From Flavobacteriales bacterium (GTDB taxonomy: Bacteria > Bacteroidota > Bacteroidia > Flavobacteriales_D > Crocinitomicaceae), in contig CANHSL010000013.1 in assembly GCA_947463385.1 (NCBI GenBank), positions 1-39,304 on the forward strand: a stretch of DNA of 39,304 nucleotides, read 5' to 3'. The notes beneath the pieces are model-generated. The model saw only the letters and a list, made by a program, of their open reading frames with translations. It searched no databases and had not been told where the DNA came from. Positions 1 to 39,304 of the stretch are shown piece after piece (positions within the stretch are counted from its first letter, which is position 1; the number at the start of each line of letters is the position of its first letter). A program made the translations under genes and the position numbers.

Positions 1-79
1 CAAGTGCTTTATCAGGACCAAAAATTGGATCTCTGAATCGACGAGCGATTTTTGATTTAGGACCTCTATATCTTGCCAT
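1..79 (-). CDS. rpsD: 30S ribosomal protein S4, N-terminal part (runs off left edge)
   Basis: Only the first 26 codons are inside the window; the rest lies beyond position 1. The visible N-terminus, MARYRGPKSKIARRFRDPIF, is the characteristic start of bacterial uS4, a primary 16S rRNA binder that nucleates assembly of the small-subunit body. The gene follows rpsK after 59 bases, the longest gap in the cluster, in the usual alpha-block order rpsM-rpsK-rpsD. In many bacteria S4 also represses this block translationally; nothing in the visible part tests that here. Confidence 0.95.
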   Translation of the reverse strand, partial: MARYRGPKSKIARRFRDPIFGPDKAL

Positions 80-138
80 TGTTATTAATTTTTAGTCATG
101 AATTAAGGCATTTTCCTTCGATGACTGGTTAAATAAAA

Positions 139-525
139 TTATACTCTTCTTTTCTTTGGTGGACGACAACCGTTGTGCGGTAGTGGTGTCACATCAATAA
201 TTTCAGTTACTTCAATTCCTGAATTGTGAAGTGAACGAATTGCTGATTCTCTACCAGCTCCTGGTCCTTTCACAAAAACACGAACTCTACGTAGTCCGAA
301 GTCATGCGCTTCTTTCGCTGCGTCTTCAGCGGCTAGCTGAGCGGCATACGGGGTGTTCTTTTTAGAACCTTTGAAGCCCATTTTACCAGCAGATGACCAA
401 GAGATCACTTGTCCGGCGTTGTTTGTCAAGGAAACAATAATGTTATTGAAACTTGCTTGGATATGTGCTTCCCCTGCAGCTTCAACCTTGACATTTTTCT
501 TCTTCTTTTGATTGGATTTTGCCAT
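139..525 (-). CDS. rpsK: 30S ribosomal protein S11
   Basis: A uS11 protein of 128 residues, a normal length. It lies on the platform of the small subunit and helps form the mRNA exit region next to 16S helix 45. The lysine-rich N-terminus, the central [13 protein letters not shown] segment and the terminal [13 protein letters not shown] tail are family hallmarks. It sits 11 bases after rpsM and 59 before rpsD on the minus strand. No Shine-Dalgarno sequence is visible, as expected for this phylum. There is no sign of damage. Confidence 0.98.
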
Positions 526-536
526 GTTCTTACTTA

Positions 537-911
537 TTATTTAGTTACCTTTTTCTTGTTGGCAACAGTTTTTCTCTTACCTTTTCTTGTTCTAGAGTTA
601 TTCTTAGTATGTTGACCACGTAGAGGTAAACCTGAACGGTGACGAATACCACGATAACATCCAATATCCATTAATCGCTTAATGTTCAATTGAATTTCAG
701 AACGCAACTGACCTTCCGTCTTAACTTCATTCACTGAATTACGAATTGCCGACAACTGGTCATCATTCCAATCTTGAACCTTTACGTTTTCGTCAATTCC
801 GTTATTATTTAGAATTTTTTTAGAAGTACTACGTCCAATCCCATAGATGTAGGTTAATCCGATAACTCCTCTTTTGTTTTTTGGTAAATCTATACCTGCA
901 ATACGTGCCAT
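537..911 (-). CDS. rpsM: 30S ribosomal protein S13
   Basis: A uS13 protein of 124 residues, full length. It sits in the head of the small subunit, contacts the P-site tRNA and forms intersubunit bridges with L5. The start [10 protein letters not shown], the helix-two-turn-helix region and the [13 protein letters not shown] motif at about residues 88-100 identify it, followed by the usual basic tail (KKKVTK at the end). It is 10 bases downstream of rpmJ and 11 upstream of rpsK, so it opens the alpha block inside the fused operon. Confidence 0.98.
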
Positions 912-921
912 ATATCTTATT

Positions 922-1038
922 TTATCCTTGACGTTGTTTTAACTTCGGGTTCTTTTTGTTGATCACATAAACCCTTCCTTTTCGCTTTACAATTTTGCAA
1001 TCCGCAGTTCGCTTTTTAACAGATGCTCTAACCTTCAT
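922..1038 (-). CDS. rpmJ: 50S ribosomal protein L36 (zinc-free form)
   Basis: A 38-codon gene found by translating the gap between infA and rpsM. The product begins [20 protein letters not shown] and ends NPKLKQRQG, which is bL36. The zinc-binding form has three Cys and one His. Here a single Cys (residue 14) remains and the later positions are Tyr, Asn and Lys, so this is the C-minus form that folds without zinc. That is common in Bacteroidota and is not a sign of decay. It lies 14 bases after infA and 10 before rpsM, and probably stabilises 23S rRNA near the GTPase centre. Confidence 0.96.
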
Positions 1039-1052
1039 TTTCTATGTATTAA

Positions 1053-1271
1053 TTATTTATATCTAAATGAAATCCTACCTTTTGTTAAATCATATGGTGA
1101 CATTTCTACCTTAACTCGATCTCCTGGGAGGATTTTAATGTAAAACATTCTCATTTTACCAGAGATATGCGCAGTAATCACGTGTCCATTTTGAAGTTCA
1201 ACACGGAACATTGCATTGGGTAATGCTTCCAAAATAGTACCGTCTTGTTCTATGGATGATTGTTTTGCCAT
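1053..1271 (-). CDS. infA: Translation initiation factor IF-1
   Basis: A 72-residue single OB-fold protein, the standard IF-1 length. It binds the ribosomal A site with IF-2 and IF-3 during initiation. The segments [30 protein letters not shown] and [16 protein letters not shown] are diagnostic. It starts 3 bases after the secY stop, so the two are probably translated in sequence. Many bacteria have adk and map between secY and infA; both are absent here, which I recall as common in Flavobacteriia. Confidence 0.98.
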
Positions 1272-1274
1272 TTC

Positions 1275-2633
1275 TTAAAATCCTGATAATTCGTTAGCTC
1301 CTCTTCTTCCTCTCACCTTAGTGTCTCCCATAAGGGAATCCATATGTCGATTCAATAAATACGTTTCAATCTGTTGAAGTGTGTCAAGTACAACACCAAC
1401 CATGATTAGAAGCGAAGTACCTCCAAAGAACATCGCAAACGAATCATTGACTCCGGCAATTTTTGCAATTGCTGGTATAACCGCAATACCTGCTAAAAAT
1501 AGGGAACCTGGAAAGGTAATTCTAGTTACTAAATCATCTATATGATGTGCAGTATCATCACCAGGTCTTACGCCTGGAACAAAACCTCCACTTCGTTTAA
1601 GATCATCCGCAATCTTGCGTGGATTAATCATAATTGCAGTATAGAAATAAGTAAACACTACAATCATTACCACTAAGATCACATTATACCACAAACCATA
1701 CGGATCACTTAATATGCGTTGAACAATACCCCCTCCACCTTTGGAATCGGTAGCGCTCAAAAATATTGTCATTGGGATTGTTAGAATTGCTTGAGCAAAA
1801 ATGATCGGCATTACCCCACTTGCATTAACCTTTAGTGGAAGATAATTTCTTGTTTGTTGTGCTTCTACGGCACGATTTCCAACCACCCCTTTTGCTGTGT
1901 TTAGCGGAACTCTTCGTACCCCTTGAACAATTAGAATAACGCTCAAAATAATTAGCATTAATACGACAACTTCTAATACTAACTTGATAAGGTTTCCTCC
2001 TTCAAAAGACTTTCCAACCTCTGCGATGAAAGCTCCTGGAAGTCGGGATAAAATACCTACCGCAATCAACAATGAGATTCCATTACCAATACCTTTCTCT
2101 GTAATACGTTCTCCTAACCACACGGCGAACATAGAGCCTGCAACTAATATAATGATGGTCTGTGCCCACCAAAATGTGGACGGATCATCAGGCAAGGCAC
2201 CTTTTTGCTCTACATACATTTTTAAGTAAGAAGGTGCTTGTAGAGCACATATCACGATGGTAAGAATTCTGGTATAATTATTAATTACTTTACGCCCTGA
2301 TTCCCCTTCATTTTGAAGTTTTTGAACGGCTGGAACAGCCATACCTAACAACTGCATGATGATGCTTGCGGAAATGTAAGGCATAATACCTAAGGCCATA
2401 ATAGACGCATTTGTAAAACCACCACCAGAAAAAAGAGACAATAAATTCTCAATTCCTTTTTGAGTTTCAGAACCACCTGCAGAGGCACTTTCTAAAATAC
2501 TGTAGTTAATTCCTGGAAGGATTACAAACGAGCCAATCCGGTATGCAAGTACCAATCCTAACGTTAATAGGATTCGTTGACGAAGTTCAACTACGTTCCA
2601 GATGTTTTTCAGATTGGTTATGAATCTTTTCAT
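1275..2633 (-). CDS. secY: Protein translocase subunit SecY
   Basis: The channel subunit of the inner-membrane SecYEG translocon, through which unfolded pre-proteins pass. That includes the signal-peptide proteins encoded further along this window before T9SS takes over. The protein has 452 residues with about ten hydrophobic segments. Visible hallmarks are LGIMPYISASIIMQLL in the second helix, the cytoplasmic QNEGESGRK loop, GERITEKGIGNGISLL, and GFVPGVRPGDDT in the loop that contacts ribosome and SecA. It lies 9 bases after rplO and 3 before infA, the classic spc-block position. Confidence 0.98.
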   Translation of the reverse strand: MKRFITNLKNIWNVVELRQRILLTLGLVLAYRIGSFVILPGINYSILESASAGGSETQKGIENLLSLFSGGGFTNASIMALGIMPYISASIIMQLLGMAVPAVQKLQNEGESGRKVINNYTRILTIVICALQAPSYLKMYVEQKGALPDDPSTFWWAQTIIILVAGSMFAVWLGERITEKGIGNGISLLIAVGILSRLPGAFIAEVGKSFEGGNLIKLVLEVVVLMLIILSVILIVQGVRRVPLNTAKGVVGNRAVEAQQTRNYLPLKVNASGVMPIIFAQAILTIPMTIFLSATDSKGGGGIVQRILSDPYGLWYNVILVVMIVVFTYFYTAIMINPRKIADDLKRSGGFVPGVRPGDDTAHHIDDLVTRITFPGSLFLAGIAVIPAIAKIAGVNDSFAMFFGGTSLLIMVGVVLDTLQQIETYLLNRHMDSLMGDTKVRGRRGANELSGF

Positions 2634-2642
2634 TTCGCTTTT

Positions 2643-3089
2643 TTAGATTTTGGTAACACTACCTCCTGCTGCTTCGATTGCTGCCGTTGCTGTTGCAGAA
2701 AAATGATGTGCAGTTACTTTAACTGCCGCCTTCAATTCGCCACGACCTAAAATTTTAACCAACTTGGTACCAGAGATTAATCCATTATCCAAGAAAGTAT
2801 CTAAATTGAATTCAGTAATTCCTTTAGTCTCAGCCAACATTTGAAGTGAATCAAGGTTAATGGCCTTGTATTCAACTCTATTTATGTTTTTGAAACCAAA
2901 CTTAGGTACTCGTCTTTGCAAAGGCATTTGACCTCCCTCGAATCCTATCTTTTTAGAATAACCAGAACGAGACTTAGCTCCTTTATGACCACGTGTAGAT
3001 GTTCCACCACGGCCTGATCCTTGTCCTCTACCTATTCTTTTTTCACTTTTAACCGATCCAGCGGCCGGTGTTAAATCATGTAAACCCAT
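2643..3089 (-). CDS. rplO: 50S ribosomal protein L15
   Basis: A uL15 protein of 148 residues, normal length. The long Gly/Arg/Ser-rich N-terminal arm (roughly residues 20-45, with GRGQGSGRGG and TRGHKGAKSRSG) threads into 23S rRNA. A globular C-terminal domain carries IKILGRGEL-like (here VKILGRGEL) and ends AAGGSVTKI. It is 18 bases downstream of rpmD and 9 upstream of secY. L15 assembles late and contacts the centre of the large subunit. Confidence 0.98.
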   Translation of the reverse strand: MGLHDLTPAAGSVKSEKRIGRGQGSGRGGTSTRGHKGAKSRSGYSKKIGFEGGQMPLQRRVPKFGFKNINRVEYKAINLDSLQMLAETKGITEFNLDTFLDNGLISGTKLVKILGRGELKAAVKVTAHHFSATATAAIEAAGGSVTKI

Positions 3090-3107
3090 TTCTAAGTTGT
3101 TATCTTA

Positions 3108-3284
3108 TTAATCAATGATTTGAATAAGGTGCTTTACCTTATTTATCATACCTAAAATCTGCGGAGTTCCTTCTTTTTCAACCACATGATTAAGGCGTTT
3201 AAATCCTAATGCTTTAATCGTTGCTTTTTGATCAGCAGGACGTTTAATAGCACTTCTTACTTGTTTGATTTTAATTACACTCAT
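3108..3284 (-). CDS. rpmD: 50S ribosomal protein L30
   Basis: A 58-codon gene recovered by translating the gap between rpsE and rplO on the minus strand. The product starts MSVIKIKQVRSAIKRPADQK and ends KVKHLIQIID, which matches the short bacterial uL30 (about 58-60 residues). It has the IKRP and LGFKRLNH segments that contact 23S rRNA. It follows rpsE by 11 bases and precedes rplO by 18, the expected spc order. Confidence 0.96.
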   Translation of the reverse strand: MSVIKIKQVRSAIKRPADQKATIKALGFKRLNHVVEKEGTPQILGMINKVKHLIQIID

Positions 3285-3295
3285 TGTTTGAAAAA

Positions 3296-3817
3296 TTACC
3301 CGTTAAATACTTTATTAAGGTCAATTCCACGCTGACGAGCAACTGCTGCTGCATCGCGCATTTTAGAAAGCGCATCCATCGTAGCTTTTACCACATTATG
3401 TGGATTCGAAGACCCTTGAGATTTTGCTAATACGTTGTGGATACCAACGGATTCAAGAACCGCACGCATCGCACCACCTGCGATTACACCGGTACCATCC
3501 GTAGCTGGTTTCAATAAAACCTCAGCACCACCATATTTTCCTTTTTGCGTGTGTGGCACAGTTCCTTTGCGAATTGGAACGCGAATCAAATTCTTTTTCG
3601 CATCATCAATTCCTTTGGTAATGGCTTCCGTTACCTCTTTAGCCTTTCCAAGTCCATGACCTACTACACCATTCTCATCTCCAACCACAACGATTGCTGA
3701 AAAACTGAAGGTTCTTCCTCCTTTGGTTACTTTAGTTACACGGTTCACGGCAACGAGTTTATCTTTTAACTCGATATCTGCCGATTTTACTCTGTTTAAA
3801 TTTTGTTGCGTACTCAT
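3296..3817 (-). CDS. rpsE: 30S ribosomal protein S5
   Basis: A uS5 protein of 173 residues. S5 lines the mRNA entry tunnel and affects decoding accuracy. The N-terminal double-stranded-RNA-binding fold carries [19 protein letters not shown] and [14 protein letters not shown]. The C-terminal part carries [19 protein letters not shown] and [18 protein letters not shown]. Both are typical. The gene is 5 bases after rplR and 11 before rpmD. The start [11 protein letters not shown] gives the usual Bacteroidota length. Confidence 0.98.
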
Positions 3818-3822
3818 TCTTA

Positions 3823-4176
3823 TTAAAATTTAAGTCCACTTTCTCGAGCCGAATCAGCAAGTGATTTCACTCTTCCGTGATATAAATAACCATTACGATC
3901 AAAGACTACCGCTTGAATACCAGCTTTAGTAGCATTTTCTGCGATCATTTTTCCAACCATTGCTGCTTGTTCGAGCTTTGCTGCTTTTTGCGCGGCATCA
4001 TTCTTCAACGAACCTGCAGAGGCAAGGGTTTTACCTGTTGTATCATCAATAATCTGAGCATAAATCTGCTTATTACTTCTAAATACAGACAATCTTGGAA
4101 TAGCAGAGGTGCCAAAAACTTTCTTTCTGATTCTGCGTTTGATTTTCGCTCTTCTTAAAACTTTGTTTAGTGCCAT
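3823..4176 (-). CDS. rplR: 50S ribosomal protein L18
   Basis: A uL18 protein of 117 residues, which binds 5S rRNA with L5 and anchors it in the central protuberance. It has the basic N-terminal arm ([16 protein letters not shown]), the [19 protein letters not shown] strand region, and the C-terminal [20 protein letters not shown] motif ending ESGLKF. It is 11 bases after rplF and 5 before rpsE. Confidence 0.98.
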
Positions 4177-4187
4177 GACTTTACCTA

Positions 4188-4745
4188 TTATTTTTTACCT
4201 GCTGATTTACCAGCTTTTCTTCTAATTTCTTCTCCTACGAACTTGATACCTTTTCCTTTGTAAGGTTCAGGCTTTCTGAAGCTACGTATTTTCGCTGCAA
4301 CTGCACCTAACAACTGTTTGTCATATGACTCAAGCGTTACCACAGGAGCCTTTCCTTTTTCAGTTACCGTTGTGCAAACAACTTCTTTAGGAATTTCGAA
4401 GATTATCTGATGCGAAAACCCAAGTGCCAATTCTAGTAATTGACCGTTTGCATTTGCACGATAACCTACACCAACAACTTCCATCTCTTTTTTGAACCCG
4501 TCTGTAACCCCAACAATCATGTTTTGGATTAAGGCACGATATAAACCATGCTTCGAGCGGTGATCGGGTGCTTCAGAAGCGCGAGTAATCGTAAGGACAT
4601 TATCTTCCAAACTCAATGTAACACTTGACAAATCTATATCTTGTGTTAAAGTCCCTTTTTTTCCTTTAATGGAAACTACATTTCCATTTAGTGTATATTC
4701 TACACCTGCAGGGATTGTAATGGGCAATTTACCAATTCTTGACAT
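4188..4745 (-). CDS. rplF: 50S ribosomal protein L6
   Basis: A uL6 protein of 185 residues. It is made of two similar alpha/beta domains and sits near the sarcin-ricin loop and the factor-binding site. [16 protein letters not shown] at the start and [20 protein letters not shown] near the end are diagnostic. It is 10 bases after rpsH and 11 before rplR, in the standard spc order. Confidence 0.98.
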
Positions 4746-4755
4746 CTTTCAATTT

Positions 4756-5154
4756 TTAATATACGTAACACAATACTTCACCACCAACATTCAATTTGCG
4801 TGCCTCTTTATCTGTGATCACACCTTTGGATGTTGAAATCATGGCAATACCAAGTCCATTTAATACACGCGGAAGTTCTTCTGAACCGGCATATTTTCTT
4901 AAACCCGGCTTAGAGATTCGTTGTAATTTGGTAATTGCAGGAATACGCGTAGACATGTTGTATTTCAATGCAATTTTAATGATACCCTGTTTGTTGTCAT
5001 CCTCAAACTTATAGTTAAGAATGTATCCTTGATCAAACAAAATTTGTGTCATAGCACGTTTTGTGTTTGAACTTGGAATTTCAACCATTTTTAACCCAGC
5101 AGCACTTGCGTTGCGAATGCGGGTTAAAAAATCTGCGATTGGATCTGTAGTCAT
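4756..5154 (-). CDS. rpsH: 30S ribosomal protein S8
   Basis: A uS8 protein of 132 residues, a primary binder of the 16S central domain. The start [16 protein letters not shown] and the C-terminal signature [20 protein letters not shown] identify it. It is 21 bases after rpsN. In Escherichia coli S8 represses this block by binding a 16S-like site at rplE; I did not recognise an equivalent structure in the short gaps here. Confidence 0.98.
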
Positions 5155-5175
5155 TTCTTTTTAAACTTTATAATA

Positions 5176-5490
5176 TTACCAACTAGCTTTACGAACTCCT
5201 GGGATTTTTCCAGCCAAAGCCATTTCTCTGAACGTCACCCTTGAAATTCCAAAATGACGCATGTAACCACGAGGACGACCCGTTAAACCACAACGGTTGT
5301 GTAGTCTAATTTTAGATGAATTCGCAGGAATCTTTTGTAACGCCATCATTGCATCCCACTTTTGATTTACCACATCTTCATCCGTAGAAGTTGATTTCAA
5401 AACCTTGGTCAATTGTTCACGTTTTTTAGCATACCTTGCTACCATTCGTTCTCTTTTGCGCTCACGCGCTTTCATTGATTCTTTTGCCAT
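5176..5490 (-). CDS. rpsN: 30S ribosomal protein S14 (zinc-free, long form)
   Basis: A uS14 protein of 104 residues. The C-terminal half ([20 protein letters not shown], then [16 protein letters not shown] and KKASW-like RKASW) fixes the family. It has a single Cys in place of the zinc-binding CxxC...CxxC, so this is the C-minus form. The length is notable. Bacteroidota S14, from memory, is usually about 89 residues, while this one has an extra stretch around residues 27-50 ([20 protein letters not shown]). That resembles the roughly 101-residue form of gammaproteobacteria. It lies 21 bases before rpsH and 6 after rplE. Confidence 0.97.
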
Positions 5491-5496
5491 TTCTTA

Positions 5497-6048
5497 TTAT
5501 TTTTTTGCAAATGGAAACCCAAATGCGTCTAACAATGCTTTTGCTTCTTCATCACTCTCAGCAGTAGTCACAAACGTGATGTCCATACCAAGGATTTTAT
5601 TTACTTTATCAATATCAATCTCTGGAAAAATGATGTGTTCTTTAATTCCTAAATTGAAATTACCTCGTCCATCAAAACCTTTCGGATTAATTCCACGGAA
5701 ATCTCGTGTTCGTGGCAATGAAACTGAAAGTAAACGATCTAAGAAATCATACATACGATCTCCACGTAAGGTTACTTTAGTTCCAATCGGCATACCTTTT
5801 CTAAGTTTGAAGTTAGAAATATCCTTTTTGGAATTTGTAGTAATTGCTTTCTGACCAGCAATTCTTGACAAATCTGCTGCTGCATTTTCAATTAATTTTT
5901 TATCAGCTACCGCGTCACCCATCCCTTGACTCAAAACAATTTTTGTCAATTTTGGAACTCGCATAGTTGATTTATATCCAAACTGTTCTGTTAAATCTTT
6001 GATGATTTCAGCTTGATACTTTTCTTTAAGTCGTGGTGTATAACTCAT
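5497..6048 (-). CDS. rplE: 50S ribosomal protein L5
   Basis: A uL5 protein of 183 residues. It binds 5S rRNA and forms the bridge to S13 in the small-subunit head. Motifs include [36 protein letters not shown] and [17 protein letters not shown]. Its ATG overlaps the rplX stop as TAATG, so translation is probably coupled to rplX. rpsN follows after 6 bases. Confidence 0.98.
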
Positions 6049-6365
6049 TATTTAATCACCTCCCCTGATTTCTTTGAAAAACGTACTAATTTACCTTTAT
6101 CATTTTCTTTTCTACCTACTCGAGTTGCTTGACCAGCAACAACTAGCATCAGATTAGATACATGAATTGTTCCTTCTTTTTCCTCAATTCCACCTTGTGG
6201 ATTAGACGCACTTGGTTTGGTGTGACGTTTCACTAGGTTAACGCCTTCAACCGTTGCACGCATTTTCGTACGGCTAATTGAGGTAATCTTTCCTTCTTGA
6301 CCTTTCGAATCACCACTGATGACTTTAACTAGGTCTCCTACTTTTATTTTTAACTTCGTTTGCAT
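6048..6365 (-). CDS. rplX: 50S ribosomal protein L24
   Basis: A uL24 protein of 105 residues. It starts large-subunit assembly and later sits at the polypeptide exit. It begins with a KOW-type segment ([20 protein letters not shown]). It continues with [14 protein letters not shown] and a C-terminal basic part. Eleven bases separate it from rplN, and it overlaps the rplE start by one base. Confidence 0.97.
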
Positions 6366-6376
6366 ATCTCTTTAAA

Positions 6377-6745
6377 TTACAACACCTCAGGTGCTAATGA
6401 AACGATTTTCATATAATTATTCTCACGCAATTCTCTTGCCACAGGTCCGAAAATACGTGTTCCTCGCATCTCTCCTGCTTGATTCAAAATAACGCATGCA
6501 TTATCGTCAAAGCGGATGTAAGATCCATCTGGTCTGCGGATTTCTTTTTTCGTGCGCACTACAACGGCAGTAGCCACTGAACCTTTTTTCACTGCACCAG
6601 TTGGCATTGCACTTTTCACAGCAACAACAATCTTGTCACCTACAGAAGCATATCTTCTGCGAGTACCACCTAACACTCTAATGCAGAGTACCTCTTTTGC
6701 GCCGGAATTATCAGCAACTGATAATCTTGATTCTGTTTGTATCAT
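6377..6745 (-). CDS. rplN: 50S ribosomal protein L14
   Basis: A uL14 protein of 122 residues, exactly the usual length. It is a small beta-barrel protein that forms bridge B8 and is the docking site of the silencing factor RsfS. The start [18 protein letters not shown], then [20 protein letters not shown] and the C-terminal [20 protein letters not shown], are textbook. It is 8 bases after rpsQ and 11 before rplX. Confidence 0.98.
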
Positions 6746-6753
6746 TTCTCAGG

Positions 6754-7011
6754 TTATTTCGCTCTTTCAACAATTTCTACTAAGCGCCAGTTCTTCGTTT
6801 TACTTAAGGGACGCGTTTCCATAATTTTAACTGTATCGCCAATATGGCTATCGTTCTTTTCGTCGTGCGCTACAAACTTTGTAGTCGTTTTAACGAACTT
6901 CCCATACTTCGGGTGTTTTTTCTTACGTTCTACAGCCACAACAACAGACTTATCCATTTTGTCACTTGTTACGATCCCGATTCTTTCTTTTCTTAAATTT
7001 CGCTTTTCCAT
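6754..7011 (-). CDS. rpsQ: 30S ribosomal protein S17
   Basis: A uS17 protein, an OB-fold primary binder of 16S helix 11. I place the start at the second Met ([12 protein letters not shown]), giving 85 residues, because orthologues in this phylum begin MEKRNLRKE. An in-frame ATG 12 bases upstream (position 7023) would add MKLN. The core [28 protein letters not shown] and [16 protein letters not shown] is diagnostic. It lies between rpmC and rplN in the S10/spc junction. Confidence 0.96.
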
Positions 7012-7032
7012 GTTAAGCTTCAATTATAGCGC

Positions 7033-7227
7033 TTATGCTGCGCTGTTTCTTTTGGTTAATTCAGTATTAAATCTCGCGATTGTCTTTCTCAAACTCTTAA
7101 TTCTCATTGGGTTCTCAATTGGAGCCGTTTTGTGCGTTAGGGTTAAAGAAATCATTTGACCTTGTAACTCTGTAAGTTTACGATTCAAATCTTCTAGCGA
7201 TAATTTCGATATATCTTGTGTCTTCAT
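7033..7227 (-). CDS. rpmC: 50S ribosomal protein L29
   Basis: A uL29 protein of 64 residues, an all-helical hairpin at the peptide exit that helps recruit trigger factor and SRP. The sequence MKTQDISKLSLEDLNRKL at the start and SLRKTIARFNTELTKR near the end match the family, as does the size. It is 9 bases after rplP and 21 bases upstream of the chosen rpsQ start. Confidence 0.97.
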   Translation of the reverse strand: MKTQDISKLSLEDLNRKLTELQGQMISLTLTHKTAPIENPMRIKSLRKTIARFNTELTKRNSAA

Positions 7228-7236
7228 TTTCTAGGA

Positions 7237-7662
7237 TTAAGCAGGTATAACAAAGTCATTACGAACTACGAATTTGCATTTTACTGGAAGCTTTTGAGCC
7301 GCTAGACGCATTGCTTCTTTTGCGATTTCATATGAAACACCATCTGCTTCAAACATAATTCGACCGGGTTTAACCACTGCAACCCAATGGCTTAATGCAC
7401 CCTTACCTTTACCCATCCGAACTTCAGCTGGTTTTGCTGTAACTGGTTTATCTGGGAAAATTCGAATCCACACTTTACCTTCCCTTTTCATGTAACGCGT
7501 TACTGCGATACGGGAAGCTTCGATTTGACGAGAAGTGATCCATCCTGGCTCTAAAGTTTTTAGACCAAATGATCCAAAAGCAATGGATGACCCACGATGC
7601 GCTAAACCTCGGTTTCTCCCCTTCTGTACTTTTCTGAACTTCGTTCTTTTTGGTTGTAACAT
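7237..7662 (-). CDS. rplP: 50S ribosomal protein L16
   Basis: A uL16 protein of 141 residues, needed for a functional A site and peptidyl transferase centre. The start [19 protein letters not shown], then [40 protein letters not shown] and the tail segment LPVKCKFV are all typical. It lies 21 bases after rpsC and 9 before rpmC. Confidence 0.98.
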
Positions 7663-7683
7663 TTTAGTACTCTTTTAAGCGTA

Positions 7684-8400
7684 TTACTTTTTCTTTCTTT
7701 TTGGTGAAGCTGAGCCACTATTGCCAGCATTCGACGAACCTGATGACATTCCTACGTTTGGAGAAAGGTCACGTTTACCGTATACTTCTCCACGGCAAAT
7801 CCAAACTTTGATTCCAAGACGACCGTAAGTTGTATGTGCTTCAGAAACTGCATAATCAATATCTGCTCTGAAGGTGTGCAATGGGGTACGACCATCTTTA
7901 TACATTTCAGAACGTGCCATTTCTGCACCATTCAAACGACCAGATATTTTTATTTTAATTCCTTCGGCACCTAAACGCATCGTTCCTGCAATCGCCATTT
8001 TAATTGCCCGACGAAATGAGATACGCGCTTCAAGTTGACGAGCCACTGCATCTGCAACTAATCGTGCGTCAAGCTCAGGACGTTTAACTTCGAAGATGTT
8101 AATTTGAATCTCTTTCTTAGTTAATTTCTTAAGCTCTTCTTTCAGCTTATCTACTTCTTGTCCACCTTTACCAATAATCACACCCGGACGAGCGGTATTA
8201 ATGGTTACAGTAACCAACTTAAGTGTTCGCTCAATGATGATTTTTGCGATGCTAGCTTTAGCTAAACGCGCGTTCAAATACTTGCGAATTTGATCATCTT
8301 CTACGATTTTATCTTTGTAATCTCTGCCACCATACCAGTTAGATTCCCACCCGTGGATGTAGCCTAAACGATTACCAATTGGATTTGTCTTTTGTCCCAT
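7684..8400 (-). CDS. rpsC: 30S ribosomal protein S3
   Basis: A uS3 protein of 238 residues at the mRNA entry of the 30S head. An N-terminal [13 protein letters not shown] is followed by a type II KH domain with the GxxG loop IGKGGQ at residues 76-81. The C-terminal domain carries [20 protein letters not shown]. After residue about 215 there is a low-complexity Ser/Gly/Asn-rich tail ending PKRKKK, longer than the conserved core and probably disordered. It is 4 bases after rplV. Confidence 0.98.
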
Positions 8401-8404
8401 ATTC

Positions 8405-8803
8405 TTAAGAATTTACACCATCAACGATGATTGTAACATGATTTGATCTTTTTCTAATTCTGTGTGCACGTCCTTGCGGTGCTGGCTGAATTCGCTTCAA
8501 CATTGCTCCTCCGGCAACTTCGATTGATTTCACAATCACTTTCTCCTCACTCAGGTCTTTGCCTTCGTTTTTCTGTTCCCAATTCGAGATTGCAGAACGT
8601 AGTAACTTTTCTAACCCAACCGCAGCGAACTTTGAATTATGGCTTAAAATATTAAGCGCTTTATTCACTTCAACTCCGCGAATTAAATCGGCAACCATTC
8701 TCATTTTACGGGGAGAAATCTTCGAATCATTCAATTGCGCTACAGCAATTTGTTTTTTCTCATCTTTCAACTTCTCAGCCCTTAGTCTTTTTCTAGCACC
8801 CAT
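8405..8803 (-). CDS. rplV: 50S ribosomal protein L22
   Basis: A uL22 protein of 132 residues. Its long beta-hairpin lines the exit tunnel at the constriction where macrolides bind. The core [20 protein letters not shown] is diagnostic. So is the hairpin [20 protein letters not shown] followed by [10 protein letters not shown] basic N-terminal extension of about 25 residues ([18 protein letters not shown]) precedes the core, as is usual in this phylum. Gaps are 15 bases to rpsS and 4 to rpsC. Confidence 0.98.
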
Positions 8804-8818
8804 GACTTACAATTTATC

Positions 8819-9097
8819 TTATCGTTTTTTATCTTTTTTATTTCCTCCATGCCCACGGAAGATTCTCGTTGGAGAAAATTCGCCTAACTTGTGACCTACC
8901 ATATTCTCTGTAGCAAATACAGGAATAAACTTATGACCATTGTGTACCGCGAAGGTCAGACCAACGAAATCCGGAGTGATTGTGGACGCACGCGACCATG
9001 TTTTAATTACTGCCTTGCTGTTTGAAGCTTGGGCATCATCCACTCGTTTCATCAGTTTGTAGTGAACAAAAGGCGGCTTTTTTAATGAACGACTCAT
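8819..9097 (-). CDS. rpsS: 30S ribosomal protein S19
   Basis: A uS19 protein of 92 residues in the 30S head, in complex with S13. [19 protein letters not shown] opens the protein. [20 protein letters not shown] and [20 protein letters not shown] are invariant-type segments, and [14 protein letters not shown] ends the fold. It is 6 bases after rplB and 15 before rplV. Confidence 0.98.
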
Positions 9098-9103
9098 ACT
9101 ACG

Positions 9104-9928
9104 TTATTTTTTTCTTCTTTCTATAATGAACTTATTCGAATACTTAGTTTTAGATCTAGTTTTGTATCCTTTTGCTGGCATACCATTTCTAGATCGTGGA
9201 TGACCTCCGGAATTTCTTCCTTCACCACCACCCATCGGGTGATCCACTGGATTCATTACCACACCACGTACACGTGGTCGACGACCCAACCATCTTGAAC
9301 GACCTGCTTTACCTGAACGCTCTAGGTTATGTTCACCATTGGATACTACACCAACTGTTGCTAAACAAGTAACAAGTACCATACGTGTTTCACCAGAAGG
9401 CATTTTTACTACTGCGAACTTACCTTCACGTGCATTCAATTGACCATAAGTACCAGCACCACGAGCAATAGACCCACCTTTACCAGGCATCAACTCAATG
9501 TTATGAATCAGGGTACCTAATGGAACATCAGATAAATACATTGCATTTCCAACGTTAGGAGTAGCTGTTCTACCGGCAGTAACTGTATCACCTACTTTCA
9601 ATCCATTTGGTGCGATAATATAACGTTTCTCACCATCTGCATAATAAAGCAACGCAATGTTAGCAGTTCGATTTGGATCATATTCTATCGCCTTTACGGT
9701 TGCAGGAATATCAAACTTATTTCGTTTGAAATCTACGATACGATACTTTTGTTTGTGCCCTCCCCCGATGTAACGCATAGTCATACGTCCATCATTGTTA
9801 CGGCCACCAGATTTAGTACCACCTTTAACAAGGCTTTTCTCTGGTTTCGACGCGGTAATTACCGACATGTCGATAGCCACTTTGTGACGTTGACCAGGGG
9901 TTGTTGGTTTAAACTTTCTAACGCTCAT
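9104..9928 (-). CDS. rplB: 50S ribosomal protein L2
   Basis: A uL2 protein of 274 residues, the largest and among the most conserved 23S binders. It is needed for subunit association and peptidyl transfer. Visible signatures are [40 protein letters not shown], and the C-terminal [20 protein letters not shown]. The last contains the conserved His of VDHP next to the catalytic centre. It is 7 bases after rplW and 6 before rpsS. Confidence 0.99.
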
Positions 9929-9935
9929 TGCTCAA

Positions 9936-10232
9936 TTAATAGTTGTTAAACAAATCAATGGTTTCACCATCTTTGATTGAAACTACAGCCTTCTTCCATT
10001 GTTTGCTTCGTTGCTCAACAATGCCTTTGTTTGTATATTTCACAGAAGATTTTCCACCGCCATAATTTTGTGTACGCACCTCTGTGACGTGGACTCCGTA
10101 CATTTTCTCGACAGCATGTTTTATTTCAAGCTTATTCGCTTTGCGATCCACTTCAAAAGTGAATGCATTTCTAGCCTCAGAAGCAAATGTTGCTTTCTCT
10201 GTAATTATCGGCTTTTTAATTATTCCTTGCAT
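9936..10232 (-). CDS. rplW: 50S ribosomal protein L23
   Basis: A uL23 protein of 98 residues at the peptide exit, the docking site for trigger factor and SRP. The segments IIKKPIITEKATFASEARNA and FEVDRKANKLEIKHAVEKMY, then VTEVRTQNYGG, fit the family. It is 13 bases after rplD and 7 before rplB. Confidence 0.98.
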   Translation of the reverse strand: MQGIIKKPIITEKATFASEARNAFTFEVDRKANKLEIKHAVEKMYGVHVTEVRTQNYGGGKSSVKYTNKGIVEQRSKQWKKAVVSIKDGETIDLFNNY

Positions 10233-10245
10233 GACCCTGGATCAA

Positions 10246-10872
10246 TTAATTTAAAATTTCTTCAATACGACTAATCGCCGTTTGGGTTACTAAAACTTTA
10301 CGTGCGTTCAACACGTCATAGGTATTAAAAGATTCTACCGTCACCACCTTAACTTTTTTCAAGTTTCTAGCCGCTAAGTAAACAGCATCATTCTTATCAC
10401 CTAAAATCAATAACACCTTCTGATTGTCTAATGAAAGTGCAGACACCATAGAAACAAAATCTTTTGTTTTGATTGCATCCATCTTTACATCTTCTAATAC
10501 CATTAAAGCATCATTTTTCATCTGATATGAAAAGGCTGATTTTCTCGCTAATCTTTTAAGCTTAACATTCAATTTGAACGAGTAATTTCTTGGTCTTGGT
10601 CCAAAAATTCGGCCACCACCTACACGAGTACCAGATTTTGCGCTACCTGCTCTTGCACCGCCTGTACCTTTTTGCTTCTTAAGCTTCTTGGTTGACCCTG
10701 CAATTTCATTTCGCTCTTTTGTCTTGTGTGTTCCTTGTCTGCGATTCGCTAAATGTTGTTTAACATCTAGATATATCGAATGGTTATTTGGCTCTATACC
10801 AAACACCTCATCAGAGAGATTTGCTTTCGCTGAAGACGCCTTACCGCTTACGCTATATACTTTCGCTTCCAT
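10246..10872 (-). CDS. rplD: 50S ribosomal protein L4
   Basis: A uL4 protein of 208 residues. A globular domain lies on the solvent side, and an extended loop (KLKKQKGTGGARAGSAKSG, then GGGRIFGPRPRNY) reaches the exit-tunnel constriction opposite L22. In Escherichia coli L4 also represses the S10 operon. Its ATG overlaps the rplC stop as TAATG, implying coupled synthesis of L3 and L4. It is followed by rplW after 13 bases. Confidence 0.98.
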   Translation of the reverse strand: MEAKVYSVSGKASSAKANLSDEVFGIEPNNHSIYLDVKQHLANRRQGTHKTKERNEIAGSTKKLKKQKGTGGARAGSAKSGTRVGGGRIFGPRPRNYSFKLNVKLKRLARKSAFSYQMKNDALMVLEDVKMDAIKTKDFVSMVSALSLDNQKVLLILGDKNDAVYLAARNLKKVKVVTVESFNTYDVLNARKVLVTQTAISRIEEILN

Positions 10873-11486
10873 TACTTATAAATTGTTACATAAGAATTAT
10901 TCGCTCCTGGAATAGATCCTTTAATGATTAATATATTGCGATCCGCCAACACCTTAAGAATCTCAAGATTTGATTGTGTACGCTGCTTATTTCCCATTTG
11001 TCCTGCCATGCGCATTCCTTTGAATACACGCGCTGGATATGAACATGCTCCGATTGAACCTGGTGCACGTAAACGGTTGTGCTGACCATGAGTTGATTGT
11101 CCAACACCACCAAAGTTGTGTCTTCTAACTACTCCTTGAAACCCTTTACCTTTTGAGGTACCTGCAACATCAACAAATTCACCTTCTTCGAAAATACTCA
11201 CGTTAATTTCATCTCCGGCATTGCAACTTTCGAATCCTTTAAACTCAACCAATTTCGATTTTGGTGTTGTATTTGCTTTTTTGAAGTGACCTTTCAATGC
11301 ATTCGGGGTGTTCTTCTCTTTGCGATTTCCAAAACCCAATTGAACAGCATCATACCCATCACGGTCGATTGTTTTAACTTGAGTTACTACGCAGGGACCA
11401 GCTTCAACAAGCGTGCATGGCTGTGATTTGCCCTCGGCACTATAGATGCTAGTCATTCCGATTTTTCGTCCAATAATTCCTGACAT
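10872..11486 (-). CDS. rplC: 50S ribosomal protein L3
   Basis: A uL3 protein of 204 residues, an early assembly protein whose loop approaches the peptidyl transferase centre. [20 protein letters not shown] starts it. [20 protein letters not shown], then [17 protein letters not shown] and [20 protein letters not shown], are the family signature. The conserved Gln of GxMGxxxxTxxN-like loops is retained. It is 18 bases after rpsJ and overlaps rplD by one base. Confidence 0.98.
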
Positions 11487-11504
11487 AACTAATTTAACTT
11501 AAGA

Positions 11505-11810
11505 TTATACTTTAATTTCTACATCAACGCCACTTGGCAACTCCAATTTCATCAACGCATCTACAGTTTTTGATGAACTGCTGTAGATGTCCAACAAACG
11601 CTTGTATGCACACAATTCAAACTGCTCACGCGCCTTTTTGTTAACGTGTGGAGAACGTAATACCGTGTAAATACGCTTGTGGGTTGGTAATGGAATAGGA
11701 CCACTTACAACGGCACCTGTAGCTTTTACAGTCTTTACAATTTTCTCAGCAGACTTGTCTACTAGATTGTGATCGTAAGACTTTAATTTTATTCTAATTT
11801 TCTGACTCAT
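11505..11810 (-). CDS. rpsJ: 30S ribosomal protein S10
   Basis: A uS10 protein of 101 residues. Besides its place in the 30S head, S10 (NusE) pairs with NusB in transcription antitermination and links RNA polymerase to the ribosome through NusG. Motifs are [40 protein letters not shown] and a C-terminal [11 protein letters not shown]. It lies directly 25 bases after fusA; in many other bacteria tuf stands between them. Confidence 0.98.
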
Positions 11811-11835
11811 TTCTTTTCAATTTTATGCTGAAAAA

Positions 11836-13926
11836 TTACTTCGCTTTTGAAATTACATCCTCTGCTACATTCTTAGGCGCTGCAGCGTAGTGAGAAAACT
11901 CCATGGAAGACGTTGCTCGTCCAGAAGTGATGGTACGTAACTGCGTTACATAACCAAACATTTCTGATAATGGAACATCTGCCTTAAGCACCTTAGCTCC
12001 GGCACGGTCATCCATTCCGGTAGGCATTCCACGTCGTCTATTTAAATCTCCTTGAACATCTCCAAAATAATCTTCTGGTGTTACCACCTCCATTTTCATG
12101 ATTGGCTCCAAGAGGATAGGTGAACATGCCTTCAATGCAGCACGGTACGCCATTTTCGCACACAATTCGAATGAAAGTGAGTCGGAGTCAACTGCGTGGA
12201 ATGAACCATCAATTAATTCAACTTTCATTGATTCAAGTGGGAATCCTGCTAATACCCCGTTTTTCATTGATTCTCTGAATCCTTTCTCAACTGAAGGAAT
12301 AAATTCTCTTGGAATATTACCACCTTTGATGCTGTTAATGAACTCAAGACCTTTCTTCTCTGGATTATCTTGATGCGAAATTTTTACCAAAATATCGGCA
12401 AATTTTCCACGACCACCAGTTTGCTTCTTGTAAACTTCACGGTGTTCAGTTGAACCGGCAATAGCCTCACGGTATGCCACTTGAGGAGCACCCTGATTAA
12501 CCTCTACCTTAAATTCTCTTTTTAACCGATCCACAATAATTTCTAAGTGAAGCTCACCCATACCTGAAATGATTGTTTGACCAGTGTCCTCATCTGTATT
12601 CACACGGAATGTTGGATCTTCTTCTGATAACTTAGATAACCCAATGGATAAACGATCGGTATCTGCTTGCGTTTTAGGCTCAATTGCTAACCCAATAACT
12701 GGATCCGGGAAAACCATTGACTCAAGGATGATCGGTGCATTTTCTGCACACAAGGTATCCCCTGTTTTAATGTCTTTAAATCCAACGACTGCACCAATAT
12801 CACCAGCACCTAATTCTGGTACTTGATTTTGCTTATTGGCATGCATTTGGAAGATTCGAGAAATACGCTCTTTATTTTCAGATCGTGTATTCAATACGTA
12901 CGAACCAGCGTCTAATTTACCAGAGTAAACCCGAGTAAAACATAATCTACCAACGAATGGGTCCGTAGCAATTTTAAACGCTAATGCCGCAAATGGTTCA
13001 TCATACGAAGGTTTTCTTGTTACTTCCTCGTCCGTTTTAGGATTAATTCCTGTAATTGCCTCTACGTCAAGTGGAGAAGGTAAAATTTCCATTACCATAT
13101 CCAACATGGCTTGAACTCCTTTATTCTTAAAAGAAGAACCACACATCATAGGAACTACTTTACCTGAAATTGTAGCTTGACGTAATGCATCAAGAATTTC
13201 ACGCTCCGTTAACGAATTCTCGTCTTCGAAATATTTCTCCATTAAGGTCTCATCGAACTCAGCCACTGCTTCTAACAGTTTACCACGTAATTCACGTGCC
13301 TCATCGATAATATCCGCGGGAATTTCAACTTCTTGAAAGGTCATTCCATAATCATCCTCGTTCCAAACAATTCCACGGAAATTGATTAAATCAACCACAC
13401 CTCTGAAATTGTCTTCTTCACCAATGTTGATTTGTAAAGGTAATGCATGGCTACCTAACATGTCCTTAACTTGTTTACACACTTTAAGGAAGTCTGCACC
13501 TTGACGGTCCATTTTGTTTACAAAACCAATACGTGGTACATTGTAGTTGTTGGCCAAACGCCAGTTGGTTTCAGATTGTGGCTCAACACCATCTACGGCT
13601 GAAAATAAAAACACTAAGCCGTCAAGTACACGAAGGGAACGGTTAACTTCAACCGTAAAATCAACGTGTCCTGGGGTATCAATAATGTTAACATGATATG
13701 GCGTGCCTCTGTAATTCCAAGTTAATGTGGTTGCAGCTGAAGTAATGGTAATACCTCGCTCCTGCTCTTGCTCCATCCAATCCATGGTTGCAGCTCCATC
13801 ATGAACCTCACCGATTTTGTGGTTTACTCCACCATAAAACAAAATTCGCTCTGTAGTTGTAGTTTTACCTGCATCAATGTGTGCAGCAATTCCAATGTTT
13901 CTAGTGTATTTAAGATCTCTTGCCAT
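11836..13926 (-). CDS. fusA: Elongation factor G
   Basis: The translocation GTPase of 696 residues. The G domain carries the P-loop AAHIDAGKT (residues 14-22), RGITI in switch I (about 57-61), DTPGH at 83-87 and NKMD at 137-140. Domains II-V follow, with GMGELHLEI of domain III and the domain IV/V segments [14 protein letters not shown] and [12 protein letters not shown]. It is 3 bases after rpsG and 25 before rpsJ, the str-block order rpsL-rpsG-fusA. No truncation. Confidence 0.99.
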
Positions 13927-13929
13927 TTC

Positions 13930-14400
13930 TTAGAATCTAAAATGTGAAAATGCTTTGTTTGCTTCGGCCATTCTGATGGTATCTTCTTTCTTCTTGAAAG
14001 CAGCACCCTCTTCTTTGGAAGCTGCAATAATTTCTGCAGCTAACTTTTGTGACATCGTTTTCTCGTTACGCTTGCGAGCATAACCAATCAACCACTTCAT
14101 TGCTAGGGATGACTTTCGTTCCTCACGCACTGGCGTTGGAATTTGAAACGTAGCTCCACCAACTCTTCGGCTTCTAACCTCAACACTCGGTGTAACATTT
14201 TCAATTGCTTTTCTCCATACCTCAAGACCTGGGGTATCTTCAATCTTTTTTTCTACGAGCTCTATCGCATCGTAGAATATTTTAAACGCCAAACTCTTCT
14301 TTCCGGAATACATTAAATTATTCACAAACTTGGTAACAACCTGTTCGTTGAATTTTGGATCCGGGAGGATGGCAATTTTTTTCGCTTTTCTTCTTCTCAT
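13930..14400 (-). CDS. rpsG: 30S ribosomal protein S7
   Basis: A uS7 protein of 156 residues, the nucleator of the 30S head, next to the E site. [20 protein letters not shown] starts it. [40 protein letters not shown] and [12 protein letters not shown] are standard. It follows rpsL by 32 bases and precedes fusA by 3. S7 is the feedback regulator of the str operon in Escherichia coli, through a structure in the rpsL-rpsG gap; the 32-base gap here shows no strong hairpin. Confidence 0.98.
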
Positions 14401-14432
14401 CGCTTAAAAATTATCGCTGATTGACAACTATA

Positions 14433-14810
14433 TTATTTTTGCTTAGGTCGTTTAGTACCATATTTTGAACGTCGCTGAGAACGCCCTTGAACACCCGCTG
14501 TATCTTCAGCGCCGCGAACAATATGGTAACGAACTCCTGGTAGATCTTTAACACGACCACCACGAACTAATACTAGGGAGTGCTCCTGAAGGTTGTGACC
14601 TTCACCTCCGATATAAGCATTGACCTCGCGTCCGTTAGTTAAACGAACCCGAGCCACTTTACGCATGGCAGAATTTGGCTTTTTTGGAGTGGTTGTATAC
14701 ACACGAACACATACTCCCTTTCGTTGAGGACATGAATCAAGTGCAGCAGACTTACTTTTCTTCACTACCGCCGTTCTTCCTTTGCGAACTAACTGTTGAA
14801 TAGTTGGCAT
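14433..14810 (-). CDS. rpsL: 30S ribosomal protein S12
   Basis: A uS12 protein of 125 residues at the decoding centre, and the first gene of the fused operon. [12 protein letters not shown] opens it. The two loops where streptomycin resistance arises, [13 protein letters not shown] and [13 protein letters not shown], both keep the wild-type lysines. The PNS segment and the conserved Asp (of KDLPG, the methylthiolation site in other bacteria) are present. The promoter and a small hairpin lie 33-85 bases upstream of its ATG. Confidence 0.99.
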
Positions 14811-14842
14811 AAAAATACTCTTAATTTAACAATATATAAATA

Positions 14843-14861
14843 CCTCAAACGCTCTTTGAGG
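14843..14861 (-). other. Hairpin at the 5' end of the rpsL leader
   Basis: In the minus-strand sense the arms CCTCAAA and TTTGAGG form a perfect 7-bp stem with the 5-base loop GAGCG. It begins about 5 bases downstream of the promoter -7 element, so it should be at or within a few bases of the transcript 5' end. The rest of the leader up to the ATG is A/T rich and without a Shine-Dalgarno sequence. It might protect the 5' end or serve as a regulatory leader; the role is inferred. Confidence 0.6.
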
Positions 14862-14865
14862 GGTG

Positions 14866-14895
14866 CAAAGATACAAGCTTAAATTAATTACACAA
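14866..14895 (-). promoter_or_regulatory. Promoter of the ribosomal protein operon
   Basis: Reading the minus strand, TTG (14895-14893) is followed by exactly 19 bases and then TATCTTTG (14873-14866), with CA next. This matches the Bacteroidota housekeeping consensus TTG-N19-TAnnTTTG with no mismatch. The transcript should start near 14860, about 50 bases before the rpsL ATG. It is the only clear promoter I see upstream of the 30-gene run. Confidence 0.85.
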
Positions 14896-15015
14896 TAGGA
14901 AAAGTGAAAAACTTTGAAATATTTAATAGAAAAATAAGTATTTCCTGATTTTCACAGCGGTTGGTTACCGATCAGCGCCTTGTATTATACAGAATTAACC
15001 CTTTAAACAAAAGGT

Positions 15016-16770
15016 CTAATGAAAAATATGTAAAAAGCCCGCGAGTAAGAACTTGGTTCGTTCTTGGTCGTCGTATGCGTACTTTTCACTGTCGGGTAAT
15101 ATCGTATAAAAGTATACCCCATCAGAAAGTTCTTTGCCGTTATCGGCTATGCCAGACCAATCATTTTGGTATGCATCATTTTGATAAACTAAATTACCCC
15201 ATCGATTAAACACCCTCAACTGCACGGCATTGTAGTCTTCTAGATGTTGAATTATGAAAACCTCGTTTGTTTGATCACCATTTAATGTTAACACATTAGG
15301 AGCAACTAGCGGACATTGATTAAAGACAGCAATTGGATCAATAATAGCCGTTTTACCACATTGATCTTGCACCTCTATAGAAAATAAATTTTGGTTCGGC
15401 GCCAACAAGGAACCTGACAATGTGATGGTGTCACTGTTTGGAAAAACTCCAGGCGACCAATTATATTGATACGGTGGTAAACCAAAACTAACCGAGCAAC
15501 CAAGCCAAGGGACCTCGCCTCCCCCAACACAAACATTTACAGAATCCAGGGCTACAAGTTGTAAGGGTTGATAATCGACTAAGTTAAGTGTAATCGAAGT
15601 GGTGTCGAAGGTGCCATCGCAGGGATTGGGAACGATAACACTAAAGAATACTGTTTCGGTTGATTCAACCAAGGTATCCAACAATGCTTCAACAGCAATG
15701 GTATCTGAAAACACACCTGTAGGAATGGTTAGTGAGGCGGGAATGAATGGATAATCAGTGCCATTTGTGGCTGTTCCACCTAAACCAATTTGCACAATTA
15801 AGTTCGATGTAGTATCTGTTCTTGATATTATAAACCCTGCAAAACCGCAATCCTCAACCAGTTGGGGTGGTCCTGTAATATTAACAGCAATCGGTATATC
15901 CACCTGACAAATGACTACTCTAAACGCGAAGGTTCTAATCTTTGAATTTATTAACACCCCATTTCTAAATTCGTTTACCCTTACCCCAGCAACAAAATTC
16001 CCAATGTTGTTTGGCGTGAAAGACATCATACCCGTTTGGGCATTTATTGTAATTGATGAGCCCACACCAAAAGGAACGAGGGTGGAAAATCCGGGATTCC
16101 ATGCTACCCCTGCATATGGAGGGGGCGATTCGGGGTTAGGGATTACATTAGCTATACTTCCACCGAGTAAGGGGTCTGCTAGCTCATAAGTGAGGGAATC
16201 ACCATCCGGATCAAAAGCAACATGGTCAAAGTTCAGGGTGTTTTGTGCGCAAAGCACCAAGGGGGGATAATTTGTGAATCGCGCACCCTGATTATACACT
16301 GGAGTTAATGCACTCCCTGGAATAAACGTTGTTAATGTGATTCCATTATTTCCGGGATCTACGATATTGTCTATATTATTTGCCCAACAGCATCGTTGAT
16401 AAGATATATGATACCCGGATGGATTGAATGGTAATTGAATGGTATCAATATAAATTCCTTTTTCAACACAAATATTATTTGGCGGGGTTACGCAAGGGTC
16501 ATCGTACACAATGGGTAAAATTGAACTGGAGAATAAGGAAACAAATTCTTCTGAATAAAATGTTCCATCTTCATTGAATATCGTATAAACGAGCGGGTTG
16601 TCATAGGCCGTTGCACTGTTACAATCTCTATAAATCTCAAAAGTTACTTTATAAAAACCGTTCCCTAAGGAATCGTAATAAATTTCACCGCCAAGAATAT
16701 GTGTAGCCTTAACCTGATTGGTTAACACACAAATCAATGCAAAACAAAAACCTAATACTAATTTTCTCAT
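15016..16770 (-). CDS. Secreted Calx-beta protein with type B T9SS sorting domain
   Basis: A 584-residue exported protein. A signal peptide (about residues 1-22) precedes ATHILGGEIYYDSLGNG, the start of a family widespread in Bacteroidota with large surface proteins. A Cys-rich N-terminal half includes QRCCWANN. Residues about 303-398 look like a Calx-beta fold (GGTATNGTDYPFIPASLTIP, then LVESTETVFFSV). The last 95 residues form a gliding-motility-type (CHU_C, type B) sorting domain: NVLTLNGDQTNEVF, FNRWGNLVYQND, GVYFYTI. So it is probably carried by T9SS to the surface or medium. It follows the PKD protein gene by 14 bases, so the two form an operon. The substrate or binding partner cannot be read from sequence. 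Confidence 0.85.
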   Translation of the reverse strand: MRKLVLGFCFALICVLTNQVKATHILGGEIYYDSLGNGFYKVTFEIYRDCNSATAYDNPLVYTIFNEDGTFYSEEFVSLFSSSILPIVYDDPCVTPPNNICVEKGIYIDTIQLPFNPSGYHISYQRCCWANNIDNIVDPGNNGITLTTFIPGSALTPVYNQGARFTNYPPLVLCAQNTLNFDHVAFDPDGDSLTYELADPLLGGSIANVIPNPESPPPYAGVAWNPGFSTLVPFGVGSSITINAQTGMMSFTPNNIGNFVAGVRVNEFRNGVLINSKIRTFAFRVVICQVDIPIAVNITGPPQLVEDCGFAGFIISRTDTTSNLIVQIGLGGTATNGTDYPFIPASLTIPTGVFSDTIAVEALLDTLVESTETVFFSVIVPNPCDGTFDTTSITLNLVDYQPLQLVALDSVNVCVGGGEVPWLGCSVSFGLPPYQYNWSPGVFPNSDTITLSGSLLAPNQNLFSIEVQDQCGKTAIIDPIAVFNQCPLVAPNVLTLNGDQTNEVFIIQHLEDYNAVQLRVFNRWGNLVYQNDAYQNDWSGIADNGKELSDGVYFYTILPDSEKYAYDDQERTKFLLAGFLHIFH

Positions 16771-16784
16771 ATTTAAATACTTAA

Positions 16785-17981
16785 CTATTCCTCAATCCAA
16801 ACCCTTTCCATCGTTCCATCCTCAAAATACAGTATAAGAATTTGACCCGGTCTTTTTACTGTTACTCTACCACTCAAATCAGTTATTCTGACTATTTTTT
16901 TTGAAGACAACACATTCAAATCATTAATTCCGCCGGTTAAAATAGTTAAGTTTAACGTAACCAAGCTATCACAGGCATTTACATTTGCTGCTGTGTCAAC
17001 GTAAGTCCCCGAAGCTGTATAAACAATCCCGTTGAATGGCCATGTGTAAGGACCTGTGCTAGTTACATTCAATGTTCCGGTTAAAAGTGGTTGAACTGTG
17101 ATTGCCATAACGCTCGTGTCGCAATTAATGCCATTACAAGCAATTAATTGAACGTTGTATGACCCTGGAAAATAATAGCACGCTGGATTGGGATTTTGCA
17201 GGGTGGACGTTTGACCGTTCCCGAAATCCCACGCGAATGTATTTGACCCGGTACTTGTATTGGTAATCGAAATGCAGTCGCCTAAGCAGGGTGTGTCAGT
17301 GGAAAGCATGTAAGAAGCAGTCACTGAAGGTTGAACTGGGGATGTGATTTTCACGTTATTTATAGCTAGGGAAGGGTCTGAACCGGCACCGTCATTATCG
17401 TTATGCCATTCAAATCCAATTCTCAATGTGGAGATATTCGAACAACCAGCGGGCAACAAGGCAACAACACTACTCCAAAGCCCTTGCCCTGAGGCACATG
17501 TTGTACCTGAGTTTATAGCCTGTAAAACAGACCAATTACTTCCACCGTCTACACTATATACTACATTGCCAAAATCAGCTCCTGGCTGCCCAATACCGAT
17601 GTAATCAAAAGACAAATTCAAAACACCAGTATTCATAGTATTTATATTGGCACTGGTGAATGCGCGTTTATTTGTTGTAGCATCAATAAATCCAAGGCCA
17701 CCATCGCCTGCATTATAGGTAGCCCCACTACCAACGCACCATGCACCTTGGCAACTCACATGCAGGGTCTTATTGCCGTTACTGGCAACCCCACAATTAC
17801 CTGCCGCTACCCCACCTTCCGCATCGGAAATAACCCAGTTATTTGCATCTATACCGTTAGCGCCAATTGTAGCATTTAAAGTCCAAGTTGCGGGATTTTC
17901 AAAATCATCTTGCCAAATGACGTTTTGCGCATAAAAAGATACTTGGATTAGCAGTATAGTAAGGAGTAGGTTGTTTTTCAT
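16785..17981 (-). CDS. Secreted PKD-domain protein
   Basis: A 398-residue exported protein with a signal peptide (about 1-19, ending YAQ). Residues 20-215 form a jelly-roll-like adhesion or binding region: WQDDFENPATW near the start, LNLSFDYIGIG, YSVDGGSNWS and SLAINNVKI. A PKD domain covers about 218-297, with FAWDFGNGQTST at 249-260. The last 45 residues (KKIVRITDLSGR, then ILILYFEDGTMERVWIEE) resemble a short C-terminal element common in secreted Bacteroidota proteins, not a canonical type A or B sorting domain. It is the first gene of a two-gene operon with the type B protein. Probably surface or extracellular; no enzyme motif seen. Confidence 0.8.
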   Translation of the reverse strand: MKNNLLLTILLIQVSFYAQNVIWQDDFENPATWTLNATIGANGIDANNWVISDAEGGVAAGNCGVASNGNKTLHVSCQGAWCVGSGATYNAGDGGLGFIDATTNKRAFTSANINTMNTGVLNLSFDYIGIGQPGADFGNVVYSVDGGSNWSVLQAINSGTTCASGQGLWSSVVALLPAGCSNISTLRIGFEWHNDNDGAGSDPSLAINNVKITSPVQPSVTASYMLSTDTPCLGDCISITNTSTGSNTFAWDFGNGQTSTLQNPNPACYYFPGSYNVQLIACNGINCDTSVMAITVQPLLTGTLNVTSTGPYTWPFNGIVYTASGTYVDTAANVNACDSLVTLNLTILTGGINDLNVLSSKKIVRITDLSGRVTVKRPGQILILYFEDGTMERVWIEE

Positions 17982-17997
17982 TTTTTAAAATTTCCTT

Positions 17998-18026
17998 TAA
18001 ATTTAAACGAAATTCAGAATACACAA
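17998..18026 (-). promoter_or_regulatory. Likely promoter of the two-gene secreted-protein operon
   Basis: On the minus strand TTG (18026-18024), an 18-base spacer and TAAATTTA (18005-17998) resemble the Bacteroidota consensus with the final G replaced by A. The transcript would start about 10 bases before the ATG at 17981. It is a weaker match than the rpsL promoter. Confidence 0.4.
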
Positions 18027-18042
18027 GTCCTTGTATAAGAAT

Positions 18043-18050
18043 TACCTTTA
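18043..18050 (+). promoter_or_regulatory. Possible -7 element of the PhoD-like gene
   Basis: TACCTTTA fits TAnnTTTG with one mismatch and lies 15 bases before the ATG at 18066. No TTG is found 18-21 bases upstream. The promoter is therefore weak or activator-dependent, and the call is tentative. Confidence 0.3.
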
Positions 18051-18065
18051 TTTTTAACTAAAAAA

Positions 18066-19580
18066 ATGCGTTTCTCAATCCTTGTGATTTTATTGATAAG
18101 CTTTAAATTCTATGGTCAAATAGAAAGTATTTATTGCCCGGAAATTAACGACCAATTGAAATCGAAAGGCGTATTTCCTTTTGGCGTAGCATCCGGAGAC
18201 CCAACGGAAAAAGGGGTTGTGCTATGGACGGCATTAAACCCATTCAAACTTCAACCCTTTCGTATCGTAAGTTGTCAGGTAAGTGAACAAGCTAATTTCA
18301 AAGAGGTCGCCAGAACATACCAATACGAAGTAGCGATTGCGCGAGGCTTGTCGGTTAAAATGAATGCCACGAATCTCTCGCAAGACAAGCAATATTACTA
18401 TAGATTCATTTATGGCGAGGATACTTCTAATATTGGAAAAACGAAAACAATTGGAACGAATCCAGACCACTTAACATTCGCAGTGGTAAGTTGTAGTAAT
18501 TATGAATGGGGTTATTTTAACGCTTATGAATCCATTGCTAATATTCCTAATCTAGATTTTGTAGTCCATCTTGGCGATTACATCTATGAATATGGCCCGG
18601 GTGTTTATGGTGATAAGTCCTTAAATCGTGTGCATCTGCCTGCCAAAGAATTACTAACGATTCAAGATTACCGATCTCGTTATGCCCAATATCGATTGGA
18701 TGAACAGCTGCAAAAAGTTCATCAAAACACAGCGTTTATTTCCGTCTGGGACGACCATGAAATCGCAAATGATACATACACCGAAGGAGCTCAAAATCAC
18801 CAAGAAGAAGACGGGGATTGGAATGAACGAAAACATGCCGCTCAACAAGCATATTTTGAATGGTTACCCATTGCCGACAATACGCAATATGAAATACAAA
18901 GGGAATTTAACTTTGGTTCCTTAGCCAATTTATATATGCTTGATGAACGACTAAAAGGAAGAACAAAACAACCTACGCAAGAAGGCGAAAACCTAGAAAG
19001 CAGCAGCATGTTAGGAAGCACACAATATAATTGGCTTGTGAACTCCATGAATCAATCGGAAGCCGCATGGAATATTCTTGGTAATCAAGTGCTCTTTTCT
19101 AGTTTTACCATTCCACCAGATGTAGCCGGCATTAAAAAAAGTATGGATACGTGGCAAGGGTATTTGAAAGAACGAAATCAATTATTCGATGAATTTCATA
19201 AAATCAGCCTTGCTAAACATCAAGCAAATAACCTAATTGTGCTTACTGGAGACATTCATTGTTCAATAGCCTTTAAACTTGAGCATGGAAATGAACCGCT
19301 CGGGGTTGAATGGGTTGCACCCAGTGTAACATCTGCTAATTACAATGAACGATATTCGTCATGCAAGACAAAAGCGGTTGAACGAAAACTACGAAATAAG
19401 GAACTTAATACCACATTGGACTTTGTAAACTTGCGACATCATGGATATGTCCTTGTTGAACTTACTACTTCCCATGCAAAATCAACATGGTTTAAAGTAA
19501 AGGTGAATAAACCGGGTAAAACAAAATCTAAAAAGATTCATTCAGAATCAATTCATAAAATTATTGCCCTAAACGGATAA
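18066..19580 (+). CDS. PhoD-like phosphodiesterase/alkaline phosphatase
   Basis: A 504-residue secreted metallophosphatase of the PhoD family, which releases phosphate from phosphodiesters or monoesters outside the cytoplasm. A short signal peptide (1-17, ending YGQ) is followed by the PhoD N-terminal beta domain (FGVASGDPTEKGVVLWTAL). The catalytic core has the family metal-ligand positions: Cys143 in VSCSNYEWG, Asp171 and Tyr174 in HLGDYIYEYG, VWDDHEIANDTY at 227-238, and Asp396/His398 in LTGDIHCS. The VAPSVTSAN segment follows. The Tat twin-arginine seen in Bacillus PhoD is absent, so export is by Sec. No T9SS tail is present. It is divergent from the PKD operon. Substrate is inferred from family only. 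Confidence 0.9.
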   Translation: MRFSILVILLISFKFYGQIESIYCPEINDQLKSKGVFPFGVASGDPTEKGVVLWTALNPFKLQPFRIVSCQVSEQANFKEVARTYQYEVAIARGLSVKMNATNLSQDKQYYYRFIYGEDTSNIGKTKTIGTNPDHLTFAVVSCSNYEWGYFNAYESIANIPNLDFVVHLGDYIYEYGPGVYGDKSLNRVHLPAKELLTIQDYRSRYAQYRLDEQLQKVHQNTAFISVWDDHEIANDTYTEGAQNHQEEDGDWNERKHAAQQAYFEWLPIADNTQYEIQREFNFGSLANLYMLDERLKGRTKQPTQEGENLESSSMLGSTQYNWLVNSMNQSEAAWNILGNQVLFSSFTIPPDVAGIKKSMDTWQGYLKERNQLFDEFHKISLAKHQANNLIVLTGDIHCSIAFKLEHGNEPLGVEWVAPSVTSANYNERYSSCKTKAVERKLRNKELNTTLDFVNLRHHGYVLVELTTSHAKSTWFKVKVNKPGKTKSKKIHSESIHKIIALNG

Positions 19581-19591
19581 GAAACCGTCCA

Positions 19592-19653
19592 AACTACGTA
19601 TAACTACGTAGCACCTTCCCAATAACTACATAGCTTCTTATCGGTATGTACGT
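19592..19653 (+). repeat. Phased TACGT-core repeats, putative operator array
   Basis: AACTACGTA occurs at 19592-19600 and again at 19602-19610, and AACTACATA at 19624-19632. A further TACGT core lies at 19649-19653. The core starts (19595, 19605, 19627, 19649) are spaced 10, 22 and 22 bases, close to one, two and two helical turns, so all would lie on one face of the DNA. The array is upstream of the T9SS protease gene and downstream of the PhoD-like stop. I infer a regulator-binding array; the protein is unknown. Confidence 0.55.
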
Positions 19654-19706
19654 GTATTTTGCATGTGCCAGAAGAAAAACTGGATCCATCAGACTTTATA
19701 TATAAT

Positions 19707-19714
19707 CACCTTTG
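19707..19714 (+). promoter_or_regulatory. Possible -7 element of the protease gene
   Basis: CACCTTTG differs from TAnnTTTG at the first base. No TTG is found at the normal -33 spacing, which would suit activation from the upstream repeat array. The start point would be near 19721, about 24 bases before the ATG. Confidence 0.35.
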
Positions 19715-19741
19715 GTTTAACAAACAACGCTAAAACCAAAG
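19710..19741 (+). repeat. Inverted repeat just before the protease start codon
   Basis: CTTTGGTTT (19710-19718) and AAACCAAAG (19733-19741) are perfect 9-base inverted arms around a 14-base centre. The right arm ends 3 bases before the ATG. It could be a DNA operator overlapping the promoter, or an RNA hairpin over the start if transcription begins further upstream. The -7 candidate overlaps the left arm, which favours the DNA reading. Confidence 0.5.
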
Positions 19742-19744
19742 CAT

Positions 19745-21865
19745 ATGAAAAAAATAGCAGTACTTTTCGTTTTAATCTTAGGAAGTTTAACCACTACGAC
19801 TTTAGGGCAAGTTTCTAAAGTTTGGGTACAAGTAACCGATCATTCAGCAATCCCAGCGGTTTCAGCGGATGGACAATTGGTATCAAGTAATGAAACTTTC
19901 AATGCCGCGATTTCTTCCATCGGAATTACCAAAGTAACACAAGCATTAGCTTCGTCAAGACAAGCAAAGCTTCAACAAGTTTATGAAATCGAATGTGCTT
20001 GTACTGAAGAAGTATTAACCAATACCTTAAAATCAATACCTGTTCTTTCGGGAATTGAAGCAGCACCAAACTACCAAGTGCTTTACACACCAAACGACTA
20101 TAATTTAGGTCTTGCAAATAATTATGCCCTGGATTTGATTAATGCACAAGGAGCATGGGACATCACACAAGGTAATGCAAGTTTTCTTATTGGTATTAGT
20201 GATCAAAACGTAAATCCATTGCATGAAGAATTGACTGGTAAAATCGTGTCATATGACCCGAGTAATACAGCAACACCAACACACGGAAATGCCGTATGTG
20301 CAATTGCGGCAGGAAACACAAACAACAATATTGGACTTAGTTCCATTGGATTCAATTCATCGATAGCATTCTATCAAATGAACTACAATGAATTACTTGT
20401 TGCTACATACAACGGAATTCGGGTGGTAAACCTAAGCTGGACTTCTGGATGTTTTTACAACCAATACGAACAAGATGTAATGACCGAAGTATACAATAAC
20501 GGAACATTTATTATTGCCGCTGCTGGAAATGGAAACACATGTAATTCTCCAGATGCCTTAGTTTATCCAGCTGCATATGCTCATGTATTTGCAGTAACGA
20601 GCATTGGTGAATTAGATAACCACGAACAAGTAAACGGAGATCCATTATCTACGCATCAACACAATCAAATGGTTGATTTATCTGCTCCAGGATACAATGT
20701 TGCGATTGCTCCGTTCGACGGATGGTATTTGAATAGTTCTGGCACCTCCTACGCCGCACCGTATGTAACAGGAACTGTTGCCCTTATGTTAGCTGTAAAT
20801 CCGTGCCTAGGAAATGTTGATATTGAAACAATCCTTAAAAATTCATCTACCAATATTGATGCCCTGAATCCATTGTATGCAGGGAAAATTGGAAGCGGTC
20901 GATTAAATGCTGCAGCTGCAGTCTTGTTCGCTCAAACCTTTGTTCACGAAGCGATTTTTAATGTAAATATTCAAGGGACTTGCGCTAGCACCTCTTCAAC
21001 GGTAAGCCTTAATCCAACCAATGTAACGGGTAACGTATCGGTTACATGGTCTAATGGTATGGTAGGGCTTCAAAATCCGGGAATAGAAACAGGAACCTAT
21101 ACCCTAACCTTGGTGGATGCCATTGGTTGTAGTTCAGATACCACGTTTACAGTGAATGCCCCAGTTGCGGTACAAGTTAACGGTGTTGTAACTCAAATTC
21201 AGTGTTTCGGTCAAGCAAATGGTGCAATCGATGTAAGTGTATTACAAGGAAATCCTGCTTTTACTTACGCTTGGGATAACGGAGCAACTACTCAAGATTT
21301 AACCAACCTTGATGCGGGAACCTACCGATTAACCGTAGTTGATGCGAATGGCTGTATTTCGTACAGCAGCTATACCATTTCTCAACCTACTGAGATTACA
21401 TTAAATGCTACCGTGACGGATGAAGTACAAGGCAATGACGGAACGATTGATTTAACAATTACTGGTGGAGTTCCATCCTATACTACCCTGTGGTCAAATG
21501 GTGTAAACACTGAGGACCAAACGAATCTTGCCGCTGGAACATATGAAGTGACAGTAGTTGATGGGAATGGATGTATGAATAGTTTAGAGGTAATAGTTTT
21601 GAATAATCAAACAAACAGTGTAACAGAAGAACATTCAATTAACATGACGGTATTTCCAAATCCTAGCATGGGAAATGCAACAGTTCAGTGGAATGAAGAA
21701 ATGGAACAACTCACGGTAATTGATAACAACGGTCGCGTTGTTTGTAATAAAGAAATCAACGGACTTAATTCAATTGAAATTAATTCATTGAGTTCAGGAA
21801 CTTACTTTGTGAATTTATATAATAAAGCAGGAATTGCAGGTACACAGCGAATCGTTGTTCTGTAA
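19745..21865 (+). CDS. T9SS-exported subtilisin-like serine protease with SprB-type repeats
   Basis: A 706-residue S8 family protease. Domains in order: signal peptide (1-21), an inhibitor-like propeptide (about 25-112) and the catalytic domain (about 125-395). The triad is Asp153 in GISDQNVNP, His180 in THGNAV and Ser335 in GTSYAAPYVTG, with oxyanion Asn262 in AAAGNGN. Three SprB-like repeats (about 400-625) follow, each with W(S/D)NG, GTY and VDxxGC. A type A T9SS sorting domain covers about 631-706, with VFPNPSMGNATVQW, IDNNGRVV, LSSGTYFVNL and RIVVL. It should be carried across the outer membrane, trimmed and anchored or released, to digest extracellular protein. Regulation may run through the repeat array and inverted repeat upstream. 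It ends 19 bases before a bidirectional terminator. Confidence 0.93.
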   Translation: MKKIAVLFVLILGSLTTTTLGQVSKVWVQVTDHSAIPAVSADGQLVSSNETFNAAISSIGITKVTQALASSRQAKLQQVYEIECACTEEVLTNTLKSIPVLSGIEAAPNYQVLYTPNDYNLGLANNYALDLINAQGAWDITQGNASFLIGISDQNVNPLHEELTGKIVSYDPSNTATPTHGNAVCAIAAGNTNNNIGLSSIGFNSSIAFYQMNYNELLVATYNGIRVVNLSWTSGCFYNQYEQDVMTEVYNNGTFIIAAAGNGNTCNSPDALVYPAAYAHVFAVTSIGELDNHEQVNGDPLSTHQHNQMVDLSAPGYNVAIAPFDGWYLNSSGTSYAAPYVTGTVALMLAVNPCLGNVDIETILKNSSTNIDALNPLYAGKIGSGRLNAAAAVLFAQTFVHEAIFNVNIQGTCASTSSTVSLNPTNVTGNVSVTWSNGMVGLQNPGIETGTYTLTLVDAIGCSSDTTFTVNAPVAVQVNGVVTQIQCFGQANGAIDVSVLQGNPAFTYAWDNGATTQDLTNLDAGTYRLTVVDANGCISYSSYTISQPTEITLNATVTDEVQGNDGTIDLTITGGVPSYTTLWSNGVNTEDQTNLAAGTYEVTVVDGNGCMNSLEVIVLNNQTNSVTEEHSINMTVFPNPSMGNATVQWNEEMEQLTVIDNNGRVVCNKEINGLNSIEINSLSSGTYFVNLYNKAGIAGTQRIVVL

Positions 21866-21884
21866 TAGTTAGGTTTAGGGTTGG

Positions 21885-21920
21885 AAAAAGGGATGGCAAC
21901 GGCTATCCCTTTTTCTTTTT
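21885..21920 (+). terminator. Bidirectional intrinsic terminator
   Basis: AAAAAGGGATGGC (21885-21897) pairs with GCTATCCCTTTTT (21902-21914) through a 13-bp stem with one G-U pair, followed by more T. The A-run on the other side lets it act on both strands. It lies between the convergent protease and GNAT genes. The GNAT stop codon (21905-21903) is inside the stem. Confidence 0.85.
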
Positions 21921-22334
21921 CATTAAAAAATGTTGAATTTCACCAAAAAGTAAATGTGACGGTTCAATACATACATAGCCCAGTTTCTCGTAAAACCCCA
22001 GCGCTTGTGCTCGTGCATGTAATATAATTTCAATTGCACCTGAATTCCAAGCATGCTGTTCCATGGTATTCATCATGTTTGCCCCTATACCTTTGGATTG
22101 ACAACTTGGTTCAACCGCCATAAATCTGATTTGACGTGTCGTAGGTTCTATAAAGTCTAAGCGACCAACACCAATAATTTCGCTGTCATCAAAGGCCGCA
22201 AAATGCATATGATCAAATTCATAATCATCTCGTTCTGATCCAATGGGTTGATTCCAAGGTTGCCTTAGCACCTTCCATCTGAGGTGATAATACGTATCCC
22301 ATTCTTCCTTGTTTTTTGGCTCTCTTATTTCCAT
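21903..22334 (-). CDS. GNAT family N-acetyltransferase
   Basis: A 143-residue acetyltransferase of the GNAT fold, transferring acetyl from acetyl-CoA to an amine. The acceptor is unknown. The acetyl-CoA pyrophosphate loop is QSKGIGA at residues 79-85 (Q/RxxGxG/A), preceded by the beta-4 strand RQIRFMAVEP. ARAQALGFYEKLGYV near the end is the usual motif B region. Its ATG lies 10 bases inside the end of the CoA-transferase gene, so the two are co-transcribed and probably translationally coupled. Its stop sits in the shared terminator. The family cannot be narrowed further from sequence. Confidence 0.88.
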   Translation of the reverse strand: MEIREPKNKEEWDTYYHLRWKVLRQPWNQPIGSERDDYEFDHMHFAAFDDSEIIGVGRLDFIEPTTRQIRFMAVEPSCQSKGIGANMMNTMEQHAWNSGAIEIILHARAQALGFYEKLGYVCIEPSHLLFGEIQHFLMKKKKG

Positions 22335-23377
22335 TTAAATGCAAGTTGCGTAACGCGTTTAGTTGATGTATTGCCCTGTTTTTCTAATCGAATCAACTCC
22401 TTAGCCTCCATTGTTTCAAAAACCTCATCTAAGGATTTAATAATTCCCAACGGAATGAGATGTTCTAATGCCAAATCAGACAATTCTTTAGCCTCATACA
22501 TTAAAACGTAAGGCGCAATTTCCCCCTTTAATTTTATGCGATTTTTAACACGGTCTTCGTTCGTTGAATAGCATAAATTACTCGAAATCAAATCACCACC
22601 AAGCACCTTGCATAGTGTTTGAAATTGCCGATCAGATCCAACTGCAAACGTGACTAATTTATCATCTTTAGTTCTAAAAATCTCTCCATATGGCGCTATG
22701 TTCGGATGCAGACTTCCCATGCGGGAAGGAATGATGGCATTCATTAAAAATGCGGACGCTTGATTCACTAAACTAGAAACCGCTGCATCATAGAGCGAAA
22801 CACTAACCCAACTCCCTAACCTTGTCTTTTCACGCTTTAGCAACGCAAGCAAAAGTGCCTCTTTTAACTGATGCGCGGCTAGTACGTCAATTAATGCAAT
22901 TGGCATTTTAGTTGGATAACTTTCGGGCTCACCATTCATGGCCATTATTCCCGATTCGGCTTGTAGAATTAAATCATAGGCCACGCGGTCTGAATTATCG
23001 CCAAACCCTGAAATAGAACCTATTATCAGGCGAGGATTTATTGCATGTAATTTTTCTTTTGTGAGATTAAATTTCAAGTAATCTGAGGACTTAAAATTCA
23101 TGATTAATACATCAACCGTAGGGAGCTTCTCCAACAACCACGCATAATCGGAAGGCAATGTAAGGTCCTTCGTAATATACTCCTTGCGAAAATTTATACT
23201 TGAAAAATAACTTGTAACCTCTTGCTTTTCCCCGGGAATTCGCCATGTTCGTGTGACGTCACCATGAATTGGATGTTCAATTTTGGTAACCTTTGCCCCC
23301 AGTTCAGCAAAGAAGGTTCCGACCGAAGGACCAGCCAAGACGGTAGAAAGATCAAAAACAACGAGCTCCTCAAACAT
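22325..23377 (-). CDS. CaiB/BaiF (family III) CoA-transferase
   Basis: A 350-residue member of the family III CoA-transferases, which move CoA between carboxylic acids through an aspartyl-CoA intermediate. The N-terminal Rossmann-like part begins VVFDLSTVLAGPSVGTFFAE, then GAKVTKIEHP, DVTRTW and the NFRKEYITKDL motif. The catalytic Asp is probably Asp135 in RVAYDLILQAESGIM. GSWVSVSLYDAAVSSLVNQA is the second family signature. At 350 residues it is somewhat shorter than the common 390-400, mainly towards the C-terminus. Substrate unknown; racemase activity is possible in the same family. It leads a two-gene unit with the GNAT gene. Confidence 0.9.
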   Translation of the reverse strand: MFEELVVFDLSTVLAGPSVGTFFAELGAKVTKIEHPIHGDVTRTWRIPGEKQEVTSYFSSINFRKEYITKDLTLPSDYAWLLEKLPTVDVLIMNFKSSDYLKFNLTKEKLHAINPRLIIGSISGFGDNSDRVAYDLILQAESGIMAMNGEPESYPTKMPIALIDVLAAHQLKEALLLALLKREKTRLGSWVSVSLYDAAVSSLVNQASAFLMNAIIPSRMGSLHPNIAPYGEIFRTKDDKLVTFAVGSDRQFQTLCKVLGGDLISSNLCYSTNEDRVKNRIKLKGEIAPYVLMYEAKELSDLALEHLIPLGIIKSLDEVFETMEAKELIRLEKQGNTSTKRVTQLAFKWK

Positions 23378-23625
23378 GAATCAAAATTACATTAAAAATT
23401 CATGTTGAAAAGTGAGCGCCGCGAATCAAGATGTGGTTGAATATGAAGTTTTAAGTTGCTAATCACTGCCAAGTAATGAACCTCCCAAACAGACGACCTA
23501 GTTAAGGCGCTCCCCAGCGGTTATTTTAACACCTTTGACTAATGAACGTACAAAAGAAGAAAATAGATTAATTGCGATAATACTACTGGAAAAAAATTCT
23601 CTTATTCATTCACCTAATTAATTAA
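23378..23625. other. Intergenic stretch between CoA-transferase and amidase genes
   Basis: These 248 bases hold the CoA-transferase -7 candidate at one end. An A/T-rich run of TTAATTAATT-like sequence lies next to the amidase stop at the other. I see no open frame of useful length, no tRNA-like fold and no GC-rich terminator for the amidase gene. The middle part is unexplained. Confidence 0.5.
23382..23389 (-). promoter_or_regulatory. Possible -7 element giving a leaderless CoA-transferase mRNA
   Basis: On the minus strand TAATTTTG (23389-23382) fits TAnnTTTG fully but ends only 4 bases before the ATG at 23377. Transcription from it would start at or near the A of the start codon. The -33 triplet at 19 bases is TTT, not TTG. 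No later Met gives a reasonable start. Confidence 0.4.
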
Positions 23626-26619
23626 TCAATTAATAATTAACTTTTTAAGGATGATTTGATTTTGGGAACTGATAATAATGTTGTATTTCCCAACTGCCAA
23701 CGATGGTGTTTCAACGAAACCACTATTTTCAATACTTAGACTGTGAACCAGTTTTCCTGCTGCGTCGTAAATAAAAACTTCAGCTTTATGCATTAAATTT
23801 CCAATCCAAAAACCATTTGCGTTGCTTGGGTTGGGGTATATTATGAGTGATGCTAGTTCGTTCTCAATCTGTCCTGCTATCGGATTTGGAAGTAACTTTT
23901 GACCGTCTGTATTTAATTGGGAATTTAACAGTGCGCCATTTTGTGCTTTTACTGAAAAATAATATGTTTGACCATAAATCGGATTCGCTAATAGATGTTG
24001 TATTAACGTATTGAATCCACAATTAGTCCATGAAATTATATTCGTTCCTCCTGGGCTTGTACCCAGCGCCCAGGAATTATTTGATATGCTTGAATGGATG
24101 TCTGAGGCATTCCAATTGGATGAAATTGTATTGGTATATACGGTATCAATATCTGAAGATGTCCCATCGTTGCAAAAATTAATTACTGGTGGCGTCCAAT
24201 CAATTAGATATTGTTTTGTTGCTGTGGCACCCCAATTTTGAGCCAAATCTATGACTTCTGATTGAATCATTCCTGTGTTTACTGCACCGGTGCTTTGATA
24301 ACGCATTTCTTGATTATTTCCCACAGTTACCGAAATATTTGTAGCCCTGGATTTAAACACTTTAACATTATCAAATCGAACGGTACTCGCTCCGGTTCGC
24401 AGGGAAATTGAATTACCTGCAACAATTGGGTTTGCATCTTGCCATTGCGTAACGAACGAGTTGTTTACATAGATTTTAATGATTCCGGTGATTGGATTAT
24501 ACCATGTCTTTATGGCATAATTAACCTGAGGTGTAATAACCAGCGGGACTTCATTAACAACGCTAAAAACGTCATTTGTAACTTTGTAAAGTTGAACTTT
24601 ATCGGTTTCCTCTCTTAAATAAACAAAGTATGAATTTCCTCGGTTTGGTAGTGTTGGATCCGAACAAAAAAAATGCATTCCTGCGCGTTGGTTCAGGTTG
24701 TTAGATGTGATTTTTTGTTCCCACGCGTACAAGTATTGATTGCTGTTGTTCTGCGTTACGTTTAAGTAGGCATTTGAATTATTTTGAGAAGCATCATTCA
24801 TCAAAAATGTTTGGTTGTTAATGCTAAATAATCCTGTTTGGAGGGTCCAGTTGGTGTTAACACCTTCAAAATCTTCATGCACAAATCCAAAATTTCCGTT
24901 TGCCATCCAACCCAAATTGCTTGGGTTTCGATCTGCGACGAGGTAAAACCCTTGGTTTACCCCACTTCCTTGGTCTACATCAATAATTTGTTTTTGAAAA
25001 TTCGCCACTTCCCAAGTAGGTCCATTACTAATAGTGCTTGTAGGCAAGGTATTGTCAACAGCTGGGTTAGTAGATACATAACTTGCCACCCAACCTGAAG
25101 AAGTGGATCCACAATCAGATCGAAATTCCACAAGCAATGAACCGTTGGTTCCTGTAAGAACCGGGGGAAGTGTTGTTCCAGTATACGAACCAAGTAAGGG
25201 AGCATTTATATTGGAACCGTTGTAGACAAAAAGTCGATCTGAACTGTGTAGAGAAAAGGCACTGAAAGTTAAAGTAACAGATGCAGCGCCTGTTGGTTGA
25301 ATGAGCCAAAGGTTTCGTTCATCATTGGTATAATTTCCGTTGGCGCCACCGGTATCAAAAAAGTTACCGCTCGAACTATTTATGGTATTTATAGTTGGGC
25401 TGTTATTAATTAGGCGATAATATTTTTCCCAATCCCAATTTATTCCCGGGTCTGTATGGGTTTGATTCGGATAGTGTTGATGACCTTTAATTTTTACGCA
25501 ATTTCCGAGAACATTTGAAACAGATGAGGCCGCACCATAATAGGTACGCAAACCGTTGATACCGTAACCGCTTTGGATAATATCTTTAGTTAAATTAGCA
25601 GACTCTTGGTACATGGCATTTGTGTACCAAACAGGATTGTTAACGTATCCTTCGTGTTCGTATCCTATAGTGTAAGGATTTTCCGTTCCAACATGCCATG
25701 CTTTTAACCCTTCTAAAACCATTTGTGTCACTTGTCCGTCTGAACTTCTAATTACATAATGGTATGAAACTCCTGAATTACAATTCTGCGCCCAAGAAAT
25801 CGCTCCAGAATACGATCCCTGAACGGTATGAATGGTAATCGCGGAAACTGCTGTGCCACTTCTACTGCTATAGTTACACGATGGAGTTGGTGTCCATAGA
25901 GCAGGACCATATTCTTGCGATTTATTGATTGATGGCAGGTAGTTTACGCCATTTTGAGAAACAACGACGTTTTTTTTTACACTAACTTTCTTCGCCGTTA
26001 GTACAGAATAATTTTGAGCACCAAATAATGCTTCAAGGTCGTATTTTTTAACTTCAAAATGGTGAAGATTGGCAAATTCAGTATCATTTAATCGTCTAAA
26101 TACTTCAATTGCGAATGCGTTTCTAGCAAAATCATTCACAACACCTGAATCAGGAATTTCAGAAAGAACAAGAATTGCAATTTTCAATCGTTCCTCGATT
26201 TTTAGGTTCATTGGTGAGGATAACTTCATGACAGAATCTAAAGCAAGTGCGTAAGCTAAAATTTGCATTTCTACGGAAGCTTTTTGCTGCTTAGTAGAAA
26301 TACCACTTAACGTTCCAATTAACTTTCCGTTTTCTATAAAGTAATTCTTTCCATCGTCAAAAACTCCCATTATACCATATGGAGAAGGTAACCCTGAACA
26401 AGATTCCACTTCTGATTTTTTAATTTCAGTTAACCTTGTATTGGTGTAGGAAACAGCCTCTAACGTTCCTCTAGGTACTTCAGATAATTTTTGGTAAGCT
26501 GAGTTAAAAAAAACTTCGTTTTGTTGCTGTTGTTGTGAAAATCCAAAAAAGATATTAAATAAAAAGAATACATGGACTAGATTCAGACGCATACTAATTA
26601 TCTTTAAGTTGTAAGCCAT
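23626..26619 (-). CDS. T9SS-exported N-acetylmuramoyl-L-alanine amidase with CUB and lectin-like domains
   Basis: A 997-residue multidomain peptidoglycan hydrolase. A signal peptide precedes a Q-rich stretch. Residues about 40-230 are a family-specific region without known motif. The amidase_2/PGRP-type domain covers about 238-405: zinc ligands by homology are His264 (AITIHTVQ), His380 (IKGHQHYP) and Asp390 (HTDPGINW). A CUB domain follows (about 412-520, DRLFVYNGSN, VEFRSDCGSTSSGW). Then comes a concanavalin-like sugar-binding region (about 575-735, RFDNVKVF at its end). A type A T9SS tail closes the protein (about 923-997, LIIYPNPS, IYDAAGKLVHSL, VGKYNIII). An internal ATG at 26592 gives a more compact signal peptide and may be the real start. 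It is monocistronic behind a good promoter. It may remodel its own wall or attack other bacteria. Confidence 0.9.
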   Translation of the reverse strand: MAYNLKIISMRLNLVHVFFLFNIFFGFSQQQQQNEVFFNSAYQKLSEVPRGTLEAVSYTNTRLTEIKKSEVESCSGLPSPYGIMGVFDDGKNYFIENGKLIGTLSGISTKQQKASVEMQILAYALALDSVMKLSSPMNLKIEERLKIAILVLSEIPDSGVVNDFARNAFAIEVFRRLNDTEFANLHHFEVKKYDLEALFGAQNYSVLTAKKVSVKKNVVVSQNGVNYLPSINKSQEYGPALWTPTPSCNYSSRSGTAVSAITIHTVQGSYSGAISWAQNCNSGVSYHYVIRSSDGQVTQMVLEGLKAWHVGTENPYTIGYEHEGYVNNPVWYTNAMYQESANLTKDIIQSGYGINGLRTYYGAASSVSNVLGNCVKIKGHQHYPNQTHTDPGINWDWEKYYRLINNSPTINTINSSSGNFFDTGGANGNYTNDERNLWLIQPTGAASVTLTFSAFSLHSSDRLFVYNGSNINAPLLGSYTGTTLPPVLTGTNGSLLVEFRSDCGSTSSGWVASYVSTNPAVDNTLPTSTISNGPTWEVANFQKQIIDVDQGSGVNQGFYLVADRNPSNLGWMANGNFGFVHEDFEGVNTNWTLQTGLFSINNQTFLMNDASQNNSNAYLNVTQNNSNQYLYAWEQKITSNNLNQRAGMHFFCSDPTLPNRGNSYFVYLREETDKVQLYKVTNDVFSVVNEVPLVITPQVNYAIKTWYNPITGIIKIYVNNSFVTQWQDANPIVAGNSISLRTGASTVRFDNVKVFKSRATNISVTVGNNQEMRYQSTGAVNTGMIQSEVIDLAQNWGATATKQYLIDWTPPVINFCNDGTSSDIDTVYTNTISSNWNASDIHSSISNNSWALGTSPGGTNIISWTNCGFNTLIQHLLANPIYGQTYYFSVKAQNGALLNSQLNTDGQKLLPNPIAGQIENELASLIIYPNPSNANGFWIGNLMHKAEVFIYDAAGKLVHSLSIENSGFVETPSLAVGKYNIIISSQNQIILKKLIIN

Positions 26620-26654
26620 AAACGAACCTTATTTTTTAACAAATAATTCGGCTT

Positions 26655-26683
26655 CAAAATTACACATATTCTGTTGTAGTCAA
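26655..26683 (-). promoter_or_regulatory. Promoter of the amidase gene
   Basis: On the minus strand TTG (26683-26681), 18 bases and TAATTTTG (26662-26655) match the Bacteroidota consensus at every fixed base. The start point would be near 26649, about 30 bases before the ATG at 26619 or 57 before the internal ATG at 26592. Confidence 0.7.
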
Positions 26684-26887
26684 ATTAAATTTACGTTAAT
26701 AGTTTGATGCAGCTGTCTCGATTACAAGTTGTTAGGCATTCAATCTTTTAACGATAAACGAAGGGTTAAAACCCATCAACGGCGTAATTTATGGTATTTC
26801 CGCTTGGAAGAAACATGTTCCGTGAATTGTACCTTACAAACATCACTCGTTACAGCAAAGGATGTAAATTATTTAGTGCATTACATG

Positions 26888-26919
26888 TTGTTTGATTTAG
26901 GGTAAAATGAGTAGATTTG
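26888..26919 (+). promoter_or_regulatory. Promoter of the aconitase gene
   Basis: TTG (26888-26890), 21 bases and TAGATTTG (26912-26919) match the phylum consensus, with a slightly long spacer. A second TTG at 26892-26894 gives 17. GC follows the -7. The transcript would start near 26926, leaving a leader of about 13 bases. Confidence 0.65.
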
Positions 26920-26938
26920 CGCTAAAATAATTTTTACT

Positions 26939-29203
26939 ATGGTTTTCGATATTGACATGATTAAACGGGTATATGCAGCTTACCCTGAGCGTATAAATGC
27001 AGCTAGACAGTTGCTAAATAAACCGTTAACCTTAACGGAAAAAATACTTTACGCGCATTTGTGGGATGGGAATGGCACTGTAGCGTTTGAACGTGGAAAA
27101 TCATATGTGGATTTTGCACCAGATCGCGTTGCAATGCAAGACGCTACGGCTCAAATGGCATTACTTCAATTCATGCAAGCAGGAAAGAAACGCGTTGCGG
27201 TTCCTTCTACGGTACATGCCGACCACTTAATACAAGCTAGAGTTGGAGCAAGTAAAGATTTACAGGACTCATTAAATCAAAACAATGAGGTCTTTAACTT
27301 TTTGTCCTCTATTTCGAATAAATACGGAATCGGATTTTGGAAACCAGGCGCAGGGATCATTCACCAAGTGGTCTTAGAAAACTACGCATTTCCTGGAGGA
27401 ATGATGATTGGTACGGATTCCCATACTGTGAATGCAGGCGGACTTGGAATGGTAGCGATTGGTGTTGGTGGTGCTGATGCCGTGGATGTTATGGCCGGAA
27501 TGGCTTGGGAATTAAAGTTTCCAAAATTAATCGGGATTAAACTAACTGGAAAGTTAAATGGATGGACATCTGCCAAAGATGTAATTCTAAAAGTTGCAGA
27601 TATTTTAACCGTAAAAGGAGGAACAGGATGTATTGTTGAATATTTTGGAGAAGGAGCAAAGTCTTTATCATGTACTGGTAAAGGGACCATTTGTAACATG
27701 GGTGCAGAAATTGGTGCTACTACATCTACCTTTGGATATGATGACTCCATGAGAAGATATCTGGTTGCTACTGGTCGTCAAGACGTAGTTGATGCTGCCG
27801 ATGTTATTGCTGAACATTTAACAGGTGATGCAGCGGTTTATGAAAATCCTAAAGCTTATTTTGATCAAATCATAGAAATCAACCTTTCTGAATTAGAACC
27901 ACACATTAATGGTCCGTTTACTCCAGACCGAGGTACACCGGTATCTAAAATGCGAGCCGAAGCAGAAAAGAACGGGTGGCCGATGGACGTTGAATGGGGA
28001 TTGATTGGTTCATGTACTAATTCTTCGTACGAAGATTTAGCACGCGCCGCCTCTGTGGTTAAACAAGCCGTTGCGAACGGAATTACACCAAAAGCAGAAT
28101 TCGGTATCAACCCGGGATCAGAACAAGTTCGATTCACCGCTGAACGCGATGGGATTCTTGCAGATTTCGAGAAAATGGGAACCAAGGTATTTACCAATGC
28201 GTGTGGGCCTTGCATCGGACAATGGGCACGTGAAGGTGCGGAAAAGCAAGAAAAAAATACGATTGTTCATTCATTCAACCGAAACTTCTCTAAACGTGCC
28301 GATGGTAACCCGAATACTCACGCCTTTGTTACCAGTCCAGAAATGGTTGCTGCCTTAGCAATTGCAGGAGATTTAGGATTCAATCCAATAACGGATAGCT
28401 TAACGAATGCGGAAGGTAAGTCCTTCAAGTTAACACCACCTGTAGGGGATGAGTTACCAACGAAAGGGTTTGCTGTAGAAGACAATGGATATCAAGCGCC
28501 AGCGGCAGATGGAAGTGACGTTAATATTATTGTAGCTCCGGATTCTCAACGCCTTCAATTGTTAGAAAACTTCCCGGTATGGAATGGTAAGAATATTACC
28601 GACGCTAAACTTTTGATTAAGGTGAAGGGGAAATGTACGACCGATCATATTTCTATGGCGGGGCCTTGGTTAAAATACCGAGGTCACCTTGACAACATTT
28701 CTAATAACCTATTGATTGGGGCTGAAAATGCGTTCAATGGAAAAGCGAATGAAGTGAAAAATCAGTTAACCGGAAGCTATGGCGAAGTTCCAGCAGTTCA
28801 AAGAGCTTATAAAGCAGCAGGAATTTCTTCTATAGTTGTTGGAGATCATAACTATGGCGAAGGAAGTTCACGAGAGCACGCTGCGATGGAACCAAGACAC
28901 TTGGGTGTTTCTGCAGTGCTTGTAAAATCTTTTGCTCGAATTCATGAAACGAATTTAAAGAAACAAGGAATGCTTGCGCTAACCTTCTCAAATGAGTCTG
29001 ATTACGATTTAATTCAAGAAAATGACAAATTTGACTTTATTGATTTAGCGTCATTTGCGCCTGAAAAACCATTAACGATGCGAATTCATCATGACAATGG
29101 AACACATCATGATATTATCTTGAATCATACCTATAATCAATCGCAAATCGAATGGTTTAAAGCGGGTTCCGCATTGAACTTGATTAAACTTATGGAAAAT
29201 TAA
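26939..29203 (+). CDS. acn: Aconitate hydratase (mitochondrial type)
   Basis: A 754-residue aconitase, interconverting citrate and isocitrate in the TCA cycle in the cytosol. The three 4Fe-4S cysteines are in [10 protein letters not shown] and [29 protein letters not shown] and [11 protein letters not shown] are the substrate and signature segments. The swivel domain has [12 protein letters not shown] and [20 protein letters not shown] with the conserved Ser-Arg-Glu-His. The length and domain order resemble eukaryotic mitochondrial ACO2 and not AcnA or AcnB; this form is common in Bacteroidota. It is monocistronic, with its own promoter and a strong terminator 18 bases after the stop. Confidence 0.97.
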
Positions 29204-29221
29204 TTCGAAATTAATTAGCAC

Positions 29222-29251
29222 AAAAAAAGGGAGGCGAGCCTCCCTTTTTTT
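29222..29251 (+). terminator. Bidirectional intrinsic terminator
   Basis: A perfect 14-bp stem, with arms AAAAAAAGGGAGGC (29222-29235) and GCCTCCCTTTTTTT (29238-29251) and a 2-base GA centre. The A-run and T-run make it functional on both strands. It ends both the aconitase and the convergent outer-membrane protein transcripts. Confidence 0.92.
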
Positions 29252-29268
29252 GTTTCAATAATAATTAC

Positions 29269-29928
29269 TTAGAACTTAACAGATAGACCTGCTTGAAGCA
29301 AACCACCTCCGAAAGCACCTAACTCAACATGTGCACCAATGTTTTGTGTAAAGTACATTTTTGCACCGATTGCAACACGAAGCGTAACTGGAACTAACGC
29401 ACCATTTAGGTTTGCGTCCGTATAGCTAGAAGTTGTAGGATTTGTCTCGCTCCCACGATTTACAGATTTGTAACCACCCGCAAAGCCAGCATACATATCT
29501 AACTTCTCTTCTTGAACAAAATGATAATTCAAACGGAACATGGCACGCAATTTTTTTGCAGAATAGGTTGTTTGATACTGAGTGATTAAATAATCACCAT
29601 TCGCGTCTGTAAGCATATTACCATTGGCGTCGTATACATAGTCATCGAATTTATACGAATAACCCGAAACTTCATAGTTCACATCAGCACCAACTCCTAC
29701 TTTATCGGATGCCATGTATTCGAATCTACCGCCATAAGACAACATACTCCCAACCACTTTATAATCTTGAACATTGGTTTCATTACCTTCATACTGATTA
29801 TAAAATAATGAGTTTGCCCAGTTTGGTACCCCAATGTAGGGATCAATTGAAATATTCCCTTGACCCATTTGCGCTTTCGCACTTACTCCACCAATCACAG
29901 CAAAGATTAAAACATAGATTTTTTTCAT
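29269..29928 (-). CDS. Outer-membrane beta-barrel protein
   Basis: A 219-residue exported protein of the small OmpW/OprF-like barrel type. The signal peptide MKKIYVLIFAVIGGVSAKAQ is followed by alternating amphipathic strands (YGGRFEYMASDKVGVGADVN, LRAMFRLNYHF, DMYAGFAGGYKSVNRG, PVTLRVAIGAKMYFT). The C-terminus ends in an aromatic, LQAGLSVKF, the usual insertion signal for the BAM complex. Loops are rich in Asp, Asn and Gly. No promoter is visible in the 31 bases after aroA, so it is either read through from aroA or has a promoter inside that gene. Function unknown; a porin or structural role is possible. Confidence 0.83.
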   Translation of the reverse strand: MKKIYVLIFAVIGGVSAKAQMGQGNISIDPYIGVPNWANSLFYNQYEGNETNVQDYKVVGSMLSYGGRFEYMASDKVGVGADVNYEVSGYSYKFDDYVYDANGNMLTDANGDYLITQYQTTYSAKKLRAMFRLNYHFVQEEKLDMYAGFAGGYKSVNRGSETNPTTSSYTDANLNGALVPVTLRVAIGAKMYFTQNIGAHVELGAFGGGLLQAGLSVKF

Positions 29929-29959
29929 AATTAATTAATTTGGATGTGTTTACTTCAAT

Positions 29960-31198
29960 TTACAGATAAAGTTTCATTTCAGGGAATGATTTTACCACGG
30001 AGTCCACTTCAGTCAATGAAATATTCAAATTTGAGATTGTTGATGCAACAAGCGCCGCTAACACAATCCGATGATCATTATACGTATCAATGTGGGGCTC
30101 ATGGTTCTTAATTCCGCCCGTTATCATAAGCTCATTAGTTCCTATTTCAAAATGAACACCTAAGGCACTAAGCATAGCCATAGCGGATTTTAAGCGGTCC
30201 GATTCTTTATTCTTCAAGCGATTCGTTCCTTGTATAATTGATGTTCCGTTGGCCGATGCGGCTAACACACACAATAATGGAAACAAATCCGGACAATGAG
30301 TTACATCGCAATTAAACGAACGATTTTCACTATGCCCTACCGTGATAACATCGCCATTCCATTGAATTTGCGCGCCGTACAATGTCAGGATATCAAGGAT
30401 ATGTTCATCTGCTTGATTTCCTTGGCTTCTTAAGCCTTTAACAGATATTTCATTGGAAATCGCACCCATGCAAAGCAGGTTGGCGGCCCCACTCCAATCG
30501 CCATCAATTTGGATTTCTCGGCCCTGAATTCGGCAATTATCAACAAAGGAAATGCAGTTATCGATCCACGAAAGACTAACACCGCGATTTATTAAATTTT
30601 GAACCGTCATTTGAAGATACGGTGTGCTAACAAGATTGGTTAAGATCAGGCTACGCTCCCCTGTAGATTGAGCCAAACGGATTAAGACGCCAGACGCTAT
30701 TTGAGAAGTAGCAGACGCGTCAAGTTGAATGTGTTGTAGGCATGGATTGATTTGTTCTAAAACCAAAGGCCATTCCCCCTCATTTGAACGTTTAATTAAA
30801 CCCAATTGCGTAAATAGCGCCTCATTGAGGTGAAGTTCACGCGTCACTAAGGTGCCTTTGGCGTGAATTATAAGTTTCCGCGCAAATAAAAATCCAACGG
30901 AAACAATATTTCGAATTAAAAAACCTGACTCCCCTACATGAACAGATAATTCAGCCTGTATGATTGACTTGGTAGGCGGGACAATCGTAATTTTAGTTGA
31001 ACTTGCGTATACTTCAGCGCCAAATACCTCTAGACATTGTACGGCGGATTTCACATCATCTGGAAGAACCAAAAAATTACCAAATAAGTGTGTAGGTGTG
31101 TCGGACAACAAAGACAACAAGAGTTCTCGCTGCATGTGACTTTTAGAAACAGGAGGCTGAATAACAGTGGGAAATACTAGGTTAGGAAGCTGAATCAC
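29960..31198 (-). CDS. aroA: 3-phosphoshikimate 1-carboxyvinyltransferase (EPSP synthase)
   Basis: A 412-residue enzyme joining shikimate-3-phosphate and phosphoenolpyruvate, the sixth shikimate-pathway step. Conserved residues, compared with Escherichia coli AroA, are Lys19/Ser20/Arg24 (PPVSKSHMQR), Ser165-Gln166 (SATSQIASG), Asp304 (CPDLFPLL), Glu332/Arg335 (KNKESDRLKS), Arg377 (YNDHRIVLAA) and Lys403 (VKSFPEM). The PEP loop is GESGFLIRN (89-97) instead of the classic GNAGTAMRP, keeping only the Arg. The ATG lies 17 bases inside the end of the DAHP synthase gene, so the two are co-transcribed. The protein is somewhat diverged, but the key residues argue for a working enzyme. Confidence 0.92.
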   Translation of the reverse strand: MIQLPNLVFPTVIQPPVSKSHMQRELLLSLLSDTPTHLFGNFLVLPDDVKSAVQCLEVFGAEVYASSTKITIVPPTKSIIQAELSVHVGESGFLIRNIVSVGFLFARKLIIHAKGTLVTRELHLNEALFTQLGLIKRSNEGEWPLVLEQINPCLQHIQLDASATSQIASGVLIRLAQSTGERSLILTNLVSTPYLQMTVQNLINRGVSLSWIDNCISFVDNCRIQGREIQIDGDWSGAANLLCMGAISNEISVKGLRSQGNQADEHILDILTLYGAQIQWNGDVITVGHSENRSFNCDVTHCPDLFPLLCVLAASANGTSIIQGTNRLKNKESDRLKSAMAMLSALGVHFEIGTNELMITGGIKNHEPHIDTYNDHRIVLAALVASTISNLNISLTEVDSVVKSFPEMKLYL

Positions 31199-32240
31199 CT
31201 GGGTCAGAATTTCGTAATATTTTTGATTGAATATCTATAGATTCTTGATGAATCAATTTAAAAACTTCCGCAGCAAACTCCTTGGACAGCTCTGCATCTT
31301 CAGATAATTTAAGAAATTTAGCCAAGGCTTCTTCCCATTGATTCGGTTGAAAAATAGCTATGTTATTACGTTTTTTGTAGTGGCCAATATGTTCAACCAA
31401 TTCCATTCGTTTGGCAAATATCTCTACCACTTGATTGTCTAAAATTGAAATGTTGGCACGCAGTTCGCGTATCTCTTCTTGATCAATGGCCTCCCTACTT
31501 CTTACATTCAACGTTGCAAGCAATTCAAGATACTCCTTGGGTGTTAATTGCTGTTTTGCATCTGTTTTTGCCACAGCGGGGTTCGGATGAACTTCAATCA
31601 TCAAGCCATCAAACTTTAAATCAACGGCCTTCTGTGATACTTCAAAAACATTATTTGCAATTCCTGAAATATGGGACGGGTCGCAAATTATTTCTAAACC
31701 CGGAAACTCGGCACGCAATGCAATCGGAATTTGCCAATTGGGAAGGTTTCGATATTTAAGTTTATCATACGTCGAAAAACCCCGGTGAATAGCAATTACC
31801 TTTTTGACCCCCGCTTTATACAAGCGTTCGATTCCTCCTACCCATAGTTTTAGGTCTGGATTCGTAGGATTTTTAATAAGGATTGTTGCCTCGGTACCTT
31901 GAAGGGAATCCGCTAATTCCTGCACAGAAAAAGGATTGGATGTTGTTCGAGCGCCAATCCACATCATATTGAATCCGTGGGCAAGAACTTTTTCTACATG
32001 TGATGAATTAGCTACCTCGGTTAACACATTCAGTCCGAACTCATCTTGAATATCTCGCATCCAACCTAAGCCCTCCGCTCCTGCGCCCTCAAAGGCACCG
32101 GGCTGAGTTCTTGGTTTCCATATCCCTGCTCGAAAGGCAAATAAATTCACTGAATCCAATTGTTGAGCTACAGCTCTTAATTGTTCGTAAGACTCTGCAC
32201 TACATGGACCTGCAATGAGTTTTAAATCAGCGGGAAGCAT
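31182..32240 (-). CDS. Bifunctional DAHP synthase / chorismate mutase
   Basis: A 352-residue fusion for the first shikimate step and the branch-point to Phe/Tyr. Residues 1-245 are a type I-beta DAHP synthase: LIAGPCSAES, KPRTQPGAFEG, IKNPTNPDL, IHRGFSTY, CDPSHISG and EVHPNP. Residues about 255-345 are an AroQ-type chorismate mutase (EIRELRANISILDNQVVEIF, then KRMELVEHIGHYKK). The same C-terminal fusion is known in other Bacteroidota, where the mutase domain mediates feedback by prephenate. That regulation is inferred here from the family. It is 3 bases after rny and overlaps aroA by 17 bases. Confidence 0.93.
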   Translation of the reverse strand: MLPADLKLIAGPCSAESYEQLRAVAQQLDSVNLFAFRAGIWKPRTQPGAFEGAGAEGLGWMRDIQDEFGLNVLTEVANSSHVEKVLAHGFNMMWIGARTTSNPFSVQELADSLQGTEATILIKNPTNPDLKLWVGGIERLYKAGVKKVIAIHRGFSTYDKLKYRNLPNWQIPIALRAEFPGLEIICDPSHISGIANNVFEVSQKAVDLKFDGLMIEVHPNPAVAKTDAKQQLTPKEYLELLATLNVRSREAIDQEEIRELRANISILDNQVVEIFAKRMELVEHIGHYKKRNNIAIFQPNQWEEALAKFLKLSEDAELSKEFAAEVFKLIHQESIDIQSKILRNSDPGDSAS

Positions 32241-32243
32241 ACA

Positions 32244-33773
32244 TTATTTAGCGTAATTCACTGCTCTTTTTTCTCGGATAACGGTCACTTTTACTTGACC
32301 CGGATAGGTCATTTCTGTTTGAATGCGTTGAGATATTGTAAACGACAATTCTTCTGCTCGTTGGTCCGTTACTTTTTCAGCTTCTACCAATACGCGCAAC
32401 TCACGTCCTGCTTGAATAGCATACGCGCTGCCAACACCATCATAGGAAAGCGCTAAATTCTCGAGTTCTTTAATTCGTTTAATGTACGCTTCAACGATTT
32501 CGCGACGAGCGCCTGGGCGTGCTCCTGAAATTGCATCACAGACTTGAACGATCGGAGAAATCAATGTTTTCATTTCGATTTCATCGTGGTGAGCTCCAAT
32601 GGCATTCAAGACATCTGGTTTTTCACCATATTTCTCGGCGATTTTCATTCCAAGAATAGCGTGTGGTAATTCTGGTTCTTCATCCGGAACTTTACCGATA
32701 TCATGCAAAAGACCTGCCCGTTTAGCCACTTTAACATTCAGCCCAAGTTCTGCGGCCATAATTGCACAAAGGTTAGCTACTTCTCGAGAGTGTTGAAGCA
32801 AGTTCTGACCGTAAGATGAACGATACTTCATACGTCCCACCATTCGCATTAATTCAGGGTGTAGGCCATGAATACCTAAATCGATACAAGTCCGTCGTCC
32901 TGTTTCTGCGATCTCCTCATCTAAGTTCTTTTTGGTTTTAGCCACAACCTCTTCAATTCGGGCAGGATGAATGCGTCCATCAGAAACCAATTGATGCAAC
33001 GATAAGCGTGCAATTTCACGACGTACTGGATCAAAACAAGATAAAATAATGGCTTCTGGCGTGTCATCTACAATGATCTCTACACCTGTTGCAGCTTCTA
33101 ACGCACGAATGTTTCGGCCTTCACGACCAATAATTCGACCTTTAACCTCATCTGATTCGATGTTAAAAACAGTAACAGCATTTTCTATCGCCTGTTCGGT
33201 AGCTACCCGTTGAATGGTTTGAATGACAATTCGACGTGCTTCACGGTTTGCGTTTAATTTAGCTTCTTCTGAAATCTCTTTAATTTGAGCCATCGCTGCA
33301 GTTCGCGCTTCATCAACCAAGGCATCCATTAACATTTTCTTTGCTTCTTCGGGTTGAAGGCTGCTAATTTTTGATAATTCAGCCACACGTTTTTGTTGGA
33401 TTTTATCCAGTTCCTGCATTCTACCGTCTAAGCTTGAACTTTTTTGCGTTAGTTCACCTTGGGAGCGTTCCAAATCCTTTTCCTTTCGATTTAGATCCTC
33501 TAGTTTTTGATTAATTGATTTTTCCTTTCCACGAATTCTATCTTCGTTTGATTGCATGCGGCGCTCACGTTCTTTGACGTTATTTTCATGCTCTTCTTTC
33601 AGTTTTAGAAAATTCTCCTTAGCCTGAAGCATTCGCTCCTTTTTGATGCGTTCGGCTTCGTTTTCCGCTTCTGAAATTCGTTGTTTTACTTTGTTACCTA
33701 CAATCCACTGCTGTACAGCAAAGGCTCCGCCTCCACCAACAGCTAGTCCGATAATTATTCCTAATAAATCCAT
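32244..33773 (-). CDS. rny: Ribonuclease Y
   Basis: A 509-residue membrane-anchored endoribonuclease that starts decay of many mRNAs. One N-terminal transmembrane helix (about 3-25) is followed by a long charged coiled coil (about 30-200). A KH domain covers about 210-265 ([15 protein letters not shown]). An HD domain covers about 325-420 with His357-Asp358 ([19 protein letters not shown]) and IGAHHDE. The C-terminal [12 protein letters not shown] segment is typical. Length is normal. It follows zapA by 40 bases and precedes the DAHP synthase gene by 3. Confidence 0.96.
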
Positions 33774-33813
33774 ACCCTTTTTTTAAAATTATTAATTCAG
33801 GGTTGGTAACTTC

Positions 33814-34089
33814 TTAGATCAAGTCCGTAGCCTCCGTAGTTAAATCTTCTAGCTTTTGTTCAATCTCACTGTAATCGACCGGGGTGTTATTCAAGGGTTT
33901 CATTAAATACTGTAATGAAGCCATTGCCAACAAATCCTGTTGATCATTCACTGCATAGTGTTTTTTGAGCGACTCAATGGAAGCATTCAAGGCGTTCGCT
34001 GCACTCAACACTTTATCCTTTTCAGATTCCAAGACTGAAATCGGATATGTTCTTCCTGCAATTTCCAACTTTAAGGATACTTTAGCCAT
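33814..34089 (-). CDS. zapA: Cell division protein ZapA
   Basis: A 91-residue ZapA, an FtsZ-bundling protein at the division site. The N-terminal KVSLKLEIAGRTYPISV strand pair is followed by EKDKVLSAANALNASIESLK and the helix DLLAMASLQYLM, then an acidic coiled C-terminus. Its ATG lies 8 bases inside the end of the coiled-coil gene before it, and rny follows after 40 bases. The pairing with a coiled-coil gene recalls ZapA-ZapB, although gene order differs from Escherichia coli. Confidence 0.88.
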   Translation of the reverse strand: MAKVSLKLEIAGRTYPISVLESEKDKVLSAANALNASIESLKKHYAVNDQQDLLAMASLQYLMKPLNNTPVDYSEIEQKLEDLTTEATDLI

Positions 34090-34408
34090 TGTTATGTTTT
34101 AACTGGGCAATACAAAAATCTATTTCTTTTACCAACGCATCGATTTCAGCCTCGTTTCGTGAATAACCACTAAACAAATTGGGCTCCATCGCCTGTTGTT
34201 TTTTGTTTGCTTCAGCTAACGCAGTTAATCGGGTGATTTCTTGCTGGAACGTTTTATGCGCAATGGTAAGGCGTTCTACTTCCTTTCTAGCATCTTCTAA
34301 TTCAACATTTAATTGCTGAACTGTTTTTCGTTCTTGCTCAATTTTTGCTTTTAATTGATGAAAAATGGTTCTTAACTGAGCAATCTGTGTATCAATTTTC
34401 GGCGTCAT
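34082..34408 (-). CDS. Coiled-coil protein upstream of zapA
   Basis: A 108-residue protein without recognised domain. Residues about 5-70 are a heptad-rich coiled coil (IAQLRTIFHQLKAKIEQERK, VEDARKEVERL-like VELEDARKEVERL). Then comes a short linker MEPNLFSGYSRN and a conserved-looking C-terminal helix DALVKEIDFCIAQL. It overlaps zapA by 8 bases and has its own promoter candidate 17 bases upstream. A ZapB-like division role is inferred from context only; the sequence does not show ZapB homology that I can confirm. Confidence 0.78.
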   Translation of the reverse strand: MTPKIDTQIAQLRTIFHQLKAKIEQERKTVQQLNVELEDARKEVERLTIAHKTFQQEITRLTALAEANKKQQAMEPNLFSGYSRNEAEIDALVKEIDFCIAQLKHNNG

Positions 34409-34424
34409 CCGTGCAAACTTTCCA

Positions 34425-34432
34425 CAAAGTTA
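34425..34432 (-). promoter_or_regulatory. Likely -7 element for the coiled-coil/zapA/rny unit
   Basis: On the minus strand TAACTTTG (34432-34425) matches TAnnTTTG and ends 16 bases before the ATG at 34408. No TTG is found at the normal -33 spacing; CGG is the nearest. A leader of only about 10 bases would result. Confidence 0.5.
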
Positions 34433-34493
34433 ACACACATTGTTAGATATACCGATTATTGCGCATTTTTTTATCAAAAAACACGCGTGAATA

Positions 34494-35156
34494 TTATGCG
34501 TTGGTCGGACCGCTATAAAATGCTTTTGTATAATTCGGTTTAATTTGATCCATATTATCAAAATCACCGATGGAAAACCGATGGAATGCGATCGCTATCT
34601 GGCCGATTGCTGAAGCTTGAATTTCGTCATCAAACATATGTTGGGACTCAATTCGTAGTATTTCTTTTAATTTGACATTTGCATCACCAACCCATACCAA
34701 GGTGTTGGTTGGAGAAACAAAATCTTCCGTTATGACCACGGGTTGATCCATCAATAGTACCTTGTTTTCCTGTTGAATTCGAAGAAAAACCTCGTCTCTT
34801 CTCGCATCAAAAGCCGCGGCAATTGTAGCATTGGGATGTTTTGGACGGGCTAAACTCACCAAACTCTCCAACGAAGAAACGCCAATGAATGGAATGCCTA
34901 AACCAAAAGCCAATCCTTTGGCCGTGGCTAAACCAATACGTAAGCCAGTGTATGAACCAGGACCCAAGCTAAATGAAATTGCTTTTAATGATTCAACATC
35001 AATCGAATTGCGCTTGATTAGTTGATCAATCATTACCGTTAGCGCTTCACCGTGTATAAATTGATCACTTGAAGTCTCAATAAAATCAACCAGTTCTCCA
35101 TGATTTGAAAGTGCAACAGAACAAATTTTAGTAGACGTTTCTATGTGAAGAATCAT
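34494..35156 (-). CDS. tsaB: tRNA t6A biosynthesis protein TsaB
   Basis: A 220-residue TsaB, the ASKHA-fold scaffold that pairs with TsaD to put threonylcarbamoyl on A37 of ANN-decoding tRNAs. MILHIETSTKICSVALSNHG starts the fold. SFSLGPGSYTGLRIGLATAK and GLAFGLGIPFIGVSSLESL are the family signature, and AAFDARRDEVFL is the third conserved block. The ATG overlaps the response-regulator stop by 4 bases (ATGA), so translation is coupled. No clear terminator follows. Confidence 0.93.
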   Translation of the reverse strand: MILHIETSTKICSVALSNHGELVDFIETSSDQFIHGEALTVMIDQLIKRNSIDVESLKAISFSLGPGSYTGLRIGLATAKGLAFGLGIPFIGVSSLESLVSLARPKHPNATIAAAFDARRDEVFLRIQQENKVLLMDQPVVITEDFVSPTNTLVWVGDANVKLKEILRIESQHMFDDEIQASAIGQIAIAFHRFSIGDFDNMDQIKPNYTKAFYSGPTNA

Positions 35157-35842
35157 GCTTTGATTTCTAATTTGAATCCAACACCATGAATGTTCAAAAT
35201 TTGAATTCGCTCGTCCTCCTTGAGGTATTTTCGAAGCTTTGTAATGAAAACATCCAAACTTCTACCGACAAAATAATCATCCTGTCCCCAAACTGTATTT
35301 AAAATAACCTCTCTTGGAAGTACTTGATTTTTAAATTTGTAGAGGATTTTTAAGATTTGGGCTTCTTTCTTGGTAAGAGATTGAGCCGTTCCGTTCAAGG
35401 TGAGTGTCAGATTTTCTGTATCAAAAATAAACGTGGAGACATTAAACACTTTTTCTTCAGGGATTTCAGTGCGAATGTTTACCCGTTTCAAGAGGGATTT
35501 AATCCGTAGATTTAATTCCTCTACGGAAAACGGCTTCGTCAGATAATCATCTCCGCCCGCATTAAAGCCCTCAATTTTATCTTCAGTCATCGACTTGGCT
35601 GTCAAAAATAAAATAGGAACATCCGAATTGATCTGACGGATATCTCTTGCCAAGGTAAATCCATCTTTTTTTGGCATCATCACGTCAAAGATGCACAGGT
35701 GATAGGGCTGCTCATTAAAGCGTTTTAATGCCTCGACTCCATCGGTAGTTAACGACACGTGATAACCTTCGGCGCGTAATTGATCCGCGATAACAAACCC
35801 GAGATTTATATCGTCTTCAGCAAGTAAAATTGAGATTTTCAT
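35153..35842 (-). CDS. OmpR-family response regulator (RprY-like)
   Basis: A two-component DNA-binding regulator. I place the start at MKISILLAEDD, giving 229 residues; an upstream in-frame ATG at 35854 would add MLPT. The receiver has the acidic pair in LLAEDD, the phosphoacceptor Asp of CIFDVMMPKKDG (residue 53 from this start), Thr of LFLTAKS and Lys of DYLTKPFS. The winged-helix output domain has LTKKEAQILKILY, VWGQDDYFVGRSLDVFITKL and IHGVGFKLEI. It resembles RprY-type regulators of Bacteroidota. No histidine kinase is adjacent. It overlaps tsaB by 4 bases and follows a leader with a strong hairpin. Confidence 0.9.
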   Translation of the reverse strand: MKISILLAEDDINLGFVIADQLRAEGYHVSLTTDGVEALKRFNEQPYHLCIFDVMMPKKDGFTLARDIRQINSDVPILFLTAKSMTEDKIEGFNAGGDDYLTKPFSVEELNLRIKSLLKRVNIRTEIPEEKVFNVSTFIFDTENLTLTLNGTAQSLTKKEAQILKILYKFKNQVLPREVILNTVWGQDDYFVGRSLDVFITKLRKYLKEDERIQILNIHGVGFKLEIKA

Positions 35843-35879
35843 GGTAGGCAACATTGTGATTAACTTGATTATGAAAAGC

Positions 35880-35907
35880 CAAGAGCCTTGGTTACCCAGG
35901 GCCCTTG
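35880..35907 (-). other. GC-rich leader hairpin before the RprY-like gene
   Basis: On the minus strand CAAGGGCCCTGG and CCAAGGCTCTTG pair through 12 positions (one G-U, one C-A mismatch) around the loop GTAA, a GNRA tetraloop in RNA. It lies between the promoter candidate and the start codon, in an otherwise A/T-rich gap. Only a weak T-run (CTTTTC) follows, so a full terminator is doubtful. Confidence 0.55.
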
Positions 35908-35934
35908 ACTAATCAACCTAACCTACTACTGCTG

Positions 35935-35942
35935 CAAAGGTA
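35935..35942 (-). promoter_or_regulatory. Likely -7 element of the RprY-like gene
   Basis: On the minus strand TACCTTTG (35942-35935), followed by CA, matches TAnnTTTG. The expected -33 TTG is missing (TAA at 19 bases). Transcription would start near 35929, giving a leader of about 85 bases that contains the hairpin. Confidence 0.5.
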
Positions 35943-36049
35943 ATGTGAAAAATGAGATTAGTTACGAATAGACAGATTTTTTTTTCTTAAAAAAATGTTA
36001 ATCTTCCATTTATAGCTATTTCCATAACCTTTTGGAACAGAAATCTCCT

Positions 36050-36057
36050 TACCTTCG
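36050..36057 (+). promoter_or_regulatory. Possible -7 element of the plus-strand regulator
   Basis: TACCTTCG resembles TAnnTTTG with one mismatch and ends 7 bases before the ATG at 36065, so the mRNA would have almost no leader. TTG at 36032-36034 gives only a 15-base spacer. If real, it excludes the upstream ATG at 36032. Confidence 0.35.
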
Positions 36058-36064
36058 AAATCAA

Positions 36065-36745
36065 ATGGGACATATACTAATTGTTGATGATGAAGCGGAT
36101 ATAAGAGAGTTACTTAAATATAACCTCGAAAAAGAAGGTCATACAACAGATGTAGCAGAAAATGGGGCTGTTGCATTAGATCGAATCAAAAACCGAAAAC
36201 CCGATTTAATGTTATTGGATGTAATGATGCCTATCATGGATGGGATTCAAACATGTGAGACGGTTAAGGAAGATCAATCTAATAAAGATATTTTAATATG
36301 TTTTTTAACCGCCAGGGCAGAAGATTACAGTCAAATTGCAGGTTTAGAGGCGGGAGGTGACGACTACATTGCAAAACCTATTAAACCAAAAGTATTAGTC
36401 AGTAGAATTAATGCACTTCTTCGGAGAAAAAGCATCAGCACCCGTTCTCCTAAAGAACTAAAACCGGCGGAGGATTTAATCATAGATAAAGAGTCACATT
36501 TGGTTCATTTGCAAGGAATTCCTTTACAGCTTCCGCGAAAAGAATTTGATTTATTAGCCCTATTAGCCTCTAAACCCAATACAGTGTTTAAACGTGAATA
36601 TATTTTAACGAATGTATGGGGAACAGATGTTATTGTTGGTGATCGCACCATCGATGTTCACATCAGAAAAATAAGAGAAAAAATAGGAGATTCTTACATA
36701 CAAACCATTAAAGGAGTAGGCTATAAATATTGTCCAAAATTCTAA
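36065..36745 (+). CDS. OmpR-family response regulator (PhoB/PhoP-like)
   Basis: A 226-residue two-component regulator starting MGHILIVDDEADIRELLKYN. An in-frame ATG at 36032 would add MEQKSPYLRNQ but lies upstream of the promoter candidate, and the receiver fold begins at the chosen Met. The receiver has Asp8/Asp9, phosphoacceptor Asp52 (LMLLDVMMPIMDG), Thr82 (FLTARA) and Lys104 (DYIAKPIKP). The winged helix has LPRKEFDLLALLASKP, VWGTDVIVGDRTIDVHIRKI and TIKGVGYKY. It is followed after 2 bases by the VWD gene and then the PafA-like phosphatase. A phosphate-responsive role is suggested by this context. No kinase gene is nearby. Confidence 0.92.
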   Translation: MGHILIVDDEADIRELLKYNLEKEGHTTDVAENGAVALDRIKNRKPDLMLLDVMMPIMDGIQTCETVKEDQSNKDILICFLTARAEDYSQIAGLEAGGDDYIAKPIKPKVLVSRINALLRRKSISTRSPKELKPAEDLIIDKESHLVHLQGIPLQLPRKEFDLLALLASKPNTVFKREYILTNVWGTDVIVGDRTIDVHIRKIREKIGDSYIQTIKGVGYKYCPKF

Positions 36746-36747
36746 GT

Positions 36748-38247
36748 ATGAAAACAACTTTTTTAATCGCATTCTTATCCTTCGTTACCCTTAGTTTTGG
36801 TCAGCGAAATCCTGCCTATGAACCCATCAGGCAAAACCTAATGTCTTGGGATACCATTCGTGGCGCATGGTTATTTGATGCAATGCAAGCGCTTCATTCG
36901 AAGCAAGCGGTCCCTGACCGAACGTTTCCAGAAGATTTAACACCTGCTGAACTGTTCTCGCTTGCACCACAGGAAGATAGAGAAGCGCTTCAAGCTACCT
37001 TATTAAACACCAATCCATCTGATTCCTTCGTGGACTTAATGAACGCTCTGTATAATTCAACCCATTGTAGTTCAACGCAAGGGCGAAGTTATGGAGACCC
37101 ACATATCGTAACCTATGACAACAGCAGTTATTCTTTTCAGACCGTGGGTGAGTTTGTTTTAACTAAAGTGGGTGAAAACTTCGAGGTACAAGCAAGACAA
37201 AAACCTCAACGGGATGATTTTTCGTTAAACACCGCAGTAGCAATTAAGCTCTATGGGGACCGTGTGGCGTATTATGCAGAAGATGTGCCCGACGGATCCA
37301 ATTCCCCCTTGTGGTTGAATGGTCAGCCGATTCGCTTGGAAGGGAGAACGTATTACCTACCCTCAGGGGGAAGCATCCGGCTTATCGGACGGAATTATAT
37401 TATTTCAGGACCGCTCGGAGAAAAAGTCATCATTGATAACCGAGGAGGCGCTAACCGTGGATTTGTAAACCTCACGGTAAATTATCCTTCTTGCAATATG
37501 CAACAAGTGAGCGGTTTACTGGGCAATGCAAACCTCAACCGTCAAGATGAATTTCAGGTAAATCAACTCAATGCATCAAATAACTTAACCGGATTCATTG
37601 GCATGAATAATCCGGAATTCTCCTCCTTATCACAAGATATTGAACAACGATATCAAAACGAAATCATTAAAGATTTTGCAGAATTACATCGCGTTACTCA
37701 AGAACGCAGTCTGTTTGATTACCGCCCCGGATTAACCACCTCTTTTTATACAGATCGTACGTTTCCACGGGTAATTAGAACCTTTAATTCGATACCAAAT
37801 AATAACCGAGACGCTGCTCGGAATCGCTGTCAACAAATGGGAGTATCGGAAACAGAAATGAATGGCTGTATATTCGATGCCTATTATTTAGACCTTACAC
37901 CAAATCCAATTCCGACGCCACCTCCAGCAACAGAAGGCGTCATTCTAAATAAATTGAGGCACCCTATGGTAAATTCGAACACAATAGCCCCATCTAAATT
38001 TCCGGATAATCAAGCGCAACCGATGCCTACCAAACCGGTAGATGCTACGTCAAAACCAAGCGAATATGAACCCGTGAGTAAACCGACGTCTGAACCTGTC
38101 AAGCCAACGATTAATTTCAAGACTCCTGAGCCTAAAACACCCAATGTTTCTAAGCCAATCAGTGAACCAAAACCTGTTCAAAAGCCATCCGTATCCCCTG
38201 CGCCAAAAAACCCACCCGCTTCTGTGCCATCAAAAGGAAAAGGATAA
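36748..38247 (+). CDS. Secreted von Willebrand factor type D domain protein
   Basis: A 499-residue exported protein. I place the start at MKTTFLIAFLSFVTLSFGQ, which gives a clean signal peptide 2 bases after the regulator stop; an ATG at 36730 would add 6 residues and overlap it. A VWD domain covers about 113-270: GRSYGDPHIVTYDNSSYSFQ, GEFVLTK, and GLLGNANLNRQDEF at the end, without the cysteines of animal VWDs. A small region follows with SLFDYRPGLTTSFYTDRTFP (321-340) and Cys361/Cys374, probably a disulfide pair; I recall this pairing after bacterial VWDs. Residues about 385-499 are a Pro/Lys/Ser/Thr tail, likely disordered. No T9SS tail is present. Its stop overlaps the phosphatase ATG (TAATG). 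Function unknown. Confidence 0.85.
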   Translation: MKTTFLIAFLSFVTLSFGQRNPAYEPIRQNLMSWDTIRGAWLFDAMQALHSKQAVPDRTFPEDLTPAELFSLAPQEDREALQATLLNTNPSDSFVDLMNALYNSTHCSSTQGRSYGDPHIVTYDNSSYSFQTVGEFVLTKVGENFEVQARQKPQRDDFSLNTAVAIKLYGDRVAYYAEDVPDGSNSPLWLNGQPIRLEGRTYYLPSGGSIRLIGRNYIISGPLGEKVIIDNRGGANRGFVNLTVNYPSCNMQQVSGLLGNANLNRQDEFQVNQLNASNNLTGFIGMNNPEFSSLSQDIEQRYQNEIIKDFAELHRVTQERSLFDYRPGLTTSFYTDRTFPRVIRTFNSIPNNNRDAARNRCQQMGVSETEMNGCIFDAYYLDLTPNPIPTPPPATEGVILNKLRHPMVNSNTIAPSKFPDNQAQPMPTKPVDATSKPSEYEPVSKPTSEPVKPTINFKTPEPKTPNVSKPISEPKPVQKPSVSPAPKNPPASVPSKGKG

Positions 38248-39304
38248 TGAAAGAACTTCGTTTCATCTTGCTGCTTGTACCGGTACTAATCTTCGGGCAA
38301 GCCCCAAAAATTGTGGTTGGGATTGTTGTTGACCAAATGTGTTATGATTACCTATACCGATTTCAGCATCATTTTTCAACAGACGGATTTAATCGGTTTC
38401 TGAATCGCGGTGTAAATTGCAGAAACACCAACTACAATTATGTTCCAACCTATACAGGTCCGGGCCACGCCTCAATTTACACAGGAACTACGCCATATAA
38501 TCATGGAATTGTTGCGAATGAGTGGTATGATCGAACCAAAGCTAAGGGTGTTAATTGTGTATCCGATCCAAGCGTGCAAGCCGTTGGAAATGCGTCAAGT
38601 GCATATGGGCAAGTTTCTCCGCACCACCTAGAGACCATGACGATTACCGATCAATTAAAATTTACCTATCCTGCATCCAATGTATTTTCGATTTCCATTA
38701 AGGACCGAAGTGCGGCTTTACCTGGTGGGCATTTGAGTGATGGATCTTATTGGTTTGACTACAGCAGTGGTAAATTTATTACGAGTACATTTTACATGGA
38801 TCAGTTACCAAACTGGGTTCAAACATTTAATGAACAACGGAATGCCGACACATATTTAGCAGATTGGGAACTTTTAAACGACCCCTCAAGTTACTCCAGG
38901 AGTATTGATAATTCACCGTATGAAGTGACAATCAAGGGTGCAAAAACACCCACGTTCCCCTATGCGTTCACATCCTTCGCCAAAGGGAACTACAGTCAAT
39001 TTACTATAACTCCATTTGCAAATACCTTATTAACCGATTTTGCCCTTGAATTATTGAACCATGAAGGTGTAGGAAAGAATGACGCCTCAGATATGCTATG
39101 CATAAGTTATTCAACACCCGACATAGCGGGCCATGCCTTTGGGCCATATTCCCTTGAGATAGAGGATATTTATGCGCGGTTAGACCTTGAACTTGCCAAA
39201 CTATTCAAGGCCTTGGATAAGCAAGTTGGCAAACAGAACTATGTGTGTTTTTTAACAGCAGATCATGCGGTGGTTCCTGTTCCTCAGCAGTTAAAAGACG
39301 AAAA
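38247..39304 (+). CDS. PafA-type alkaline phosphatase, N-terminal part (runs off right edge)
   Basis: The frame is open for 352 codons to the window end. A signal peptide (1-18, ending FGQ) is followed by the type I phosphodiesterase/alkaline phosphatase fold. By comparison with Flavobacterium PafA, the metal and catalytic residues are Asp29 (GIVVDQM), Thr70 nucleophile (VPTYTGPGH), Asn91 (IVANEW), Lys152/Arg154 (SIKDRSA), Asp292/His296 (STPDIAGHAFGP) and Asp339/His340 (TADHAV). The last His ligand should be beyond the edge. It is a periplasmic or surface phosphomonoesterase that frees phosphate. The ATG overlaps the VWD stop as TAATG, so the two are translationally coupled. Confidence 0.93.
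   Translation, partial: MKELRFILLLVPVLIFGQAPKIVVGIVVDQMCYDYLYRFQHHFSTDGFNRFLNRGVNCRNTNYNYVPTYTGPGHASIYTGTTPYNHGIVANEWYDRTKAKGVNCVSDPSVQAVGNASSAYGQVSPHHLETMTITDQLKFTYPASNVFSISIKDRSAALPGGHLSDGSYWFDYSSGKFITSTFYMDQLPNWVQTFNEQRNADTYLADWELLNDPSSYSRSIDNSPYEVTIKGAKTPTFPYAFTSFAKGNYSQFTITPFANTLLTDFALELLNHEGVGKNDASDMLCISYSTPDIAGHAFGPYSLEIEDIYARLDLELAKLFKALDKQVGKQNYVCFLTADHAVVPVPQQLKDE

Follow-up and report, generated by a model that had tools for sequence, protein, structure and literature searches.

A conserved multi-site promoter array upstream of T9SS-type secreted proteins in one family of Flavobacteriales and its candidate NarL/FixJ-type regulator

A HisKA_3 partner kinase is a feature of the NarL/FixJ family of response regulators. 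According to the excerpts of published accounts on which we draw here and below, NarL sites include single heptamers, and narG is activated by NarL through upstream sites that lack the 7-2-7 arrangement (PMC4549865); the motif described for LiaR of Streptococcus mutans spans 25 bp and includes a 16-bp inverted repeat (PMC4447274). Where T9SS is concerned, PorXY-SigP acts on secretion-machinery genes via an ECF sigma factor (PMC5005315, PMC4800418), PorA, a small CTD protein of Porphyromonas gingivalis, acts upstream of PorXY (PMC7712824), and the sprB operon is regulated via alternative sigma factors (PMC9723704). The array of sites reported here was not found described in the open-access literature searched.

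The window, that is, the whole 39,304-nucleotide stretch of Flavobacteriales DNA analyzed here, contains a gap in which the original prediction had placed four TACGT-type cores at steps of 10, 22, and 22 bases. All sequence units that it named were present as written: AACTACGTA at 19592 and 19602, AACTACATA at 19624, and TACGT at 19649. The protein encoded downstream proved to be a T9SS-type protease, as had been proposed. The features of the locus were as follows, with row counts taken from a 29-row alignment of related loci (A3, below).

18066-19580 and 19745-21865: PhoD-like phosphatase gene and S8 subtilase gene, between which the gap under study lies
19594-19611, + strand: sites 1 and 2, an 18-bp inverted repeat CTACGTA-TAAC-TACGTAG with cores at 19595-19600 and 19605-19610
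19627-19633, + strand: site 3, TACATAG, 22 bp past site 2; [TC][AG]CNTA in 28 of 29 rows
19641-19647, + strand: site 4, TCGGTAT, conserved core GTA at 19644-19646; GT[AG] in 26 of 29 rows
19649-19653, + strand: TACGT, the fourth core of the original prediction; kept in 4 of 29 rows and missing in locus L081
19653-19660, + strand: conserved box TGTATTTT; in 27 of 29 rows by a relaxed pattern, usually 57-58 bases before TTTG
19707-19714, + strand: -7 element CACCTTTG, TTTG at 19711-19714; TTTG in 29 of 29 rows, the TA of TAnnTTTG replaced
19745-21865, + strand: T9SS-type S8 subtilase, 706 aa, with Peptidase_S8, SprB, and Por_Secre_tail domains

The word AACTACRTA occurred three times in the window, each time within this gap (expected, 0.53; at least three copies in 2 of 100 shuffles), which is a modest excess for 39 kb. 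Scoring the window with a weight matrix for the entire grid (one training row, L006, one base out of register; control, 1 match above 12 in 0.7 Mb) gave no further match above 12, in agreement with the earlier impression that its other gaps lack such a cluster. The suggested genome-wide scan for AACTACRTA yielded no enrichment of the word alone (34 sites versus 138 for the reversed control); the scan for its spacing was more telling, in that AACTACRTA-N13-AACTACRTA was found as a single copy in the 2.6-Mb genome (reversed control, 0), and among the 30 of 34 AACTACRTA loci that were read, partner units at 10 and 22 were seen only in the 19592 array. This genome held two strong copies of the grid, the 19592 array and one on contig 2, where the gene downstream encodes a 49%-identical protease. 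A third match, coinciding with one other of the 30 loci (contig 83, G000:C83:7528-7636) and preceding a 48-aa lipoprotein-like ORF, was too weak to claim (E 0.004). Elsewhere in the window, two more proteins with CHU_C and PKD domains were encoded at 15016-17981 on the minus strand, without the array.

Across relatives, the elements were held at fixed offsets: TA[AC]GTA at 0 (25 of 29 rows), TACKTA at +10 (25 of 29 rows), TACKTA at +32 (in some loci 31), GTA at +49 as part of a unit at +46, the box at +58, and TTTG at +115/116, in a near-gapless alignment with diverged spacers. Mean information over the 29 selected rows was 1.42-2.00 bits for the six conserved elements, 0.31 for the 97 spacer positions, and 0.50 for TACGT at 19649-19653. 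Alignment A3 joined 13 rows of an earlier alignment (A2; 16 of 18 prepared regions, with L009 and L038 excluded) to 16 of 18 regions from a later grid search, and dropped the near-copies L033, L037, and L044 as well as L088 and L142. Loci retrieved by the models were selected for the grid and TTTG, and since weaker grid matches were left out, the A3 percentages describe typical members. A multi-site, helically phased array was thus correctly recognized by the original prediction, whereas four equal cores at 10/22/22 gave way to a grid of 0/10/32/46/58: the array is real and regulatory, and its fourth element had been misplaced, TCGGTAT rather than TACGT holding that position.

Gaps of the two closest relatives were 91-93% identical to this one, with the first three units intact; because such similarity proves little, the upstream regions of 21 homologues from a protein search were read, these being homologues whose match reached the N-terminal part and whose upstream DNA was on the contig (C-terminal-only and more distant matches excluded). 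The same grid was present, as model matches, upstream of 18 of the 21, which had been retrieved by protein similarity and not by motif; 14 of these 18 regions trained the model that scores them, and two, G008C5 and G004C5, have degenerate sites. In the other three regions (G001C299, its counterpart G024C17, and that of a minus-strand gene on G008:C60) the grid was not found. Ten homologue loci from a second retrieval, in which L079 and L086 are places met before, likewise carried the array, eight with TGTATTTT and two with a variant box by eye; the count excludes L082 (which starts inside the gene) and the distant L090-L092. As the original prediction had anticipated for orthologue promoters, the array was kept, and it was kept in paralogues too. 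Compared with the window, three homologue loci with 79-82% protein identity (L080, L081, and L083) matched at 30-32 of the 33 grid positions but at 53-61 of the 97 spacer positions, and one with 66% protein identity (L005) matched at 30 and 32 of these, respectively. Model R2 matched 48 of 150 family genomes at E 0.01, many of them weakly, and at 1e-4 its matches came from 15 genomes out of 199 in the order, in 3 of 62 genera that belong to a single family; the genome searches scored a limited number of candidates, so that absence of a match is not proof of absence. Taken as a cis-element, the array is well supported.

Besides this long form, a short form was recognized before several short secreted proteins, in which the inverted repeat occupies 0/10, site 4 falls at 24, and the box at 36; this is the long layout minus exactly 22 bp, or two helical turns, whose presence varies by gene: other short secreted proteins carry the long form. 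A short-form matrix matched 63 places on both strands of the 2.7 Mb of collected loci, a non-random sample (reversed control, 1); some of these places coincide with the downstream half of a long array. In 53 of the 63, TTTG lay 57 or 58 bases past the box, though TTTG is not scored by the matrix.

Genes under the array were not limited to proteases. It also preceded 264-aa proteins (one of two scanned had SprB at 5.2e-9 and Por_Secre_tail at 2.8e-13); proteins of 107-130 aa in which a CTD-like part seems to follow a signal peptide (of four scanned, two gave Por_Secre_tail below the cut-off, at 0.013 and 0.0015, and two gave nothing); and membrane-like proteins of 68-71 aa with no Pfam family above the cut-off. 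Secreted proteins of about 110 aa that seem to consist of hardly more than a signal peptide with a CTD-like part were seen under the array at L137, L140, L135, and other loci. At G016:C1:477270-477391 and at L136, arrays stood before 68-aa membrane-like proteins near a protease gene with its own array, and the same G016 contig held three nearly identical array-plus-protease copies (184604-191581 and 1346102-1348165). The array is not a general secreted-protein motif, since the window's own genome has two strong copies, both before proteases of one family. That the grid is a chance pattern, or the trace of recent gene duplication without function, might be argued from the lack of genome-wide enrichment of AACTACRTA and from the many array genes related via the CTD-like part; yet the spacers diverged and the grid stayed, and it also precedes the 68-71 aa proteins, so we regard this explanation as negligible.

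Sites 1 and 2 could in principle pair as the stem of a structured RNA. Two measures of arm pairing were at most slightly above shuffles, namely, a covariation score of 0.154 versus 0.120 (31 of 500 shuffles as high) and 82.8% versus 79.5% paired cells (23 of 500 as high), but the most variable inner pair was unpaired in 10 of 29 rows, further pair types numbered 6 against a shuffle mean of 7.1, and the array lies upstream of the conserved TTTG element. A symmetric protein site yields the same weak pairing signal and, with pairing so close to shuffles, fits better than a stem; the RNA reading was accordingly rejected as very improbable. At 19710-19741, just ahead of the start codon, the leader is bordered by a separate inverted repeat with nine-base arms, CTTTGGTTT / AAACCAAAG; in two relatives its left arm was identical and its right arm changed at 1 of 9 bases.

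As the protein that may read the array, our candidate is a 211-aa NarL/FixJ-type response regulator, whose own copy lies on contig 27. It has a Response_reg domain (7.6e-23) followed by a GerE domain (1.7e-16), as a NarL/FixJ response regulator requires, and its nearest solved relatives by sequence were VraR (5hev, E 3.7e-30) and NarL. A GerE-domain survey of 26 genus genomes found a response regulator of 211-213 aa in 13; these formed a clade of their own (98/98), 75-97% identical to the own copy, and for the other GerE proteins read, identity to that copy did not exceed 44% over 55 residues or 35% over longer stretches. Within the genus, all 9 array-bearing genomes of the family sample had the regulator and none of the 10 others did (conservative count); with two samples joined, the figures were 17 of 17 and 1 of 19, respectively. 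The joined count scores as array-less G092 (E 0.002), G003 (E 0.009), and G006 (E 0.005, 80% complete, with the regulator); G300, which carries the array, stands outside the regulator count. Absence from the array-less G002, G007, G009, G012, G015, G017, G022, and G023 is based on the GerE listing and the genes read, some of these eight being less than 90% complete and GerE matches outside the genes read reaching at most 39 bits. Because the array-less genomes fall mostly in one clade of 11, with G003 apart in the LytTR tree, this match amounts to one or two independent events.

Gene position is the stronger evidence for the regulator. In 10 genomes of two sister genera, g31 and g23, it lay within 3 kb of the array (G120, G173, G076, G171, G057, G102, G149, G049, G147, and G124). 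The array stood before a protease-like gene in 10 g31 genomes (G112 cut by the contig end); in 7 of the 10 the regulator lay past that gene at a distance of no more than 3 kb, and the other 3 (G181, G178, and G090) had it on another contig. In g23 (G049, G147, and G124), the regulator gene ended 19-93 bases from the array match, which is weak in G147 and G124 (E 0.002); the protease follows in G049 and G147, and the contig ends in G124. Pfam identified the protease in G120 and G147; in the other sister-genus loci it was recognized by eye. A PAS/HisKA_3 kinase was found near the regulator gene in four g31 loci, and lone receivers of 131-136 aa were found beside the regulator or protease in all three sister-genus loci tested:

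L299, 1222-1620: lone receiver
L303, 7652-8062: lone receiver
L307, 1761-2156: lone receiver

Some sister-genus genomes had the regulator and no array match at E 0.01 (e.g., G155, G068, and G139). In the window's own genus, the regulator gene is detached from the protease and follows an atpG-like gene (by eye), and no kinase was recognized by eye beside it in six loci read. An OmpR-size response-regulator-like gene adjoins one array (G005C17b).

Whether the NarL-type gene is merely a neighbor or clade marker, with another DNA-binding protein reading the array, has to be weighed against these positions. The presence/absence match rests on few events, and the families surveyed were LytTR, GerE, and AraC; adjacency in 10 genomes of two genera argues the other way, and we judge another binder unlikely. 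AraC genes were rejected in that role, their distribution not following the array (none found in the array-bearing G004, G013, and G018), and among neighbor genes of 21 array loci (clusters of at least three loci) there was no common regulator, the clusters consisting of array-gene-related families and ordinary synteny. The more specific proposal that a LytTR-type regulator binds sites 2 and 3 as direct repeats has some appeal: excerpts of PMC4847170 give LytTR sites as two repeats of 9-11 nt, 11-13 nt apart, with no common consensus, and the 9-bp units of sites 2 and 3, with 13 bases between them, fit. Of 26 genus genomes, 25 have a LytTR gene, and in G018 and G016 one is separated from an array by about 8.5 and 11 kb, respectively. 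Against this, array-less genomes have LytTR genes just as array-bearing ones do, the array is built mainly around an inverted repeat, and the 22-bp step is missing from the short form. With a gene distribution that does not follow the array, LytTR was set aside as quite unlikely. Assignment of the NarL/FixJ-type regulator is moderately supported by these comparisons of sequence.

For the promoter itself, excerpts of PMC9723704 give TAnnTTTG as the Bacteroidota sigma-A consensus at -7 and TAnnTTGY as the SM5 promoter of Flavobacterium psychrophilum. In the array loci, TTTG was invariant (29 of 29 rows) and TA mostly replaced; TATTTTGC at 19655-19662 fits the SM5 pattern, but its G was not conserved in relatives. 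The poor -33 region of the original prediction holds family-wide, no column 14-29 bases before TTTG having a major-letter frequency above 0.66. An invariant TTTG with poor TA and -33 parts suits an activated sigma-A promoter. Transcription would start near 19720, placing the box at about -63, site 4 at -76, site 3 at -90, and the inverted repeat at -117.

We therefore propose, at a probability of roughly 0.7 for the whole reading, a response-regulator-driven and probably activator-dependent promoter that combines a NarL/FixJ-type binder, the array, and the housekeeping polymerase. Several regulator molecules would cooperate in binding the TACKTAG half-sites, two of them as a dimer at the 18-bp inverted repeat and others at sites 3 and 4; from this fixed position, together with whatever contacts the TGTATTTT box, they would recruit the housekeeping polymerase to a promoter with an intact TTTG and poor TA and -33 parts. 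Phosphorylation by a PAS/HisKA_3-type kinase is the likely input, given that the sister-genus regulator lies near such a kinase and a lone receiver. From the sequences compared, we infer the identity of the binder, activation, and phosphorylation of the regulator; repression fits the same promoter anatomy. More tentatively, and at somewhat less than even odds, a dedicated system of NarL-type regulator, lone receiver, and PAS kinase might control a few T9SS-type secreted proteins via an enhanceosome-like array in two interchangeable forms that differ by a 22-bp two-turn module, and the small signal-peptide plus CTD-like proteins of this regulon may feed back on secretion like PorA. The comparison gives a precise cis-code shared by a group of secreted proteins, lists the genes under it, and puts a name to one candidate regulator; with its rigid spacing and two natural forms that differ cleanly by 22 bp, the array lends itself to work on how bacterial regulators cooperate along DNA.

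Set beside the described systems, the candidate shares with NarL the receiver and GerE output domain of the NarL/FixJ family, whereas the sites differ in geometry: NarL sites are, in the excerpted account, inverted heptamers spaced 7-2-7 with TAC outward, and the repeat of the array is 7-4-7 with TAC inward. Compared with NarL at narG, the array has a rigid 0/10/32/46/58 grid, the extra box, and secreted-protein targets. The nearest solved relative of the candidate points to the VraR/LiaR type, yet the array sites differ from the CesR motif TCAGHCTnnAGDCTGA (PMC4447274), and a multi-site array is absent from the excerpted account of LiaR in that article. With LytTR direct-repeat sites, as excerpted from PMC4847170, the 22-bp step of sites 2 and 3 is held in common, but LytTR genes do not follow the array. 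PorXY-SigP and our reading of the array alike link two-component control to T9SS; in the excerpted accounts the former targets machinery genes, whereas the array belongs to TTTG-containing promoters of genes for secreted proteins. As far as these partial accounts extend, an array for secreted proteins with a NarL-type candidate regulator is new relative to the described control of the machinery or of the sprB operon.
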